Source: Thiotrichales bacterium (lineage in GTDB: Bacteria > Pseudomonadota > Gammaproteobacteria > Thiomicrospirales > Thiomicrospiraceae). From it: a stretch of 64,000 nucleotides of DNA. The notes under the pieces are model-generated. The model was not told the DNA's origin and made no database searches. It saw nothing but the letters and a program-made list of their open reading frames with translations. The position numbers were made by a program, and so were the translations under genes. The stretch lies in NCBI GenBank assembly GCA_016938655.1, contig JAFGUG010000099.1:1-64000 (forward strand), read 5' to 3'. Every line of letters starts with the position of its first letter. The first letter of the stretch is position 1. Shown piece after piece: positions 1 to 64,000 of the stretch.

Positions 1-1050
1 CTGTTTAGTTCTTCAGAAGAAGACAAAGAAGAAGCGCTGGAAAAGCCAAAACGTACAGAGCGCACTTCTGAACAGAACCGCAATCGTCGCAACACGAATA
101 ACCGCAACCGTCGTGGTAACAACCGTAATAACCGCAACCAGGAAGTGGATGAGAAACCGGCACGTAACAGTCGTAATGACCGTGACGATAAAACCGATTC
201 AAATGACAAGCAAAGCAAGTCTAGCAACCAACGTCGCCAGCCAAAAAATCGTCGTGATACCAATCAAGATGACAGTGGCAAACCCACTCAAGCAGCAGCG
301 GTTGAGTCTAAACCAGCTAATGACAAACCACGTTCTAAGCCAAATAACGACGAGCAGATTGCTAACAATACGGTTGAGTCAGAGGATTCAAGTGCACAAA
401 CCGCCTCTAAAAAAGAGGCTAAATCAGGTGGTCGTAACGGTCAACGCCGTCGTAGTCGCTATAACAGCCGCAGCTACAACCGTCGTCGTCGTGCACCAGT
501 AGATGCACAAAACAGAACGGTAAACTGCCCTGCACCAGGTTCAGAAGGCGCAAATCCAACGTCTTCACAACCGAGTGAGCGCACCTCAACTGACAGCCCA
601 GCGGCCACAGAAATTGTTCAACAAACAATGATCACTGAAACCACAACAGCGGTTCAAGCCGTTGAAGTGCCAGAAACAGTCGCTGCAGAATCGATGATTC
701 AAGAAGCGCCAAAAGCTGACGAACCGGCTCAGCCGAGTCATGCAGAAGTTTCTCCGGCAACAGAAGTGCCAATGGTCGAGGAAAAGGAAACGCCTGAGAC
801 AACGACGGTTAACGTTGAAGAATCAAAACCTGAAGAACCGAAGGTTGAAGAAACTCAAGTTGATACGCCTAAAATAGAAGACACCAAAACAGAAGATGCA
901 CCAACTGAAAAAAGGGAAAAACCTGCTGAGTTGTCAGAACAGCCAAAGACGGAACCATCAAACGATACTCCGCCACTAAACGCGGAAAACACATCGGAAA
1001 AAATGGCTTCAGAAATGTCTGAACAGACTGAAAAAAACGAAAAAGCATAA
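1..1050 (+). CDS. rne: Ribonuclease E, C-terminal part (5' end outside window)
   Basis: The reading frame is already open at base 1 and ends at TAA 1048-1050, so about 349 C-terminal residues are visible. The first residues (LFSSSEEDKEE) resemble the segment just after the catalytic half of E. coli RNase E (ALFSGGEE). An Arg/Asn-rich stretch follows (NRNRRNTNNRNRRGNN and repeats), then a long Glu/Pro/Thr-rich disordered tail. That layout fits the RNA-binding and degradosome-scaffold half of RNase E, the endonuclease that starts mRNA decay and processes rRNA and tRNA at the inner membrane. The catalytic S1, DNase I-like and Zn-link parts lie upstream. The GTG at 145 is internal. A pseudouridine synthase gene close by fits the usual rne neighbourhood. 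Confidence 0.85.
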   Translation: MFSSSEEDKEEALEKPKRTERTSEQNRNRRNTNNRNRRGNNRNNRNQEVDEKPARNSRNDRDDKTDSNDKQSKSSNQRRQPKNRRDTNQDDSGKPTQAAAVESKPANDKPRSKPNNDEQIANNTVESEDSSAQTASKKEAKSGGRNGQRRRSRYNSRSYNRRRRAPVDAQNRTVNCPAPGSEGANPTSSQPSERTSTDSPAATEIVQQTMITETTTAVQAVEVPETVAAESMIQEAPKADEPAQPSHAEVSPATEVPMVEEKETPETTTVNVEESKPEEPKVEETQVDTPKIEDTKTEDAPTEKREKPAELSEQPKTEPSNDTPPLNAENTSEKMASEMSEQTEKNEKA

Positions 1051-1071
1051 TAGCCACTTCGTTTTAAATAT

Positions 1072-1098
1072 AAAAAAGGCGCTTTAAGCGCCTTTTTT
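1072..1098 (+). terminator. Rho-independent terminator after rne (likely bidirectional)
   Basis: A stem AAAAAAGGCGC / GCGCCTTTTTT with a short TTTAA loop and a T-run begins about 20 bp after the rne stop. The A-run on the other side means it could also stop transcription of the convergent phosphatase gene. Confidence 0.85.
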
Positions 1099-1116
1099 AT
1101 TCTCTAAAGCAAACCC

Positions 1117-1128
1117 AGCAGGCCTGCT
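1117..1128. repeat. Exact copy of the AGCAGGCCTGCT palindrome (intergenic)
   Basis: A perfect 12-bp palindrome followed by AACTTTC. It sits between the rne terminator and the end of the phosphatase gene. It is one of nine exact copies in the window. Confidence 0.85.
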
Positions 1129-1145
1129 AACTTTCAAAACTTGGG

Positions 1146-1628
1146 TTACAAATGATTCGCTTTAATATGTTTCAGCAACCCTTCTGACGCATCCGTTACC
1201 ATATCAAACACACGATCAAAGCCCTCTGGACCTCCGTAATACGGATCTGGCACCTCACGCTCTTGCCAGTTTTCAGCAAAATCTAGAAACATCAATATCT
1301 TGTCAAAGTGTTCAGGCAGCGCCAACTCACGCAAATTGCTGTAATTGGACTCATCCATCGCCAAAATATAGTCGTAGACAATAAAATCACCAAAATCCAC
1401 CTTTCGCGCTCGAAGGTCTTGCATTTCAATCCCGCGTCCCTTGGCAACCTGCGTAGAGCGTGCATCAGGCGCTTTACCAATATGGTAAGCCGCCGTTCCA
1501 GCCGAATCGATTTCGATTAGATGTTCAAGATTCTGATCTCGAACCATCTGCCGAAATACACCATGCGCAGTTGGCGAACGGCAAATATTGCCCAGACATA
1601 CAAATAGAACCTTTACTTTTTTAGCCAT
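1146..1628 (-). CDS. Low-molecular-weight protein-tyrosine-phosphatase
   Basis: A 160-residue cytosolic enzyme of the usual size for LMW-PTPs, which hydrolyse phosphotyrosine. The P-loop is at the N terminus (VCLGNICRS, nucleophile C11, phosphate-binding R17, the CX5R signature). The general acid is in the EVPDPYYGG motif (D128). I chose ATG at 1628; a GTG four codons upstream lies directly against the likely ribosome site and is less plausible. It is divergent from rluA with 57 bp between starts. No tyrosine kinase or capsule gene is nearby, so its substrate is unknown and a Wzb-type role cannot be inferred. Confidence 0.88.
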   Translation of the reverse strand: MAKKVKVLFVCLGNICRSPTAHGVFRQMVRDQNLEHLIEIDSAGTAAYHIGKAPDARSTQVAKGRGIEMQDLRARKVDFGDFIVYDYILAMDESNYSNLRELALPEHFDKILMFLDFAENWQEREVPDPYYGGPEGFDRVFDMVTDASEGLLKHIKANHL

Positions 1629-1685
1629 AACATCGGTCACCTTCCGTTAAAATAGTGGCCTTAGTTTACAAGGCCTGTCATCAAA

Positions 1686-2378
1686 ATGCACACCTCCTCT
1701 GCCCCCAGTATTGTTTTAAAACAGTTCGAGTTTTCCGAATCGTGGATTTTATATGTTGACGAACACATTATTATGGTCAATAAACCCTCTGGGATGCTTT
1801 CAGTACCAGGTCGTGGTGAAGATAAGCAGGCCTGCCTAATTAGCCACATTCAAACCCGTTATCCAGACGCCCTTATTGTGCACCGTTTAGATATGGATAC
1901 CAGTGGTTTAATGGTCTTAGCACGTTCAAAAGAGAGTCACCGCCATTTAAGCCGACAATTCCAAGAACGCCAAACTCAAAAAGCTTACTTAGCGGTTTGC
2001 AGCGGCCTTCCTGCCTTAACAGAGGGAAAAACTTGCCTACCCATGCGTTGCGATTGGGAGCGCCGACCACGACAAATGATTGACTTTAAACAAGGCAAAT
2101 ACGCAGAAACGCACTGGCAAGTTATTCAACAATATCCTCAGAGTTTTTTAATTAAACTCATACCTGTCACAGGACGCTCACATCAACTGCGCTTGCACAT
2201 GAAATCCCTCGGCCACCCTATTTTAGGGGATAACCTGTATGCCGATAAAACGGCTCTTAACGCCGCTCCAAGACTCATGTTACATGCACAGCAACTCCGC
2301 TTTACGCACCCTATTACGCAACAACCGATGACATTTGATTGTCCGGCCGAATTTGATCTAAAAGCGACCGACACCTGA
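1686..2378 (+). CDS. rluA: Dual-specificity RNA pseudouridine synthase RluA
   Basis: 230 residues of the RluA family, which isomerises uridine to pseudouridine. The catalytic motif HRLDMDTSG is at 66-74 (catalytic D69), and GRSHQLRLH at 163-171 is the second conserved RNA-binding and active-site segment. The short length, lack of an S4 domain, and the CDWERRPRQ and PRLMLHAQ segments match E. coli RluA (23S U746 and tRNA U32) better than RluC or RluD. Codons 47-50 (DKQACL region) are encoded by a near-exact copy of the AGCAGGCCTGCT repeat at 1825-1836. The RluA versus RluC assignment is by remembered similarity. Confidence 0.85.
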   Translation: MHTSSAPSIVLKQFEFSESWILYVDEHIIMVNKPSGMLSVPGRGEDKQACLISHIQTRYPDALIVHRLDMDTSGLMVLARSKESHRHLSRQFQERQTQKAYLAVCSGLPALTEGKTCLPMRCDWERRPRQMIDFKQGKYAETHWQVIQQYPQSFLIKLIPVTGRSHQLRLHMKSLGHPILGDNLYADKTALNAAPRLMLHAQQLRFTHPITQQPMTFDCPAEFDLKATDT

Positions 2379-2455
2379 TCTAATGGCATAAAACATGCTT
2401 AAAAATCGTTAATTCACACAATCGAAAACCGATAATCGAGTTAAGGACACACAGC

Positions 2456-3955
2456 ATGGCCGACATCAACAAAGAACAAGATGATAAAGCGACTCAAGAG
2501 ATGCTTGAAATGATGGGCGAACTGCCCACTGAGGATTTTGATGGTGCCGACATCGAAGACTTGCTCAGCGCACTAGATGAAGCCAGTGCCTCCGAAAATG
2601 AAACCTCTCTTGATGTCAGTGACGCCGCTTCAGAAATCGACATGGGAGATCTGGATGATATCGAAAGCCTCATGGCTTCGCTTGAAGATGACGGACTCAA
2701 TGATGAGCTTGAAACCAAAGATATTGACTTACCTGAATCCTCCTCCGTTGAGGACAGCATTGACCTTGACGATCTTAACCTGGACGACATGGGTGATTTT
2801 AATATTGACGACATGGATCTTGATTTAGACGATTTAGACAGCGAATTAACCGCGGAAACCAATGAGTCAACAACCACCTCGAAACCAGAATCGGTAACAG
2901 ATGCTGAAGCGGTCACTTCGGATGAAACTGAGGCGTTACCAAACATTGAAGAGGTTAATTTAGATGATTTAGAAGATATTGATGCCATGCTTGCTGGCAT
3001 GGAACTATCCGAAGATAGCGACCTTGACAAGGAAACAAGTTTGGATGAACTTGATTTAGATGACCTTAACCTTGATGAAATGGAGATAGACAACGTTGTC
3101 GATCCTGAAAGCACTGACGAATCTATCCTAGATGAAACCGAGTCCCCCCTAGCTGAACAAGCGTTACCTGATTTTGAGGAAACCACGTTGGATCCTTCCG
3201 CTGATAGCCATATGGAATCATTAGACACAGAGGTGTCGATAGACTTAGATGAATTGGCAAATTCAACAGAAGACGACGACATGGATACGTCATTAAGTGA
3301 CGAATTAGAAAACGATGCCAGCGATGAAATTGACGATCTAGTCGACTTAGAGGGACTTGAAGCGCTGGAAGAGTCTGAAACTGAGCTTCAGCAAGCAGAA
3401 CCAAACAACGAAAGTGAGATGGCGGAGACAGTCTTAGATGAAACCATTTCAACAGTGGCACCGGAACCAACAGACGAAGAACTGACTTCTAACCCGCCAA
3501 TGAACTCAGAAACGCTTAAGACAGAAGCCCACTCAAAGGTCGCTCCGTCCAATCAAGATTCTGACAGCAACGATTCAGAAGTGGTTGAACAAGCCGCCCA
3601 ATCGATTGAAACCATGGAAGAGGCTATTGGCATTGACCAAGAGATACAAGCCATTGCTTCTGAAGTATCGCAAACCGCTAAAGAAGCGACCCTGCTAGCC
3701 ATGGCCACCACCCAACAAGCACACGCCTCGGCAGAGCGCACTCAAAAAGCAATTGAAGCAACCTTTGCAGCTGCTGAACGTGCCTTTGAAGCGGCAAAAA
3801 ATGCAGGCTATAGCCTAGAACTCGATGGGTTAGACAGTGCTCTATCAAGCGAAGAGATTAATCAGCAACTTGCCAGCATAAAAGCAAAAAATGAAAAACT
3901 GCAAGCGGTAAACTTAAGCATTAAAACCCGTATTTCTGAAATGAAACCGCACTAG
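2456..3955 (+). CDS. Very acidic repeat protein with helical C-terminus, unknown function
   Basis: I do not recognise this 499-residue protein. Residues 1 to about 350 are dominated by Asp, Glu, Leu and Ser with many degenerate units of the type LDDLNLDDM, and look disordered or weakly repetitive. From about 375 the sequence is Ala-rich and strongly helical (AAERAFEAAKNAG, then INQQLASIKAKNEKLQAVN), a probable coiled coil. There is no signal peptide or membrane segment. An AAGGA lies 8 bases before the ATG. The next gene starts 15 bp after its stop and encodes a protein with a similar Ala/Gln-rich helical stretch, so the two probably form an operon and may interact. Its strand, codon use and Ala-rich heptads support a real gene. 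Confidence 0.75.
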   Translation: MADINKEQDDKATQEMLEMMGELPTEDFDGADIEDLLSALDEASASENETSLDVSDAASEIDMGDLDDIESLMASLEDDGLNDELETKDIDLPESSSVEDSIDLDDLNLDDMGDFNIDDMDLDLDDLDSELTAETNESTTTSKPESVTDAEAVTSDETEALPNIEEVNLDDLEDIDAMLAGMELSEDSDLDKETSLDELDLDDLNLDEMEIDNVVDPESTDESILDETESPLAEQALPDFEETTLDPSADSHMESLDTEVSIDLDELANSTEDDDMDTSLSDELENDASDEIDDLVDLEGLEALEESETELQQAEPNNESEMAETVLDETISTVAPEPTDEELTSNPPMNSETLKTEAHSKVAPSNQDSDSNDSEVVEQAAQSIETMEEAIGIDQEIQAIASEVSQTAKEATLLAMATTQQAHASAERTQKAIEATFAAAERAFEAAKNAGYSLELDGLDSALSSEEINQQLASIKAKNEKLQAVNLSIKTRISEMKPH

Positions 3956-3970
3956 ACACAGGCTATCGGC

Positions 3971-5251
3971 ATGAATGACAATCAAATAACAGATGACTTA
4001 TTAGAAGAATTGGAAGAGCTTGAAAGTTCAGCTGTTGAGTTGGATCAACAACTTGGTGATGCTCAAGACAAAAAAGCAACCCTTGATAAGCTTGATTCGC
4101 CCAACTCTATCGACGCGACTTCATTAGCCATGGAAGCGGCAAAAATGGCTCAAGATGCGGCATCTCACAGTCAGAAAGCTGCTGAAGCATCACTCAATCA
4201 TGCCAGTCGTCAAAAAGAACAAATCATGGAACTGTCTGATGCTAACTTTGCTTGGCGTCAAGCGGTTAAAAGTGCCACAAAAGAGATCAGTTCAGCAAAA
4301 AGTCAATTTGCTATCCTACTGGGAGTGGGCATTGTCACCAGCGTAACCGCTATGTCGGTAATGGGATGGATGCTGTACAGTATTCAGCAAAAAGAGGACA
4401 GCTTTAAGGGTGAAATCTTAGACATTCTGCAAACGGAAAATGCCCTACTGACCAAACAAATCACCATTAAAGTTGACGAGCTTTCTGGGTTAATTGAGCT
4501 CATGACCGCCGATATACAAAAAATTAACAAAATGGGTATGGCAATCCAAGAAAATATAGTCGGAGACCTCAAAACAGCGGTGGCAGAAAACCCAACCGCA
4601 TCAACCCCAACTCAAAGCGATGTAATTCTGGACTTAGCCAGTGAAGTGGCACCTGAACCTCATAGCCCTCACGCACCAGAAAACAATGCTGCGGGTAAAG
4701 ACACCCATGAATTGGTTCATCAAGATGCAACACCCACACACATGGAACACTCTCCAAAAGACCCAGAAGATCATGTAACGGTTCAGCACAGTCAGCCAGT
4801 TGCCACAAAATCGGAAGAAGCGTTATCAAGCGAACACTATCTTGAGCTTAAAGGTTTAATTCAAAAAATACTGGATGCACAGCATAAATTAGAAGCTCAA
4901 ACCATGGCTCCAACCGCCAGCCATAGCGGTTCTGGCCTGACAAACAATCAAGAAAAACAACTCAAAGATATCAGCTGGCTAGTGAGAAAACAATCAAAAA
5001 CGCTAGAACAAATTCAAAAAGCCATGAGTCTTGCGCCTGAAACAAGTGACAGTAAAAAGCTTGATCTGTCTACCAGCCAGACTCAAAAAACCTACAACAT
5101 GATCAGAGGAAGTTTAATTGAACTTAAAGATCAATTAAACCAACTAAAAGCGCAGCAAACTCAACTTCAATCACAAGTCGATAGTTTGCAAAAAGAGACC
5201 AAAAAACTCTCGGATGCCGCTAAACCGTATAGCTATCAAATCAAACAGTAA
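3971..5251 (+). CDS. Single-pass membrane coiled-coil protein, unknown function
   Basis: I do not recognise this 426-residue protein. Residues 1-110 are soluble and helical, with an Ala-rich stretch (SLAMEAAKMAQDAASHSQKA) resembling the C-terminal helices of the preceding gene product. Residues about 113-137 form one transmembrane helix. Then come a coiled coil (about 140-190), a long Pro/His/Thr-rich linker, and a second coiled coil at 340-420 (LNQLKAQQTQLQSQVDSLQK). With no cleavable signal, the likely topology is a cytoplasmic N-terminus and a large periplasmic coiled coil, though the opposite is possible. It is the second gene of a two-gene unit closed by a strong terminator. Confidence 0.78.
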   Translation: MNDNQITDDLLEELEELESSAVELDQQLGDAQDKKATLDKLDSPNSIDATSLAMEAAKMAQDAASHSQKAAEASLNHASRQKEQIMELSDANFAWRQAVKSATKEISSAKSQFAILLGVGIVTSVTAMSVMGWMLYSIQQKEDSFKGEILDILQTENALLTKQITIKVDELSGLIELMTADIQKINKMGMAIQENIVGDLKTAVAENPTASTPTQSDVILDLASEVAPEPHSPHAPENNAAGKDTHELVHQDATPTHMEHSPKDPEDHVTVQHSQPVATKSEEALSSEHYLELKGLIQKILDAQHKLEAQTMAPTASHSGSGLTNNQEKQLKDISWLVRKQSKTLEQIQKAMSLAPETSDSKKLDLSTSQTQKTYNMIRGSLIELKDQLNQLKAQQTQLQSQVDSLQKETKKLSDAAKPYSYQIKQ

Positions 5252-5272
5252 ACAGACGGTTGATTCATAAAC

Positions 5273-5302
5273 AAAAGGCTCTTAATGTAAGAGCCTTTTT
5301 TA
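5273..5302 (+). terminator. Rho-independent terminator
   Basis: A perfect 12-bp stem (AAAAGGCTCTTA / TAAGAGCCTTTT) with an ATG loop and a T-run, 22 bp after the preceding stop. It ends the two-gene acidic/coiled-coil unit. Confidence 0.9.
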
Positions 5303-5320
5303 TTGAAGCCTTAAAATCTA

Positions 5321-5332
5321 AGCAGGCCTGCT
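5321..5332. repeat. Exact copy of the AGCAGGCCTGCT palindrome (intergenic)
   Basis: Followed by AACTTTG, the same right flank as the copy at 1117. It sits just after a terminator, as that copy does. Confidence 0.85.
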
Positions 5333-5345
5333 AACTTTGTATTTA

Positions 5346-5511
5346 TTCACAACCATAAAGTAATTTGATAGCGCAAACAATGAATTCTAAAGACACTACA
5401 AAAAGTATCGAATATCATACCCACTTGATTTAAATTGAAATTAAGCGGTAAAACACGGCCTATATTCACCCAATCAAAAGCAAACAATCTTTCACAACTG
5501 TAAAGTGAATT
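5346..5511. promoter_or_regulatory. Two similar operator-like elements upstream of the OFA transporter
   Basis: Within the 303-bp gap before the transporter, a sequence TTCACAACCATAAAGTAATT (from 5346) recurs as TTCACAACTGTAAAGTGAAT (from 5491). The second copy contains an inverted repeat TTCAC-N9-GTGAA. Two near-identical copies 145 bp apart, the nearer one about 45 bp before the start codon, suggest a binding site for a regulator I cannot name. Apart from the terminator and the palindrome, I see nothing else in this gap and no clear -10/-35 pair. Confidence 0.35.
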
Positions 5512-5554
5512 TAAATTTTCTCTATCTTAACACTCTCTACAGGAGAATTTTCGC

Positions 5555-6796
5555 ATGGCAAAAAATAGATGGCTTATGGCTCTAGCCGCCGTTGGTGTTC
5601 ACATATGTATTGGCTCAGTATACGCATGGAGTGTCTACGTTAACCCCATTAAAGAGGAAATGAACTGGACGCTAACCGATGTCACTATTGCGTTTAGTAT
5701 CGCCATTTTCTTTTTAGGTTTGTCTGCTGCTCTAATGGGTAAATTTGTAGAGAAAAATGGCCCAAAAGTCGCGGCTATTATTGCCGCAGCTTTGTTTGGT
5801 TTGGGTACAGCGGGGTCGGGCTTAGCCATTCTCATGGAATCCAAACTCCTTCTCTACTTCTTCTATGGTGTTTTGGGCGGTTGTGGTTTAGGAATCGGTT
5901 ATATTTCACCGGTTTCAACCTTAGTGAAATGGTTTCCAGACAAACGTGGCTTAGCGACGGGGTTAGCTATTATGGGATTTGGTTTTGCATCGGCAATCTG
6001 GGGACCAACCATCAAAGTACTGATCTCTGAAATCGGCGTTGCATCAACGTTCATCACTCTGGGTATCACCTTCTTTGTGATTATGTTCATGTCGGCACTC
6101 TATTTAGAAAAACCTGAAGAGGGCTATTTACCTGAAGGCTTTAAAAAGAAAGTCGAGTCAGGACATAAAAAACTTAAAGCTGACCTTGCTATGATGGGGG
6201 TACATGAAGCGGTCAAAACACCAAGATTCTACGGTTTATGGATTATGTTATTCATAAACGTAACCTGCGGAATTGCGATTATCGGTGTGGCTTCACCACT
6301 GTTACAAGAAGTGTTAGGCATCTCTGCCTTAGTAGCGGCTGCAGCCGTTGGTTTAATGGGGATTTTCAACGGTGCAGGCAGAATTTTCTGGGCGTCACTT
6401 TCAGACTACCTAACTCGACCTGTTGTTTACATTATTTTCTTTGCCACACAGGCCGTTGCCTTCTATGTGCTGCCGTCGATTACAGAAATTATTATTTTCC
6501 AGTTTATCTTATATTTCATTATGTCTTGTTACGGGGGCGGTTTTGCTTCTATACCCGCCTATATTGGCGATATCTTTGGAACCAAAGAGTTGGGAGCAAT
6601 CCATGGCTATATTTTAACGGCCTGGGCCGCCGCCGGTTTGGTTGGACCTTTAATCATCTCTATGGTGAAAGATGCAACCGGTTCCTATTCTGAAACCTTG
6701 TACGTGTTCTCTGGGTTCTTTGTGGTCGCCCTACTGGTCTCAATTGCAATGCTGATCAACATCAAATCAATCGAGAAGAAACAACGCTTAGCGTAA
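5555..6796 (+). CDS. OFA-family major facilitator transporter
   Basis: 413 residues with about 12 membrane helices. The N-terminal sequence (GVHICIGSVYAWSVYVNPI) is typical of the oxalate/formate antiporter (OFA) family of the MFS, as are the loop motifs KFVEKNGPK and WFPDKRG. The family includes OxlT and YhjX and moves small organic anions such as oxalate, formate or pyruvate across the inner membrane. The substrate cannot be read from sequence here. A clear AGGAGA ribosome site lies 10 bases before the ATG. The gene is monocistronic between two terminators. An early assignment to a specific anion would be a guess. Confidence 0.85.
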   Translation: MAKNRWLMALAAVGVHICIGSVYAWSVYVNPIKEEMNWTLTDVTIAFSIAIFFLGLSAALMGKFVEKNGPKVAAIIAAALFGLGTAGSGLAILMESKLLLYFFYGVLGGCGLGIGYISPVSTLVKWFPDKRGLATGLAIMGFGFASAIWGPTIKVLISEIGVASTFITLGITFFVIMFMSALYLEKPEEGYLPEGFKKKVESGHKKLKADLAMMGVHEAVKTPRFYGLWIMLFINVTCGIAIIGVASPLLQEVLGISALVAAAAVGLMGIFNGAGRIFWASLSDYLTRPVVYIIFFATQAVAFYVLPSITEIIIFQFILYFIMSCYGGGFASIPAYIGDIFGTKELGAIHGYILTAWAAAGLVGPLIISMVKDATGSYSETLYVFSGFFVVALLVSIAMLINIKSIEKKQRLA

Positions 6797-6852
6797 AACA
6801 AACCCGTGAGTTTGAAATGCAACGTTTCATACGTCTTCTAACTCTGATAAAA

Positions 6853-6893
6853 AATTAGGGGCTGACCTAGTTAACTAGGACAGCCCCTAATTT
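6853..6893. terminator. Long inverted repeat, terminator of the OFA gene (possibly bidirectional)
   Basis: Arms TTAGGGGCTG and CAGCCCCTAA surround an inner palindrome CCTAGTTAACTAGG, with one unpaired A on each side. A-rich and T/A-rich flanks lie on both sides. It sits between the plus-strand transporter and the convergent glk end. Confidence 0.75.
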
Positions 6894-7019
6894 AATAAAA
6901 CATGACACACGTTGACCAATCTCAAACAGCACATCCCCCCTTGAATTTAATAGAGAAATCTAACTGAATAAACCTAACCAAATACAGTTAGACCATTACC
7001 ATCTTTGACCTATGTCTAA

Positions 7020-8003
7020 TTAATCTATCAAGCTGACTGAAGCATAATGAGCCGCGCCTAGAAGCGGAGCTTCTGGATCATCAACAATTCTGACAGGTAT
7101 CTGTTCTATTGCATGTTGCATACGACCCTTATCCAAAAAACCGTCCATAAACAAACCTGATTCAAGCGCAGTACGAATTTTAGGGGCTATGCCACCTGCA
7201 ATGTACAGGCCACCAAGCGGTAGGGTTTTTAGGGCTAAATTCCCTGCTTCAGCTCCATAAATCCGACAGAATAGGCGTAACACTTCGGTGCATAAAGCAT
7301 CCGTACGTTCTAACCCCATTTGGCTAATCAGTGCATTGCGATCACCTTGCTGCATTTTACGTTCAACCTCTGGATTAACTGGAGCAAATTGAGAAACTTT
7401 TAAAAAGTCGTACAAATGACCAAAACCATCACCAGAGAGTATTCTTTCAATGCTCACATGACCATCAAAGCGGGCTCTTAAAAACAGCAATAACTGGTCT
7501 TCTTGAACATTTTGCGGCGGAAACTCACAATGCCCACCTTCAGTTGGCATGGCGTGATGCTGTTTACCATCAAAAAACAGTATGGCTTCACCTAACCCAG
7601 TTCCAGCGGCAATAACCGCAATATGTCCGTTTTTAGGATTCGCTGAAGGGTTGAGCTCATGAAAATGATTAAGCTGTAAAATACCATAGGCAGCCGCTTC
7701 TAAATCGTTTAATAAATGGACTTTTGGTATCTTTAGGTTTTGACTGATTTCAGAGGCATCAATCGTCCAAGGTAAATTAGTCGTAATGCAACGTTGCTCT
7801 TTTACCGGCCCCGCTATCCCAAAGGTTGCCATATCGATATTGACGTCTGTTCCCAGAAACTCGACAAGCAAGTCTTCAAAGAGAGCGTGCTGTCCGCTCG
7901 CAAAAGTGGATTTTCGAACTTCTTTTAACCCATCTAGGCTTGTTCGGTAAAGCGCTAACACTGTTTTAGTGCCGCCCACATCTCCAGCAAGAATTAGATT
8001 CAT
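7020..8003 (-). CDS. glk: Glucokinase
   Basis: 327 residues of the bacterial glucokinase (Glk) type, which phosphorylates glucose with ATP to glucose 6-phosphate in the cytosol. The phosphate-binding motif GDVGGTKT is at residues 7-14. Further conserved segments are LLNDLEAAAYG, the AGTGLGEA phosphate-2 loop, the EGGHCEFPP glucose-binding segment and GGLYIAGGIAPK. I chose ATG 8003, preceded at 5 bases by AAGGAG; the GTG at 8009 overlaps that site. It lies 39 bp downstream of the phosphorylase-kinase-like gene on the same strand, so the two are probably co-transcribed and may act in glycogen or glucose metabolism. Confidence 0.93.
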   Translation of the reverse strand: MNLILAGDVGGTKTVLALYRTSLDGLKEVRKSTFASGQHALFEDLLVEFLGTDVNIDMATFGIAGPVKEQRCITTNLPWTIDASEISQNLKIPKVHLLNDLEAAAYGILQLNHFHELNPSANPKNGHIAVIAAGTGLGEAILFFDGKQHHAMPTEGGHCEFPPQNVQEDQLLLFLRARFDGHVSIERILSGDGFGHLYDFLKVSQFAPVNPEVERKMQQGDRNALISQMGLERTDALCTEVLRLFCRIYGAEAGNLALKTLPLGGLYIAGGIAPKIRTALESGLFMDGFLDKGRMQHAIEQIPVRIVDDPEAPLLGAAHYASVSLID

Positions 8004-8042
8004 ATTCACTCCTTGATTTCCATGCTACTCAGTAAAAGCAAA

Positions 8043-11000
8043 TTAATGAGCTTTTTGTAAAAAACGAAAAGCCTCAACGATCGCATTGGCGACTTCATGC
8101 GGTGCCAAATAGTAAAATGCTTGCCAAGCCTGTTCACGGTTGTCTTCATACGCTAACATTTGATTATCATGCAAAGCTAACCAGTGTAATCTTACCGAGT
8201 GCCCCAGAAGAACATCTAAAAATATTGAATCTTCTGAGTGTAAATCTTGATTGGCTTTCATAATCAAGCCCAGAGTCATAAGTGCCTCAGCATAAAGACG
8301 ACGGACTTCTGGCACTGGCGTTTTGTTTAATAGGTGTTCAACCTTTTCTTGAAAAAGCTTTTCACCTCTTGTCATATTCGCACTCAATGAATGATCAAGG
8401 CGACGCTTAGGATTCCACTGGTCGCCAATAATTAAACCGGCTGTTTGGTTTACGACATCCCAAACGCCTTCATAGAATCCTTGAGGATATCGGCCAATAC
8501 TGCCATGGATTTTTCGCCACTGATACCAATCACCAGCCTGACCTATCTCTGGGTTCATGCCAAATTCAAATTTCGGAAGACTTAAATCGTGGTCTGTTTT
8601 ATCAAACTTCATAAACTCTTGCTTATAAATCTCTTCTTGTACATCGGCATAATTTTCAAGCACATATTCAAGCGCCAGGGCAATCTCGTAAGGGGCTTTA
8701 GTCATTAATAGGTCAAGGGCATCATCGGCGCTACCTTGACCCTGAGAAAAACGTATTTGACCCGCCAAGAGTTGCAAGAGCTGACCCGTTCGAATTAAAT
8801 GCATATCGCTGAGTAACTTAGGACGTGACCGAATCAATAGGCCTAAATTTAAGATTAACTCTTGAGTTAAAATTTGTGCTCGCAAATCATCAGGGTTAAA
8901 TTCTTTGATGATTCTAATAATTTCCAACGCCCCTGCTGGCTGCCTAAAGGTCGAGTGTTTACTGTACTGGCGAGAGACGCTTAAAGCGATCTTACGAACT
9001 AAAATTTCTGTTAACGCGCCCTCAAGGTTAATATCATGTTTTTCTAGCCAAGCGGCCGCTCTGCGGACAATATTCCAATCTCTAAGCTCTTTGGCTTGAA
9101 GATAAATCATTTCCATGAGCTTCTGCAGCGTGCATGGCGCCCCATCAGAACCGGTAAGCCCTGTATTGTAAGAGGCATCATGACGGTCAAAAAATATCTC
9201 AACAATCATAAATTGCTCAGCGAGGTTGTCAGTATGTATTAACTGAGCGATTAACGCTTCATCTGTCCAGTTTTGACAGGTTTTCACATCAAGTTTTAAA
9301 TCTGAGTTCGTTTGTGTCTGCTTTAAGATTAAACACTGATTTGAATGCAATTGCTCTTGCTCGTTTACATCTGGGGCTTGCTGCAAATAATGTAAATTTC
9401 GTTTTGCAGAGGTAGGTAGGAAGTTTTTAAGCATCCCCAATGAAACTGGGATATCAGAAAATTTACCATGTCGACACTCTTCCATAAATTCAATAAGCGC
9501 AAGACTGCCCTCCTTAGCAAGCATGGACTGATTAACCACCATGACCACTAGAGGGCGTCCAGGTAAATTCCATTGACGATAGATATAACCCATCTCCATC
9601 TTTAAGCGTCTGACCAACATACGATTATCTTGGGTCAAATAAAAGTCATGACGACTTAAAAACTGAGGTTGAAAAATAAATTGGTTACCTTGATATTCAT
9701 AGACACAAGAGGTAGTGAGTCCTCGTGGATTTCTATGAGGTCGTCCACTTAGTTCAAGACGTTCGCATCGTCCTAACCATTCAAAGGCATCGGCAAGCGA
9801 ACTGGCTGGTAAGATTTGGATTGGCTTTAGTTGATCGAGTGTTTGTGTAACCAAACCGTATTCATGCAATTTATCCTGAACACTTTCATCTTCGGCAACC
9901 AAAGAAAACTGAATTTGTCTGCCAATGTTCTTACCGATATTTTGATGACGTCCTAAGGGGTCTATGTCACTAACATCGAGAAGGCCATCTTGCACTAGTG
10001 CACCCAAAACATAAAGACTTTGTGCCCAGACTAATGGCACATTTTCATTCGGCAAACGCGCTTGCGAACCTGGGTGGTCTCGCTCAGCTTGAATTTTATC
10101 GGAGGGCACATAATAGAGCTCAGGGAGTAACTTTTGACCATTATGCTCTACTAAGAGGCCTTCCAATTTATCACGATACTGTTTAGCAAGAGCGGGCTGA
10201 TTGGTAAATAAAAAATGTAACAGGAGATAGCTGAAAAACAACGGCCACTCACTTTCAATATTTTCAAACTGCTTCATCTCTTCAGGTTCGTAATGCAGAC
10301 GGTTGGCATCTTCATTAGCAGCTTGGTGTCCGTCCCGCAAAAAACGCTTGCAACCATATTCCCCCGCCAGCTTATCAATCACTTCATTCAAAGTAAGCTC
10401 AACCAACGCTTCATCTTCAACCGCAAAGGCAGGAAAACCTATCGCACTGAGCGTAGCCGCATCCACTTCTTTAGAAAGCGATTCAGCAGGCAGCGTGGCC
10501 TCTAAGGTGATACGCGCTCTTGCAATCTCATCGGGAATAACATGAATAACACTGTTTAGTCCCCCTTCAGAACCAAAACAATTAAAGCCATCCATGGCTT
10601 CTAGAGCAGCTTTCGCCATGCCCACGGAACTGCTGTTTACCTCGGCAATCCCATGATTAATTTTATTACCACGCTCCCAGATACCATAATCCGGAGTACG
10701 ATAAGCTCGGCCAATATAATGAACCAAGTTTTGAGTAAATTGAACCTCTTCTAACGTGAATAGGATACGTAAACCAGAAGCGGTCATTTGGGCCAACATC
10801 AACAGGAACAGGCTCGTTGCATCCAATTGCAAATGCCCCCACTCATCATCCCCGACCACAGAATCGCCAGAAGTGGTGGAATATTTAGCATGCAAAGCAT
10901 CTAGCGGATTCTGGGAATACTTAAATGCTTCAACTTTATGAGATTGCTTCATCATGGCAGTCAACAGGCCACGCATCAGCTTCACCACACTCTGCTCAAG

Positions 11001-11231
11001 TAAAAAAGCACGCCCTTCGGTATCATCCACTTTACGATAAGCAAGCCCTAACCCCCAAACAGCCAAAATACTGTACACATTATCGCGAACCCATGCATCG
11101 GTGTAGTCACCATGCGCGGTAATAGCGGTACTAGCCGGAAGTAAACCCGTAATAGGGTTTTGTCTGGCAAGAATAATATCGGAAACCTGATGGAAGTATC
11201 GATCTAAAATTTGAAGATGTTCTGAGTACAT
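8043..11231 (-). CDS. GH15 / phosphorylase b kinase alpha/beta-like protein
   Basis: 1,062 residues. The N-terminal segment (PITGLLPASTAITAHGDYTD, then AWVRDNVYSILAVWGL, about residues 26-62) is the hallmark of the animal phosphorylase kinase regulatory subunits and their bacterial homologues, which fold as a GH15 glucoamylase-like (alpha/alpha)6 barrel. The remainder is helical and includes a segment about residues 880-900 (DWYQWRKIHGSIGRYPQGFY) seen in the C-terminal part of those subunits. Whether the bacterial protein hydrolyses a glucan or regulates a partner is unknown. ATG 11231 is preferred over a TTG five codons upstream. Pairing with glk supports a carbohydrate role. No glycogen phosphorylase gene is in the window. 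Confidence 0.82.
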   Translation of the reverse strand: MYSEHLQILDRYFHQVSDIILARQNPITGLLPASTAITAHGDYTDAWVRDNVYSILAVWGLGLAYRKVDDTEGRAFLLEQSVVKLMRGLLTAMMKQSHKVEAFKYSQNPLDALHAKYSTTSGDSVVGDDEWGHLQLDATSLFLLMLAQMTASGLRILFTLEEVQFTQNLVHYIGRAYRTPDYGIWERGNKINHGIAEVNSSSVGMAKAALEAMDGFNCFGSEGGLNSVIHVIPDEIARARITLEATLPAESLSKEVDAATLSAIGFPAFAVEDEALVELTLNEVIDKLAGEYGCKRFLRDGHQAANEDANRLHYEPEEMKQFENIESEWPLFFSYLLLHFLFTNQPALAKQYRDKLEGLLVEHNGQKLLPELYYVPSDKIQAERDHPGSQARLPNENVPLVWAQSLYVLGALVQDGLLDVSDIDPLGRHQNIGKNIGRQIQFSLVAEDESVQDKLHEYGLVTQTLDQLKPIQILPASSLADAFEWLGRCERLELSGRPHRNPRGLTTSCVYEYQGNQFIFQPQFLSRHDFYLTQDNRMLVRRLKMEMGYIYRQWNLPGRPLVVMVVNQSMLAKEGSLALIEFMEECRHGKFSDIPVSLGMLKNFLPTSAKRNLHYLQQAPDVNEQEQLHSNQCLILKQTQTNSDLKLDVKTCQNWTDEALIAQLIHTDNLAEQFMIVEIFFDRHDASYNTGLTGSDGAPCTLQKLMEMIYLQAKELRDWNIVRRAAAWLEKHDINLEGALTEILVRKIALSVSRQYSKHSTFRQPAGALEIIRIIKEFNPDDLRAQILTQELILNLGLLIRSRPKLLSDMHLIRTGQLLQLLAGQIRFSQGQGSADDALDLLMTKAPYEIALALEYVLENYADVQEEIYKQEFMKFDKTDHDLSLPKFEFGMNPEIGQAGDWYQWRKIHGSIGRYPQGFYEGVWDVVNQTAGLIIGDQWNPKRRLDHSLSANMTRGEKLFQEKVEHLLNKTPVPEVRRLYAEALMTLGLIMKANQDLHSEDSIFLDVLLGHSVRLHWLALHDNQMLAYEDNREQAWQAFYYLAPHEVANAIVEAFRFLQKAH

Positions 11232-11246
11232 ATAGATGTCTCGCAA

Positions 11247-11566
11247 TGCTGAGAATTTTAAAATAAGTGGAGTATTTCTCTTCGGACGTTGAAGAGCTTG
11301 GAATAAAAACGTTTGTAGCTAGAAGATTGTAAACATAAGCCTTAGCTAGTGCGTAAAGAAAAACTTAATATGACGTGCTTTTAACATCTATCCTATTATT
11401 CATTAACGTTCTAACAGCGAATTTATTGCCTTTATGTAAAGGTTCATGTCTGCAAATGATACCATCATTCACCCTAACTCAAAATAAAGCATCGTCAGAA
11501 GATTCATCAGGTTTTAGAAGACGTATTAAAATCAATTTTAGAAAATGGAATACGAAAATTTTTGGC
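11247..11566. other. Gene-free stretch between the GH15-like gene and tRNA-fMet
   Basis: AT-rich sequence that should hold the promoter of the GH15-like gene/glk unit on the minus strand. A 73-codon plus-strand frame from GTG 11375 has no ribosome site, no recognisable motif and runs into the tRNA terminator, so I do not call it. I see no repeat or RNA here. Confidence 0.5.
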
Positions 11567-11617
11567 AAAAAAAAACCTGACTCTCAAAACACTTAAAGTG
11601 TATGAAAATCAGGCTTT
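11567..11617 (-). terminator. Terminator of tRNA-fMet
   Basis: On the minus strand, AAGCCTGA pairs with TCAGGTTT and a long T-run follows. A small inner hairpin CACTTTAAGTG sits in the loop. It begins about 8 bases after the tRNA 3' end. Confidence 0.7.
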
Positions 11618-11624
11618 TAGAATG

Positions 11625-11701
<77 letters not shown>

Positions 11702-11749
11702 ACAATTTGTAAGCCGAACTGAGTTGCTTAACTCGTTTCGATGTGGCGT

Positions 11750-11777
11750 ATTATAGGGGGTTACAAAAATATTACAA
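11750..11777 (-). promoter_or_regulatory. Promoter of tRNA-fMet
   Basis: On the minus strand, TTGTAA and TATAAT are separated by 16 bases, followed by a GC-rich discriminator (ACGCC) typical of stable RNA promoters. The tRNA begins 48 bases after the -10. It gives tRNA-fMet its own transcription independent of the nuo operon. Confidence 0.65.
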
Positions 11778-11816
11778 CCCCTAATATAAATAAAACCTAT
11801 ATTTATAAAAGTTAAT

Positions 11817-12137
11817 TTATGAAACGCGTTTCTGGAAGTGATCTCTTAGATTATAGCGATAGATAAACCCAGGAAAAGCAAAGATCGAGAACATAAACAG
11901 CGTTATGGTATAAAACTCCCAATCCTGAGCTTGTACGTGCCCCATGCTCTTACTTTCTAGTAGATAGGCAAAGATGCCAGTCAAAATAAAATATAGGAAC
12001 CATTCAATCGAATTAACTAGAAAAGACTTATCAGGTACTTTAATAAAAATAAATAAACGGTTGGATAAAATCCAAGGGATATTCGCTAATATTACGGCTG
12101 TTACTAACAATAGCCATACGGCTTGATCAACACTCAT
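11817..12137 (-). CDS. DUF2818 family membrane protein downstream of nuoN
   Basis: 106 residues with three predicted membrane helices (about 5-25, 45-62 and 78-96) and a basic C-terminus. The pattern (WILSNRLFIF near residue 23, LLESKSMGHVQAQDWEFY, then FPGFIYRYNL) matches my memory of the DUF2818 family, which sits after nuoN in many beta- and some gammaproteobacteria. Its function is unknown, and a role in complex I assembly is only suggested by position. A terminator-like hairpin separates it from nuoN, so its expression may be by read-through or a separate promoter. Confidence 0.75.
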   Translation of the reverse strand: MSVDQAVWLLLVTAVILANIPWILSNRLFIFIKVPDKSFLVNSIEWFLYFILTGIFAYLLESKSMGHVQAQDWEFYTITLFMFSIFAFPGFIYRYNLRDHFQKRVS

Positions 12138-12172
12138 TATCTTCCCCTCAATTAAATTAACTTTTTATTACT

Positions 12173-12199
12173 AAAAAAGCCGACAACATCGGCTTTTAA
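12173..12199 (-). terminator. Terminator after nuoN
   Basis: On the minus strand, AAAAGCCGA and TCGGCTTTT form a 9-bp stem with a 5-base loop and a T-run. It lies 16 bp after the nuoN stop and should end or attenuate the nuo transcript before the DUF2818 gene. Confidence 0.75.
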
Positions 12200-12214
12200 A
12201 TTTATAACTTAAAC

Positions 12215-13654
12215 TTAATTAATGCTTTGGTAAGCAAGCTCGATAAGCGAGCTTGGCATTAAACCTAAAACTAATAATGCAATCGCAACAAAACTAACCG
12301 CCAAGTTTAGTTCTGAACTAATTGGTTGCAACGGTGAAGTATCTTCCGCTTTATCAAAGTACATCGCCTTGATTACCCGCAAGTAGTAGAACGCACTAAT
12401 AACCGCCATAATCACAGCAATAATTGCAATCCACATAAACCCAGCTTTGATGACTTCTTCAATAACTAGGATTTTTGCCCAGAAGCCGATAAACGGTGGA
12501 ATACCTGCCATCGAGAACATAATAAGGAGCATCATAATCGCTAACCAAGGGTTACGCGCATTTAAACCAACAAAATCAGAGACTTTATCAAATTCATTAC
12601 CCGTTCTTGATAAGGCGATAATCATACCAAAACCGGCTACACCGGTAATGGCATACACAATCATATAGAACATTGCCGCAGAATAACCGTCTGGATTGGC
12701 GGCAATAAAACCGAGTAATACGAAACCAACGTGACCAATACCTGAATACGCTAACAGTCGTTTTAAATTATCTTGAACCACTGCAATAATCGAACCGACC
12801 ACCATGGACAGAACCGACAATATAATTAATAAGGTCTGCCAATCGTGCACCATTCCCGGCATCCCTTCTACCAACAAACGGTAAATAATGGCAAATGCAG
12901 CAAGCTTAGGAACCGTACCTAAATACAGGGTAACGGCTGTGGGTGCACCTTGATAAACATCGGGGGCCCACATGTGGAAAGGAACCGCGCCCAACTTGAA
13001 TGCTAAACCAATAACCACAAACACGACACCAAACGATAAAACCACAGCATCTGCTTTACCAGAGGCAATAATTTGTGCCATTTCTGGGAAGGTAATCGAA
13101 CCGGTTGCTCCGTAAATCATAGAGAAGCCATAAAGTAGCAGGCCTGTCGCAAGCGCCCCAAGTACAAAGTACTTCATACCAGACTCTAAGGCATCACGTG
13201 AATCACGACGCAAAGCGATCATGGCATACATTGATAGCGCTGCAATTTCCAAACCTAGATAAAGGGTAATAAAGTTATTACCTGACACCATCACCATCAT
13301 TCCAAGTACACCAAAGAGGCCTAGAATGAAATATTCTCCACTGTAGAACTTTTGTTGCATTAAGTATTCTTTAGAAAACAAGAAGATACCTAAGGAGATC
13401 AGTAATATAAATAACTTTAAGATATCACCCATACTATCACGTACAAAACTCTCGTTAAACGTAGTGACCACGTCCACACTAAAGCTTGTCATTATGAAAT
13501 AAGCAACAACCACTAGAGAGATTTGAGTCGCATAGTAAGTAGCAAACTGGTATCTCTTAGACCAAAAAGTATCGGCAACCAAGATAAAGGAAGCCATTGC
13601 CAATAACACCATTTCTGGTATGGCGGGAGCAAAAGCGGGTATTACAAAATTCAT
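12215..13654 (-). CDS. nuoN: NADH-quinone oxidoreductase subunit N
   Basis: 479 residues, about 14 membrane helices, one of three antiporter-like proton-pumping subunits of complex I in the inner membrane. The conserved segment FHMWAPDVYQGAPTAVTLYL and the following PKLAAF contain the membrane-embedded Lys region. The HVGFVLLGF segment with its His is also present. It is the last nuo gene, 23 bp after nuoM and followed by a terminator. A near-match of the AGCAGGCCTGCT repeat (13137-13147) encodes the GLLLYG stretch of one helix. Confidence 0.97.
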   Translation of the reverse strand: MNFVIPAFAPAIPEMVLLAMASFILVADTFWSKRYQFATYYATQISLVVVAYFIMTSFSVDVVTTFNESFVRDSMGDILKLFILLISLGIFLFSKEYLMQQKFYSGEYFILGLFGVLGMMVMVSGNNFITLYLGLEIAALSMYAMIALRRDSRDALESGMKYFVLGALATGLLLYGFSMIYGATGSITFPEMAQIIASGKADAVVLSFGVVFVVIGLAFKLGAVPFHMWAPDVYQGAPTAVTLYLGTVPKLAAFAIIYRLLVEGMPGMVHDWQTLLIILSVLSMVVGSIIAVVQDNLKRLLAYSGIGHVGFVLLGFIAANPDGYSAAMFYMIVYAITGVAGFGMIIALSRTGNEFDKVSDFVGLNARNPWLAIMMLLIMFSMAGIPPFIGFWAKILVIEEVIKAGFMWIAIIAVIMAVISAFYYLRVIKAMYFDKAEDTSPLQPISSELNLAVSFVAIALLVLGLMPSSLIELAYQSIN

Positions 13655-13677
13655 ACTCTTATTTCACCTGTATCCAA

Positions 13678-15192
13678 TTAAAGTTTGGTTGTTGTTGCTT
13701 GAATAAGTAAGTTTTCAACAGAAGTATGCATCACTTCCATCAACGGGCCTGGGTAAACACCCAGACCAATTACCGCAACCGCTAAGATTGCCATAATTGC
13801 GAATTCACGTTTATTTAGGTCTTCGAGCTTCTCAACGTTTTCGTTGGTCACAGGACCAAAGAACACACGTTTAACCATCCACAAGGTATAGGCAGCACCA
13901 ATCACAAGTGTTAATGCGGCTAAAGTTCCGTACCAAAGATTTGCTTTGAAGGCACTCAGAATAACCATGAATTCACCAACAAAACCGGAAGTACCTGGTA
14001 AACCAACGTTTGCCATCGAGAAAATAACCGCAAACATCACAAACCAAGGCATTTTGTTAACTACCCCACTGTATGCTGAAATTTCACGCGTGTGCATACG
14101 ATCGTATAAAACACCAATCGCTAAGAACATCGCACCGGATATAAAACCGTGCGAAATCATTTGAACCATTGCCCCTTCCATACCAAGCTGAGCCCCTTGC
14201 ATTGTTCCACTGTTTTGCATAATGTCATAAACAAGGAACATACCGAGGGTTACAAAGCCCATATGTGAGATAGATGAGTATGCCACCAGTTTTTTCATGT
14301 CTGTTTGCACTAAAGCAACAATGCCAATGTATACAATCGCAATTAAGGATAGACCAATGACTAACCAATCTAGAGCCATCGAAGCATCAGGCGTGACCGG
14401 TAAACTGAAACGGACAAAGCCATAACCACCCATCTTGAGCATGATAGCCGCAAGAACGACAGAACCAGCGGTTGGCGCTTCAACGTGCGCATCTGGGAGC
14501 CAAGTATGCACAGGAAACATTGGAATCTTAACGGCAAAGGCAATTAAGAACGCGAGGAAAATTAGTGTTTGCGCAGTCATACCAAGCTGCATGCCGTGCA
14601 TGTCTAAAATCGAGAAACTGCCGAACTGGTAATACATGTATAAAAAACTGATCAACATGAATACCGATCCGAAGAAGGTATATAAGAAGAACTTCAACGT
14701 TGCATAAACACGACGTGGCCCACCCCATTTACCGATAACGATAAACATTGGAATTAGTAACGCTTCCCAGAATGCATAGAACAAAATTGAATCAAGCGCC
14801 ATAAAGACACCTGTCATCATCCCACCCATAATCAAGAACGCCCCCATGTACTGCTCAACACGCTCTTTAATTACATCCCAAGCTGAGGCAATAACCAAAA
14901 CTTGTGTAAATGTAGTCAACAGCACCAATGGCATTGATAAACCATCGACCCCTAAATGGTAGTAAATATTGAACGCAGGCACCCACTCAACTTTTTCGAC
15001 AAACTGCATAGCAGCAGTAGTTGTGTCAAAGTTAAACCACAGTGGCAACGAAATTAAGAACGTTACAAAAGCAACGATAATTGATAACCACTTAGCAGCG
15101 GTTTCATTGTTACGGCCAGCAAATAGCACCAACAGTCCACCAATAATCGGTAGCCATATCAAGGTACTTAATATAGGAAAGCTTGATAACAT
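13678..15192 (-). CDS. nuoM: NADH-quinone oxidoreductase subunit M
   Basis: 504 residues, about 14 membrane helices, a proton-pumping antiporter-like subunit of complex I. The diagnostic segments are the essential Glu in AFWEALLIPMF, the segment HTWLPDAHVEAPTAGSVVLA, and the Lys of LKMGGYGF. SSISHMGFVTLG carries the conserved His. It lies between nuoL (34 bp gap) and nuoN in the standard order. Confidence 0.97.
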   Translation of the reverse strand: MLSSFPILSTLIWLPIIGGLLVLFAGRNNETAAKWLSIIVAFVTFLISLPLWFNFDTTTAAMQFVEKVEWVPAFNIYYHLGVDGLSMPLVLLTTFTQVLVIASAWDVIKERVEQYMGAFLIMGGMMTGVFMALDSILFYAFWEALLIPMFIVIGKWGGPRRVYATLKFFLYTFFGSVFMLISFLYMYYQFGSFSILDMHGMQLGMTAQTLIFLAFLIAFAVKIPMFPVHTWLPDAHVEAPTAGSVVLAAIMLKMGGYGFVRFSLPVTPDASMALDWLVIGLSLIAIVYIGIVALVQTDMKKLVAYSSISHMGFVTLGMFLVYDIMQNSGTMQGAQLGMEGAMVQMISHGFISGAMFLAIGVLYDRMHTREISAYSGVVNKMPWFVMFAVIFSMANVGLPGTSGFVGEFMVILSAFKANLWYGTLAALTLVIGAAYTLWMVKRVFFGPVTNENVEKLEDLNKREFAIMAILAVAVIGLGVYPGPLMEVMHTSVENLLIQATTTKL

Positions 15193-15225
15193 TGAATCTA
15201 ATCCCTTCTCTTATTATTCTTTAAA

Positions 15226-17202
15226 TTACCAAAGTACCCATACCAGCATTGCTAGTAGGCCAAATAGCATTACAAAGGCGTAGTGGTACATAAAACCAGT
15301 CTGCGATTGACGAAGAACCGCAGCTGAATTGGCTACCGCCATAAAGGTATTTGTAACCATACCTTTGTCGATTAACTTAACGTCAACCACACGGGTAAAG
15401 AAAGCACCTAATTTACGCGTTCCATCAACGAAAATGATTTCATTAAGGCGGTCAAAACCATAAGCATTATCAAGCATGTATTTTCCACGAGGACACATCG
15501 CTTGAATTTTTGCCGGTAAGGTTGGTTGTTTAAGGTACATAAACCATGCTAAGAACACACCAGACAAGGCCAAGATGACAGGCAAGGTAGCAAACGAAGT
15601 AAATACTAAACTCACAACACCTTGGTAATAGTTGTTATACACAGCCATCATCGTATCGTTTTCAGGTGTTACAAATATTGAAGAACCAAAGTAACTACCA
15701 TTCAACATACCATCAATCATAGGAAGACCAATAAATACTGCTGGAATAGCCAATAAAATTAACGGTACGGTCACCACTAATGGTGACTCTTTTATCTTGT
15801 GTGTACGCACATATTCACTCTCTTCACCGTGGAACACTAGGAAGAACATACGGAAACTGTAGAAAGCTGTTATGAAAACACCTGCCATTAACAGAACATA
15901 GGCAAAGGTGTGACCGAAACGATCAGATTCACCTAACGCTAGCAAAATACTGTCTTTGGAGAAGAAACCTGAAAAACCTGGGAATCCAATCAAAGCTAAT
16001 GAACCTATCAACATGGCGATGTATGTAACCGGCATATATTTTTTAAGGCCACCCATATCTCGAATATCTTGTTTATGATGCATCGCAATAATGACAGAAC
16101 CTGCTGCTAAGAAAAGCAGTGCTTTAAAGAATGCGTGTGTCATTACATGGAACATACCGGCCGCATAAGCAGACGCACCCATCGCAGCAACCATGTACCC
16201 CAGCTGTGAAAGCGTAGAATAAGCAACCACACGTTTAATATCGTTCTGAATCAAACCAAGTAAACCCATCATGAAGGCGGTTAAAGCACCAATAATCAAC
16301 ACAAAACTAAGCGCTGTTTCTGACATTTCAAATGCAGGCGATAGACGAGCGACCATGAAGATACCCGCAGTAACCATGGTTGCTGCGTGGATCAATGCTG
16401 AAATAGGCGTTGGACCTTCCATAGACTCAGGAAGCCAAACATGCAATGGCATTTGTGCTGATTTACCCATCGCACCAATAAACAGAAGAATTAGCATTAA
16501 TGTAATCATTGACCACTCAACACCCGGAATAATTTCAATCATCACATCGCGCTGAGAAGAGAGTTGTGCGAAGAACTCTTTGTAATCCATTGTATTGAAA
16601 TAAACAAAAACAACTGCAATACCTAAGATAAATCCAAAGTCACCAACACGGTTAACTAAGAACGCTTTTAGATTAGCTTGTATGGCTGATTCTCGTTTCA
16701 TGTAGAAACCGATCAATAAATATGAAACAAGTCCAACGGCTTCCCAACCAAAGAAAAGCTGTAAGAAATTGTTTGCCATGACCAATGACAGCATTGAGAA
16801 GGTGAACAAAGAGATGTAACTGAAGAAACGCTGGTAGTAAGGATCGTCATGATCGTAATCTTCATCATGATCCATATAGCCGATGGTATAGATATGTACC
16901 ATCAATGATACAAATGTTACAACCAACATCATAGTGGCAGATAGTTCGTCAATCAGATAACCTAGTTCAAAACGAATTCCATCTGAAACCATCCAGGTAT
17001 AAAGGCTAGCGTTATATTCTTCATGCCCTGCCATTACAAATTGATAAAAAACATAAACGGATAAAACAGCTGAAACAGCGACACCGGCGATTGTAACTGT
17101 GTGCGCACCTCTTCGGCCAATTTGACGTCCAAACAGGCCTGCAATTAAGGCCCCAACTAAAGGTGATAAAAAGATAACTGTAAGTATTGTGTGTAACATC
17201 AA
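15226..17202 (-). CDS. nuoL: NADH-quinone oxidoreductase subunit L
   Basis: 658 residues, the largest complex I antiporter-like subunit, with a long C-terminal lateral helix. Recognisable segments are FFGWEAVGLVSYLLIGFY with the essential Glu, and KSAQMPLHVWLPESMEGPTP followed by HAATMVTAGI. The length is slightly longer than the E. coli protein (613). It starts directly at the end of nuoK, with the two genes abutting, which suggests translational coupling. Confidence 0.97.
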   Translation of the reverse strand: MMLHTILTVIFLSPLVGALIAGLFGRQIGRRGAHTVTIAGVAVSAVLSVYVFYQFVMAGHEEYNASLYTWMVSDGIRFELGYLIDELSATMMLVVTFVSLMVHIYTIGYMDHDEDYDHDDPYYQRFFSYISLFTFSMLSLVMANNFLQLFFGWEAVGLVSYLLIGFYMKRESAIQANLKAFLVNRVGDFGFILGIAVVFVYFNTMDYKEFFAQLSSQRDVMIEIIPGVEWSMITLMLILLFIGAMGKSAQMPLHVWLPESMEGPTPISALIHAATMVTAGIFMVARLSPAFEMSETALSFVLIIGALTAFMMGLLGLIQNDIKRVVAYSTLSQLGYMVAAMGASAYAAGMFHVMTHAFFKALLFLAAGSVIIAMHHKQDIRDMGGLKKYMPVTYIAMLIGSLALIGFPGFSGFFSKDSILLALGESDRFGHTFAYVLLMAGVFITAFYSFRMFFLVFHGEESEYVRTHKIKESPLVVTVPLILLAIPAVFIGLPMIDGMLNGSYFGSSIFVTPENDTMMAVYNNYYQGVVSLVFTSFATLPVILALSGVFLAWFMYLKQPTLPAKIQAMCPRGKYMLDNAYGFDRLNEIIFVDGTRKLGAFFTRVVDVKLIDKGMVTNTFMAVANSAAVLRQSQTGFMYHYAFVMLFGLLAMLVWVLW

Positions 17203-17508
17203 TTAACCCTTTAGTGAACCAAGATCATCAACGTTGATGCTCTTACGGTTACGGAAAACAAGAACAATGATAGCCAGACCAATCGCAGCCTCAGCAGCCG
17301 CCACCGTCAATATAAAGAAGACGAAAATCTGACCCGTGACATCATTTAGATAGTGAGAAAACGCAACTAAATTGGTATTAACGGCTAATAGCATTAGCTC
17401 AATAGCCATCAATAATACAATGACATTCTTGCGATTAAGGAAAATTCCGGCCATGCTAATCGTAAATAACAAAGCTCCAAAAATTAGATAATCCGATAAT
17501 GCAATCAT
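17203..17508 (-). CDS. nuoK: NADH-quinone oxidoreductase subunit K
   Basis: 101 residues, three membrane helices, of standard NuoK length. It belongs to the E-channel of complex I with NuoJ, NuoA and NuoH. Glu in [11 protein letters not shown] and in [12 protein letters not shown] are the two conserved intramembrane carboxylates. Its start overlaps the nuoJ stop by 4 bases (ATGA). Confidence 0.97.
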
Positions 17509-18146
17509 TTTTCCTCCTCCGCTTTTGGAGCAATCGGTTTTTCAACCACAGCATCCATTTTGACAATTCTGACTCGATCAGATGCTTGGGTTTTAACCTG
17601 CTTATCGATGTTTTGATAAAGCACTTCACCTGCTGGGCGATGACGTAAAGTCAATGCAATTGCAGCGACAATACCCACTAACAAAAGAACGGCTGCTAAT
17701 ATAAAAGCGTAAGCATGAACCGTGTAAAGTGGAACAGCAATTGCAGCTGTATTACTGTATTCTGGGCCATGAGTAACAGGCGCGCCTGTTACTTCTAAAC
17801 CAAAATGTGCAGGCCCTAAAACCATGTACATCATTGCAAATGTCGCAATCGAGGCCATTGCACCAATCGGTAAATAGCGGGTGAAGCCCTCTTTAAGTTT
17901 AGCCAGGTTAATATCAAGCATCATAACCACGAACAAGAATAGAACCATTACCGCGCCGACATAAACAAGAATCAACACAAGGCCTAAAAATTCCGCTTCA
18001 GCCATAATCCAAATACCTGCTGTTGCGATAAAAGTCACGACAAGCCATAAAGCGGCTTTTACAGGGTTTTTTACCGTAATCATCATTAGACCTGAGATAA
18101 CAGCAATACCAGCCAGTACATAAAACATAAATTGTTCAAATGTCAT
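17505..18146 (-). CDS. nuoJ: NADH-quinone oxidoreductase subunit J
   Basis: 213 residues, five membrane helices and a soluble C-terminal tail ending in a charged stretch (PKAEEEK). The conserved third helix ([20 protein letters not shown]) carries the pi-bulge region that controls coupling in complex I. It overlaps nuoK by 4 bases and follows nuoI after 16 bp. Confidence 0.96.
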
Positions 18147-18162
18147 ATTCTATTCTCTTCAA

Positions 18163-18654
18163 TTAACGGTACTTAGCATCAACTGCACGGTCTGCAGCGA
18201 TCTGTTGTTCGTGTGTATCTCCAAAAGCAAGCAACTTGTCTTTGGTCATAATATGTGGCCCACGCTCTTGGAAGTCGTATTCGTGAACACGTGTTTCAAC
18301 GATGGCATCAACTGGACAGGCCTCTTCACAAAAACCACAGTAAATGCACTTAAACATATCAATGTCATATTGAGTTGTTCTACGAGTTCCATCTGAACGC
18401 TCTTCAGATTCGATCGTAATTGCATTAGCAGGACAAACTGCTTCGCATAACTTACAACCAATGCAACGCTCTTCGCCATTTTCATAACGACGTAAAGCGT
18501 GATGTCCACGAAAACGTGGAGACATCGGCGTTTTCTCTTCAGGATAACGAACCGTAATTTTTCTTTTAAAGAGATACTTACCGGTTATTCCAAGCCCTTT
18601 AAAGAGTTCGGTTAACCCGAAAGTCTTAACTTGATGTTTAATAAATTTAACCAT
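18163..18654 (-). CDS. nuoI: NADH-quinone oxidoreductase subunit I
   Basis: 163 residues. Two 4Fe-4S ferredoxin motifs bind clusters N6a and N6b: C64, C67, C70 with C74 and C103, C106, C109 with C113 ([12 protein letters not shown] and [12 protein letters not shown]). It is the peripheral-arm subunit that passes electrons from NuoG towards NuoB. The gene sits 8 bp after nuoH. Confidence 0.97.
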
Positions 18655-18662
18655 TTTTACCT

Positions 18663-19724
18663 CTAATTAAACCAAGGACCAAAAGAGAAGTACTTCATTG
18701 CACCCACAACGAAAACCCAGACGATTGTCACTGGAATCAACACTTTCCAACCTAGACGCATTAATTGATCATAACGATAGCGAGGGAAAGTAGCTCGTAA
18801 CCATAAGAATACAAACAGTAAGAAACTTACCTTAAATGCTAACCAGCCAAAAGCAGGTACCCAACCAAATACTGTCTCGAGAACGGGGATTCCTTCAAAT
18901 GGCGATAACCATCCACCTAGGAACATGATGGCCGTCATGAATGAAATTAAAATCATCATTGCATATTCAGCAAGCATGAATACACCAAACGTCATACCAG
19001 AATATTCAACGTGGAAACCAGCAACGATTTCAGCCTCCCCTTCAATAACGTCAAATGGTGTGCGGTTTGTTTCTGCTAAACCTGATAAAAAATAGACCAC
19101 AAACATGGGAAGCAAAGGTAATAAGAACCAGTTAATAATACCGCCCTGTTGAGCCTCAACAATACCTTGCAAGTTCATTGTTCCAGCAATCATTAAAACG
19201 GTAACAAGTGCAAAGCCCATCGCAATTTCATACGATATTTTTTGTGCTGAGCCACGAAGTGCACCCAAAAAGGCATACTTAGAGTTAGATGCCCAACCGG
19301 CAATGATTGTGCCATATACCAAAATCGAGGAAACCGCTAATACATACAAAATACCTGCATTAATATCGGTTACAACAACTTCTGGAGAAAAAGGGATAAC
19401 CGCCCATACAGCGACTGCAGGTGCGATCGCCATAACCGGTGCGATGATAAATAAAAACTTATTAGCTTGCTGCGGAAAGATGACCTCTTTCGTCATCAAC
19501 TTAAGGGCATCAGCAATAGGTTGTAACCAACCACCTGGACCTACACGGTTTGGCCCAAGACGAACCTGCATGTAACCGATGACTTTTCGTTCTGCATAAG
19601 TCAGCCATGCTACCGTTAACATAATTGGCAAAATAACCGCTACCGCTTGGATGACAAGCGTGATTAACACGGCTAACCAATCATATATATATGTTGATAA
19701 AAAAGCTTGAAGAGCGTCAAACAT
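18663..19724 (-). CDS. nuoH: NADH-quinone oxidoreductase subunit H
   Basis: 353 residues with about eight membrane helices. The diagnostic quinone-chamber segments are present ([20 protein letters not shown], then [20 protein letters not shown]), with the conserved Glu cluster in the latter. NuoH joins the peripheral arm to the membrane arm and forms the quinone entry. It lies 23 bp downstream of nuoG. Confidence 0.97.
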
Positions 19725-19747
19725 TAATACTATCCTCTGTTGACCGT

Positions 19748-21838
19748 TTACGCTAAAGCGTCAGGCGTTGCTTGCAATGAAGGCGAACGTCTGACGATTC
19801 CGTCGATTGAATAAGGGGCGACAATGCTATACGTCTCATTGTTACTATCTAGCTGACTCTCTAACTCTGAGAAGTCAATCGATGATGCTGAATTATCAAG
19901 CACTTCTGCTAAAACTTGATTGGAATGTGTTTGCTCAAATCCATCCAGTTCAAACATGTTTCCTAAGACACGCAACACTTTCCAACCTGCCTTAGCTTCG
20001 CCTTTTGGTTCAACCGTCATCTTAAAGGACTGTTTGAGTCCATTTGCATTCACAAAAGTACCTGCTGTTTCAACAAACGTTGCAATTGGCAGTAACACAT
20101 CGGCATATTCACGCTGAACAGCACTATCAAATGCGGTAAAGTTGATTACAAAGTTGGCTTTTTTCATTGCTTCAAGTGCATTTTCACCTTGTATACAATC
20201 TGATTCAGGTTCGATACCAAAGTTGATAAATGCATTCATCTTTTCATTTATCATCTCTGACACATTTAACCCCTTAACAGGTAAAAAGTTAGCTAAGTGT
20301 GCACCTACTTCATTTGCAGCCATTGGCAAAATATTTAATTTCGCGCCGGTTGCTTTAGCAATAATTGAGGACAGTTTCTTGATAAGTGAATAATTTGAGT
20401 GTGTTTGGCTAATTTGACCAACCATTACCGCCGCATTTTCGGCAGATTTCAATGATTCAACAATCGCTTTATGCGTTTCATTTACTTCAACTTCAGATAA
20501 CCAGGCCTGCGCACTTTCAGTTGTTGTTTCGATCGCCGCTTTAGCGACTGAAGCTAACTCTAACGTAAAGCTTTCAGCATTAATCGCTGAATTGGCTAAT
20601 TTGTAATTAAAATCAAAGTCTTTAGGGTTTACTTGATTAATCTCAGCACCGCACTTAAAGGCTTTACGAACACGATGGTTTAATATCGGAAGCTCTTTTC
20701 TTAAATATGAACCAACAATCAATACAGAATTTAATGATTCAACTTCAGCCAACTCAAGTGACAAACTTGGTGTATTAAAACCAACTTTATCGGTGGTAAA
20801 ATCAATTTGACGTAAACGGTGGTCAATATTATTGATGCCTAATCCACGAGCAAGCTTCTGTAACAGTTGTAACTCTTCTAAGGTACTGTTCGGAGAGGCT
20901 AAAACACCGACTATAGTTGTATCTGTCAATTGAGTATTAAGACCTTCAACAGCAAACGCTAACGCAGTTTCCCAATCTGTTGTAAGCCACTCACCATTTT
21001 TCTTAATTTGCGGTAAAGTTAAACGATCTGAGGAGTTAATTCCTTCATAAGCAAAACGATCTCTATCAGACAACCACACTTCGTTGATTGCTTCATTTTC
21101 GCTAGGCACTACTCGCTTGACTAAGTTATCTTTTGTATGAACAGTAATGTTTGATCCGATACTGTCATGGGCAGCAATAGCATGATGTGCTTTAAGCTCC
21201 CAAGAACGTGCGGTATAACGGAAAGGTTTTGACGTTAATGCACCAACCGGACATAAGTCGATCATATTCCCGGACATTTCAGAGGTAATTGATTTCTCAA
21301 TATACGTTCCAATCTCCATCCATTCCGATCGACCCGTTGCTCCAAGTTCCATCATTCCAGCCACTTCCTGACCAAAACGAACACAGCGGGTACAGTGAAT
21401 ACAACGAGTCATATCAGTACTGATTAAAGATCCTGCGTTGCGATCACTGACAATTCTTTTTGCTTCAGTAAAACGAGAGACATCATCACCATGTTCCATG
21501 GCTACGTCTTGTAACTCGCACTCGCCACCCTGATCACAAATTGGACAATCAAGTGGGTGGTTAATGAGCAGAAATTCCATTACTGACTTTTGTGCAGCAA
21601 TCGCTTTAGCAGACTTAGTATGAACCTTCATACCGTCTGTTACAGGTGTTGCACAAGCGGGAAGAGGCTTCCAAGCGCCTTCCACTTCAACTAAGCACAT
21701 ACGACAGTTAGCTGCAATCGACAGCTTTCTGTGGTAACAAAAACGTGGGATCGTAATCTTAGCGTCATCTGCGACGTCAATTAACATGTCACCTTCATGG
21801 GCTTCAATAACTTGACCGTTAATTTCTACTTTTACCAT
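19748..21838 (-). CDS. nuoG: NADH-quinone oxidoreductase subunit G
   Basis: 696 residues, on the short side for NuoG. The N-terminal ferredoxin domain binds the [2Fe-2S] cluster N1b (C34, C45, C48, C62). N5 is bound by H94, C98, C101 and C107, and N4 by C146, C149, C152 and C196. The C-terminal molybdopterin-oxidoreductase-like half is divergent, as usual. I see no extra Cys set for the additional N7 cluster of E. coli NuoG. The gene lies between nuoF and nuoH. Codons near 445 (AQAWLSE) overlap a near-match of the window's palindromic repeat. Confidence 0.96.
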
Positions 21839-21886
21839 AATTCTTTAACCTAATTTAACTTAGCCGAACATTGCCTAAGAAACCGC

Positions 21887-23167
21887 TTACTGACGGTCGT
21901 AAATACTGCAACCGTGTTCAATATAATGAATGAACTCGTCCTCATAAAGTTCCAACGCACTGTCTAGTGCGATTGTCGCAGCATCACCTAATCCACAGAT
22001 AACATTACCCATGATTTTTCCAGTGATGGTTTTGAGGTTTTCTAAATCTTGCATCGTACCGTTACCTTCACGAATACGTTTTATCACTCTGTACAACCAA
22101 CCTGTACCTTCACGGCATGGCGTACATTGTCCACATGATTCGTCCCAGTAAAAATGACTGAGATTTTCCATTACTTTTACGATATCGGTTTGATCATCCA
22201 TAATAATGACTGAACCCGCACCAAGGAAAGAACCTGCCTTGGCGATACCATCGTAATCCATGGTCATTTCCATTGCCTTTTCAGCAGGTAATATTGCAGT
22301 AGAAGCACCACCTGGAATAACGCATTTGAGCTTTCTGCCTTTCCAAATTCCGCCGGCTGCCTCAAGAAGATCTTTAAAAGGCGTGCCCATACGAACTTCG
22401 AAGTTACCAGGTTTTTCTACGTGACCTGAAACGGCATAACATTTTGTTCCACCAGCATTCTCAACACCCAAGTCAGCAAACCACTGTCCACCCTTTGCGA
22501 GAATCACCGGAATAGACGCTAAAGTCTCAGTATTATTGATTGTAGTTGGTTTGCCATATAAACCATAGCTTGCAGGAAAAGGCGGTTTAAAACGTGGCTG
22601 ACCTTTTTTTCCCTCAATAGATTCAATTAGAGCCGTCTCTTCACCACAGATGTAGGCACCGGCGCCTAAATGTGTATACAGATCAAAATCGTATCCTGAC
22701 CCTAAAATATTCTTACCAAGCAGGCCTGCTTCTCTTGCCTGATTGATCGCGTTATCAAACCGTTTATAGGGTTCCCAAAACTCTCCACGGATATAGTTAT
22801 ACCCAGCACTTGCACCAATCACATAAGCCGCAATCATCATTCCTTCAACCAACTGGTGAGGGTTATAACGCATGATGTCACGATCTTTGAAAGTACCAGG
22901 TTCACCTTCATCAGAATTACACAGGATGTACTTTTCACCCGGTGCATAGCGGTTCATAAAGCTCCACTTAAGACCGGTTGGAAAACCAGCCCCACCACGT
23001 CCACGGATTCCAGATGCTTTAACTTCTTCAATAATTTCTTGCGGATCTAAGTCGCCCGCGAGTACTTTTTTCCAGACTTCATAACCACCGTTGTCCATGT
23101 AGACATCAATATCCCATGAACGATCAAGATGGTTTAAACGGTAGCAACATTCATTTTGGTGCATCAT
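21887..23167 (-). CDS. nuoF: NADH-quinone oxidoreductase subunit F
   Basis: 426 residues, the NADH-oxidising flavoprotein of complex [15 protein letters not shown] at 55-68 is the NADH-binding glycine loop, and the FMN region follows ([16 protein letters not shown] at 81-96). Cluster N3 ligands are C345, C348, C351 and C391. It starts 5 bp after nuoE. The start is ambiguous between two adjacent ATGs (23167, 23164). An exact AGCAGGCCTGCT copy at 22719-22730 encodes the EAGLLG stretch near residue 147, in a surface segment between conserved blocks. Confidence 0.97.
22719..22730. repeat. Exact copy of the AGCAGGCCTGCT palindrome (inside nuoF)
   Basis: Right flank TCTCTT, unlike the common NACTTT. 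It is read in frame as part of Glu-Ala-Gly-Leu-Leu. Confidence 0.8.
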
Positions 23168-23172
23168 ATCGT

Positions 23173-23670
23173 CTACTCCAACTCTGTAATCAATTTATCT
23201 AGATATTCTGGTGTAAGGTTTTCATGGTAATCTTTGCCTAGCTGCATCATTGGTGCACCACCACAAGCGCCTAAACATTCAACCTTTTTGATTGAAAATT
23301 TACCGTCAGGTGTCACTTCACCAACCTTAACTCCAAGACGCTCTTCAAGATAAGCAATAATGTCGTCTTTACCACGCAACATACATGAAATGCTGTTGCA
23401 AACACAAAACTTAAACTCACCCACTGGCTGATGTTCATAATTACCATAGAAAGTCGCGACTTCGTATACAGCAATAGATGGCATGTCGAGATAGTCAGCA
23501 ATTTCATCCATTAATTGAGTGGTTAAATAGCCATTACTTACCTCTTGCACAATACGCAAAGCCGGCATACATGCCGACTGTCTTTGGTCTGCAGGGTAGT
23601 TAGAAATCCATTTATCAATTCGAGACTTTACATCTCCAACTATGACTTTGTTATCCGCGGTTGAACTCAT
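23173..23670 (-). CDS. nuoE: NADH-quinone oxidoreductase subunit E
   Basis: 165 residues with a thioredoxin-like fold. The [2Fe-2S] cluster N1a is bound by C91, C96, C132 and C136 (CNSISC and CLGACGGAP). It partners NuoF in the NADH dehydrogenase module. The start overlaps the nuoD stop by 4 bases. Confidence 0.97.
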
Positions 23671-24920
23671 CGATCCACTTCTCCAAATACAATATCTTGT
23701 GTTCCAATAATTGAAACAACATCTGCAATCATATGACCTTTACACATCTCATCTAAAGACGCTAAGTGTGCAAATCCTGGCGCACGCACTTTCATTCTAA
23801 AAGGCTTGTTTGCACCGTCTGAAATCATATAGATTCCAAACTCACCTTTCGGATGTTCCACTGCTGAATAAATTTCATTAGCAGGAACGGTGTACCCCTC
23901 AGTAAACAACTTAAAGTGGTGGATTAATGCTTCCATATTGGACTTAGCATCTTCACGAGAAGGTGGTGTAACTTTGTGATCGTCGGCGATAACAGCACCT
24001 GGATTGGCTTTCAACCACTCCACGCACTGTTTTATAATTTTATTCGATTCACGCATCTCGGCTACACGCACTAAGTATCGGTCATACGTGTCCCCAGTCT
24101 TACCAACTGGAATGTCAAAATCCATTTTATCGTAGACTGCATATGGTTGTTTTTTACGTAAATCCCATTCGACGCCTGAACCACGTAGCATCGGACCTGA
24201 GAACCCAAGCTGGAGTGCACGCTCAGGTGAAACAATACCGATGTCAACGGTACGTTGCTTCCAGATACGATTGTCAGTTAGCAAGGTCTCGTATTCATCA
24301 ACATACCCTGGAAAACGTTCAGTAAACGCTTCAATAAAATCAAGCAAAGAACCTTCTCGAGGGGCATTCAGGTCATCTAATTTTTTACCCGATGTCCATT
24401 TCGAAGACTCATATTTGGCCATAGTATCTGGCAAATCACGGTAAACGCCACCCGGACGATAATAGGTTGCGTGCATACGTGCACCGGAAACAGCTTCGTA
24501 ACAATCCATTAAGTCTTCACGCTCTCGGAAAGCGTATAAGAAAACCGTCATTGCACCAATATCCAGTGCGTGTGCACCCAACCACATTAAATGATTCAGA
24601 ATTCGAGTAATTTCATCAAACATGACGCGAATATATTGAGCTCTTTCTGGCACTTCTAATTCAAGCATCTTTTCAATTGCCATCACATAGGCATGTTCGT
24701 TTGACATCATTGAGACATAATCAAGTCTATCCATATAACCAATAGATTGGTTATAGGGTTTGTATTCAACTAACTTTTCAGTACCGCGGTGCAATAGACC
24801 GATATGCGGATCGGAGCGCACAATAGTTTCTCCATCTAGTTCTAATACTAGACGTAAAACACCGTGAGCAGACGGATGTTGTGGACCAAAGTTAAGTGTA
24901 TAGTTACGAATTTCAGGCAT
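23667..24920 (-). CDS. nuoD: NADH-quinone oxidoreductase subunit D
   Basis: 417 residues, the 49-kDa-type subunit related to [NiFe] hydrogenase large subunits, which forms much of the quinone site with NuoB. Conserved segments are [19 protein letters not shown] at the N-terminus (HxxxH-type quinone site region) and [20 protein letters not shown]-like residues near 105. It is separate from nuoC, unlike the nuoCD fusion of E. coli. It lies 14 bp after nuoC. Confidence 0.97.
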
Positions 24921-24934
24921 AATTAATTCTCCGA

Positions 24935-25606
24935 CTAAGCCTCTACTGCGGCATCACGAATAACACGGGGAACATTCACACGGTTTTCGATTGATACGGG
25001 TTCATAGATAACACGGCCTTTTTCAGCGTCATAACGCATTTCAACCTGCCCTGTCAGCGGAAAATCTTTTCTCAATGGATGACCAACAAACCCATAATCC
25101 GTAAGAATACGACGTAAATCAGGGTGACCACTGAATAAAATACCAAATAGATCGAACGCTTCACGTTCAAACCAGTTAGCGGCATTCCAAATTTTTATAA
25201 CGGAATCAACAACCGGCATAGCCGTATCTTTTGGGTATACTTTTACACGGATACGTAAATTGTTTGTTATTGACAACAAGTGGTAAACAACCGCAAATCG
25301 ACGCTCCATCGCTATCGCATCATTGACGTCATCTTCATCCGCAAAATCAAATACACCTCGACTAAAGCCAGTGTTGGCTGCTTTGTGTGTTTCCCAATTT
25401 GCATCACCGTACCCAAGATAGTCAACACCACATAAGTCCATTAACTGTTCAAACTGCAGTTCATCGCGAAGCAGTTCGAATGAGGCTAAAGCGTCAGATG
25501 GGCTAACCTCAATGGTTAATTCATTTAACTTAACCTTTGATGACGAAATTTTGTCGCCTAAAACTTCATTCACTTTATTTTGTAAATCTAATACAGACTG
25601 TTTCAT
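24935..25606 (-). CDS. nuoC: NADH-quinone oxidoreductase subunit C
   Basis: 223 residues, the 30-kDa-type subunit of complex I. The C-terminal signature [20 protein letters not shown], followed by [20 protein letters not shown], is diagnostic. It is a peripheral-arm structural subunit. The gene lies 31 bp after nuoB. Confidence 0.97.
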
Positions 25607-25637
25607 AACTTACTTTCTTACCGTGACGTTCAAAGGA

Positions 25638-26114
25638 TTATCGAGCAATAGTATTGGTGCGTTTTATTTTATTCTGTAACTGAACAATACCGTAGAGAAG
25701 TGCCTCCGCTGTTGGAGGACAACCCGGAACATACACATCAACAGGTACAATTCGATCACATCCTCGAACAACAGAGTAAGAGTAATGGTAGTAACCACCA
25801 CCATTTGCACAAGATCCCATTGAAATTACCCAACGAGGCTCTGCCATTTGGTCATAGACCTTACGTAGAGCAGGTGCCATTTTATTAACCAACGTACCCG
25901 CGACAACCATCACGTCTGATTGACGAGGACTTGGGCGGAAAATAATCCCAAAACGGTCTAAATCATAACGAGATGCACCTGCATGCATCATTTCTACAGC
26001 ACAGCAAGCCAAACCAACCGTCATAGGCCAAAGTGAACCTGTACGTGCCCAGTTAATTAACTTATCTGCTGAAGTGGTAACAACCCCTTCCTTTAAAACA
26101 CCTTCTATTCCCAT
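25638..26114 (-). CDS. nuoB: NADH-quinone oxidoreductase subunit B
   Basis: 158 residues from ATG 26114 ([10 protein letters not shown]), the start that matches the family. The frame could begin seven codons earlier, but that would lie deeper in nuoA and adds an atypical peptide. Cluster N2 ligands C37, C38, C102 and C132 are all present ([21 protein letters not shown]). N2 is the last cluster before quinone. The start codon overlaps the nuoA stop by 10 bases. Confidence 0.96.
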
Positions 26115-26461
26115 TCCAGAGCACCTTTTTTCCATTCATAGATGAAACCGACAACGAGTATCGACAAAAACACACCCATGGCAAGCAAACCAAATGTCCC
26201 CACTTCGTCGAGCACAATAGCCCAAGGAAATAGGAATGCAATTTCCAAATCGAAAATAATAAACAGAATAGCGACTAGATAAAAACGTACATCAAATTTC
26301 ATACGTGCATCTTCAAACGCTTCAAAACCACATTCATATGGAGAGTTCTTCTCTGAATCTGGTTTTTGAGGACCTAATAGGTAACCCAATAAAATCGGTC
26401 CCACACCGAAAAGAACGCCTAATATTATAAAGACTAGGATAGGAAGATAACTTTCTAGCAT
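26105..26461 (-). CDS. nuoA: NADH-quinone oxidoreductase subunit A
   Basis: 118 residues, three membrane helices. The conserved loop [20 protein letters not shown] (about residues 38-57) and [12 protein letters not shown] are diagnostic for NuoA. It is the first gene of the nuo operon, 67 bp after the tRNA-Leu gene. I see no clear separate promoter in that interval, so the operon may be fed by read-through from the secG-tRNA unit or by a promoter I cannot resolve. Confidence 0.97.
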
Positions 26462-26528
26462 TGGCTATACACCTCTGTTAGCGTTTTATAAAGCACCTTT
26501 ATAGAAAGACTCTACAAAGGCAAGTATA

Positions 26529-26613
26529 TGGTGCCGATGGCCGGACTCGAACCGGCACAGCTTGCGCCACCACCCCCTCAAGATGGCGTGTCTACCAATT
26601 CCACCACATCGGC
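26529..26613 (-). tRNA. tRNA-Leu (anticodon GAG)
   Basis: 85 nt on the minus strand with an encoded CCA end. The acceptor stem GCCGATG pairs with CATCGGC. The long variable arm (GGTGGCGCAAGCTGTG region) is of the class II type expected for Leu. The anticodon loop TTGAGGG gives anticodon GAG. It follows secG by 9 bp, the same secG-leuU order as in E. coli. Confidence 0.96.
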
Positions 26614-26622
26614 AAATGTTTT

Positions 26623-26943
26623 TTAGTTTGGTACAACCGGAGCGTTACTAGGCACTTCAGTTGCCTTTTGTGCTTCTAGTTGCTGAGTCACACTTTGGTA
26701 ACCTTTTGCTTGCTGACCGCCTAAATAAGCTAGCGTCAAACTTGTTATAAAGAACAGGGTTGCTAGCAATGCAGTTGTTCTTGAAAGGAACGTCGCTGAA
26801 CCTCCGCTCCCGAACACTGAATTAGAAGATGAGCCGCCGCCAAAGTTGGCACCTGCATCTGCCCCTTTACCTTGTTGTAAAAGAACCATTACAATCAACA
26901 CAAAGGCGATAAGAATATGAATTGTTAAAATAATTTGAAACAT
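26623..26943 (-). CDS. secG: Preprotein translocase subunit SecG
   Basis: 106 residues with two membrane helices (about 3-20 and 54-72) and the conserved loop [17 protein letters not shown]. The GSGG segment after it is also typical. SecG is the accessory subunit of the SecYEG channel and aids SecA-driven export. It sits between tpiA (3 bp gap) and tRNA-Leu. Confidence 0.95.
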
Positions 26944-26946
26944 TAA

Positions 26947-27702
26947 TTAGCCTGCTGCCTTACAAATAGCAATAAAATCATCAGCATTTAAAGATGCACC
27001 GCCAATTAGCCCACCATCAATATCAGGTTGACTAAATAACTCGACTGCATTATCTGGCTTAACGCTACCACCATACTGAATAATCACTTTTTCAGCTACG
27101 GCAGCATTTAAACCTGCTAGTTTTGTGCGAATAAACGCATGTACTTCTTGTGCTTGTGCTGGAGAAGCGGTTTTCCCGGTACCAATAGCCCATACTGGCT
27201 CATAAGCGATTACAACCTTATCGAACGCATCAATACCAACTTCAGAAATCACGGCATCTAATTGAGTTGCAATAACTTGTTCCATGACACCGCTTTCACG
27301 TTCATCTAGGGTTTCACCAACACACAAAATTGGCGTAACATTTGAACTTAAAGCAACAGCCACTTTTGCTGCAACTTCAGCATCCGTTTCACCGTAAATT
27401 GCACGACGTTCAGAATGCCCGAGCACCACATAATTGCAACCCATATCCTTAAGCATGGCAACTGACTGTTCACCAGTAAATGCACCTTGCTCAGGTTCGA
27501 TAGCCATATTTTGTGCACCAATCGAAATTTTATCTGTCGCAAGGGTACGCGACACAAAATCGATGTAGATAGCTGGTGGACAAACTGCTATGTCAATCGC
27601 TCCAACTTCACTTACCTTAGAGTTTAAATCAGACACTAAAGTCATAATTGATGCCTTAGAACCATGCATCTTCCAGTTACCAGCAACAAACGCTTTTCTC
27701 AT
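26947..27702 (-). CDS. tpiA: Triosephosphate isomerase
   Basis: 251 residues, full length. Substrate-binding GNWKMHGS (N and K near 10-13), catalytic His in VLGHSERR (about 95-100), catalytic Glu in VIAYEPVWAIGTG (about 167) and the C-terminal phosphate-binding GGSV and GGLIGGASL loops are all present. It interconverts dihydroxyacetone phosphate and glyceraldehyde 3-phosphate in the cytosol. The placement between glmM and secG matches Pseudomonas. Confidence 0.97.
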   Translation of the reverse strand: MRKAFVAGNWKMHGSKASIMTLVSDLNSKVSEVGAIDIAVCPPAIYIDFVSRTLATDKISIGAQNMAIEPEQGAFTGEQSVAMLKDMGCNYVVLGHSERRAIYGETDAEVAAKVAVALSSNVTPILCVGETLDERESGVMEQVIATQLDAVISEVGIDAFDKVVIAYEPVWAIGTGKTASPAQAQEVHAFIRTKLAGLNAAVAEKVIIQYGGSVKPDNAVELFSQPDIDGGLIGGASLNADDFIAICKAAG

Positions 27703-27770
27703 CCGTTAATCTCCAACACAAAATTTGAACAATATTAGCGTTTTCTTGATTGAATTACAACATTGCAATT

Positions 27771-29102
27771 TCATAAAAATTCTGCTTCAACCACCTTAGA
27801 GAGGCTTTCTGCGCAACTTTCAACCAGTGCCAAGTCCTCCCCTTCAACCATTACTCTGATCAACGGTTCGGTACCCGAAGCTCGAATCAACACGCGACCA
27901 AGGCTTCCAAGCTGAAACTCAACGTTTTTAATAGCCTCTGCAAGTGTAACACTTGCGTTAATATCGACTTTTTTGGCGATCCGGATATTTTTCAAAACAT
28001 TTGGAAATTTTTTCATCCCAGACTTCAATTGAGATAAGTTTTGCCCGCTTTCAACCAGAACTGACATCACTTGAAGCGCAGCAATGATTCCATCACCTGT
28101 ACCAGTCTTATCTAAACACAGAACATGACCAGAAGGTTCAGCCCCAAACACCCATCCTTTTTCAACCAGTTCTTGCATCACATAGCGATCACCCACAGAA
28201 GCTCGACTTAACGCAATCCCTTTCTCCCTTAAAGCCACTTCAAGCCCTAGGTTACTCATGACCGTCCCAACAACCCCTTCGACAATAGATTCACTTCCGG
28301 TAGCTAATATATATAAAATCTCATCACCATCAACTGTTTCGCCATTATGATCCACCATCATCACACGGTCTCCATCACCGTCAAAAGCGATACCTAAATC
28401 GGCTTGATGCTCAAGAACAGAGCGTGATAATGCAGATAAATTGGTGGCACCACAATTTAGGTTAATATTAATCCCATCTGGCGTTACACTCGTTGAAATG
28501 ACTTCCGCCCCAAGTTCTTCAAAAACACTCGGAGCCACATGATAGGTCGCCCCATTTGCACAGTCTAAAACAATCTTTAAGCCATCAAGCTTTTGCTTAG
28601 CGTCATAAGTACTCTTACAAAACTCAATGTAACGACCACCAGCATCATCAATTCTGCGTGCCTTCCCTAAGTTTTCCGATGAAACAACATCCATTTCACC
28701 CTCAAAAGCGGCCTCTACCTCCAGCTCCACTTCGTCAGAAATCTTCTTTCCTTTAGCCGAAAAAAACTTAATCCCATTATCATGATGTGGATTATGTGAT
28801 GCACTAATCACAATTCCTGCATCTGCATGGAAAGTTTGAGTTAAATAAGCAATTGCAGGTGTTGGCATAGGACCTAACAACAACACATCAATACCTGCAG
28901 AGATAAAACCCGCTTCTAGGGCAGATTCAAACATGTAACCTGAAATACGAGTGTCTTTGCCAATCATGACCTTAGATTCACCACGAGCCTTTAAAACTTT
29001 ACCCGTCGCCCAACCAAGCTTTAAAATCTGATCGGGTCGAATCATACCTTGCCCTACTTGGTTGCGAATACCATCAGTACCAAAATATTTTTTTGCAGCC
29101 AT
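27771..29102 (-). CDS. glmM: Phosphoglucosamine mutase
   Basis: 443 residues. It converts glucosamine 6-phosphate to glucosamine 1-phosphate for peptidoglycan and LPS precursors. [10 protein letters not shown] at the N-terminus, the phosphoserine loop [12 protein letters not shown] (about 100), the metal loop [11 protein letters not shown] and the phosphate-binding [12 protein letters not shown] at the C-terminus are all present. ATG 29102 is preceded at 4 bases by a perfect AGGAGG; the GTG one codon upstream would leave only one base. Confidence 0.97.
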
Positions 29103-29140
29103 CACACCTCCTCGTGCTTAAACCTTATAACTCTATTGGC

Positions 29141-29989
29141 TTACCAAAGCGCAGCGGCAACTCTTAAAGCCTGTACCGTTTCCAATACGTCATGAACTCG
29201 AATAATTTTTGCACCTTTGGAGGCAGCAACAATTGACGCACTGACGCTTCCACATAAACGGTCATCAACACCAATTTCGGCCTCACTAAGTGCGGCAAGA
29301 CGACCAATCATTCGTTTACGTGACACACCAACCAAAACGGGATATGGCAACAAAACAAGGTTTTTCAAATCTTTAAATAAAGCGACATTATGCTCTAAAG
29401 TTTTACCAAACCCAAAGCCTGGATCTAATATTATATTCTGAGGTAACACCCCAGACCGCTCACAAACTTGAGCACGACTCACTAAAAACTCAGTTACCTC
29501 TGAAACCACATCTTGATACTCAGGGGCAGCCTGCATATTTAAAGGCGTGCCCTTTTTATGCATTAAACAGACTGGAATATTAGCATTTGCAACGACCTCT
29601 ATAGCACCTACTGACTGAAGCGCATTGACATCGTTAATCATATCGACACCACGCCCAATAGATTCCTGCATAACTTCCGTCTTATAAGTATCAATCGATA
29701 TGGCGACATCAGAAACCGCTTTAATCAAATCAATCACTGGCAGAACCCGTTCAAGCTCAACTTCAAGTGAGACAGGACTTGCGCCCGGCCTGGTTGACTC
29801 CCCACCCACATCAATAATATCGACACCGGCTGCAACCATTGACTCTATTTGTGTAACAATCGCATCTTTGCTTGTAAACAGCCCACCATCTGAAAATGAA
29901 TCTGGGGTAACATTGAGAATCCCCATGACAAGTGGTAAACGCTTAGAATCTAATTCACGTTGCTTAAGCAGGCCTGGTAGTTTACTCAC
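29141..29989 (-). CDS. folP: Dihydropteroate synthase
   Basis: 282 residues. It joins p-aminobenzoate to 6-hydroxymethyl-dihydropterin diphosphate in folate synthesis and is the sulfonamide target. MGILNVTPDSFSDGG at 22-36, IDVGGESTRPGA (about 60-71), DPGFGFGKT and the C-terminal IIRVHDV are all present. It lies between ftsH (with a terminator between) and glmM. A near-match of the repeat at 29967-29976 encodes the PGLLKQ of its N-terminus. Confidence 0.96.
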   Translation of the reverse strand: MSKLPGLLKQRELDSKRLPLVMGILNVTPDSFSDGGLFTSKDAIVTQIESMVAAGVDIIDVGGESTRPGASPVSLEVELERVLPVIDLIKAVSDVAISIDTYKTEVMQESIGRGVDMINDVNALQSVGAIEVVANANIPVCLMHKKGTPLNMQAAPEYQDVVSEVTEFLVSRAQVCERSGVLPQNIILDPGFGFGKTLEHNVALFKDLKNLVLLPYPVLVGVSRKRMIGRLAALSEAEIGVDDRLCGSVSASIVAASKGAKIIRVHDVLETVQALRVAAALW

Positions 29990-30009
29990 AAGTTAATTCC
30001 TATTTACAT

Positions 30010-30033
30010 AAAAAAGCCCCTAAAAAGGGGCTT
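30010..30033 (-). terminator. Terminator after ftsH
   Basis: On the minus strand, AAGCCCC and GGGGCTT pair around a short loop and a T-run follows. It lies between the ftsH stop and folP, so folP and genes beyond may rely on read-through or their own promoter. Confidence 0.75.
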
Positions 30034-30054
30034 ATTTCACCAGTGACTAATTCA

Positions 30055-32016
30055 CTAGTGAAGCTTAGGTTCACCATTGTCGGCAACTTTATCATCACCA
30101 CTTAGGTCATCTGAAACATTTTCGCTCAAATCAGAAGCGTCAATCGCCTCTTCGCCTTTCAAATCTTTATTTTCATCAGAATCCGACTCTTGCCAATCTT
30201 TTGGTTGACCTGCGGGACGTCCTTCCATGATATTTTTAATCTGATCAGCATCAATTGTCTCATACTGCATTAAAGCTTCTGTCATTAACTCAAGTTCGTT
30301 TGCACGCTCTTTAAGAATATCCGACGCCCGCTTGTAGTTACGATCAATAATAGCCCGGATTTCTTGGTCAATTTGCTTAGAAATCTCACCAGAAACATTC
30401 GCATTACGAGAAGATCCCATAAAGCTACCGTTATCATCTTCTTCGTACATTAATGGCGGTAAATTATCAGACAAACCCCATTTAGTAACCATGTTACGAG
30501 CAATACTGGTTGCACGTTCAATATCATTACTTGCACCGGTTGTAACTAAGTCAGGTCCATAAATTTGCTCTTCCGCAATTCGACCACCATACAAACTTGA
30601 GAGCTGACTCTCAAGCTTTTGCTTACTATAACTGTAACTATCTTCTTCAGGAAGATACATGGTCACACCTAAGGCACGCCCACGCGGCATAATACTGACT
30701 TTGTATACTGGATCATGCTCAGGAACAAGGTAGCCTACAATCGCATGCCCTGCTTCATGATAAGCTGTCATTTTACGCTCTTTCTCGTTCATGACCATAC
30801 TCTTACGCTCGACACCCATAAGAATTTTATCTTTTGCTTTTTCAAAGTGCTTCTGTGTGACTAACTTCTCATTCCCACGAGCTGCAAATAACGCTGCCTC
30901 GTTTACTAAGTTAGCTAAATCCGCACCTGAAAAACCTGGTGTTCCACGCGCAATAACTGCAGGCTTAACATCATCAGACAGTGGTACTTTACGCATATGG
31001 ACTTTCAAAATCTGTTCACGACCACGAATGTCTGGAAGACCCACACTCACTTGACGATCAAAACGTCTTGGGCGTAATAATGCTGAGTCTAATACGTCGG
31101 CACGGTTTGTTGCCGCAATAACAATAATACCCTCATTACCTTCGAAACCATCCATCTCTACCAACAACTGGTTAAGCGTCTGTTCACGCTCATCGTTACC
31201 ACCGCCCATGCCTGAACCACGACTACGACCAACTGCATCAATTTCATCGATAAAAATGATACAAGGTGCATGAGCCTTAGCCTGTTCAAACATATCGCGA
31301 ACACGTGACGCACCAACACCCACAAACATTTCTACAAAATCAGAACCAGAAATCGTAAAGAAAGGTACTTTGGCCTCACCCGCTATCGCTTTCGCTAATA
31401 ACGTTTTACCTGTACCAGGAGGACCTACCATTAAAACGCCACGCGGAACATTCCCACCAAGATTTTGATACTTGCTTGGATCTCTAAGGAAATCAACAAT
31501 CTCACCCACTTCTTCTTTAGCTTCATCGGCACCAGCGACATCATCTAAAGTCACTTTAACTTCATCACCAGCAAGCATTTTTGCTTTGCTCTTGCCAAAT
31601 GACATTGGACCGCCTTTACCACCGACACCGCCGCCCATCGACTTCATAAAGAATAGCCATACACCAATGAGCAACAACATTGGGAACCAAGAGATAAAGA
31701 TTTGCATCAAAACGCTTTGCTCTTCAGGCGCACTGGCAGAGACAGTCACACGATTATCTAATAAATCGCCCATTAATCCGGGATCGCCAGGGTTGTATGT
31801 CACAAAGGAGCCGCCGCTCACATTCACACCACGGATAGTTTGCCCTTCAATACTCACCTTGCTGACTTGGCCTTGATGAACCTGTTCAATAAAATCTGAA
31901 TAGTCCATTCGGCTCGAGCTTTGTTGAGCCTTACTACTAAAATGATTGAAAACAGAGAGCATAATCATTGCTACTACTGTCCAGACCAACACATTTTTTA
32001 ACATATCATTCTTCAT
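30055..32016 (-). CDS. ftsH: ATP-dependent zinc metalloprotease FtsH
   Basis: 653 residues, a membrane-anchored AAA+ protease that degrades misfolded membrane proteins and regulators. Two membrane helices flank a short periplasmic part (about 8-26 and 107-124). Walker A GPPGTGKT is at 198-205, Walker B FIDEID at 255-260, and the zinc site HEAGH at 420-424. In the second region of homology the usual RPGRFDRQ reads RPRRFDRQ (about 315-322): both Arg residues are kept but the Gly between them is Arg. The C-terminal tail is acidic and Ser-rich. It lies 99 bp after rlmE. Confidence 0.97.
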
Positions 32017-32115
32017 GAGCGACCTTTAGATCAAATTACTGAATTTGGATATGAAATATACCATAATTCTTTATTAAAAATTTTTATGATTCATTGAATT
32101 TCTATATTGAAACGA

Positions 32116-32733
32116 TTACTTTTTACCACGCGCCAAAAGATAAATTTCTTTACTCCTCGGCCTCGATGCTTTGGGTTTTCGGGTAATAACCTTAGAGTAC
32201 TTACCTTTAAGGTTACGTAACAATTCATCGTAACCTTCTCCCTGAAAGACTTTCATCAGAAGATCACCGTTAGGTTTAAGAACTTGTTCTGCAAGCTCTA
32301 CACACAATTCTACCAAATACATGGCTCGAGGAATATCAACCCCTTTATTTCCACTCATATTAGGTGCCATATCTGACATTACAACATCCACATCACGACC
32401 ACCTAAAGAAGACAACAAAGCATCGTAGACCTCATCCTCTCTGAAGTCACCTTGAATAAAAGTCACACCCGCAAAAGGTTCAACAGGAAGAATATCTAAC
32501 GCAAAAACCTCACCACTCCTTCCAACCTTGTGCGTTGTCCATTGCGACCAACCGCCGGGTGCTGCACCTAAGTCAACGACACACATACCCGGCTTAAACA
32601 GTTGATCTTTATCATCAATCTCTTGAAGCTTATAAACAGCACGTGAGCGCCACCCTTCTTGTTTAGCCAAGTTAACATAATGGTCATCAAAATGTTCTTT
32701 TAGCCATCCTGCACTCGATTTACTTCTCGCCAT
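32116..32733 (-). CDS. rlmE: 23S rRNA 2'-O-methyltransferase RlmE (FtsJ/RrmJ)
   Basis: 205 residues. It methylates the 2'-OH of U2552 in the ribosomal A-loop. The SAM motif VDLGAAPGGWSQ begins at about residue 53. The K-D-K-E catalytic set fits K35, D121, K161 and E196. The order rlmE-ftsH matches E. coli, and yhbY is divergent upstream in the same way. Confidence 0.96.
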   Translation of the reverse strand: MARSKSSAGWLKEHFDDHYVNLAKQEGWRSRAVYKLQEIDDKDQLFKPGMCVVDLGAAPGGWSQWTTHKVGRSGEVFALDILPVEPFAGVTFIQGDFREDEVYDALLSSLGGRDVDVVMSDMAPNMSGNKGVDIPRAMYLVELCVELAEQVLKPNGDLLMKVFQGEGYDELLRNLKGKYSKVITRKPKASRPRSKEIYLLARGKK

Positions 32734-32794
32734 TTATTTTTTTCTACTACAATATGCGTTAATTAATTTAATAGTCACTAATTTGGAACTTTCA

Positions 32795-33103
32795 ATGAGT
32801 CAACCTGAAAAACTTACTATCAACCAAAAGAAATACCTAAGAGGTATTGCACACGGTTTAAATCCAATGATTATTATTGGTGCCAATGGCGTCACAGAAA
32901 GCCTTATGGCTGAACTTGAGAGCACGCTGAGCCACCATGAAATACTAAAAATTAAAATGGCTTCTGCGGAACGTGAAGATCGTAAAGCAATTGTTGAACA
33001 CATCGTTAAAGAGACCGGTGCGTTACTGGTTCAAACCATTGGTAAGGTTTGTGTCATCTATCGCCAAAATGAAGAGTCTGAACTGCCTCTCCCGAAGAAG
33101 TAA
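32795..33103 (+). CDS. yhbY: YhbY-type CRM-domain RNA-binding protein
   Basis: 102 residues from ATG 32795, with a TTG four codons upstream rejected. The whole protein is a CRS1-YhbY (CRM) domain, with LRGIAHGLNPMIIIGANGVT and the following helix-strand pattern. Homologues associate with pre-50S ribosomal particles. It is divergent from rlmE with 61 bp between starts, the same arrangement as in E. coli. Confidence 0.92.
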   Translation: MSQPEKLTINQKKYLRGIAHGLNPMIIIGANGVTESLMAELESTLSHHEILKIKMASAEREDRKAIVEHIVKETGALLVQTIGKVCVIYRQNEESELPLPKK

Positions 33104-33120
33104 ATCTCAGACCTCAGTTA

Positions 33121-33159
33121 TAACGGTAACAGTTTCTTAACACTTAACCCTTACCGTTA
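33121..33159. terminator. Inverted repeat between convergent yhbY and metZ
   Basis: TAACGGTAA and TTACCGTTA form a 9-bp stem with a 21-base loop. No strong T-run follows on either strand, so its terminator role is uncertain. Confidence 0.4.
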
Positions 33160-33164
33160 TTCAT

Positions 33165-34343
33165 TCAGATCAACTGATCCAACCCTCTCGCCAAATCTCG
33201 TTTAATATCTTCAACAGACTCAAGCCCGACTGAAATACGCACTAAATTATCTGTAATGCCGGCTTTCAAACGATCAGCAGCTTCAACTCGACAATGCGTT
33301 GTCGTAGCTGGATGGGTAATACTGGTTTTCACATCACCTAAATTAGCGGTAATTGAAAGTATTTGCGTATTATCAATCACCAACCAGGCCTGCTCTTTTT
33401 CACCTTTCACTCGAAAACTCACTAATCCCCCACCACCGGACTGCTGTTTACAAGCAAGATCGTATTGTGGATGTGAGGCTAAACCTGGATGAAAGACTTG
33501 TTCAACAGCCGGATGATCAGACAACCACTCAGCTAAAGCTAGCGCGTTTTTAAAGTGCGCAGCCATTCTAATCGGTAAGGTTTCTAGACCTTTCAAAAAT
33601 ATCCAAGCATTAAAGGGACTCATCGATGGCCCTGCTGTGCGCATAAAGCCTCGAACCTCCTCTCCCACTAACTCGTGTGAACCGACAACCGCACCACCAA
33701 TGCCTCTGCCCTGACCATCTAGAAACTTAGTCGCGGAATGAATAACAATGTCTGCACCCTGTTCAAGTGGACGCTGTAATACGGGTGTACAAAAGCAGTT
33801 ATCAACCACCACTAGACAGTCGTGCTGTTTAGCTAGGTTAGAAATCGCTTCTAGATCTGCAATTTCCGTTAACGGATTGGAGGGGGTTTCTAAAAAGAAC
33901 GCTTTAGTCGTTGGTCGTATCGCCTGTTGCCACTCGGAAAGATCGGTTTGTGAAACAAACGTGACCTCTAACCCAAACTTTTCTAAATACTTAGTAAATA
34001 GAACTTTGGTTGTACCAAACACACTTCTTGAGGAAACAATATGATCCCCCGTTTTACAAAGCGCCATGAAAGTCGATAATATCGCAGACATACCAGAGGC
34101 AGTCCCAACACAGGCCTCACCACCTTCCATTGCTGCCAAACGATTTTCAAACGCACGTACGGTTGGGTTGGTAAAGCGAGAATACACATTGCCTTTCTCT
34201 TCACCACTAAAACGAGCTGCAGCTTGCGCTGCTGAGTTGTATCGAAAACTAGAAGTAGGAAAAATAGCTTCACTATTCTCTTGCTCTCCAGTCTGCTCAT
34301 AACCCGCTCTGATCGCTAGCGTTTCAATATCAAATTCTTGCAT
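33165..34343 (-). CDS. metZ: O-succinylhomoserine sulfhydrylase
   Basis: 392 residues of the Cys/Met-metabolism PLP enzyme family. It makes homocysteine from O-succinylhomoserine and sulfide. YSRFTNPTV (about 54-62) and PLP Lys K206 in SATKFLDGQG are present, as is the GGxVVG context. Assignment to MetZ rather than MetB or MetC rests on similarity and on synteny: purF-metZ is the Pseudomonas order. A near-match of the repeat (33383-33394) encodes the EQAWLV stretch. Confidence 0.9.
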   Translation of the reverse strand: MQEFDIETLAIRAGYEQTGEQENSEAIFPTSSFRYNSAAQAAARFSGEEKGNVYSRFTNPTVRAFENRLAAMEGGEACVGTASGMSAILSTFMALCKTGDHIVSSRSVFGTTKVLFTKYLEKFGLEVTFVSQTDLSEWQQAIRPTTKAFFLETPSNPLTEIADLEAISNLAKQHDCLVVVDNCFCTPVLQRPLEQGADIVIHSATKFLDGQGRGIGGAVVGSHELVGEEVRGFMRTAGPSMSPFNAWIFLKGLETLPIRMAAHFKNALALAEWLSDHPAVEQVFHPGLASHPQYDLACKQQSGGGGLVSFRVKGEKEQAWLVIDNTQILSITANLGDVKTSITHPATTTHCRVEAADRLKAGITDNLVRISVGLESVEDIKRDLARGLDQLI

Positions 34344-34384
34344 CTACCTTAAAACCTATTCCACTTTATTGACGTAAATCGCCA

Positions 34385-35902
34385 TTAGTTACCGTTGTGA
34401 ATCCCAACAGGTTCTTGACCCGATGCTTGCTTTGAAGTCTGAGCATCATCATTACGGGCATCATCAATCGATGCAAGATATTCAGGTGTAATGTCACCTG
34501 TTGCATAAATACCGCTAAAACAAGACGTATCAAACTTATTAATACGATCGTTACCCGCACTGACCGCTTCTACCAAATCATCCAAGTCTTGATAAATTAA
34601 CTTATCCGCTCCAATGTATTCTGCAACCTCTTCAACGGTGCGACCATTTGCCACCAATTCACTTGGAGAAGGCATATCAATACCGTAAACATAAGGGTAA
34701 CGAACTGGAGGCGCGGCAGAAGCAAAGTACACTTTATTTGCACCGGCTTGACGAGCCATGTCCACAATTTCACCCGATGTGGTACCACGTACGATAGAGT
34801 CATCAACCAGAAGGACATTTTTACCTTCAAACTCTAGCTCGATAGGATTTAGCTTTTGTCGAACCGACTTTTTACGTTGCTGTTGCCCAGGCATAATAAA
34901 TGTTCGGCCAATGTAACGGTTTTTCATTAACCCTTCACGGTATGGAATTTCTAATTTTTTGGCTAGCTCTAAAGCCGATGTTCGGCTGGTATCTGGAATC
35001 GGCATAACTACGTCAATATCGTGATCTGGCCAGTCACGCAAAATTTTATCGGCTAATTTCTCCCCCATACGCAAACGTGACTTGTAGACAGAGATATCAT
35101 CAATCATCGAATCTGGACGTGCAAAATAGACAAATTCAAAAATACACGGTGAATACTGTGGGTTTTCAGCACATTGCTGGAAGAATATTTTGCCATCTTC
35201 AGTAATCACAACCGCTTCGCCAGGCTCTAAATCTTTCTCTAACTCAAAACCTAACCCGCTTAAAGCGACCGATTCAGATGCTACAATATAATCTGTGCCA
35301 GATTCAGTCACACGCTTACCAACAACGGCGGGTCTTAGGCCATAAGGATCACGGAAAGCAACCACACCAATATTGGCAATCACGCCGACCGCCGCATACC
35401 CACCACGAGCTCGTTTATGCACTTGACGAATGGCATTGAAAACATCGTTATGATCAATTTGAAGTTTCTTTTGCGCCATCAATTCGTGGGCAAAAACATT
35501 CAGGAGTACTTCAGAGTCAGAGTTGGTGTTTAGGTGGCGTAAATCTTGGCGATATAATTCGTTACTTAACTGTTCAGCATTGGTTAAGTTTCCGTTATGC
35601 CCCATTGCAATACCGTATGGCGAATTTACATAAAACGGTTGAGCTTCGGCACTTGAAGAAGAACCCGCTGTAGGATAACGAACATGACCAATCCCCATAT
35701 TGCCATGAAGATCACGCATGTGGCGGGTTCGGAAAACATCTTTAACCATACCGTTGTCTTTACGCTGATAAAATCGTCCTTTTTCACAAGTCACGATACC
35801 GGCCGCATCTTGACCTCGATGCTGTAACACCGTTAAAGCGTCATAAATTTCCTGGTTAACCGGATTATCACTAACAGATACAATACCAACAATACCACAC
35901 AT
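34385..35902 (-). CDS. purF: Amidophosphoribosyltransferase
   Basis: 505 residues. It catalyses the first committed step of purine synthesis, PRPP plus glutamine to phosphoribosylamine. Cys2 after Met1 (MCGIVGIVS) is the class II amidotransferase nucleophile. [15 protein letters not shown] is the PRPP loop. In Pseudomonas cvpA precedes purF; here the 108 bp upstream holds no cvpA. It is followed by metZ after 41 bp. Confidence 0.97.
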
Positions 35903-36010
35903 AGGGTTTCTCTCTTTTCAATCAATGTGAAGGTTCTCAACCATACTCTTGTAACAGAGAAAGCCAAAAACAAATCTTTTATCGTTTAAAATCAATATTC
36001 GGAAATAGTG

Positions 36011-36661
36011 CTATTTTACCTGTACTATTTTCGATTGGGTGCGAATCGCCTTATCAATTTTTATTTTATCTTTTTCAGCCAAAGCCCTACTTGAGTATGG
36101 CCCTGTTCTCACTGAAAACGTTTTTGATTTAGGAAACTCTTTTATCCAAACCTCATACTTATCATCTAACTGACCCAATACTTTATTGGCGTCTTTAATC
36201 TCTTTTGTTGCATAAACCATCACCAACCATTGGCCAACTTTGACCCTTGGGGCCGGTTCAACAGGCGCAACCACATTAGGTGCTTTCACGCTTGGTGGTT
36301 TTGCGCTCGATGCTTTTAACTCTGGCTCGGATGATTTATCAAGCAAACTGCTTTCAGCTGCTTGTCGACTTGATTCAACCACAACACTGGGAGCTTTAAT
36401 TGGGTTAGGAGATTGATTCTCTGGCTGAGCAGGTTCATCACGTGACTCTGTTTGAACCATAGGTTTGGTTGGCAACACATAGGCTTGGTAAACCACCGGA
36501 CTGTCGGATTTGGCATCTGTAGTGCGTTCGCTCTCAGGCTTAAAATTAACTGGGTTGCTGTACCATGTTGGCACAATCACAATCAATAACAGCAACCAAA
36601 TTATTGCACCGGTAATTCTGAATCTACTGACGTCATCCATGGTTTGCTTATCTTCTTCCAT
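36011..36661 (-). CDS. SPOR-domain membrane protein (DedD-like)
   Basis: 216 residues. A membrane helix at about 17-33 follows a short cytoplasmic N-terminus. A Pro/Ser/Lys-rich linker leads to a C-terminal SPOR domain (about 140-216, VGQWLVMVYATKE through VRTGPYSSRALAEKDK). Such proteins bind glycan denuded of stem peptides at the division septum. The gene position after folC is that of dedD in E. coli. Its ATG abuts the folC stop (TAGATG). An alternative start is the ATG at 36640. Confidence 0.82.
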   Translation of the reverse strand: MEEDKQTMDDVSRFRITGAIIWLLLLIVIVPTWYSNPVNFKPESERTTDAKSDSPVVYQAYVLPTKPMVQTESRDEPAQPENQSPNPIKAPSVVVESSRQAAESSLLDKSSEPELKASSAKPPSVKAPNVVAPVEPAPRVKVGQWLVMVYATKEIKDANKVLGQLDDKYEVWIKEFPKSKTFSVRTGPYSSRALAEKDKIKIDKAIRTQSKIVQVK

Positions 36662-38008
36662 CTATAACCAATCACGATTATTTAGCGCCGTTAAGGTTTG
36701 CGATACCGTAAAAAAAGAACCCCAAACAAGTACGGGCATCGTCTTATCATTTGCCGCCTGCACGACTGCGGTTTGGATGCTCTCAAGTGTCACGATTTTG
36801 CTTTCACAGACCCCAGCCGAGATTAATAAATCCTTTAATGCCATGACCGAAGTAGCGCGAGGAATCGCTAAATCGGCGACAAACCAAGTATCAACAAAAG
36901 GCTTGAGTTTTTCTACCATTGGCAAGCTGTCTTTGTCACTTAATACGGAAAAAATGGCTTGGTATGTCTGGCGCGAACGACTCTGTGCTAAATAGTCAGC
37001 CAGCACTTCGGCAGACTGCGGATTATGCGCCACATCAATTAACCAGGCCTGCTCATTAATATTTAACAACTGTAAACGTCCGGGATGCGAAGTCATCCTT
37101 AATCCGTTACAAACCGCATCAAACGACACCGGCAAAGTCGCCTGCACCTTGGCTAACAACGCCAATACGCCTGCGGCATTTTGTAATTGAAAATCGCCCT
37201 GCAAAGACGGCAGAGGTAACGTTCTACCCTGAAATTCTGGCCAATTTAAATCCACAGCCTCCGCCTTAAATGAAACAGACCAACCCTCTCCAAGCGCTTG
37301 CGCACTTTGACAGGCCTGCTGATTTTGTACAAATTCAAAATCTCGTCCCAAAAAAGTGAACGGAACTTGATGAATTTTAGCGTATTCAGTGAGACTTTCT
37401 GGCGGGTTAGGATCGGAACAAACAGCGGGTTTACCAGAGCGTGTTATCCCGGCTTTTTCAGTCGCAATGACCGAACGATCATTACCTAACCACTCAACGT
37501 GATCGACATCTATCGCGCAAATCAAAGCGGCATCCGCATCGACTAAATTTACCGCATCTAAACGGCCACCCAAACCAACCTCTAAAACGGCTACATCAAC
37601 TTGCTTGTGCTTGAATATGAGTAATGCCGCTAACGTTGAAAATTCAAAATAGGTTAGCTTGGTATCACCACGTGACAGTTCAATCTCAAGAAACGCATCC
37701 ACAATCTCTTGGTCTGAAACCATCTTTCCATTAATTTGAATACGCTCGTTATAGCGCAGAATGTGTGGGGAGGTGTAGGTACCGACGCAATAGTTAGCCG
37801 AATCCAAAATCGACGATAACATGGCAACACTTGACCCTTTGCCATTCGTGCCTGCAACACTTATTACAAATGGAGCAGGCCTGCTAACTTTCAGCTTTTT
37901 AGCTATTTTAGAGACACGTGCTAACCCCATATCAATCTCTTGGGCATGCAGTGACAATAGCCAATCGATCCAAACTTGTAGTCCTGAATCTCTTGAGGGG
38001 TGATTCAT
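36662..38008 (-). CDS. folC: Bifunctional folylpolyglutamate synthase / dihydrofolate synthase
   Basis: 448 residues of the Mur ligase family, which ligates Glu to dihydropteroate and extends folate tails. The ATP loop GTNGKGSS is at 53-60, YTSPHILRYNERI follows, and the conserved DVAHNP lies in the C-terminal half. The gene carries one exact repeat (37874-37885, coding VSRPA next to the ATP loop) and two near-matches (37042 and 37309, coding NEQAWL and QQACQ). It lies after accD and before the SPOR gene. Confidence 0.95.
   Translation of the reverse strand: MNHPSRDSGLQVWIDWLLSLHAQEIDMGLARVSKIAKKLKVSRPAPFVISVAGTNGKGSSVAMLSSILDSANYCVGTYTSPHILRYNERIQINGKMVSDQEIVDAFLEIELSRGDTKLTYFEFSTLAALLIFKHKQVDVAVLEVGLGGRLDAVNLVDADAALICAIDVDHVEWLGNDRSVIATEKAGITRSGKPAVCSDPNPPESLTEYAKIHQVPFTFLGRDFEFVQNQQACQSAQALGEGWSVSFKAEAVDLNWPEFQGRTLPLPSLQGDFQLQNAAGVLALLAKVQATLPVSFDAVCNGLRMTSHPGRLQLLNINEQAWLIDVAHNPQSAEVLADYLAQSRSRQTYQAIFSVLSDKDSLPMVEKLKPFVDTWFVADLAIPRATSVMALKDLLISAGVCESKIVTLESIQTAVVQAANDKTMPVLVWGSFFTVSQTLTALNNRDWL
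37874..37885. repeat. Exact copy of the AGCAGGCCTGCT palindrome (inside folC)
   Basis: Right flank AACTTTC, identical to the intergenic copy at 1117. On the coding strand it reads Val-Ser-Arg-Pro-Ala. Confidence 0.85.
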
Positions 38009-38037
38009 AAAGTTACTTTATCAACGTCGATAGAAAC

Positions 38038-38079
38038 AAAAAAACCTTGAGGAATAAGCCGCTGCCACTCATCAAGGTC
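38038..38079 (-). terminator. Probable terminator after accD
   Basis: On the minus strand ACCTTGA pairs with TCAAGGT across a 21-base loop, followed by a run of T. It lies between accD and folC. Confidence 0.5.
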
Positions 38080-38087
38080 TTAGAAAA

Positions 38088-38942
38088 TTAAGCGGGCTTT
38101 TTTAAAAGCATGCTACAAATACTAGACAATTCATTCGTCAATTCATGGCGATGAATAATACGGTCAATCGCGCCATGCTCTAATAAGAACTCACTGCGTT
38201 GAAAACCTTCCGGTAATTTTTCACGAACGGTTTGCTCAATAACACGAGGTCCAGCAAAACCAATTAAGGCTTTTGGCTCAGCGACATTAATATCACCCAA
38301 CATCGCAAAACTGGCTGAGACGCCACCCATGGTTGGGTCCGTTAACACCGATACAAAGGGCAAGCCTTTGGCACGTAAACGACCCAAAGCGGCACTGGTT
38401 TTAGCCATCTGCATCAACGAGAACAAGGCTTCTTGCATACGTGCCCCACCACTGGCTGAAAACACAATTAAAGGTGCTTTCAGCTCAATCGCAGCATTTA
38501 CGGCACGCACAAACTTTTCGCCCATGACCGAGCCCATTGAGCCGCCCATAAATTTAAATTCAAACGCACCCGCCACAACCTCTAAACCATTAATGGTGCC
38601 TGTAGCCGTGATAAACGAGTCTTTTTCATTCGTCGCCTTTTGAGCTTGCGAAAGCCGATCTTTGTATTTTTTAATGTCTTTAAACTTTAAGCGATCAACA
38701 GGTGAAACGTTTGTTGAAATTTCTTGAAACGAGTTCTCGTCAAAAAATGCCAACAGTCGTTCACGACCACCTAAACGCATATGGTGTTCACACTTAGGAC
38801 ACACCTCTTTGTTGCGCTTAACTTCTGAACGATAAAGCGTGCTTTCACACTTTGGACATTTAGTCCACAACCCTTCAGGCACAGAACTTTTGCGCTCTGT
38901 TACTTGCTTAATACTTGGTAAAATCTTCTCAAACCAGTTCAT
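38088..38942 (-). CDS. accD: Acetyl-CoA carboxylase carboxyltransferase subunit beta
   Basis: 284 residues. It carries carboxyl transfer from biotin to acetyl-CoA with AccA, giving malonyl-CoA for fatty acid synthesis. The N-terminal zinc ribbon uses C29, C32, C48 and C51. The crotonase-like domain follows, with [15 protein letters not shown] and the oxyanion region [11 protein letters not shown]. Located between trpA (3 bp after it) and folC. Confidence 0.97.
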
Positions 38943-38945
38943 AGT

Positions 38946-39782
38946 TTACTCCTGGGTTTTTAGTGCATCTGCACGATCAATCGCAGATCGGAATTCGGTC
39001 ATCTTCTCGCTCAATGCCAGCTCGATTTCATATAAGTCCTTGTCGTGATTGGCTTCAATAATACTCACCAAAGTAGAACCCACAATCACCGCATCACCAA
39101 GTTGCGCCATCTTAAAAGCCATTTCACCATCACGAATACCAAATCCAATTCCAATCGGGAGGTCAATTTTTTCACGGATACGTGCAATTTGGGTGGTCAC
39201 ATCATCAACATCCAGCTCTTTCGAACCTGTCACCCCTTTCAGAGATACGTAGTACACAAAGCCACTGCCCTTCTCACTAACTGCTGCTAAACGGCTATCC
39301 GGGGTAGTCGGTGAAACCAAAAATACACGATCAAGCTCATGACTCTTTAAGGCATCTAAATACCCCATACTCTCTTCAGGCGGCATGTCTACGGTTAATA
39401 CTGCATCCACACCAACCGACATCGCGGCTTCGGAAAAACGTTCATAACCAGAGGCTTCAATAGGATTTAAATACCCCATCAAGATAACCGGCGTTTCGGC
39501 ATCCGCCATACGAAACTCTCTGACCATCTCTAATACATCGTCCAAGCTGACATTATGCGCTAAGGCACGTTCAACTGCTTTTTGAATAACTGGGCCGTCG
39601 GCCATTGGATCCGAGAAAGGCACACCTAACTCTAACATATCCGCCCCTTTATTCACTAGACGGTGCATTAACGCAACGGTTGCGCCAGGACGTGGATCAC
39701 CTGCTGTGATGTAAGGAATTAACGCGGTTTTACCTTGCGCTTTTAGTTCTGCGAATGTCTCTTCAATTCTACCCATTTCCAT
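38946..39782 (-). CDS. trpA: Tryptophan synthase alpha subunit
   Basis: 278 residues. It cleaves indole 3-glycerol phosphate and passes indole to TrpB. Catalytic E51 and D62 lie in ELGVPFSDPMADGP. The phosphate-binding GFGI and GSTLV segments are present at the C-terminal side. An AGGA 7 bases upstream favours ATG 39782 over the ATG two codons later. Confidence 0.97.
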   Translation of the reverse strand: MEMGRIEETFAELKAQGKTALIPYITAGDPRPGATVALMHRLVNKGADMLELGVPFSDPMADGPVIQKAVERALAHNVSLDDVLEMVREFRMADAETPVILMGYLNPIEASGYERFSEAAMSVGVDAVLTVDMPPEESMGYLDALKSHELDRVFLVSPTTPDSRLAAVSEKGSGFVYYVSLKGVTGSKELDVDDVTTQIARIREKIDLPIGIGFGIRDGEMAFKMAQLGDAVIVGSTLVSIIEANHDKDLYEIELALSEKMTEFRSAIDRADALKTQE

Positions 39783-39791
39783 AATTCAATC

Positions 39792-40997
39792 CTAAAAGTC
39801 AAAACCTTCAATTTGTGCAATCGTATTCATATCTTTATCACCACGACCTGATAGATTGATGATAATAGTTTGATCCTTACGCATAGTGGGTGCGAGTTTA
39901 GTGGCATAAGCCAAAGCATGACTCGACTCTAATGCTGGGATAATGCCCTCAAAACGCGTCAAATCTCTAAACCCTTGCAACGCTTCTTCATCATCAATCG
40001 CCACATAGTTAACACGACCAATGTCTTTTAACCAAGCGTGTTCAGGGCCGACACCCGGGTAATCTAGGCCTGCTGAAATCGAGTGCGTACCTAAGATTTG
40101 ACCGTTTTTATCTTGCATTAAGTAAGTACGGTTACCGTGTAAAACACCGGGAGTGCCTTTGCATAAAGGCGCGGCATGCTGCCCGGTTTCTAAACCATGA
40201 CCAGCGGGCTCTACACCATAAATTTTAACCTCTTCATCGGGTAAAAACTTATGGAACAAACCAATCGCATTAGACCCACCACCCACGCATGCAATTAGGG
40301 CATCGGGTAATTTACCCTCTTTTTCTAAAATCTGACGACGTGACTCTTCACCAATCACCGCTTGGAAATCACGTACCATCGCAGGATAAGGGTGCGGACC
40401 AGAGACGGTTCCAATGATGTAAAAGGTGTCGTCAACATTGGTTACCCAGTCACGCATCGCTTCGTTTAAGGCGTCTTTTAACGTTCTTGAACCTGACTCA
40501 ACTGCCACCACTTTGGCACCCAGCATCTTCATTCGTAAAACGTTTGGCGCTTGGCGAACCACATCATCTGCGCCCATGTAAACCACACACTCCAACCCTA
40601 ATCGAGCCGCAACGGTCGCACTGGCCACACCGTGTTGACCGGCTCCAGTCTCAGCAATAATTCGGGTTTTACCTAAACGCTTGGCTAACAGCGCCTGACC
40701 AATGGTATTGTTGACCTTGTGTGCGCCAGTATGATTTAAGTCTTCACGCTTTAAATAGATTCTTGCCCCGCCCAAAGATTCAGACCAACGTTGTGCATAA
40801 TACAAAGGCGTTGGACGACCCACATAATCGCGTAGGTCATCGGCAATCTCATTTAAGAAATCTGAATCATTCTTTACACTTTCATATTCATTACTTAACT
40901 GCTCTAAGGCAGCCATTAAGGTCTCTGGGGCAAAAATACCACCATAAGGTCCGAAATGTCCGCTCTTATCTGGGAACTTTGAAAAATCTGTTGTCAT
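39792..40997 (-). CDS. trpB: Tryptophan synthase beta subunit
   Basis: 401 residues. It condenses indole with serine through PLP. PLP Lys K94 is in [22 protein letters not shown] binds the PLP phosphate. [11 protein letters not shown] holds the conserved Glu. The start overlaps the trpF stop by 4 bases, giving trpF-trpB-trpA coupling. Confidence 0.98.
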
Positions 40998-41635
40998 TCA
41001 ATCGGTCTCATTACTTGTTGCATAAATAAGGTTACTTTTTCAGGGGATTTTAACCCTTTACTGGCTTCCACTCCGCCACTGACATCCACTGCCCAAGGCT
41101 GGGTGATTTGAATAGCTTGGTGAATGTTTTCAGCCGTTAACCCGCCCGCTAAAATAATCGGTTTACTTAGGGTTTTGGGAACCCAATCCCAATTAAACTG
41201 CTCACCAGTCCCCCCTGGCACACCCGGCTTATAGGCATCCAATAAGATTCCGCAGGAAGAGGCGTACTGCTCAGCCAACTGGGTTAAATCCGTGGTGGCT
41301 TGCATTCGTATTGCTTTCATATAGGGCAAACCAAACTGCTGACAAAATTCAGGCGTTTCATCGCCATGAAATTGCAAAAGATCAATTTGAACTTGCTCTA
41401 ATACCGCTTTAACGTATGACGCGTCTGGGTTCACAAACAAAGCCGTTTTAGTGACAAAAGCGGGCAGTGCTTTAGCAATTGAGCAGGCCTGCTCAATTTC
41501 AACATGCCTTGGACTCGGTGCATAAAACACGAGTCCAACCGCATCAGCTCCGGCATTTGCTACCATTAATGCATCTGTAACGTTGGTTAACCCACAAATC
41601 TTAACACGAGTTCGAGCGATTACTGACATTGCCAT
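40994..41635 (-). CDS. trpF: Phosphoribosylanthranilate isomerase
   Basis: 213 residues, a TIM-barrel enzyme of tryptophan synthesis. KICGLTN holds the catalytic Cys, and [11 protein letters not shown] and [11 protein letters not shown] form the phosphate site. The start is uncertain: ATG 41635 and ATG 41629 both follow a GAGG at usable distance. The 5' end overlaps truA by 10-16 bases. The 22-bp perfect palindrome at 41477-41498 encodes the IEQACSI stretch. Confidence 0.96.
41477..41498. repeat. 22-bp perfect palindrome containing AGCAGGCCTGCT (inside trpF)
   Basis: The exact 12-mer (41482-41493) is extended by AATTG on the left and CAATT on the right, so all 22 bases are self-complementary. 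It is the longest perfect palindrome of this family in the window. Confidence 0.85.
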
Positions 41636-42423
41636 AACACCTCATCAAGCTTCACGCGGGGTATGTTAAATTGATCAGGATACAGCGCATTCACAAAATA
41701 CAAACCGAAAGCGGGTGCCGTTGGCCCAGCCTTAGTTCGATCTTTAAGTGCCAAAAGTTCAGCCACCCACGCAATCGGTCGCTCACCACGCCCTATTTCC
41801 ATGAGGGTTCCAGCAATATTTCGCACCATATGATGCAAAAAAGCGTTAGCCTGAATGTCAATTAACACAAAGTCACCTTGACGCTTCACACTAATCGCTT
41901 GGATCTCTCGCTTTGCATGAGAAGCTTGGCAGGCCGATGCTCTAAATGACTGATAATCTTGCTCACCTAGCAAGTGCTGAGCAGCCTCGTGCATAAACCC
42001 TGCATCAAGTGGAATCGGCTCCCACGTTGCACGATGCGCTAGCACTGCGGAATGGACATCTCGGTTATAAATCACATACCGATACTGCCTAGCAATCGCT
42101 GAAAAACGAGCATGAAAGTCAGATTCAATCGAGCGTGCCCAAGCAATCCGAATATCAAAAGGCAATTTTGTATTTGCGCCTCTTACCCAAGCAGATGGTG
42201 GCCGCTCTGCAGTTGTATCAAAATGGACAATCTGCCCGACTGAATGCACACCCGTATCTGTGCGCCCGGCACACTGAACCCCAACCGTTTCATTGGCAAT
42301 CGATGAAATGGCACGTTCAACATGCCCCTGCACCGATTCGCAATCAAGCTGACGTTGCCAGCCACAGTATTGAGACCCTTGATACTCAACACAAAGCACC
42401 ACTCTGTTAACTGTTTCAGTCAT
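41620..42423 (-). CDS. truA: tRNA pseudouridine(38-40) synthase
   Basis: 267 residues. It modifies the anticodon stem of many tRNAs. Catalytic D56 is in GRTDTGVHS. The VDIQANAFLHHMVRNIAG-like segment (about 185-203) is the conserved C-terminal motif. In Pseudomonas fimV lies between asd and truA; here only 13 bp separate them. Confidence 0.96.
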   Translation of the reverse strand: MTETVNRVVLCVEYQGSQYCGWQRQLDCESVQGHVERAISSIANETVGVQCAGRTDTGVHSVGQIVHFDTTAERPPSAWVRGANTKLPFDIRIAWARSIESDFHARFSAIARQYRYVIYNRDVHSAVLAHRATWEPIPLDAGFMHEAAQHLLGEQDYQSFRASACQASHAKREIQAISVKRQGDFVLIDIQANAFLHHMVRNIAGTLMEIGRGERPIAWVAELLALKDRTKAGPTAPAFGLYFVNALYPDQFNIPRVKLDEVLWQCQ

Positions 42424-42436
42424 TCAGTTTGACAAA

Positions 42437-43459
42437 CTAAAGGTATTTGGCAATTAACAGTTCAGCAATCTGAACCGTATTCGTTGCCGCACCTTTGCGA
42501 ACGTTATCTGCCACAACCCAAAGATTTAAACCGTTTTCAGTTGAAATATCTTCACGCACTCGACCCACATAAACAGGGTCGGTATCGGCGGCATCTGAAA
42601 CTGCTGTCGGATAGCCTCCATCAACATGCTCATCAATTAAAACAATCCCCTCTGTTTTAGCAAACAGAGCCTTGGCTTCAGCCGCGGTAATTTTCTGTTT
42701 CGTTTCAACATGAACGGCTTCACTATGACCAAAAAATACCGGGACACGAACCGCCGTTGGGTTAACAAGAATCGTATCGTCACCCATAATTTTTTTAGTC
42801 TCCCACACCATCTTCATCTCTTCTTTGGTGTAGCCGTTATCCATAAACACATCAATTTGTGGAATACAGTTAAATGCAATTTGCTTCGGGTAGACATTCA
42901 TTTCAACGGGCTTCATATTTAACAAGTTTGCTGTCTGTTTAGCTAACTCTTCAATCGCTTCGTTACCCGAACCTGAAACGGCTTGGTAAGTCGATACGTT
43001 AACACGACTGATCCCCACCGCATCATAGATTGGTTTTAAAGCCACTAACATCTGAATCGTTGAGCAGTTTGGGTTAGCGATAATGCCACGGTTTTTATAA
43101 CCTGCAACCGCGTCTGGATTCACTTCTGGAACGACCAACGGAATATCATCGTCGTAACGAAACTCAGAGGTATTATCGACCACAACACAACCGGCAGCAG
43201 CGGCTTTGGGTGCATAAATTTTAGAAATGCTTGCACCCGGTGAAAACAGACCAATTTGAACTTTAGAGAAATCAAACGTCTCTAAGTCTTCAATCTTGAC
43301 CCATCCGCCATTAAACTCAACCTTTTTTCCGGCTGAACGGCTACTGGCTAGCAAGTAAATATTACCTACTGGAAATTTACGTTCTTCTAATACCTTTAAG
43401 ATGGTTTTCCCCACCGCTCCGGTCGCACCAACAACGGCAATATCATACAACTTTGTCAT
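42437..43459 (-). CDS. asd: Aspartate-semialdehyde dehydrogenase
   Basis: 340 residues. It reduces aspartyl phosphate to aspartate semialdehyde on the Lys/Met/Thr/DAP route. NADP-binding GATGAVGKT is at 11-19. Catalytic C132 is in NPNCSTIQ. The segment AVSGSGNEAIEEL is also typical. It belongs to the usP/Ralstonia-like class without the extra E. coli Asd insertions, as judged by length. Confidence 0.96.
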   Translation of the reverse strand: MTKLYDIAVVGATGAVGKTILKVLEERKFPVGNIYLLASSRSAGKKVEFNGGWVKIEDLETFDFSKVQIGLFSPGASISKIYAPKAAAAGCVVVDNTSEFRYDDDIPLVVPEVNPDAVAGYKNRGIIANPNCSTIQMLVALKPIYDAVGISRVNVSTYQAVSGSGNEAIEELAKQTANLLNMKPVEMNVYPKQIAFNCIPQIDVFMDNGYTKEEMKMVWETKKIMGDDTILVNPTAVRVPVFFGHSEAVHVETKQKITAAEAKALFAKTEGIVLIDEHVDGGYPTAVSDAADTDPVYVGRVREDISTENGLNLWVVADNVRKGAATNTVQIAELLIAKYL

Positions 43460-43538
43460 GAACTGTTTCCTAACTATAAAATAACCACCCTTTAAAGTGG
43501 TGTAATTAACTGTAAAATTCTTTTAATTTTTTTGGACG

Positions 43539-43997
43539 TTAAAGAGAAGATTTCCCCTCTTCTAACGCCTCACTGTTATCTGTTAAGTACGCTGGCTGAG
43601 TGGCTTTTAAATCATCTGGCAAACTCACAATCAACCCACTTTCGGTTAACTCTCGGCTCTCACCAATAAACTTTCCACCTGCTTCGACCATCATCTCGCC
43701 TGAAATCAGCTCACCAACCAACTTTCCAGATGCCAGAATGTCAATGCGTTCACAAGAGACTCTTCCCTCTAAAACACCACTTAAAACAATCGTACGGGCT
43801 TTAATGTAACCTTTAACAATGCCATCAACGCCAATCGAAAGGTCATACTCACTTTCGATTCGCCCTTCAATTCGGCCATCAACATGCAGCGCGCCACTTA
43901 GTTCGTTGAATTCTCCGCTAAAGACACACCCCGATGCAATAATTGTTTTTCCACCTTTTGCACCTGTTCGTTTACCGCTTGACTTAAAGAACCCCAT
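43539..43997 (-). CDS. Bactofilin
   Basis: 152 residues. A short basic N-terminal tail leads into a right-handed beta-helix repeat region (about 17-120: GCVFSGEF, GALHVDGRIEGRI, KGYIKARTIVLSGVLEGRV, GKLVGELIS), the bactofilin (DUF583) fold. Bactofilins polymerise without nucleotide and position cell-wall enzymes. Its first 100 bp overlap the 3' end of the M23 peptidase gene in another frame. That pairing, with overlap, parallels ccmA and csd1 in Helicobacter, so a shape-determining module is likely. The start could also be internal, which would shorten the overlap. Confidence 0.88.
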   Translation of the reverse strand: MGFFKSSGKRTGAKGGKTIIASGCVFSGEFNELSGALHVDGRIEGRIESEYDLSIGVDGIVKGYIKARTIVLSGVLEGRVSCERIDILASGKLVGELISGEMMVEAGGKFIGESRELTESGLIVSLPDDLKATQPAYLTDNSEALEEGKSSL

Positions 43998-44878
43998 GGA
44001 ACCCCTTTCACCTTTTCAAAAATGCCATCGTAATTTTGTAAATCCCACTCCACAAAAGGGCCCGGGTCGAGCTTTCTCTGAACAAATGAGACTTCATAGT
44101 GCAGATGATTTCCCGATGAGGTTCCAGTAGAACCAATCCCGGCAATCACCTGACCTTTTTTGACAAAGTCACCGGCTTTAACGTCAATACGACTCAAATG
44201 ACCGTAATGGGTTTTAAAGCCATTGGCGTGTGACACAATAATATAGTTGCCAAATCCGCTCGCTTTATGGTAACCAGAGTACTCAATCACACCATCTGCC
44301 GTTGAAATGACTGGCGCGCCTTTTTCACCTCGGTAATCAATACCACGATGAAACTGTTTCGTACCTCGAACAGGATGGATACGCCAACCATAAGAGCTGC
44401 TGACCCCAACAAAGTTTTGAACCGGTCGACCATTCGGCAACATTTCTAGCATTAAGCTTTTACCTAACGCACCTAGCTGCACCAATTTTACTCGATCTTC
44501 AACGGCTTGCTCTGGCGCTTCCACACTGTCGGTTGTGCCAATCAGCTCTTCCAGGCCTTGCAACGTTTCGTCTAAAAACTCGACCTGTTTTATTTTTTCC
44601 GACAACTCTTTCTCAAGCAAACGTTTTTCTGAACTCAGGTGGACATAATCCCCCTTCTTTTCAACTAACGCTTTTTCGTAGCTTGATACCGCTGCCCGAT
44701 GTTGCGACTCGATTCGCTGAGCTTCGCTGGAAAACCACCAAATTGCGGTTGCACCCCCCGCCCAAATCACTAAAAAGAGTAACGCCAGAATCCAGGCAAA
44801 TTGCTTGAAAAACTGTTTAAAAGAGTAGGAACGTGCGCCATGCACGTCACTGATAGTAATGGTAAAGTGATTACGCAT
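43898..44878 (-). CDS. Membrane-anchored M23 (LytM) peptidoglycan endopeptidase
   Basis: 326 residues. One membrane helix (about 26-48) is followed by a coiled coil (about 52-115) and a C-terminal LytM domain. The active-site set is complete: H177 and D181 in FHRGIDYRG, H227 in THYGHLSR and H260 in GNHLHYEV. It should cut peptidoglycan crosslinks from the inner membrane. It overlaps bactofilin by 100 bp and lies 44 bp after leuB, between leuB and asd. Its role in shape is inferred from the bactofilin pairing. Confidence 0.9.
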   Translation of the reverse strand: MRNHFTITISDVHGARSYSFKQFFKQFAWILALLFLVIWAGGATAIWWFSSEAQRIESQHRAAVSSYEKALVEKKGDYVHLSSEKRLLEKELSEKIKQVEFLDETLQGLEELIGTTDSVEAPEQAVEDRVKLVQLGALGKSLMLEMLPNGRPVQNFVGVSSSYGWRIHPVRGTKQFHRGIDYRGEKGAPVISTADGVIEYSGYHKASGFGNYIIVSHANGFKTHYGHLSRIDVKAGDFVKKGQVIAGIGSTGTSSGNHLHYEVSFVQRKLDPGPFVEWDLQNYDGIFEKVKGVPWGSLSQAVNEQVQKVEKQLLHRGVSLAENSTN

Positions 44879-44922
44879 TTAAACGTTACTCCGGCATTTG
44901 CCGCACATATAAGACCCAAGTC

Positions 44923-45996
44923 TTAAAGTGCTGCAACCACCGCATCACCCATTTCACTGCAAGATACTTTAGTCATTCCCTCTGAGAAAATATCCCCAGT
45001 ACGAAGGCCTTGGTCCAAGACTTTACCTACTGCCGCTTCAATTTTGACCGCTAAATCTTCGCGATTTAAGCTGTATCGCAACATCATTGCCGCTGACAAA
45101 ATTGTCGCTAATGGATTTGCAAGGTTTTTACCAGCGATATCCGGCGCAGAACCGTGACTTGGCTCATACATTCCTTTGTTATTTGAGTCTAAAGACGCAG
45201 ATGCCAGCATCCCAATTGAACCGGTTAACATAGAGGCTTCATCCGACAAGATATCACCGAACATATTGCCCGTTACCATCACATCAAATTGCTTAGGATT
45301 TAGAACCAATTGCATCGCCGCGTTATCCACATACATATGCTTAACTTCTACTTCTGGGTATTCCGGTGCGATTTGATTCACAATTTCACGCCAAAGTTCC
45401 GTCACTTCCAACACGTTTGCTTTATCCACAGAAGTCAGTTTTTTATTACGCTTCATGGCCGCCTGGAAAGCAACATGTGCAATGCGCTTAATCTCAGACT
45501 CAGAGTAAACATAGGTATTAAACCCTTGGCGCTCACCATTTTCTAAGGTACGAATTCCACGAGGCTGACCAAAATAGATCCCCCCCGTCAATTCACGAAC
45601 AATCAAAATATCTAAGCCTGCCACCACTTCAGGCTTTAAAGTCGAAGCATTGGCCAGTTGCGGAAATAAAAAGGCTGGACGCAAGTTGGCAAACAATTGC
45701 ATCTCTGAACGCAAACGCAACAGACCTTTTTCTGGACGAACCGAGATATCCAGTGATTCCCACTTGTATCCACCCACTGCACCCAGTAAAACGGCATCCG
45801 CAGCTTTTGCTTTCTCCATGGTTTCATCCGCCAAAGGTACGCCGTGCACATCGTATGCAGCGCCACCGACCAAGTCTTCCGACATTTCAATATCTAACCC
45901 GTCAGAGATCTTTAAAGCCTCTAATACTTTTAGTGCTTCCGCTGTAATTTCAGGACCAATACCATCACCCGGTAAAACCAATACTTGTTGTGTCAT
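44923..45996 (-). CDS. leuB: 3-isopropylmalate dehydrogenase
   Basis: 357 residues. It oxidises and decarboxylates 3-isopropylmalate in leucine synthesis. [10 protein letters not shown] at the N-terminus, [14 protein letters not shown] around 135-148, [13 protein letters not shown] for the metal ligands and [13 protein letters not shown] for NAD binding are all present. It follows leuD, but with a 140-bp gap holding a palindrome and short repeats. Confidence 0.97.
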
Positions 45997-46021
45997 GCTC
46001 TAACTCTCTCTATTTTTTCAC

Positions 46022-46044
46022 CACGAAGACACGAAGTCACGAAG
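46022..46044. repeat. Short tandem CACGAAG units between leuD and leuB
   Basis: CACGAAG, ACACGAAG and TCACGAAG follow each other directly on the plus strand. Similar CACGAAG-type tracts occur in many bacterial genomes. No function is apparent. Confidence 0.6.
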
Positions 46045-46090
46045 GCTTTTAACGTTATTTTTTAGTTCTATTTACTTAATAATCAGACTC

Positions 46091-46116
46091 AAAAGTAAGC
46101 AGGCCTGCTCACTTTT
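46091..46116. repeat. Extended palindrome containing AGCAGGCCTGCT (leuD-leuB gap)
   Basis: The exact 12-mer (46098-46109) is flanked by AAAAGTA on the left and CACTTTT on the right. This gives 26 bp with a single unpaired base each side. The structure could form a hairpin in the leuD-leuB mRNA. It shows that the NACTTT flank itself can be mirrored. Confidence 0.8.
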
Positions 46117-46136
46117 GGTTTGAATAGATTAAGGCT

Positions 46137-46778
46137 CTAACCTGCAAACAACCAAGGGGCGGTTTTTTTGGTTTTTTCTTCATACGCCTTAATATCGTCT
46201 TGATGCTGTAACGTTAGACCAATGTCATCTAAACCATTCAACAAACAGTGGCGACGAAAACTGTCCACTTCAAACGGAATTTTGTCACCGTTTGGTTTAA
46301 TGATGACTTGATTTTGTAAATCAACGGTCAGCTGGTAACCCTCTTGGGCAAAGACCTCTTCAAACAAACCATCGACAATTTTTTCATCCAAGATAATGGG
46401 AATAAGCCCATTCTTAAAGCTGTTGTTAAAAAAGATATCCGCAAAGCTTGGGGCAATGACCACATCAAAACCATAATCTTTCAACGCCCAAGGGGCGTGT
46501 TCACGACTCGAACCACAGCCAAAGTTTTCACGTGCTAGTAACACTTTTGCCCCTTGGTAACGAGGCTGGTTTAACACGAAGTCTTTGCGCAATGGACGCT
46601 TTGAGTTATCAGAATCCGGCTCACCGACATCTTCATAACGCCATTCGTCAAATAAGTTCGGCCCAAAACCGGTACGTTTAATCGACTTTAAAAACTGTTT
46701 TGGGATAATCGCATCGGTATCAACATTCGCGCGATCCATCGGTGCCACAATGGCGGTTTTTTGTACAAACTTTTCCAC
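46137..46778 (-). CDS. leuD: 3-isopropylmalate dehydratase small subunit
   Basis: 213 residues. With LeuC it isomerises 2- to 3-isopropylmalate. The [17 protein letters not shown] segment (about 81-97) is the conserved swivel-domain motif. It lies 22 bp after leuC. Confidence 0.97.
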
Positions 46779-46800
46779 TTTCTCTCTCCGCTATTGTGAG

Positions 46801-48216
46801 TTATAGGTAATCACGAACATCTGTAAAGTGACCTGCCACGGCTGCGGCGGCTGCCATTTCTGGACTCACTAAGTGTGTACGTCCACCCGCACCTTGACGA
46901 CCTTCAAAGTTACGGTTTGAGGTCGAGGCGCAATGCTTGCCAGTTGGTAATTTATCGGCATTCATCGCCAAACACATTGAGCAACCTGGGTTACGCCATT
47001 CAAAACCGGCTTCAATAAAGATTTTATCCAAGCCTTCTTGCTCGGCTTGTTGCTTAACCAATCCAGAACCCGGAACCGCCAAAGCTTGCTCAACCTTATC
47101 GGAAATTTTGCGCCCTTTCAAAACAGCTGCGGCAGCACGGAAGTCTTCAATACGTGAGTTGGTACACGAACCAATAAACACGTAATCCACTGGAATATCC
47201 TTGATAAGCATATCCGCTTCTAAGCCCATATAAGCCAAGGCACGCTCAATACCTCCAGCTTTAACGGGATCGGTTTCGTTGGCAGGATTCGGCACTCTGC
47301 CATTGACATCTAGCACCATCTCTGGCGAGGTTCCCCACGAGACTTGTGGTTCAATTTTAGAGCCGTCGATTTCAACCACCTTATCAAATACCGCATCTTT
47401 GTCTGACTTTAAATCCATCCAAGCGGTAACTGCCATATCCCAATGATCACCCTTTGGCGAAAAAGGACGACCTTGGACGTATTCAATGGTTTTTTCATCC
47501 ACCGCCACCAAACCAACACGTGCACCCGCTTCAATTGCCATGTTACAAACGGTCATGCGACCTTCAAGTGACATATCACGGAACACTTGACCACCAAACT
47601 CAATGGCATGGCCGTTTCCGCCAGCGGTTCCAATTTTGCCGATAATAGCCAACACCACATCCTTAGGCGTCACACCTGGGCTTAGTATTCCGTCAACTTT
47701 GACCAACATGTTTTTCATCTTCTTCTGAATCAAACACTGGGTCGCTAAAACATGCTCCACTTCAGAGGTACCAATACCGTGTGCCAACGCACCCAACGCA
47801 CCGTGAGTTGCCGTATGAGAATCGCCACATACCACGGTCATACCGGGCAAGGTTGCCCCCTCTTCTGGGCCAACGACATGCACAATACCTTGACGAATAT
47901 CACCCATACTGAACTCGGTAATGCCAAATTCTTTGGTGTTCATCCCTAAAGTTTCAACCTGAATGCGCGAGACCGAATCTTTAATGCTCGCCACGCCACC
48001 TGTTAAGTCTGTTGTTGGCACGTTGTGATCCGGTGTAGCCAAGTTGGTATCAATACGCCAAGGCTTACGATTTGCCAAGCGCAGCCCCTCAAACGCCTGT
48101 GGTGAAGTTACTTCGTGCAGAAGCTGGCGGTCAATATAAATTAAAGCCGTTCCATCATCGTCTTGACGCACCACATGTGCATCCCACAATTTGTCGTATA
48201 AAGTCTTTGCTGACAT
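46801..48216 (-). CDS. leuC: 3-isopropylmalate dehydratase large subunit
   Basis: 471 residues from ATG 48216 ([12 protein letters not shown]), the family-typical start; an in-frame start 14 codons earlier adds an atypical peptide. It is an aconitase-family [4Fe-4S] enzyme with cluster Cys in IGSCTNSR and NPGCSMCLA. The active-site segments [12 protein letters not shown] and NRNFEGRQG are present. It is divergent from queE with 111 bp between starts. Confidence 0.97.
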
Positions 48217-48327
48217 CGCTGATAACCTATCTAACGTAAAATTTAAAAATAGCTCCAAATTATATCACTTCATAGGCCTAACTAAAGAGTAAAATACACG
48301 CAATATGAATCAACAAAGCAACACACT

Positions 48328-48972
48328 ATGAGCTATTCAATCAAAGAGGTCTTCTACTCTTTACAAGGCGAAGGATTTCACAGTGGCCGACCGGCTATTT
48401 TTTGCCGATTCAGCAAATGCAACCTGTGGACGGGGCGTGAAGAAGATCGAGCCGACGCCATTTGCCAGTTCTGCGATACCGACTTTATTGGCACCGATGG
48501 CCAAAATGGCGGCCGCTTTAAAGATGCGGAAGCACTCTGCCAACACTTACTGCAATTCTGGCCAACTCAGACCCACCAACACCCCTTTGTGGTATTGACC
48601 GGCGGCGAACCGCTTTTACAAGTTGATCAAGACTTGGTCGACACATTGCACACACACCAATTTGAGATTGCAGTAGAGACCAACGCCACCAAACTGCCAC
48701 CGAACAATATCGACTGGTTGTGCGTGAGCCCAAAAGCCAATGCGCCAATCCTGCTTGATTCAGGCAATGAGATTAAATTGGTCTACCCACAAGCCGAATT
48801 AATGCCCGAAAAAGTCGCACACTTAAAATTTGATTTTTATTATCTGCAACCGATGGATGACCCCGACCCCGCGGTAACTCAACAAAATATTAAAATGGCA
48901 GTCGACTACTGCTTGCAACACCCACAATGGCAATTGAGTTTACAAACCCACAAGTTACTGGGCATTGATTAA
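48328..48972 (+). CDS. queE: 7-carboxy-7-deazaguanine synthase
   Basis: 214 residues, a radical SAM enzyme that converts carboxytetrahydropterin to 7-carboxy-7-deazaguanine for queuosine. YSLQGEGFHSGRPAIFCRF is the family N-terminus. Cluster Cys are C31, C46 and C49, a CX14CX2C spacing rather than CX3CX2C, as described for Burkholderia-type QueE. TGGEPLL follows. No other queuosine gene is adjacent. It is followed after 54 bp by rlmD. Confidence 0.93.
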   Translation: MSYSIKEVFYSLQGEGFHSGRPAIFCRFSKCNLWTGREEDRADAICQFCDTDFIGTDGQNGGRFKDAEALCQHLLQFWPTQTHQHPFVVLTGGEPLLQVDQDLVDTLHTHQFEIAVETNATKLPPNNIDWLCVSPKANAPILLDSGNEIKLVYPQAELMPEKVAHLKFDFYYLQPMDDPDPAVTQQNIKMAVDYCLQHPQWQLSLQTHKLLGID

Positions 48973-49010
48973 ACTTTAAAACCATTATTTGAAATTTTTG
49001 CTCCAAAACC

Positions 49011-49022
49011 AACAGGCCTGCT
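49011..49022. repeat. One-mismatch copy (AACAGGCCTGCT) just before the rlmD start
   Basis: It sits 4 bases before the TTG start codon used for rlmD, with right flank GACTTT. The space where a Shine-Dalgarno would be expected is occupied by the repeat. Confidence 0.7.
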
Positions 49023-49026
49023 GACT

Positions 49027-50283
49027 TTGACTAAGACTGAACCCAACACTCAACCCAACATTATCTCTCACCTTGACATAGAGGGCTTAACCCACGATGG
49101 TCGAGGCGTTACCCGCCAGAACGGCAAGGCGATATTTGTTCCAAATGCGGTGCCGGGGGATATGGTTAAGGTTAAAATCACCCAGTCACAAGCCAAATTT
49201 GATGAAGCGGAATTGCTGGAAATTGAGCAGGCCTCCTCAGACAGAACCCCCCCTTTCTGTCCGCTTTATAACGAGTGTGGTGGCTGCCAACTGCAACACC
49301 TATCGATTGATGCACAACGCCATTGGAAAACCGAAAACTTTATCACCCGTTTAACCCAATCGGTTAGCGCCAAGCACTGCAAAGTGGCACCCGCACTGAT
49401 TGGCAATGACACAGGTTATCGTCGTCGTGCGCGCCTAGGATTAAGCATTAGCAAAATCGACAAAGTGGCGCGTTTGGGTTTTCGCCAACACGCCTCAAAC
49501 GAGTTGGTCGATATTGATCAGTGCCCGGTTTTAACCCCCGCTCTTAACTTAGCGTTAAAAGATCAACGTGCCACCTTACTTGAACAGGCCAGCCGAGCTT
49601 ATAAAGAGATAACTTTTGTTGAAGCGGATAACGGCGTGTTCAGTGTTTCCAGTGCCGATACCCACGATACTAGCATTGAACCGCTTTACGATATTGAAGG
49701 CTTGCAGCTGAACTTTCCGGCGGACGGTTTTGTACAAGTGAATCGCGAACAAAACCTGCAAATGGTTAAGCAAGCGATTGAATGGCTTGAACTCGATACA
49801 AAACAAACCGTACTCGACCTATTTTGTGGCGTGGGTAACTTCACCCTCCCAATCTCGAAGCACTGCAAAATGGCGACCGGCATTGAAGGCTTGGCAGAGT
49901 TAGTTGATACGGCCAACCACAATGCCAAGCAAAATCAATTAGATAACGTTGACTTTATTAAAACCGACCTATTTGAAGACTTCAGCAAACTTCCATGGTT
50001 CCGAAAACAAAAATACAGTCGCATACTTTTAGACCCAGGTCGTCAAGGCGCATTTGAAATCAGCAAAGTATTGCATGAGTTAAAACCAGAAATTATTGTG
50101 TATGTTTCGTGTAACGCTTCAACTTTGATTCGTGACATCAGGGAACTTGAGAAACAAGGCTACCACCTCCATAAAGCTGGCTTGATTGATATGTTTCCGC
50201 ACACCACACATACCGAAGTCATGGTTCAGCTAAAAAAAGGCAATAAGAAGGTTAAAAAACCAAAAAAAATCTTCCGATTCTAA
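49027..50283 (+). CDS. rlmD: 23S rRNA (uracil1939-C5)-methyltransferase RlmD
   Basis: 418 residues from TTG 49027. The frame is open back to the queE stop but contains no ATG or GTG there; CTG codons exist at 49018 and 49021. A TRAM domain is at the N-terminus, then a [4Fe-4S] site (C78, C84, C87 and C166), then the SAM-binding FCGVGNFTLP and the catalytic Cys in YVSCNASTL. The match to E. coli RlmD extends throughout. The start is uncertain because no ribosome site is visible and the repeat overlaps that region. Confidence 0.92.
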   Translation: MTKTEPNTQPNIISHLDIEGLTHDGRGVTRQNGKAIFVPNAVPGDMVKVKITQSQAKFDEAELLEIEQASSDRTPPFCPLYNECGGCQLQHLSIDAQRHWKTENFITRLTQSVSAKHCKVAPALIGNDTGYRRRARLGLSISKIDKVARLGFRQHASNELVDIDQCPVLTPALNLALKDQRATLLEQASRAYKEITFVEADNGVFSVSSADTHDTSIEPLYDIEGLQLNFPADGFVQVNREQNLQMVKQAIEWLELDTKQTVLDLFCGVGNFTLPISKHCKMATGIEGLAELVDTANHNAKQNQLDNVDFIKTDLFEDFSKLPWFRKQKYSRILLDPGRQGAFEISKVLHELKPEIIVYVSCNASTLIRDIRELEKQGYHLHKAGLIDMFPHTTHTEVMVQLKKGNKKVKKPKKIFRF

Positions 50284-50420
50284 CCTCTTAATCCCCTATC
50301 ACGATATGACCAAGTGCCACAACGCTTGGTCCCGCCCTTCTAATCACGACTCATTGAACACGCACACAAAATCCTTTTGCTAGGGTTAAGCATTTAATGA
50401 TATTATCAATGTTTAAAAGT

Positions 50421-50434
50421 TTAGCCTTGCCTAA
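50421..50434. promoter_or_regulatory. DtxR/MntR-type operator candidate upstream of the metal ABC operon
   Basis: TTAGCCTTGCCTAA, within a wider imperfect palindrome (AAAGTT and AACTTT arms), lies 62 bp before the first gene of the transporter operon. It resembles the TTAGG...CCTAA-type half-sites of the DtxR/MntR family. No separate regulator gene is in the window. Confidence 0.4.
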
Positions 50435-50496
50435 CTTTTTATTTAGCCTCAACACATAATTTATTTAAAACAACCCGAAACATGAGATAAAACATA

Positions 50497-51411
50497 ATGA
50501 TATTGCGCTTAATGAAAACTCTATTGATCAGTTTCATGATGGTATTTTTTAGTGTTTCAGCCCATGCTAAACTCAACGTCGTCACTACAACCGGGATGAT
50601 TGCCGACTTAGTGCAAAACATCGGCGGCGACCAGGTGAGTGTCACGCCATTAATGAGCACCGGTGTCGACCCACACCTGTATAAAGCAACCCAAGGCGAT
50701 TTGCGCAAACTCATGAAAGCCGACATCATTTTTTACAATGGCCTGCACTTAGAAGGCAAGATGCAAGATATCTTTGAGAAGATGGCGCGTAATAAAGCGG
50801 TGTATGCAGTGGCCAACAACTTACCGAGCAACAAAGTCATTCATCACGGCGCGCATACCGACCCACACGTATGGTTTGATATTCAGCTTTGGATGCAAGC
50901 CGGTGAAAACGTCTTAAACGCACTGATTAAACATGACCCAAAACAGCAAGCACGGTTTAAAGACAATGCTGCACGCTACTTTCAAAAATTAACCGAATTA
51001 GACCGGTGGACGGCTCAACAAATCAAAAGCATCCCTGAACAACAACGTATTTTGATTACCGCACACGATGCGTTTGGCTATTTTGGTCAAGCGTACGGAT
51101 TACAAGTTAAAGGACTGCAAGGCGTAAGCACAGCGGCAGAGTTTGGACTGCAAGACATCAAACAACTCAAAGACATTATTGTGGCCAATAAAATCAAAGC
51201 GGTATTTGTTGAGTCCAGTGTCTCGCCTCGCTTTATTCAATCTCTAGTGAAAGGAGTGGAAGCCGAAGGCCATAGCCTAAAAATTGGTGGCGAACTCTAC
51301 TCAGATGCCATGGGCTTGACCAATACCCCAGAGGGCACTTACATCGGCATGGTAACCCATAATGTGAAAACCATTGTTGGCGCACTTAAAGGGGAAGCAC
51401 ACCATGAGTAA
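50497..51411 (+). CDS. Mn/Zn ABC transporter, periplasmic substrate-binding protein (TroA/ZnuA family)
   Basis: 304 residues with a signal peptide (about 1-24, cut after SAHA). Metal-ligand candidates are H60 (GVDPHLY), H124 (DPHVW), H190 (AHDAFGYF) and D270 (YSDAMG). Three His and one Asp is the TroA-like set, which can bind Zn or Mn. The region TTTGMIADLVQNIGGD and the tail GTYIGMVTHN closely match TroA. The start may be ATG 50512. It is the first of four genes (binding protein, ATPase, two permeases), the troABCD order. Confidence 0.88.
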   Translation: MILRLMKTLLISFMMVFFSVSAHAKLNVVTTTGMIADLVQNIGGDQVSVTPLMSTGVDPHLYKATQGDLRKLMKADIIFYNGLHLEGKMQDIFEKMARNKAVYAVANNLPSNKVIHHGAHTDPHVWFDIQLWMQAGENVLNALIKHDPKQQARFKDNAARYFQKLTELDRWTAQQIKSIPEQQRILITAHDAFGYFGQAYGLQVKGLQGVSTAAEFGLQDIKQLKDIIVANKIKAVFVESSVSPRFIQSLVKGVEAEGHSLKIGGELYSDAMGLTNTPEGTYIGMVTHNVKTIVGALKGEAHHE

Positions 51412-52201
51412 CAGTGCCAACCGCCCTGCGCCTATAAATGTGCAAAACTTAAGCATGCGTTATCACCACAAACCGGTGTTAACTGACGTCAGCTTTGAGA
51501 TTCCAGAGGGCAAAACCATTGCCATTGTCGGCCCAAATGGCGCAGGTAAATCGACGCTACTTAAAGGCATGATGGGACTCGAACCTCTTATTGAAGGCAG
51601 TGTGAGTTTCTTTGGTGAACCGCTGACTGAAAAACGACTCTCTACCGCTTACGTGCCCCAGCGTGAAGAGATTGACTGGGACTTTCCAATCTCAGTGATG
51701 GACGTGGTGTTGATGGGACGTCATGGCCAGCTCAAACTTTGGCAACGTCCAGGCAAACTCGATCATGAAATTGCCGAACAAGCGCTTAAAGACCTGCAAA
51801 TGTGGGACTTTCGTGACCGTCAAATCAGCCAACTCTCTGGCGGCCAACAGCAACGTGTATTTTTGGCACGTGCCTTAGCACAACAAGCTAACTTGTATCT
51901 AATGGATGAACCGTTTGCCGGCGTGGATGTGGCCACCGAAAAAGCCATTATCGAACTGTTCAAAACCCTCAAAGCCCAAGGCAAAACCATAGTTTGCGTG
52001 CATCACGATTTAAACACTGTTGGCGAATATTTTGATTGGATTTTATTTATCAATGCACGCCTAGTCGCAGCCGGTCCGGTTGAAGAGGTGCTCACCAAAG
52101 AGAACCTACAAAAAACCTACGGCGGTCGTTTATCGCTGTTGAATGACCTCACCGAAGAGATGTATCGTACCCGTCTTAACCAAGCCCACAAAAGCGATTA
52201 A
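51404..52201 (+). CDS. Mn/Zn ABC transporter, ATP-binding protein
   Basis: 265 residues from ATG 51404 (MSNSANRPAP), preceded by GGGGAAG; a start ten codons earlier is less likely. Walker A GPNGAGKST, the signature LSGGQQQRV and Walker B LYLMDEP, followed by a His switch (VCVHHDL), are all present. It overlaps the binding-protein stop by 8 bases. Confidence 0.93.
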   Translation: MSNSANRPAPINVQNLSMRYHHKPVLTDVSFEIPEGKTIAIVGPNGAGKSTLLKGMMGLEPLIEGSVSFFGEPLTEKRLSTAYVPQREEIDWDFPISVMDVVLMGRHGQLKLWQRPGKLDHEIAEQALKDLQMWDFRDRQISQLSGGQQQRVFLARALAQQANLYLMDEPFAGVDVATEKAIIELFKTLKAQGKTIVCVHHDLNTVGEYFDWILFINARLVAAGPVEEVLTKENLQKTYGGRLSLLNDLTEEMYRTRLNQAHKSD

Positions 52202-52213
52202 GGCAGATATATC

Positions 52214-53566
52214 ATGGATTCGTTCACCCTCCTCGACCCAACTCTTGCCCCCAGCACTTGGCAACTGCTTAAAGAATTTTGGCAGTTCAATGACATGAAT
52301 GTTTTGTGGGTCTTAATGGGCAGTATTTTACTGGGCATCAGTGCCTCAGTGATTGGCTCATTTGCCTTTTTAAGACGCCGCTCGTTAATTGGCGATGCCC
52401 TTGCGCATGCCGCACTTCCCGGTGTAATGGTAGCGTTTTTACTATTTCAGACCCGTGATCCGATGGTGATGTTTTTAGGCGCCGTGGCATCAAGTTTTAT
52501 CGGTTTTTTCATTATCGATTGGTTACCTAAAAACACCAAAATCAAACCCGATGCGGCCTTGGCGATTACCCTCTCTTTCTTTTTTGCGCTAGGCTTAATG
52601 CTGCTGTCCTTTATTCAGGGCATGGAAGTCGAGAACAAAAGCGGACTGGATAAAATTTTATTTGGTCAAGCGGCCGCCATGACCCATGAAGACATTACAT
52701 TGCTCATGTACGTAACAATTTTTATCTTAATTAACGTCGTGCTGTTTTTTCAAAAGTTTCGACTCATCGCATTTAACAGCAGTTACGCCCGCAGTTTGGG
52801 GATCGCGGTCAATCGTTATGAGCTCTTGCTCGCCCTATTGATTGTTATGTCCGTGGTGGTTGGTTTGCAGTTAGTGGGCGTGGTATTAATGGCGGCCGTG
52901 TTGTTAACCCCGGTTGCCACCGCCCGTCTATGGAGTAATCAATTACGCAACATTCTGTTACTTGCGGGCACAGTGGGGGCAATGAGTGCCATTATTAGCA
53001 CGCAAATCTCGTATCTTGCGCCCGCCATGCCAACCGGTCCTTGGATGGTGGTGAGCCTATCCACTCTATTCTTTTTGTCACTGCTGTTTGCACCCGATAA
53101 AGGATTAATTCAACGTTACCTTAAACAGCACCAACTGCGTCAACGGGTATCGCAAGAGAACATTTTGCGCACGCTCTACAAGCTATGGGAACGAAGTGAA
53201 TTTACCCAGAACGATTTCAGCATCTCAGATATTCAAGCATTGCGTGCCATGAACACACATGACTTGCGAAAAACCCTCAAACAGCTGTGTCGTAACACCT
53301 TACTTAAAGAGTCCGCACGTGGCTTTCGACTCACTGAATCTGGCTTAGAGCAAGCCACTCAGTTAACCCGTCGTCATCGCTTGTGGGAGAACTACCTTAA
53401 TGAACACTTAGAGTTAAGCCCTGACCAGGTGCACTCGCAAGCCGAACGAATCGAGCACATTCTAACCCTAGAACAAGAGAAACAGCTTGAAGAGGAACTC
53501 AAAGACAGCTTGCAAGACCCACATGGCAATGCCATTCCAAATGGTGCAACAGGCGGTGTTAAGTGA
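52214..53566 (+). CDS. Mn/Zn ABC transporter permease with C-terminal MntR/DtxR-like domain
   Basis: 450 residues. Residues 1 to about 295 form an ABC-3 permease with about nine helices. Residues about 313-442 match the DtxR/MntR fold: a winged helix (ILRTLYKLWERSE through FRLTESGLEQA) and the dimerisation segment RRHRLWENYLNEHLELSP, ending DPHGNAIP. By alignment with remembered DtxR and MntR, H388, E411, E414 and H415 sit where MntR has H77, E99, E102 and H103. The N-terminal ligands (MntR D8, E11) appear to be N316 and R319. Such fusions are known in some TroC/MntC-type permeases. The domain may sense metal in the cytoplasm or gate transport. Confidence 0.9.
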   Translation: MDSFTLLDPTLAPSTWQLLKEFWQFNDMNVLWVLMGSILLGISASVIGSFAFLRRRSLIGDALAHAALPGVMVAFLLFQTRDPMVMFLGAVASSFIGFFIIDWLPKNTKIKPDAALAITLSFFFALGLMLLSFIQGMEVENKSGLDKILFGQAAAMTHEDITLLMYVTIFILINVVLFFQKFRLIAFNSSYARSLGIAVNRYELLLALLIVMSVVVGLQLVGVVLMAAVLLTPVATARLWSNQLRNILLLAGTVGAMSAIISTQISYLAPAMPTGPWMVVSLSTLFFLSLLFAPDKGLIQRYLKQHQLRQRVSQENILRTLYKLWERSEFTQNDFSISDIQALRAMNTHDLRKTLKQLCRNTLLKESARGFRLTESGLEQATQLTRRHRLWENYLNEHLELSPDQVHSQAERIEHILTLEQEKQLEEELKDSLQDPHGNAIPNGATGGVK

Positions 53567-54456
53567 TGAATGATTTACTGATTATTGCCACCGCCTCGTT
53601 AGTTGCCATCTCAAGTGCTTTAGTTGGGGTGTTTTTAATTTTACGCCGTCAAGCTCTCATGGGCGACGCCATCAGCCACTCGGTTTTATTGGGCATTGTC
53701 ATCGCGTTTTTAGCCACCGATTCGCGTTCGTTACCGGTTATGTTAACGGGTGCGGTGTTTATTGGCCTCCTCACCGCTTGGTTAAGTGATACCTTGCACA
53801 AGGTCGGTAAATTACAGAGCGATGCCAGTATTGGGATTGTCTTCACGCTGTTTTTTGCGGTGGGCGTGATTTTAGTCTCTTTGTACGCAGGTCAAATTGA
53901 CCTTGACCAAGAGTGCGTGCTTTATGGTGAAATCGCTTTTGTACCCTTTGACACCATTGTTTGGGGCAGTGCCGAAAATGGCACTGATATTGGCCCACGA
54001 GCGTTATGGGCGATTGGTATTGTGTTTTTGATTGTTTTGGCCAGTATTCTAGTGGGCTTTGAACGCCTTAAAACCGTGACCTTCCACCCAAGTTTGGCGG
54101 TCTCTTTAGGCATTAACGTGGTATTTTGGCACTACTTTTTAATGACTTTGGTCTCCATGACCACCGTGGCTTCGTTTGATGCAGTCGGTGCTATTTTGGT
54201 AGTGGCACTGTTAGTGATTCCAGCCAGCAGTGCGTATTTAGTGTCTTCATCCTTAAAGAGTATGCTGTGGATTGCCGCCGCTTATGGTCAAGCTTCGGTT
54301 TTACTGGGATATGGGGTGGCTTTTTGGTTAGACAGCTCTATCTCCGCATCCATTGCCGTCATAGCAGGCCTGCTGCTTTTTGGCACGATTGTGATTTTAG
54401 AAGTTCGTAAAAAGGTATTTGGCAAACAGATAAAAGCCGCTTTACGCGCTCGATAA
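53563..54456 (+). CDS. Mn/Zn ABC transporter permease, second subunit
   Basis: 297 residues with about nine helices, an ABC-3 permease (TroD/MntD-like) without an extra C-terminal domain. Typical segments are RRQALMGDAISHSVLLGI and VVALLVIPASSAYLV. It overlaps the preceding gene by 4 bases; ATG 53566 is an alternative start. The exact repeat copy at 54363-54374 encodes AGLLLF of the last helix. Confidence 0.92.
   Translation: MMNDLLIIATASLVAISSALVGVFLILRRQALMGDAISHSVLLGIVIAFLATDSRSLPVMLTGAVFIGLLTAWLSDTLHKVGKLQSDASIGIVFTLFFAVGVILVSLYAGQIDLDQECVLYGEIAFVPFDTIVWGSAENGTDIGPRALWAIGIVFLIVLASILVGFERLKTVTFHPSLAVSLGINVVFWHYFLMTLVSMTTVASFDAVGAILVVALLVIPASSAYLVSSSLKSMLWIAAAYGQASVLLGYGVAFWLDSSISASIAVIAGLLLFGTIVILEVRKKVFGKQIKAALRAR
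54363..54374. repeat. Exact copy of the AGCAGGCCTGCT palindrome (inside the second permease)
   Basis: Read in frame as Ala-Gly-Leu-Leu in a membrane helix. Right flank GCTTTT. Confidence 0.8.
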
Positions 54457-54480
54457 TGGCTGGAAATCACAATTAAACAA

Positions 54481-54536
54481 TCAACAGGCCTGTTGAATTT
54501 AATTTAAAGCGCATTGGATTTAAGCAGGCCTGCTTA
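54481..54536. repeat. Two extended palindromes of the AGCAGGCCTGCT family, intergenic
   Basis: 54481-54496 is TCAACAGGCCTGTTGA, a perfect 16-bp palindrome with compensatory changes in both arms. 54521-54536 is TAAGCAGGCCTGCTTA, also perfect, with right flank ACTTTG. They lie 24 bp apart between convergent genes, where they may act as transcription stops. Confidence 0.8.
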
Positions 54537-54570
54537 CTTTGATTTTGCTTTAACACCGTAAAGGTAACTT

Positions 54571-54603
54571 AAGTCACCTAAGTCACCTAAGTCACCTAAG
54601 TCA
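54571..54603. repeat. Tandem 9-bp repeat AAGTCACCT at the end of the HAD gene
   Basis: Three full AAGTCACCT units follow each other from 54571, with a partial fourth that runs into the stop codon (54601-54603) of the minus-strand HAD gene. Copy number could vary by slippage. Confidence 0.7.
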
Positions 54604-55449
54604 TTTAATGAGATAGCTTTCAATAAACTCAGCGACGCCCTCTTCGGCATTCGACTTAGCTCGCAACATAGTTGGCAAATGGCTTTTAACCGTTTCTGAG
54701 GCATTTTCCATCACCACACCAAACCCCACTAAACGCAACATATCCAAATCATTCATACCATCACCCAACGCCACCGTTTGCAGAGCCGACTTGCCTTTCA
54801 TCTCGAGTAATTTGGACAATGCCATCCCCTTTGAAACCCCAAGATTCATGACCTCTAAATACTCTGGCGAGGTAAACGTGATATTCAACAGTGCTGAAAA
54901 TTGCGCCGATAACGCCCGCTCTAAGAGCACAAGCATGGCATGCTCTGCCGTAAAGTAGATTTTATCAATGCGTGATAAATCCAATGCATTAAAGTCGGAA
55001 ATCTGATATCGAAACCCAGATTGGTCATGCATTGCCAGCAACGCTTCGTGCGGCTCTTCAACAAACCACGAGTCTTGTTGATAAAGGTTACGATGAACGT
55101 CAAACTCACGCGATACCGCCAAAACCGCTTCAACCAAATGTGCTGGCATCTGGTTTTCGTATAACACTTGGCCTCTAAAATCATGAATCCGCGCACCATT
55201 CGAGGTAATCAAACACGCATCTACCCCCAGCTGCTTTGCCATTAAATGGACATCTTCATAATGCCGACCGGTCGCTAACATAAACTCGGTACCTTGCTTT
55301 ACCAAGCGCTGCACTGTCTGGATGGTTCGCTCTGAAAGCTTGTGTTCAGCGTTCAACAAAGTGCCGTCCATATCGGCCACCACCAACTGAACATGGTCTC
55401 TATCCGGAAACGTTAAGGTTGAAGGTAAAGAAGTGAAGTGATTGGTCAT
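54601..55449 (-). CDS. Cof-type HAD-IIB phosphatase
   Basis: 282 residues. The nucleophile motif DMDGTLL begins at D26, with D28 as acid-base. Motif IV is ALGDGMNDLDMLRLVG (about residue 230). A Cof-type cap lies between. These enzymes dephosphorylate sugar phosphates and similar metabolites with broad specificity. The true substrate is unknown. It lies 10 bp after the BFD-like gene, probably in one operon with it and the PilZ gene. Confidence 0.9.
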   Translation of the reverse strand: MTNHFTSLPSTLTFPDRDHVQLVVADMDGTLLNAEHKLSERTIQTVQRLVKQGTEFMLATGRHYEDVHLMAKQLGVDACLITSNGARIHDFRGQVLYENQMPAHLVEAVLAVSREFDVHRNLYQQDSWFVEEPHEALLAMHDQSGFRYQISDFNALDLSRIDKIYFTAEHAMLVLLERALSAQFSALLNITFTSPEYLEVMNLGVSKGMALSKLLEMKGKSALQTVALGDGMNDLDMLRLVGFGVVMENASETVKSHLPTMLRAKSNAEEGVAEFIESYLIK

Positions 55450-55459
55450 GTGCGTGTCG

Positions 55460-55816
55460 TTAGTTGGCTGAATCTGAGCAGGCCTGCTCAGTTTCAGACG
55501 CTTCTAAGTTTTTAGTGTCTTCTGATGCTTTGGCAGGTTCACTTAAATCGTGAGCGTTCAACACCTCAACCAAACGTTCAACTTGCAGCTTGCAACAGCC
55601 ACTGCCTTGGCAGGCATAGGTTTGATTTGAAATGGCCTCTACGGTTTTTGCCCCGCGATGAAAGGCCTCAATAATGTCTTTTTTGGGCACGTCATAACAC
55701 ACACACACATTACGACTTAGGTTTTCGGTTAACAAACGTGGTAATTGCGCCGGCACGTCTTGAGTTTGGGCATTGTCTGCTGCGGATGTTTTGGTGGTAA
55801 GGGGTTTAGATGTCAT
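55460..55816 (-). CDS. BFD-like [2Fe-2S] protein
   Basis: 118 residues. After a 30-residue disordered N-terminus comes a BFD-like segment with C38 and C40 (CVCYDV), helices, and C69, C74 and C75 (ACQGSGCCKLQVERLVEVL). Bacterioferritin-associated ferredoxin and NirB-type domains have CxC then CxxC; here the second pair is spaced CX4CC. The role could be electron transfer or Fe-S delivery. An exact repeat copy encodes the near-C-terminal EQACS. It is 4 bp downstream of the PilZ gene. Confidence 0.75.
   Translation of the reverse strand: MTSKPLTTKTSAADNAQTQDVPAQLPRLLTENLSRNVCVCYDVPKKDIIEAFHRGAKTVEAISNQTYACQGSGCCKLQVERLVEVLNAHDLSEPAKASEDTKNLEASETEQACSDSAN
55474..55491. repeat. 18-bp perfect palindrome containing AGCAGGCCTGCT (inside BFD-like gene)
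   Basis: The 12-mer (55477-55488) is extended by CTG and CAG. It encodes Glu-Gln-Ala-Cys-Ser close to the stop codon. Confidence 0.8.
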
Positions 55817-55820
55817 GCCG

Positions 55821-56744
55821 CTATTTTAACTCAGGATGTGCAGAAACCAACTCTTGCTCAATCACAAACTGCGTAATTAAAGCCTGCTGACCTGGCGCTA
55901 CATTTTCAAACTCAAACGACACCCGGTAACGAGATTTTGGTTTTTCTGATTGCTGACTAGAAACGCTTGTCCCAATAGGCAAGCGACCAACAATTCTGGC
56001 TTGTGCCGCCACAATCGCTTGAGGTAACTGCATTAAAACATAAAACGACCCATCCGCTGCGAACTCGTCTTCACCCTCAATCGCCAACCCGCCAGTACTT
56101 AAATTGAGCCCACGAATCGGCCAATGCTCCGGATAACTCAAATCGCCAAAGCGGGCTTTTAAATCGGTGTAGGCTTGCTCGTAGATATTGAGCTTAAAGA
56201 TTAGGTTTTGCAGTACTTGCGCTAACCAATTGCCTTTATCAGCCAAGGCAGCCAAATTATGCAAATAACGCTCACCTGAGAAGGGAGCATAAAGCGGCCG
56301 TGTAAATAGAAAAACTTGACCATCATAACTTTGCTCAACCGCTGCAAGTAAACTTAAAATCAGTTCGTCCACTCGGTAGTAAAGCGCATGAATCAATGGA
56401 AAAACCGACGATTTGCCATTCCCCTCAGGCATGCTAATCAGACGGTCTTGATCAAGTTTGGGGTAAAAGTCTTTAGATTGGCGCGGGTCTTTACCTTGAA
56501 TAAGATAATCCAGCAGCCACACCAAAAAGTCGACACGCTGATTAACCCCTTTAAATAGATTAATCGCACCGTTTCTGAGGTGTTTTTCATCTAAGAACAA
56601 ATGATTTAACTGACTTTGATGACGTTGAAAAGCGGCATTCGATTTAGAAGGAACCGACATCTCAGAAACAGACTCGGGCACTGCCCAGATAAAGACAGGC
56701 AGTTCGACATTCATTCTAAAAAATTTACGCTTATTTTCGGGCAT
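55821..56744 (-). CDS. PilZ-domain protein with a large insertion (c-di-GMP receptor candidate)
   Basis: 307 residues. RKFFR at 6-10, followed by MNVELPVFI, looks like the first strand and RxxxR of a PilZ domain. The second PilZ motif, NLSTGG, is at 214-219 and is followed by typical strands (SFYVLMQLPQ, AQARIVGRL, RYRVSFEFEN). About 190 residues, mostly helical, lie between them. Either the PilZ domain is split by an insertion, or RKFFR is incidental. It lies 4 bp upstream of the BFD-like gene. c-di-GMP binding is inferred from both motifs. Confidence 0.75.
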   Translation of the reverse strand: MPENKRKFFRMNVELPVFIWAVPESVSEMSVPSKSNAAFQRHQSQLNHLFLDEKHLRNGAINLFKGVNQRVDFLVWLLDYLIQGKDPRQSKDFYPKLDQDRLISMPEGNGKSSVFPLIHALYYRVDELILSLLAAVEQSYDGQVFLFTRPLYAPFSGERYLHNLAALADKGNWLAQVLQNLIFKLNIYEQAYTDLKARFGDLSYPEHWPIRGLNLSTGGLAIEGEDEFAADGSFYVLMQLPQAIVAAQARIVGRLPIGTSVSSQQSEKPKSRYRVSFEFENVAPGQQALITQFVIEQELVSAHPELK

Positions 56745-56939
56745 TCGCTTACCGTCTTTATCTTAAGAAAACTATGATCATTCGTTTGAACAAACCGAAT
56801 TTTCTTTATTGTACAGACAGACAAGGCGATTAAAAAGGTGGTAACGACCCATTACGCAAACAAAAGATAAGCCGTCTACGAACAACACGTAAACGCCCCA
56901 CTTAAATTCTACACATGATGAGTCAGGAGGCGTTAACCA

Positions 56940-58319
56940 TTAGTGACCGTGGGGAATGGTGGCTCTGAAAACAACCAAGAACAGATAAAACCAAACAATG
57001 CCGGCACTCACAAACCAGATGCTTAATCGTTTAAAACCAGATAGCTGCATTAAGCCTAAACGTTTATGTAAAACAATCAGCGCCCAAGCCACGGCCACAT
57101 AATTAAACAAGCCAAATAGATGCACCCACCCATCTCGAAAACTCGCCAAAGGTTGCGCCACCACGGCTGAGCCAATCAGCCAGTACCAGGCATTCATTAG
57201 ATCAGATGCATAGTGGATAAAAAAGAAACTGCCAATGTGACTAAAGGCACCAATCAACATTAAAGGAGCCATAAATTGACCTGTCGACTGGAAGAACTGC
57301 ATGGTGGGCACTTTCATAATTCTCGCACTGAACGCAAAGGTTCCCCAAACAATCGCAAAGGTGGAAATCAGAGCCATCGATAAGGCCATCACGCCAACCC
57401 AATCCAACATTGGAATGGGCAAAATTGACTCCATCCAATTGCCAGCTTGCACCCAAGGTAACTGGTCTTTGATTGAAGAGTGCCCTAACGAGTGATGAAA
57501 ACGCATGGTAATCGAAATCACCGCCAGTAACCAAACATAGACCCAAACATTCATCGGCTCTTTGGCACTGCTTGACTTGGTTAACTGAATCGAAGGTTTG
57601 GTTAAATTCAATTCCACCGAATTGCAGGCCTGCGCACAATCCATACACAAGGTGCAGTCTCCCATTGAATTTTTCTTCTCAAAAAAGTACGGACGTAAAT
57701 TCCACTCACACGCTTTGGTGCAATCAAACGTTCGGCACGTTTTACAGTGCGTTTGATCCGTGCTTAATTTAGCAAAGCCAACTTTACTAAAGGCACTGGT
57801 AACGCTGCCAATCGGACAAACTGAACTGCAATAGGCCATGTTTCGATACAGATAAAACAGGGTCCAAGCAACCAGTGTTAAAACCAAAAAGAACAGTGCT
57901 GACACCCAAGGCGTTTTAAGCACGTCTGGGAAAATATAGATGGGCAACCAATAAGCCACTAACAACAAACCAAATCCAATCCAGCGGTTCTTTAGCCAAG
58001 CGGGAAGTGGCTTTTTAGGCCCCATGCGGTTGAGGTGTTTACCGACAAAACTGTGCGGACAAATACCACAAAACACGGTTCCTAAGGTTGCCATGGTTAC
58101 AATCAAAAAGAATGGCCAAAACAGCGACCAAAACAGTGCGCCTGTATAAGGGTTTACTTCTTCGGTTGGGTAAACCAAGCCAAAATAGATGGCTGAACCC
58201 AACATGGCTAATACCAATAAACGAACCGTAAGCATTAACTTGCTGTTGGTAAAAAACCACCCAACAATTGGCCAGCCTAGAATATCGAGTTTATTACGTG
58301 TTTTTTCAACGGTTTTCAT
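56940..58319 (-). CDS. Membrane-bound polyferredoxin (NosR/NapH/CcoG-like 4Fe-4S protein)
   Basis: 459 residues. Six or more membrane helices (about 30-50, 63-83, 115-130, 140-157, 250-270 and a C-terminal set) surround Cys motifs: CGICP (C84, C87), CSSVCP (C164, C168) and two ferredoxin-type sets C192, C195, C200, C204 and C222, C225, C228, C232. This is a transmembrane electron carrier type. It starts 9 bp after the TonB receptor, so the two are likely one operon; it might reduce an imported metal or chelate. The substrate is not shown by sequence. A near-match of the repeat encodes CAQACN. Confidence 0.83.
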   Translation of the reverse strand: MKTVEKTRNKLDILGWPIVGWFFTNSKLMLTVRLLVLAMLGSAIYFGLVYPTEEVNPYTGALFWSLFWPFFLIVTMATLGTVFCGICPHSFVGKHLNRMGPKKPLPAWLKNRWIGFGLLLVAYWLPIYIFPDVLKTPWVSALFFLVLTLVAWTLFYLYRNMAYCSSVCPIGSVTSAFSKVGFAKLSTDQTHCKTCRTFDCTKACEWNLRPYFFEKKNSMGDCTLCMDCAQACNSVELNLTKPSIQLTKSSSAKEPMNVWVYVWLLAVISITMRFHHSLGHSSIKDQLPWVQAGNWMESILPIPMLDWVGVMALSMALISTFAIVWGTFAFSARIMKVPTMQFFQSTGQFMAPLMLIGAFSHIGSFFFIHYASDLMNAWYWLIGSAVVAQPLASFRDGWVHLFGLFNYVAVAWALIVLHKRLGLMQLSGFKRLSIWFVSAGIVWFYLFLVVFRATIPHGH

Positions 58320-58328
58320 TACTCGCTC

Positions 58329-60431
58329 CTAGTACTTGTATTGGTAGCTCAACATGATATTTCGTGGTGTACCAGGCGTGTAATAGTAACTATCTGGATT
58401 ACCGTAAACCCCAGCGGTTTTTGAAACTTCAGATGCATAACGTTTGTCGCCAATGTTATGAACACTCAAGTTTAGTTTGTGCGCTTTGTGTGCATACCCA
58501 GCGGTTAAGTGCACCACACCATCATAACCATCGTACTTTTCAGTGTTCGCATCATCCATATAGTAAGAACTTACACCAGTGGTCTCTAAACGTGCACTGT
58601 AAGCTGCTTTTCGCCAATCCAAAAACAGGCTGTACTGGAAATCAGGAGAGAATCGAAGCGTGTTGCCTGAGTAGTCGTTGGTACCACTGATATAGTCCAC
58701 GTACTCATAACGAGTTTTAGAACCACTGGCTCCGACTGCCCATTGCGATGTCAAGTGATACGCCGCCGTTAGCTCCAAACCACGCTTATCGGTTTCACCG
58801 GCGTTTTCGTAATAATCCGCATAGCTATTCTCAACCTGAACAATTTCATCTTTGAGTTTATTAAAATAGAGCGCGACGTCCGCTGACCATTTTTTACTGC
58901 GATGTTTTAAACCAATTTCATAGTTGGTTGAGGTGGACGCATCCAAGGTTTTTTCAGGTGCGTTATCACGAGTGGCTTGCATTTCACTTTCGGTTGGCGC
59001 TTGGTTTGAAGAGGCAATCAATCCATAGACATTGGTTTGTGGCGTTAACGCATACGAGGCGCCAATTTTTGGTGAGAACAGGTGGTACGTTTCGTCATAC
59101 GAGTAAACACCCGAACCCGCTCCATAAGAACCGCTCCCCCAGTTATAAGCCAAGATTTCATCTCCATCAATGCTCATATCTACCCGATCGTAACGAATCC
59201 CCAAGTCCACGGTTAGATTCTTTATTGGAGAAAAACTATCTTGAATATAGGCGCCTAAAATCGTACTTTTACTGTCTTCTACTTGCGCTAAATCGCCTTT
59301 TTCATCGGTTAACACAACACCATCTGCATCCACATCACGGTAGGTATACTTTTTACCATCGTTGCGAATATCAGTACGTGCCGTTAGCCCAAATAAAAAC
59401 TCAGCCGATTGACCAAACGCTTGATGCGTTCTATTCCAGGCTAAATCGGTTCCTAATACTTTATTATCGTTAGCATCATTAATCATGCCTGTCACCGGAT
59501 GATAATGCTGCCACTGGGTAAAATAGACTTGCGGTTTAAAGGTGTACTCACCCACGGTGGTTTCGTAACGACTGTTGAAAAACAACATGGTCGAGTAACG
59601 ACCACTCTTTTGCCAGTCGCCATTGGTGTTCGTGGTTTCGCCACTGTCTTTATAGGCTGCAAATTCAGACGCACTGAGTGATTGAGGAAGCTGTAAATTC
59701 GCTTCGGTGTAGGCCAACTCGGTCTCTAAAACCGAATCATCATCGAACATGTGACCGTGCTTAAGGCTCACTTGAGTGGTATCAAAGTCGTTCCAATCAC
59801 GCCAATCGTTATCTGATGTTCGGTGCGATACATTAATGGCTAAGCTGTCATTGTCATCCACAGTAATCGATTTTTTAGCATTAAAAACAACCGAGCCAAA
59901 TGAACCCACTCCAACCTTAATACGATCTTGTTGTTCATTAAATACCGACTTTGATTTGATAAACACCACCCCACCACTGGCATTGCTGGCATAGATGGAA
60001 CCCGGTCCTTTGTAAATTTCAATCCCTTCCATATCATCAATATCAATCAAATCAAAACGGGTAAAACTATCGGGATCGGTCATTGGTACGCCATCACGAA
60101 TCACCATAATTTCACGCACCCCATAAGGCGCTTTTAAGCCCGCACCACGAATAATCAAGCGCGAATCGTATCCGTTATTCTTAGAGATGGCCTGAACGCC
60201 AGGAATACTGTCAATCACATCATTAATGTTCATGGCATTTTCACGCTCAATTTGCTTTTCATCAACGACCGCGACACTTTGCGGAACGGTTTTACTACCA
60301 CGCTCCACTTTAGTAGCAGTAATACTGATGCGGTCTAATTCAACAATGTCATCGGTTTGAGCAACCACAAAGGTAGAAGTGGAGCTAAAAAGAGCGGCCA
60401 GAATGGCCAAGGTGAGTTTTTTTGGTTGCAT
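58329..60431 (-). CDS. TonB-dependent outer membrane receptor
   Basis: 700 residues from ATG 60431, with AAAGGGAC ahead and a signal peptide (about 1-24, MQPKKLTLAILAALFSS). The plug domain follows a TonB-box-like segment (DIVELDRISITATK, about 28-41), with VRDGVPM-like MVIRDGVPM and GPGSIYASNASGGVVFI. A 22-strand barrel ends in QYKY. Ligand unknown: metal chelate or other. It is the first gene of a unit with the polyferredoxin. A frame extension 25 codons upstream is possible but would precede the ribosome site. Confidence 0.92.
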   Translation of the reverse strand: MQPKKLTLAILAALFSSTSTFVVAQTDDIVELDRISITATKVERGSKTVPQSVAVVDEKQIERENAMNINDVIDSIPGVQAISKNNGYDSRLIIRGAGLKAPYGVREIMVIRDGVPMTDPDSFTRFDLIDIDDMEGIEIYKGPGSIYASNASGGVVFIKSKSVFNEQQDRIKVGVGSFGSVVFNAKKSITVDDNDSLAINVSHRTSDNDWRDWNDFDTTQVSLKHGHMFDDDSVLETELAYTEANLQLPQSLSASEFAAYKDSGETTNTNGDWQKSGRYSTMLFFNSRYETTVGEYTFKPQVYFTQWQHYHPVTGMINDANDNKVLGTDLAWNRTHQAFGQSAEFLFGLTARTDIRNDGKKYTYRDVDADGVVLTDEKGDLAQVEDSKSTILGAYIQDSFSPIKNLTVDLGIRYDRVDMSIDGDEILAYNWGSGSYGAGSGVYSYDETYHLFSPKIGASYALTPQTNVYGLIASSNQAPTESEMQATRDNAPEKTLDASTSTNYEIGLKHRSKKWSADVALYFNKLKDEIVQVENSYADYYENAGETDKRGLELTAAYHLTSQWAVGASGSKTRYEYVDYISGTNDYSGNTLRFSPDFQYSLFLDWRKAAYSARLETTGVSSYYMDDANTEKYDGYDGVVHLTAGYAHKAHKLNLSVHNIGDKRYASEVSKTAGVYGNPDSYYYTPGTPRNIMLSYQYKY

Positions 60432-60459
60432 GTATAAGTCCCTTTTAAATTTTGTGGGA

Positions 60460-60514
60460 ATTATAGATGGCAAACCAAAAAAACAAATTGAGGAGTGATT
60501 AAGCAAACATTAAG
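60460..60514 (-). promoter_or_regulatory. Promoter region of the receptor gene with a PmrA/QseB-like direct repeat
   Basis: On the minus strand, CTTAAT-GTTTG-CTTAAT (60498-60514) is a direct repeat with 5-base spacing, the pattern known for PmrA/BasR/QseB-type response regulators. A TATAAT (60460-60465) lies 32 bases further downstream, with a weak TTGTTT upstream of it. No regulator gene is in the window. Confidence 0.4.
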
Positions 60515-60605
60515 AGAAACCTAACAAACTAGAACAAACCCTATACACATTTACTATAACTTATACAGGGTGTTTTGAATCCGTTAACCAGCGGACACGC
60601 TGATT

Positions 60606-61673
60606 TTAAGAGGTCTTTGAATTGGGTCTGGGTAAAACTGTTAAATTACAATTTTGCACGGTGTCATGAATAAAGTGCAATTTACCCTGAACAATCGGAG
60701 ATAAAAAGAATGGGTAAGGGTCCGCCATTCCCATACTGCGGTTAAGTGCGTTCATAATTTGCGCCACTCTCCCCCACTCCTGAAACCAGTCTTTAAAGTC
60801 ATTCTTTTTCGGTTCATAAACACTTAAACCATAACTGACGGCTGTTTCTAAGGTGTCAACCATGTGCAAATAGTGCGCCCAAGTTTCCGCCCAGTCTTCA
60901 TGCGGGTGGCTACTGGCATACGAGGTAATAAAACGGGTTTGCCAATGATTCAAACGACCCCGTTCATAATAGTATTGCAAGGCCTGCTCATAGTCTTCAC
61001 GTTCATCCCCAAAAAATTCTCTAAAGGCCTCTAATCGATTACACTCTTGAATTAAACGTTTCCAGTAATAATGACCAACCTCATGTCTAAAATGTCCTAA
61101 TAGAGTGCGATAACGTTCCGCCATTTTTTCTTTCATGCTGTGTAAGAAAGCTTCATCCGCTTCTGCAGCATTAATGGTAATTAAGCCATTATTATGACCC
61201 GTTAACACATGTTTTAAGTCAACGTATGGGTTGCTGCGCTGATCTTCCAAAAACTCAAACCGCAAACACTCTGTTGTTGTCCCAATGGGCGAGAACAACT
61301 TCATATCAAGTAAGCTGTAAATTAATGTACGCTTTGAGCGCTCTAGTAAGCGCCAACGCTTAACATTAATATCGACATTTTGATCTGGAATGACCTGTGT
61401 CGTTCGACAGGATACGCACTGGCACTCATCCTTAGAATCGCCATTAGCAATCAGCCAATTACACTTAACTTCGGTTTCCCGAAGACCACACAACCTAAAA
61501 CCAATGTCTTCTCCCGCTGGAGATAGGTGGGTATAAAACATCGAATCTGTTCGTATTTCGCCACTCCACATGGTTCTCGCAGAGGGATCATAAGCCAAAT
61601 CTCGACCACACGCTTCGCACGCGTAATTTTGAAAGAACACTTCATGCCCACATTGGCAAAAAAATCGTTTCAT
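60606..61673 (-). CDS. Zinc-dependent metallopeptidase family protein with N-terminal zinc ribbon
   Basis: 355 residues. An N-terminal zinc ribbon (C6, C8, C19, C22), a second Cys set (C71, C84, C86, C89) and HEVGH at 197-201. A third metal ligand may be in HEDWAETWAHYLH (258-270). This is the Peptidase_Mx (PF15887, from memory) family. It is typically found next to alpha-E and circularly permuted ATP-grasp genes, as here. Substrate unknown. Confidence 0.85.
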   Translation of the reverse strand: MKRFFCQCGHEVFFQNYACEACGRDLAYDPSARTMWSGEIRTDSMFYTHLSPAGEDIGFRLCGLRETEVKCNWLIANGDSKDECQCVSCRTTQVIPDQNVDINVKRWRLLERSKRTLIYSLLDMKLFSPIGTTTECLRFEFLEDQRSNPYVDLKHVLTGHNNGLITINAAEADEAFLHSMKEKMAERYRTLLGHFRHEVGHYYWKRLIQECNRLEAFREFFGDEREDYEQALQYYYERGRLNHWQTRFITSYASSHPHEDWAETWAHYLHMVDTLETAVSYGLSVYEPKKNDFKDWFQEWGRVAQIMNALNRSMGMADPYPFFLSPIVQGKLHFIHDTVQNCNLTVLPRPNSKTS

Positions 61674-61717
61674 AGCACTCCTGTCAGAATCAAAGACAAA
61701 CGTTGTTTACTCAATAA

Positions 61718-62659
61718 TTATGCAACTTCAACCGGATTAAACCAAATTGCATAAAGTTCTTCATGAATCCCTGATAGATCAGCCTGTATCTCATCCAAGT
61801 ATTCATGGAGATCACTCGACCCAACTTCAAATCTTGCCGTGTCATCCATTGAAGACATGAGCTCTTCAATTAGATGCGTCACGGTTTGGCTATTGGGTAA
61901 TTTCACAACCATGCCGTGCATAGTAACCAAACAGTATCTCAGAGAACGCGCAAATTCAAAATCATTGATTAAGAAATCGACCACATCTTGACCGGTGATT
62001 TCAGTTTGGTAATGCTGTCGATACATAAAATAGGCACTGACTGACTTCAACAGATTCGCCCATAAGATGCTGTCATACTGGTACTCAAGATCAGATTGAT
62101 CGGCTTGCGCGGCAAACAAACCGCCTACATCTAAGGTTCTAGATGTCATATCGGCTCGTTCAATCGCCATCCCTAACTTCATAAAACGATAGGTTTCATT
62201 CTGGCTCATGGTACTGGCTAGCATGCCTGACCACGCCTGACAGGCTTTAATAATCTTTTCCAGCAGACTGTTGCGATCACGACGGGTTTGAAAACTCTCT
62301 TGGCTCTCTTTTACCATCAAGTACAATTCGTTTATGTGAATCCAAGCTTCTCGCGGCAAAATATCTCGAGTGGTGCGCGTGTTCTCTCTGGCCCACCACA
62401 GTGAGGACATTAACGATACCGGATTATTCAAGTCTGATAACAGCATTGTCATCACATTCTTTTCGGTACGAGCGTCGTAATGTTCTTCAAAATAATCTTC
62501 TGTACTGGTAATTTCTACCAAAGCATACCAACTTAATTTAGCGGATCTTGGAAGGTCAAACATCAACTGGGATTGCACTCGGGCTAAACGAGCGGTGTTC
62601 TCTACACGCTCAACATAACGTGCCAACCAATATATTCTCTCTGCAACTCTTGATAACAT
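61718..62659 (-). CDS. Alpha-E domain protein (DUF403)
   Basis: 313 residues, entirely helical. MLSRVAERIYWLARYVERVE at the N-terminus and WWARENTRTTRDILPREAW near residue 90 are diagnostic of the alpha-E family. Its function is unknown; it is a fixed neighbour of the circularly permuted ATP-grasp protein. It lies 10 bp after that gene. Confidence 0.9.
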   Translation of the reverse strand: MLSRVAERIYWLARYVERVENTARLARVQSQLMFDLPRSAKLSWYALVEITSTEDYFEEHYDARTEKNVMTMLLSDLNNPVSLMSSLWWARENTRTTRDILPREAWIHINELYLMVKESQESFQTRRDRNSLLEKIIKACQAWSGMLASTMSQNETYRFMKLGMAIERADMTSRTLDVGGLFAAQADQSDLEYQYDSILWANLLKSVSAYFMYRQHYQTEITGQDVVDFLINDFEFARSLRYCLVTMHGMVVKLPNSQTVTHLIEELMSSMDDTARFEVGSSDLHEYLDEIQADLSGIHEELYAIWFNPVEVA

Positions 62660-62669
62660 GATGCTCTCC

Positions 62670-64000
62670 TTATGACTTCACTATCCACGTATCTTTACTG
62701 CCGCCACCTTGTGATGAGTTCACCACCAAGGAACCTTTTTTTAATGCCACTCTTGTTAAGCCACCTGCGGTGACATAGCTGCGAGCGCCCTGCAAAATAA
62801 AGGGGCGTAAATCAACGTGACGCGGCTCAATTCCCTCTTCACACAACGTCGGCACCGTTGAGAGCTTTAAAGTCGGTTGAGCAATGTAGTTGCGAGGATT
62901 TTCTATAATTAATTGTCTAAATTCTTCTAACTCTTCTGCCGATGCATGTGGCCCAATCAGAAGACCATACCCCCCTGATTCATTGGCCGGTTTCACGACT
63001 AATTCATTTAAGTGTGCCAAAACATACTCTCGGTCTTTTTCAACACTGCACAAATAACTCGGTACGTTTTTGACCAAAGGCTCTTCGTTTAAATAAAAAC
63101 GAATCATATCAGGCACATAAGAGTACACCACCTTATCATCGGCAACGCCGCACCCTGGCGCATTGGCAATACCCACATTGCCCGCTCGCCATGCACGCAT
63201 CAACCCTTTCACGCCAAGCGTAGAATCTTCACGAAACACTTCTGGGTCTAAAAACGCATCGTCGATACGACGATAAATTACATCTACTTTTTTAAGGCCT
63301 TCAATGTTACGCATGTAAACGCAATCGTCTTCTTTAACAATTAAGTCGCCCCCTTCTACCAGCTCTGCCCCCATCTCGTGCGCTAAATAAGCGTGCTCAT
63401 AATAGGCCGAATTGAAGATACCGGGTGTCAAGACCACCACTTCAGGGTCTGGTGTGTCGTTTGGCGAGAGAGAACGTAACATAGTTAAAAGATTAGACGT
63501 ATATTGGTCAACCGGCATGATATTAATATCTTGAAACACCTCGGGCATCACTTGCTTCATAACCGCTCGGTTTTCTAGCATGTAAGAGACACCAGAGGGC
63601 ACACGCAAATTGTCTTCTAACACGTACACTTCACCATCTCCTGCACGAACCAAATCGGAACCACAGACGCTCGCCCAAGACGTATGCTTAAGCTTCATGC
63701 CTTTGCACTCTGGTCGGTAATCTTTAGAGGATAAAATAACCTCTTCGGGAATAATCCCAGCCTTGAAAATGGCTTGGTCATTGTAAACATCTTCAATGAA
63801 CATATTGAGTGCTTTTAAACGCTGCTTTAAACCGATGGATATTTCAGACCAATCATCCGCCGAAATCGTTCTTGGAAACACATCAAACGGCCATAAGCGA
63901 TCAATATTGCCTTTGTCGCTGTAAATCGTAAACGAGATACCCATTTGAGCAATGGTTTTATCGGCATTATTTTTTAATTCGGTAAATTCTTTGAAGGTTA
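62670..64000 (-). CDS. Circularly permuted type 2 ATP-grasp protein (5' end outside window)
   Basis: The reading frame remains open to base 64000, upstream of the ATG at 63944 (the upstream residues include KEFTELKNNADKTIAQ), so the N-terminus is beyond the window. About 443 residues are visible. WPFDVFPRTI, PSGVSYMLENR, VVLTPGIFNSAYYEHAYLA, KPANESGGYGLLIG (ATP loop) and the C-terminal GGxTRVAL and SQGGGSKDTW (last segment) fit the DUF404/DUF407 ATP-grasp family. Family members are predicted to ligate a small peptide or amino acid to a target; the reaction here is unknown. It is the first gene of the three-gene cassette. Confidence 0.9.
   Translation of the reverse strand, partial: TFKEFTELKNNADKTIAQMGISFTIYSDKGNIDRLWPFDVFPRTISADDWSEISIGLKQRLKALNMFIEDVYNDQAIFKAGIIPEEVILSSKDYRPECKGMKLKHTSWASVCGSDLVRAGDGEVYVLEDNLRVPSGVSYMLENRAVMKQVMPEVFQDINIMPVDQYTSNLLTMLRSLSPNDTPDPEVVVLTPGIFNSAYYEHAYLAHEMGAELVEGGDLIVKEDDCVYMRNIEGLKKVDVIYRRIDDAFLDPEVFREDSTLGVKGLMRAWRAGNVGIANAPGCGVADDKVVYSYVPDMIRFYLNEEPLVKNVPSYLCSVEKDREYVLAHLNELVVKPANESGGYGLLIGPHASAEELEEFRQLIIENPRNYIAQPTLKLSTVPTLCEEGIEPRHVDLRPFILQGARSYVTAGGLTRVALKKGSLVVNSSQGGGSKDTWIVKS

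What the first reader, a model, noticed from the sequence alone, without database searches (positions are those of the whole stretch)
52214..53566. Metal permease fused to an MntR-like sensor with altered N-terminal ligands
The C-terminal domain keeps residues aligned with MntR ligands H77, E99 (Cys in DtxR), E102 and H103, favouring Mn over Fe. The N-terminal ligand pair appears to be Asn and Arg. A winged helix is still present. A membrane-tethered metal sensor could gate transport or bind DNA next to the membrane, possibly its own operator upstream at 50421.
Basis: partly seen in the sequence, partly recalled or inferred. Interest (0 to 1): 0.65.

Follow-up and report, generated by a model that had tools for sequence, protein, structure and literature searches.

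The report
Metal importer with built-in metal sensor
A bacterial manganese/iron importer carries, on its own channel protein, a domain derived from a metal-sensing gene repressor; comparison of many relatives suggests that the domain still binds metal but no longer reads DNA, so it probably slows the importer directly when the cell has enough metal.

Summary
Window 52214-53566 encodes a 450-aa ABC-3 permease (TroC/PsaC type) ending in a DtxR/MntR-like domain, in a troABCD-like operon. Arg/Lys there is normal for the family; Asn316 is invariant in 59 of 59 collected fusions, so it looks selected. The palindrome at 50421 is a conserved operator, but the fused domain is probably not what reads it. 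The genome has a separate, complete DtxR/MntR-like protein. In 31 genomes with both, recognition-helix identity is 42% (fused) against 84% (separate); helix alpha-1 is equal. Pfam's DNA-binding model matches 34 of 34 separate regulators scanned and 0 of 40 fusions. The operator is present in 30 of 30 readable upstream regions from genomes with the separate regulator (two lack the fusion) and in 0 of 2 with the fusion alone. Best reading: a transporter-attached metal sensor that inhibits import, beside a soluble repressor. The architecture is known (Chlamydia YtgCR, where the domain is reported to be cleaved and to bind DNA); new is the comparative evidence that here it lost DNA reading and kept the metal site. 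Inhibition itself is inferred, not shown.

The parts
50421..50434 (.). Operator TTAGCCTTGCCTAA (TTAG-N6-CTAA palindrome) 62 bp upstream of the binding-protein gene; predicted target of the separate DtxR/MntR protein
   Evidence: Sequence; pattern search; a TTAG-N6-CTAA site in 30 of 32 readable 250-base upstream regions against 0.31 expected by chance
50497..51411 (+). Periplasmic metal-binding protein, TroA-like
   Evidence: Pfam ZnuA 277.6 bits; best solved relative TroA 1toa, 279.8 bits
51404..52201 (+). ATPase subunit (TroB/MntA-like)
   Evidence: Pfam ABC_tran; the two best NCBIfam models are Mn/Fe and Mn ATPases, below their cut-offs
52214..53566 (+). Fused permease-sensor, 450 aa
52298..53089 (+). 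Permease domain, residues 29-292
   Evidence: Pfam ABC-3; PsaBC 7kyp_P Z 33.7 over 269 residues
53105..53194 (+). Predicted continuous helix 298-327 joining the permease to the sensor; includes alpha-1 of the DtxR-like fold
   Evidence: AlphaFold2 secondary structure
53159..53161 (+). Asn316, at the DtxR M10 / MntR D8 position
   Evidence: alignment; invariant in 59 of 59
53168..53170 (+). Arg319, at the DtxR R13 / MntR E11 position
   Evidence: alignment; R 32, K 27 of 59
53222..53332 (+). Helix-turn-helix and wing, residues 337-373; fold predicted, DNA-reading surface not conserved
   Evidence: no Pfam PF01325 match in 40 of 40 fusions scanned
53333..53542 (+). Metal-binding/dimerisation domain, residues 374-443
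   Evidence: Pfam Fe_dep_repr_C
53375..53458 (+). Metal ligands H388 (53375-53377), E392 (53387-53389), H407 (53432-53434), E411 (53444-53446), E414 (53453-53455), H415 (53456-53458)
   Evidence: each invariant in 59 of 59 fusions
53563..54456 (+). Second permease, 297 aa, without a sensor domain (TroD-like)
   Evidence: Pfam ABC-3 (and a sub-threshold FecCD match) only

Best explanation
The protein is the TroC-type permease of a Mn/Fe-type ABC importer with a DtxR/MntR-derived cytosolic sensor fixed to its last membrane helix. Shown by sequence comparison: the sensor keeps the whole metal-ligand set and the helix that joins it to the membrane, has lost constraint on the DNA-reading helix, and in most genomes coexists with a separate complete DtxR/MntR protein whose presence, unlike the fusion's, goes with the operator at 50421. 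Inferred: when cytosolic metal is sufficient, metal binds between alpha-1 (Asn316) and the C-terminal ligands (E411, E414, H415; second site H388/E392/H407). This fixes the angle of the continuous helix 298-327 relative to the sensor body, possibly with dimerisation of two sensors, and holds the transporter in a non-cycling state (trans-inhibition). Control is then two-layered: a soluble DtxR/MntR represses the genes, and the attached sensor acts at once on importer already made. The metal is most likely Mn(II), with Fe(II) next.
For: (1) All seven ligand-position residues are invariant in 59 of 59 fusions. (2) In 31 genomes with both proteins, mean pairwise identity, fused versus separate: recognition helix 0.42 v 0.84 (separate higher in 458 of 465 pairs), wing 0.34 v 0.68, alpha-1 0.83 v 0.83, metal/dimer domain 0.66 v 0.83. 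(3) In 25 close pairs, pN/pS of the fusion is 0.08 in the permease, 0.08 in alpha-1, 0.09 in the metal domain, but 0.25 in the recognition helix and 0.39 in the wing; in the separate regulator, recognition helix 0.08 and wing 0.18. So the domain is selected, least so where DNA would be read. (4) PF01325, the DtxR DNA-binding model, matches 0 of 40 fusions and 34 of 34 separate regulators at E 0.001. (5) Operator: 30 of 32 readable upstream regions; the two without it (G018, G028) are the only two of the 32 whose genome gave no separate regulator; two genomes with an unfused permease keep it. (6) The fusion and its ligands persist in G018 and G028 without a soluble regulator. (7) In the genomes of 27 fusion loci outside Gammaproteobacteria, 23 also have a separate DtxR of 222-263 aa. 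(8) The predicted helix 298-327 is continuous from linker into alpha-1. (9) Substrate-binding domains fused to ABC importers that trans-inhibit are established for MetNI and ModBC (passages of PMC10710835).
Against: No transport or metal-binding data exist. The chlamydial relative YtgCR is reported to be cleaved and to bind DNA. The ABC trans-inhibition domains described in the passages read sit on the ATPase, not on the permease. Only one of the two permeases carries the sensor, so a dimer inside one transporter needs a permease homodimer or two transporters side by side. Relaxation of the DNA-reading helix is also what a purely structural or partner-binding role would give. The metal/dimer domain of the fusion, though conserved, varies more than that of the separate regulator (0.66 v 0.83). 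The helix-turn-helix is relaxed, not free: its pN/pS (0.19-0.39) stays well under 1. Four of the 27 other genomes lack a full-length separate DtxR (three none, one only shorter proteins), all four being bins by their record titles. Asn is a weaker metal ligand than Asp (recalled).
Confidence: 0.6

Rival explanations
1. YtgR-like: the C-terminal domain is cut from the permease, or acts while tethered, and represses its own operon at the 50421 operator.
For: YtgCR of Chlamydia trachomatis has this architecture and is reported to be cleaved to a DNA-binding iron-dependent repressor. A winged-helix fold is predicted here, and a DtxR-type operator exists.
Against: The recognition helix is variable within one genus/family while the operator is conserved. 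The operator is missing in the two genomes that have only the fusion and present in two genomes without the fusion. PF01325 matches 0 of 40 fusions. A separate DtxR is present in 31 of 33 fusion genomes of the genus/family.
Confidence: 0.1
2. Membrane anchor for the soluble repressor: the fused domain pairs with the separate DtxR/MntR through the dimerisation domain and holds it at the membrane according to transporter state, so transport activity signals to transcription.
For: Both proteins keep the dimerisation/metal domain and co-occur in 31 of 33 fusion genomes of the genus/family and 23 of 27 others. A partner-binding role would not need the DNA-reading helix.
Against: The fusion with intact ligands persists in G018 and G028, where no separate DtxR was found. 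In a selection of 69 domains, fused and separate ones split into two groups across a 100/99 branch; co-variation of interfaces was not tested.
Confidence: 0.15
3. A structural or assembly role: the domain stabilises the transporter or is a cytosolic metal relay, handing metal off after import, without inhibition.
For: Conserved metal ligands and connecting helix fit a relay as well as a sensor.
Against: The ligand positions of both DtxR sites are retained, which fits a sensor better than an open relay; two relatives have an unfused permease.
Confidence: 0.15

Closest known systems
YtgCR (CT069) of Chlamydia trachomatis
   Same: ABC metal permease with a C-terminal DtxR-like domain, in a ytgABCD operon (read in passages of PMC5599777, PMC7755916 and PMC6504234).
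   Different: YtgR is reported to be the only identified iron-dependent regulator there, to be cleaved off and to bind its operator. Here a separate DtxR exists, the operator goes with it, and the DNA-reading helix is relaxed. The YtgCR sequence itself was not compared here.
TroABCD-TroR of Treponema
   Same: Binding protein closest to TroA; four-gene importer; in seven relatives a separate DtxR follows as a fifth gene (G010, G012, G019, G023, G024, G026, G036), as in troABCDR (abstract of PMC2628430).
   Different: No sensor fused to TroC was mentioned in the passages read of PMC2628430; here the permease carries a DtxR-like domain of its own.
PsaBC / MntBC manganese importers
   Same: Permease fold: PsaBC chain 7kyp_P Z 33.7, 34% identity over 269 residues.
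   Different: The solved PsaC chains (258-290 residues) have no room for a sensor; PsaBC and MntBC are described as homodimers (abstract of PMC11779740), whereas this operon has two different permeases.
MntR / DtxR / SloR repressors
   Same: Fold (Z 14.5-19.2 in the 50 rows shown) and metal-ligand pattern.
   Different: Attached to a membrane permease; DNA-binding model PF01325 not matched; no SH3/FeoA domain in this protein.
MetNI (C2 domain) and ModBC trans-inhibited ABC importers
   Same: Works-like candidate: a fused cytosolic domain that binds the transported substrate and stops transport (passages of PMC10710835).
   Different: Domain on the ATPase rather than the permease and not described as DtxR-like; no family relation claimed.

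Membership tests
YtgCR-type permease-repressor fusion | ABC-3 permease followed by a DtxR-like domain in one reading frame | tested here: met
   40 of 40 members of alignment A1 match both Pfam models
YtgCR-type permease-repressor fusion | the domain acts as the operon's DNA-binding repressor | tested here: not met
   Comparative evidence only: relaxed recognition helix, PF01325 in 0 of 40, operator goes with the separate regulator. No binding assay was possible.
YtgCR-type permease-repressor fusion | proteolytic release of the repressor | not testable with these tools
   needs immunoblot or N-terminal sequencing
DtxR/MntR family | metal-binding/dimerisation domain PF02742 with its ligands | tested here: met
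   PF02742 73.3 bits over a cut-off of 27; ligand positions invariant in 59 of 59
DtxR/MntR family | N-terminal DNA-binding domain PF01325 | tested here: not met
   0 of 40 fusions at E 0.001 against 34 of 34 separate regulators; the fold is nevertheless predicted
Mn/Zn/Fe ABC importer of the Tro/Psa/Mnt type (ABC-3) | ABC-3 permease, metal-binding protein of the ZnuA/TroA family and ATPase in one operon | tested here: met
   genes at 50497-54456
Mn/Zn/Fe ABC importer of the Tro/Psa/Mnt type (ABC-3) | which metal is transported | not testable with these tools
   best solved relative TroA; NCBIfam's best model for the binding protein is a zinc one (AztC), followed by Mn and Mn/Fe ones, none at its cut-off
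Trans-inhibited ABC importers | substrate binding to a fused cytosolic domain inhibits transport | not testable with these tools
   needs uptake assays; inferred here

The most novel reading that the evidence does not exclude
A DtxR/MntR repressor domain has been repurposed, in importers of Gammaproteobacteria and Bacteroidota/Balneolota, from DNA-reading repressor to an allosteric brake on a Mn/Fe ABC importer, working in parallel with a soluble repressor. It would be a trans-inhibition domain of a transition-metal ABC importer, placed on the permease. A parallel case, a membrane-tethered DtxR-like domain joined to FeoA beside split feoB genes in Bacteroidota, would make 'metallorepressor domain attached to its importer' a general theme.
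Probability: 0.45. Interest if true: 0.72.

Novelty: new variant of a known kind. Interest (0 to 1): 0.55.

Why it matters
If true, cells with this system sense metal twice with the same fold, once on DNA and once on the importer, giving fast feedback for metals that become toxic quickly. It would supply a model of feedback inhibition in Mn/Fe ABC importers that can be tested directly. It would also show how a repressor domain loses its DNA role and keeps its sensor role, and would caution against reading every permease-DtxR fusion as a YtgR-like repressor.

Tried and rejected
Rejected: (a) 'Altered N-terminal ligand pair' as a sign of decay. R319 is the usual R/K of the family, and N316 is invariant in 59 of 59. 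But Asn is not universal: by eye, two longer fusions with a FeoA-like end (L177, L178) have Asp there, one further gammaproteobacterial fusion (L175) has Asn, and another (L176) has His and also lacks two other ligands. (b) HRLWE as a fusion-specific signature: Trp is invariant in the 59 fusions and absent at that place from 41 separate regulators, but it is present in the separate regulator of L170. (c) A wider regulon from the operator pattern: six sites in the genome, as many as for the reversed control pattern; four of the other five lie inside long reading frames; only the 50421 site has comparative support. (d) Gain or loss of the fusion on the permease tree: the rows that matter are long branches and the bootstrap had not settled; no claim is made. 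(e) I first expected a PsaA-like Glu ligand in the binding protein; the best match is TroA, so I make no metal claim from it.

Dropped or untested rows: one search counted 42 separate regulators, but one row (L103) had been overwritten by a fragment of a fusion; counts here use the other 41, and the comparison and the Pfam scan did not use that row. Upstream regions of G001, G004 and G011 were not used (contig ends); G006, G032 and G034 were not counted (no full fusion found; G032 has only a weak, interrupted DtxR match). L019 has fusion and operator, but its genome was not held, so its separate regulator could not be sought. L047, a cut fusion, was left out of the 59, and the fusions of G012, G024 and G033 were fetched later and are not among them. 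In one search the Chryseobacterium/Sphingobacterium-type loci (L027, L028, L031, L034, L035, L049, L052) had no TTAG-N6-CTAA site before the binding-protein gene; Balneolota operators, which would lie upstream of the first gene dtxR, were not examined. G018's binding-protein gene is read in two frames and was left as it is. In the domain tree G018 and G028 fall in one small group, unlike. No YtgCR sequence was reached, so it was compared through papers only. In the listings of literature searches (titles and abstract starts; several lists were capped) I saw no description of such fusions outside Chlamydia; the library lacks most subscription papers, and only the papers named in the text were opened, in passages or abstract.

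Full report
WHAT IS THERE. Window 50497-54456 is a four-gene metal importer: a TroA-like binding protein, an ATPase, the 450-aa protein of the finding (52214-53566) and a second permease. The 450-aa protein has an ABC-3 permease (residues 29-292) and a DtxR-like metal-binding/dimerisation domain (374-443). An AlphaFold2 model built from 40 fusions (mean pLDDT 78.5, pTM 0.63) places the permease on PsaBC (7kyp_P, Z 33.7, rmsd 2.3, 269 residues) and residues 309-448 on DtxR (2qq9, Z 19.2, rmsd 1.6, 135 residues). In the model a single helix runs from 298 to 327, from the membrane exit into the first helix of the DtxR-like fold. Close relatives are Thiomicrorhabdus, Hydrogenovibrio and Thiomicrospira (record titles).

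LIGANDS. H388, E392, H407, E411, E414 and H415 align with DtxR H79, E83, H98, C102, E105 and H106, and N316 with M10. The ligand roles were read in passages of PMC4805248 and PMC2628430. In 59 non-redundant fusions from Gammaproteobacteria, Bacteroidota/Balneolota and one unclassified bin all seven residues are invariant; R319 is R in 32 and K in 27. The Arg is ordinary and the Asn is conserved, not decayed; Asn occurs also in 6 of 41 separate regulators. Outside this group the position varies: by eye, Asp in two longer fusions ending in a FeoA-like domain, Asn in one and His in one other gammaproteobacterial fusion.

A SEPARATE REGULATOR. The window's own genome (a bin with 7.72% estimated contamination) has one other DtxR-family protein over the PF02742 cut-off, 223 aa on contig C97, with PF01325, PF02742 and FeoA domains. 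Its best NCBIfam model is an MntR, but below the cut-off (174 of 350 bits). Of the 25 same-genus genomes (own included), 24 have this regulator; G018 has none. Of the 13 genomes, ten have it, G018 and G028 do not, and G032 shows only a weak interrupted match. Of the 33 genus/family genomes with the fusion, 31 have both. Of 27 further genomes reached through fusion loci (Bacteroidota, Balneolota, one unclassified), 23 have a separate DtxR of 222-263 aa, one has only shorter proteins and three have none. In seven genus/family genomes the separate gene directly follows the operon, and in Balneolota loci it lies upstream on the same strand.

WHICH OF THE TWO READS DNA. I compared the two proteins in the same 31 genomes, 465 pairs. 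Mean identity, fused against separate: alpha-1 0.826/0.833, helix-turn-helix 0.479/0.795, recognition helix 0.421/0.839, wing 0.344/0.675, metal/dimer domain 0.664/0.831; the permease part is 0.791. In 25 close pairs, which share genomes and are not independent, pN/pS in the fusion is 0.081 (permease), 0.084 (alpha-1), 0.254 (recognition helix), 0.393 (wing) and 0.091 (metal domain); in the separate regulator it is 0.081, 0.081, 0.175 and 0.073 for alpha-1, recognition helix, wing and metal domain. Within the fused recognition helix the core leucines (351, 355, 358) are mostly kept and the surface positions are not. PF01325 matches 0 of 40 fusions and 34 of 34 separate regulators, both being those put into alignments A1 and A2, not all that were fetched. 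The simplest reading is that the fold is kept while the DNA-reading surface is free to change.

THE OPERATOR. TTAG-N6-CTAA, often TTAGCC-NN-GRCTAA, lies upstream of the binding-protein gene; in the window it is at 50421-50434. Of 32 genomes whose upstream 250 bases could be read, 30 have it, against 0.31 expected from order-1 resampling of the same sequences. The two without it, G018 and G028, are the only two of the 32 in which no separate regulator was found. In the permease tree G028 nests in a starred group of six that excludes G018, which suggests two losses; the shorter domain tree places them nearer each other. Two of the 30, G035 and the genome of L045, have an unfused permease and keep both regulator and operator. 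Eight Parapedobacter/Albibacterium loci carry TTAGATTAATCTAA-like sites in the same place; seven Chryseobacterium/Sphingobacterium-type loci carry no TTAG-N6-CTAA there. Within the genus/family the operator thus goes with the separate regulator, not with the fusion. Limits: genomes are related, gene starts were guessed, G028 is 93% complete, and a different operator for the fusion alone cannot be excluded.

MECHANISM. Shown: alpha-1 and the metal domain are under purifying selection about as strong as the permease, the metal-ligand positions are whole, and the fusion persists in the two genomes without a soluble regulator. Inferred: metal binding between alpha-1 and the C-terminal ligands changes the pose of the helix that continues from the permease and slows transport. 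ABC importers with such feedback domains are known for methionine and molybdate/tungstate, on the ATPase (passages of PMC10710835); the term DtxR has count 0 for that review in the listing. Whether two sensors dimerise is open, since the second permease has none; PsaBC and MntBC are described as homodimers (abstract of PMC11779740).

COMPARISON WITH WHAT IS KNOWN. The architecture is that of chlamydial YtgCR, described as cleaved to an iron-dependent DNA-binding repressor (passages of PMC5599777, PMC7755916, PMC6504234). The primary papers (Thompson 2012, not held; Akers 2011) were not read, and YtgCR sequences were not reached. So the window protein belongs to the permease-DtxR fusions by architecture but, on comparative evidence, not to the YtgR-like repressors. 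A tree of 69 selected domains separates fused from separate domains by one branch with support 100/99, which fits one old fusion but does not prove it; some rows are long.

BREADTH. Among 96 evenly drawn Gammaproteobacteria, 7 have PF02742 at all; the fusion was seen in the own genome and, by Pfam on the fetched stretch, in G184 and G213. Among 80 Bacteroidota, 56 have PF02742, and eight genomes have it in a frame of 434-516 aa; of these I verified the ABC-3 part in three (G066 through L028 in alignment A1, G121, G148).

VERDICT. A real, conserved system of a known architecture, with a new and testable division of labour. The best-supported role is a metal sensor on the importer (0.6); a repressor role for the fused domain is unlikely (0.1). 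The mended counts did not change these odds.

Noticed in passing
L170:1815-2840, L171:1112-2137, L172:1480-2502, L173:1244-2254, L174:1295-2323, L179:940-1992: In Bacteroidota/Balneolota a 337-351-aa protein with one N-terminal hydrophobic helix, a P-x-x-G turn, a DtxR-like domain with intact-looking ligands and a C-terminal FeoA-type part (two FeoA stretches by Pfam in L170, the only one scanned). In L170 and L172 it follows a separate DtxR gene and precedes a FeoB GTPase-domain gene. Frames of 328-369 aa with PF02742 occur in 15 of 80 evenly drawn genomes (one of them, G114, may be a plain regulator with a long frame), 12 of them within 1 kb of a separate DtxR. It looks like a second importer-attached DtxR-like sensor.
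   Followed up: partly
L177:2241-3788, L178:2265-3758: Longer permease-DtxR-FeoA fusions (516 and 498 aa; the FeoA match of L178 is below its cut-off) with Asp at the N-terminal ligand position and, by eye, a more canonical helix-turn-helix; possibly a subgroup that still reads DNA.
   Followed up: partly
L176:1418-2821 (G213): Gammaproteobacterial permease-DtxR fusion with, by eye, His at the N-terminal ligand position and Asp at two C-terminal ligand positions; a separate 236-aa DtxR frame lies about 4 kb away.
   Followed up: no
L138 (G018), binding-protein gene: In the genome lacking both operator and separate DtxR, the binding-protein gene is split over two frames; sequencing error or pseudogene not resolved.
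   Followed up: no
window 50442-50448 and same place in relatives: A further TTTAGCC half-site lies shortly downstream of the main operator; similar half-sites are seen by eye in several relatives, suggesting a second regulator dimer.
   Followed up: no
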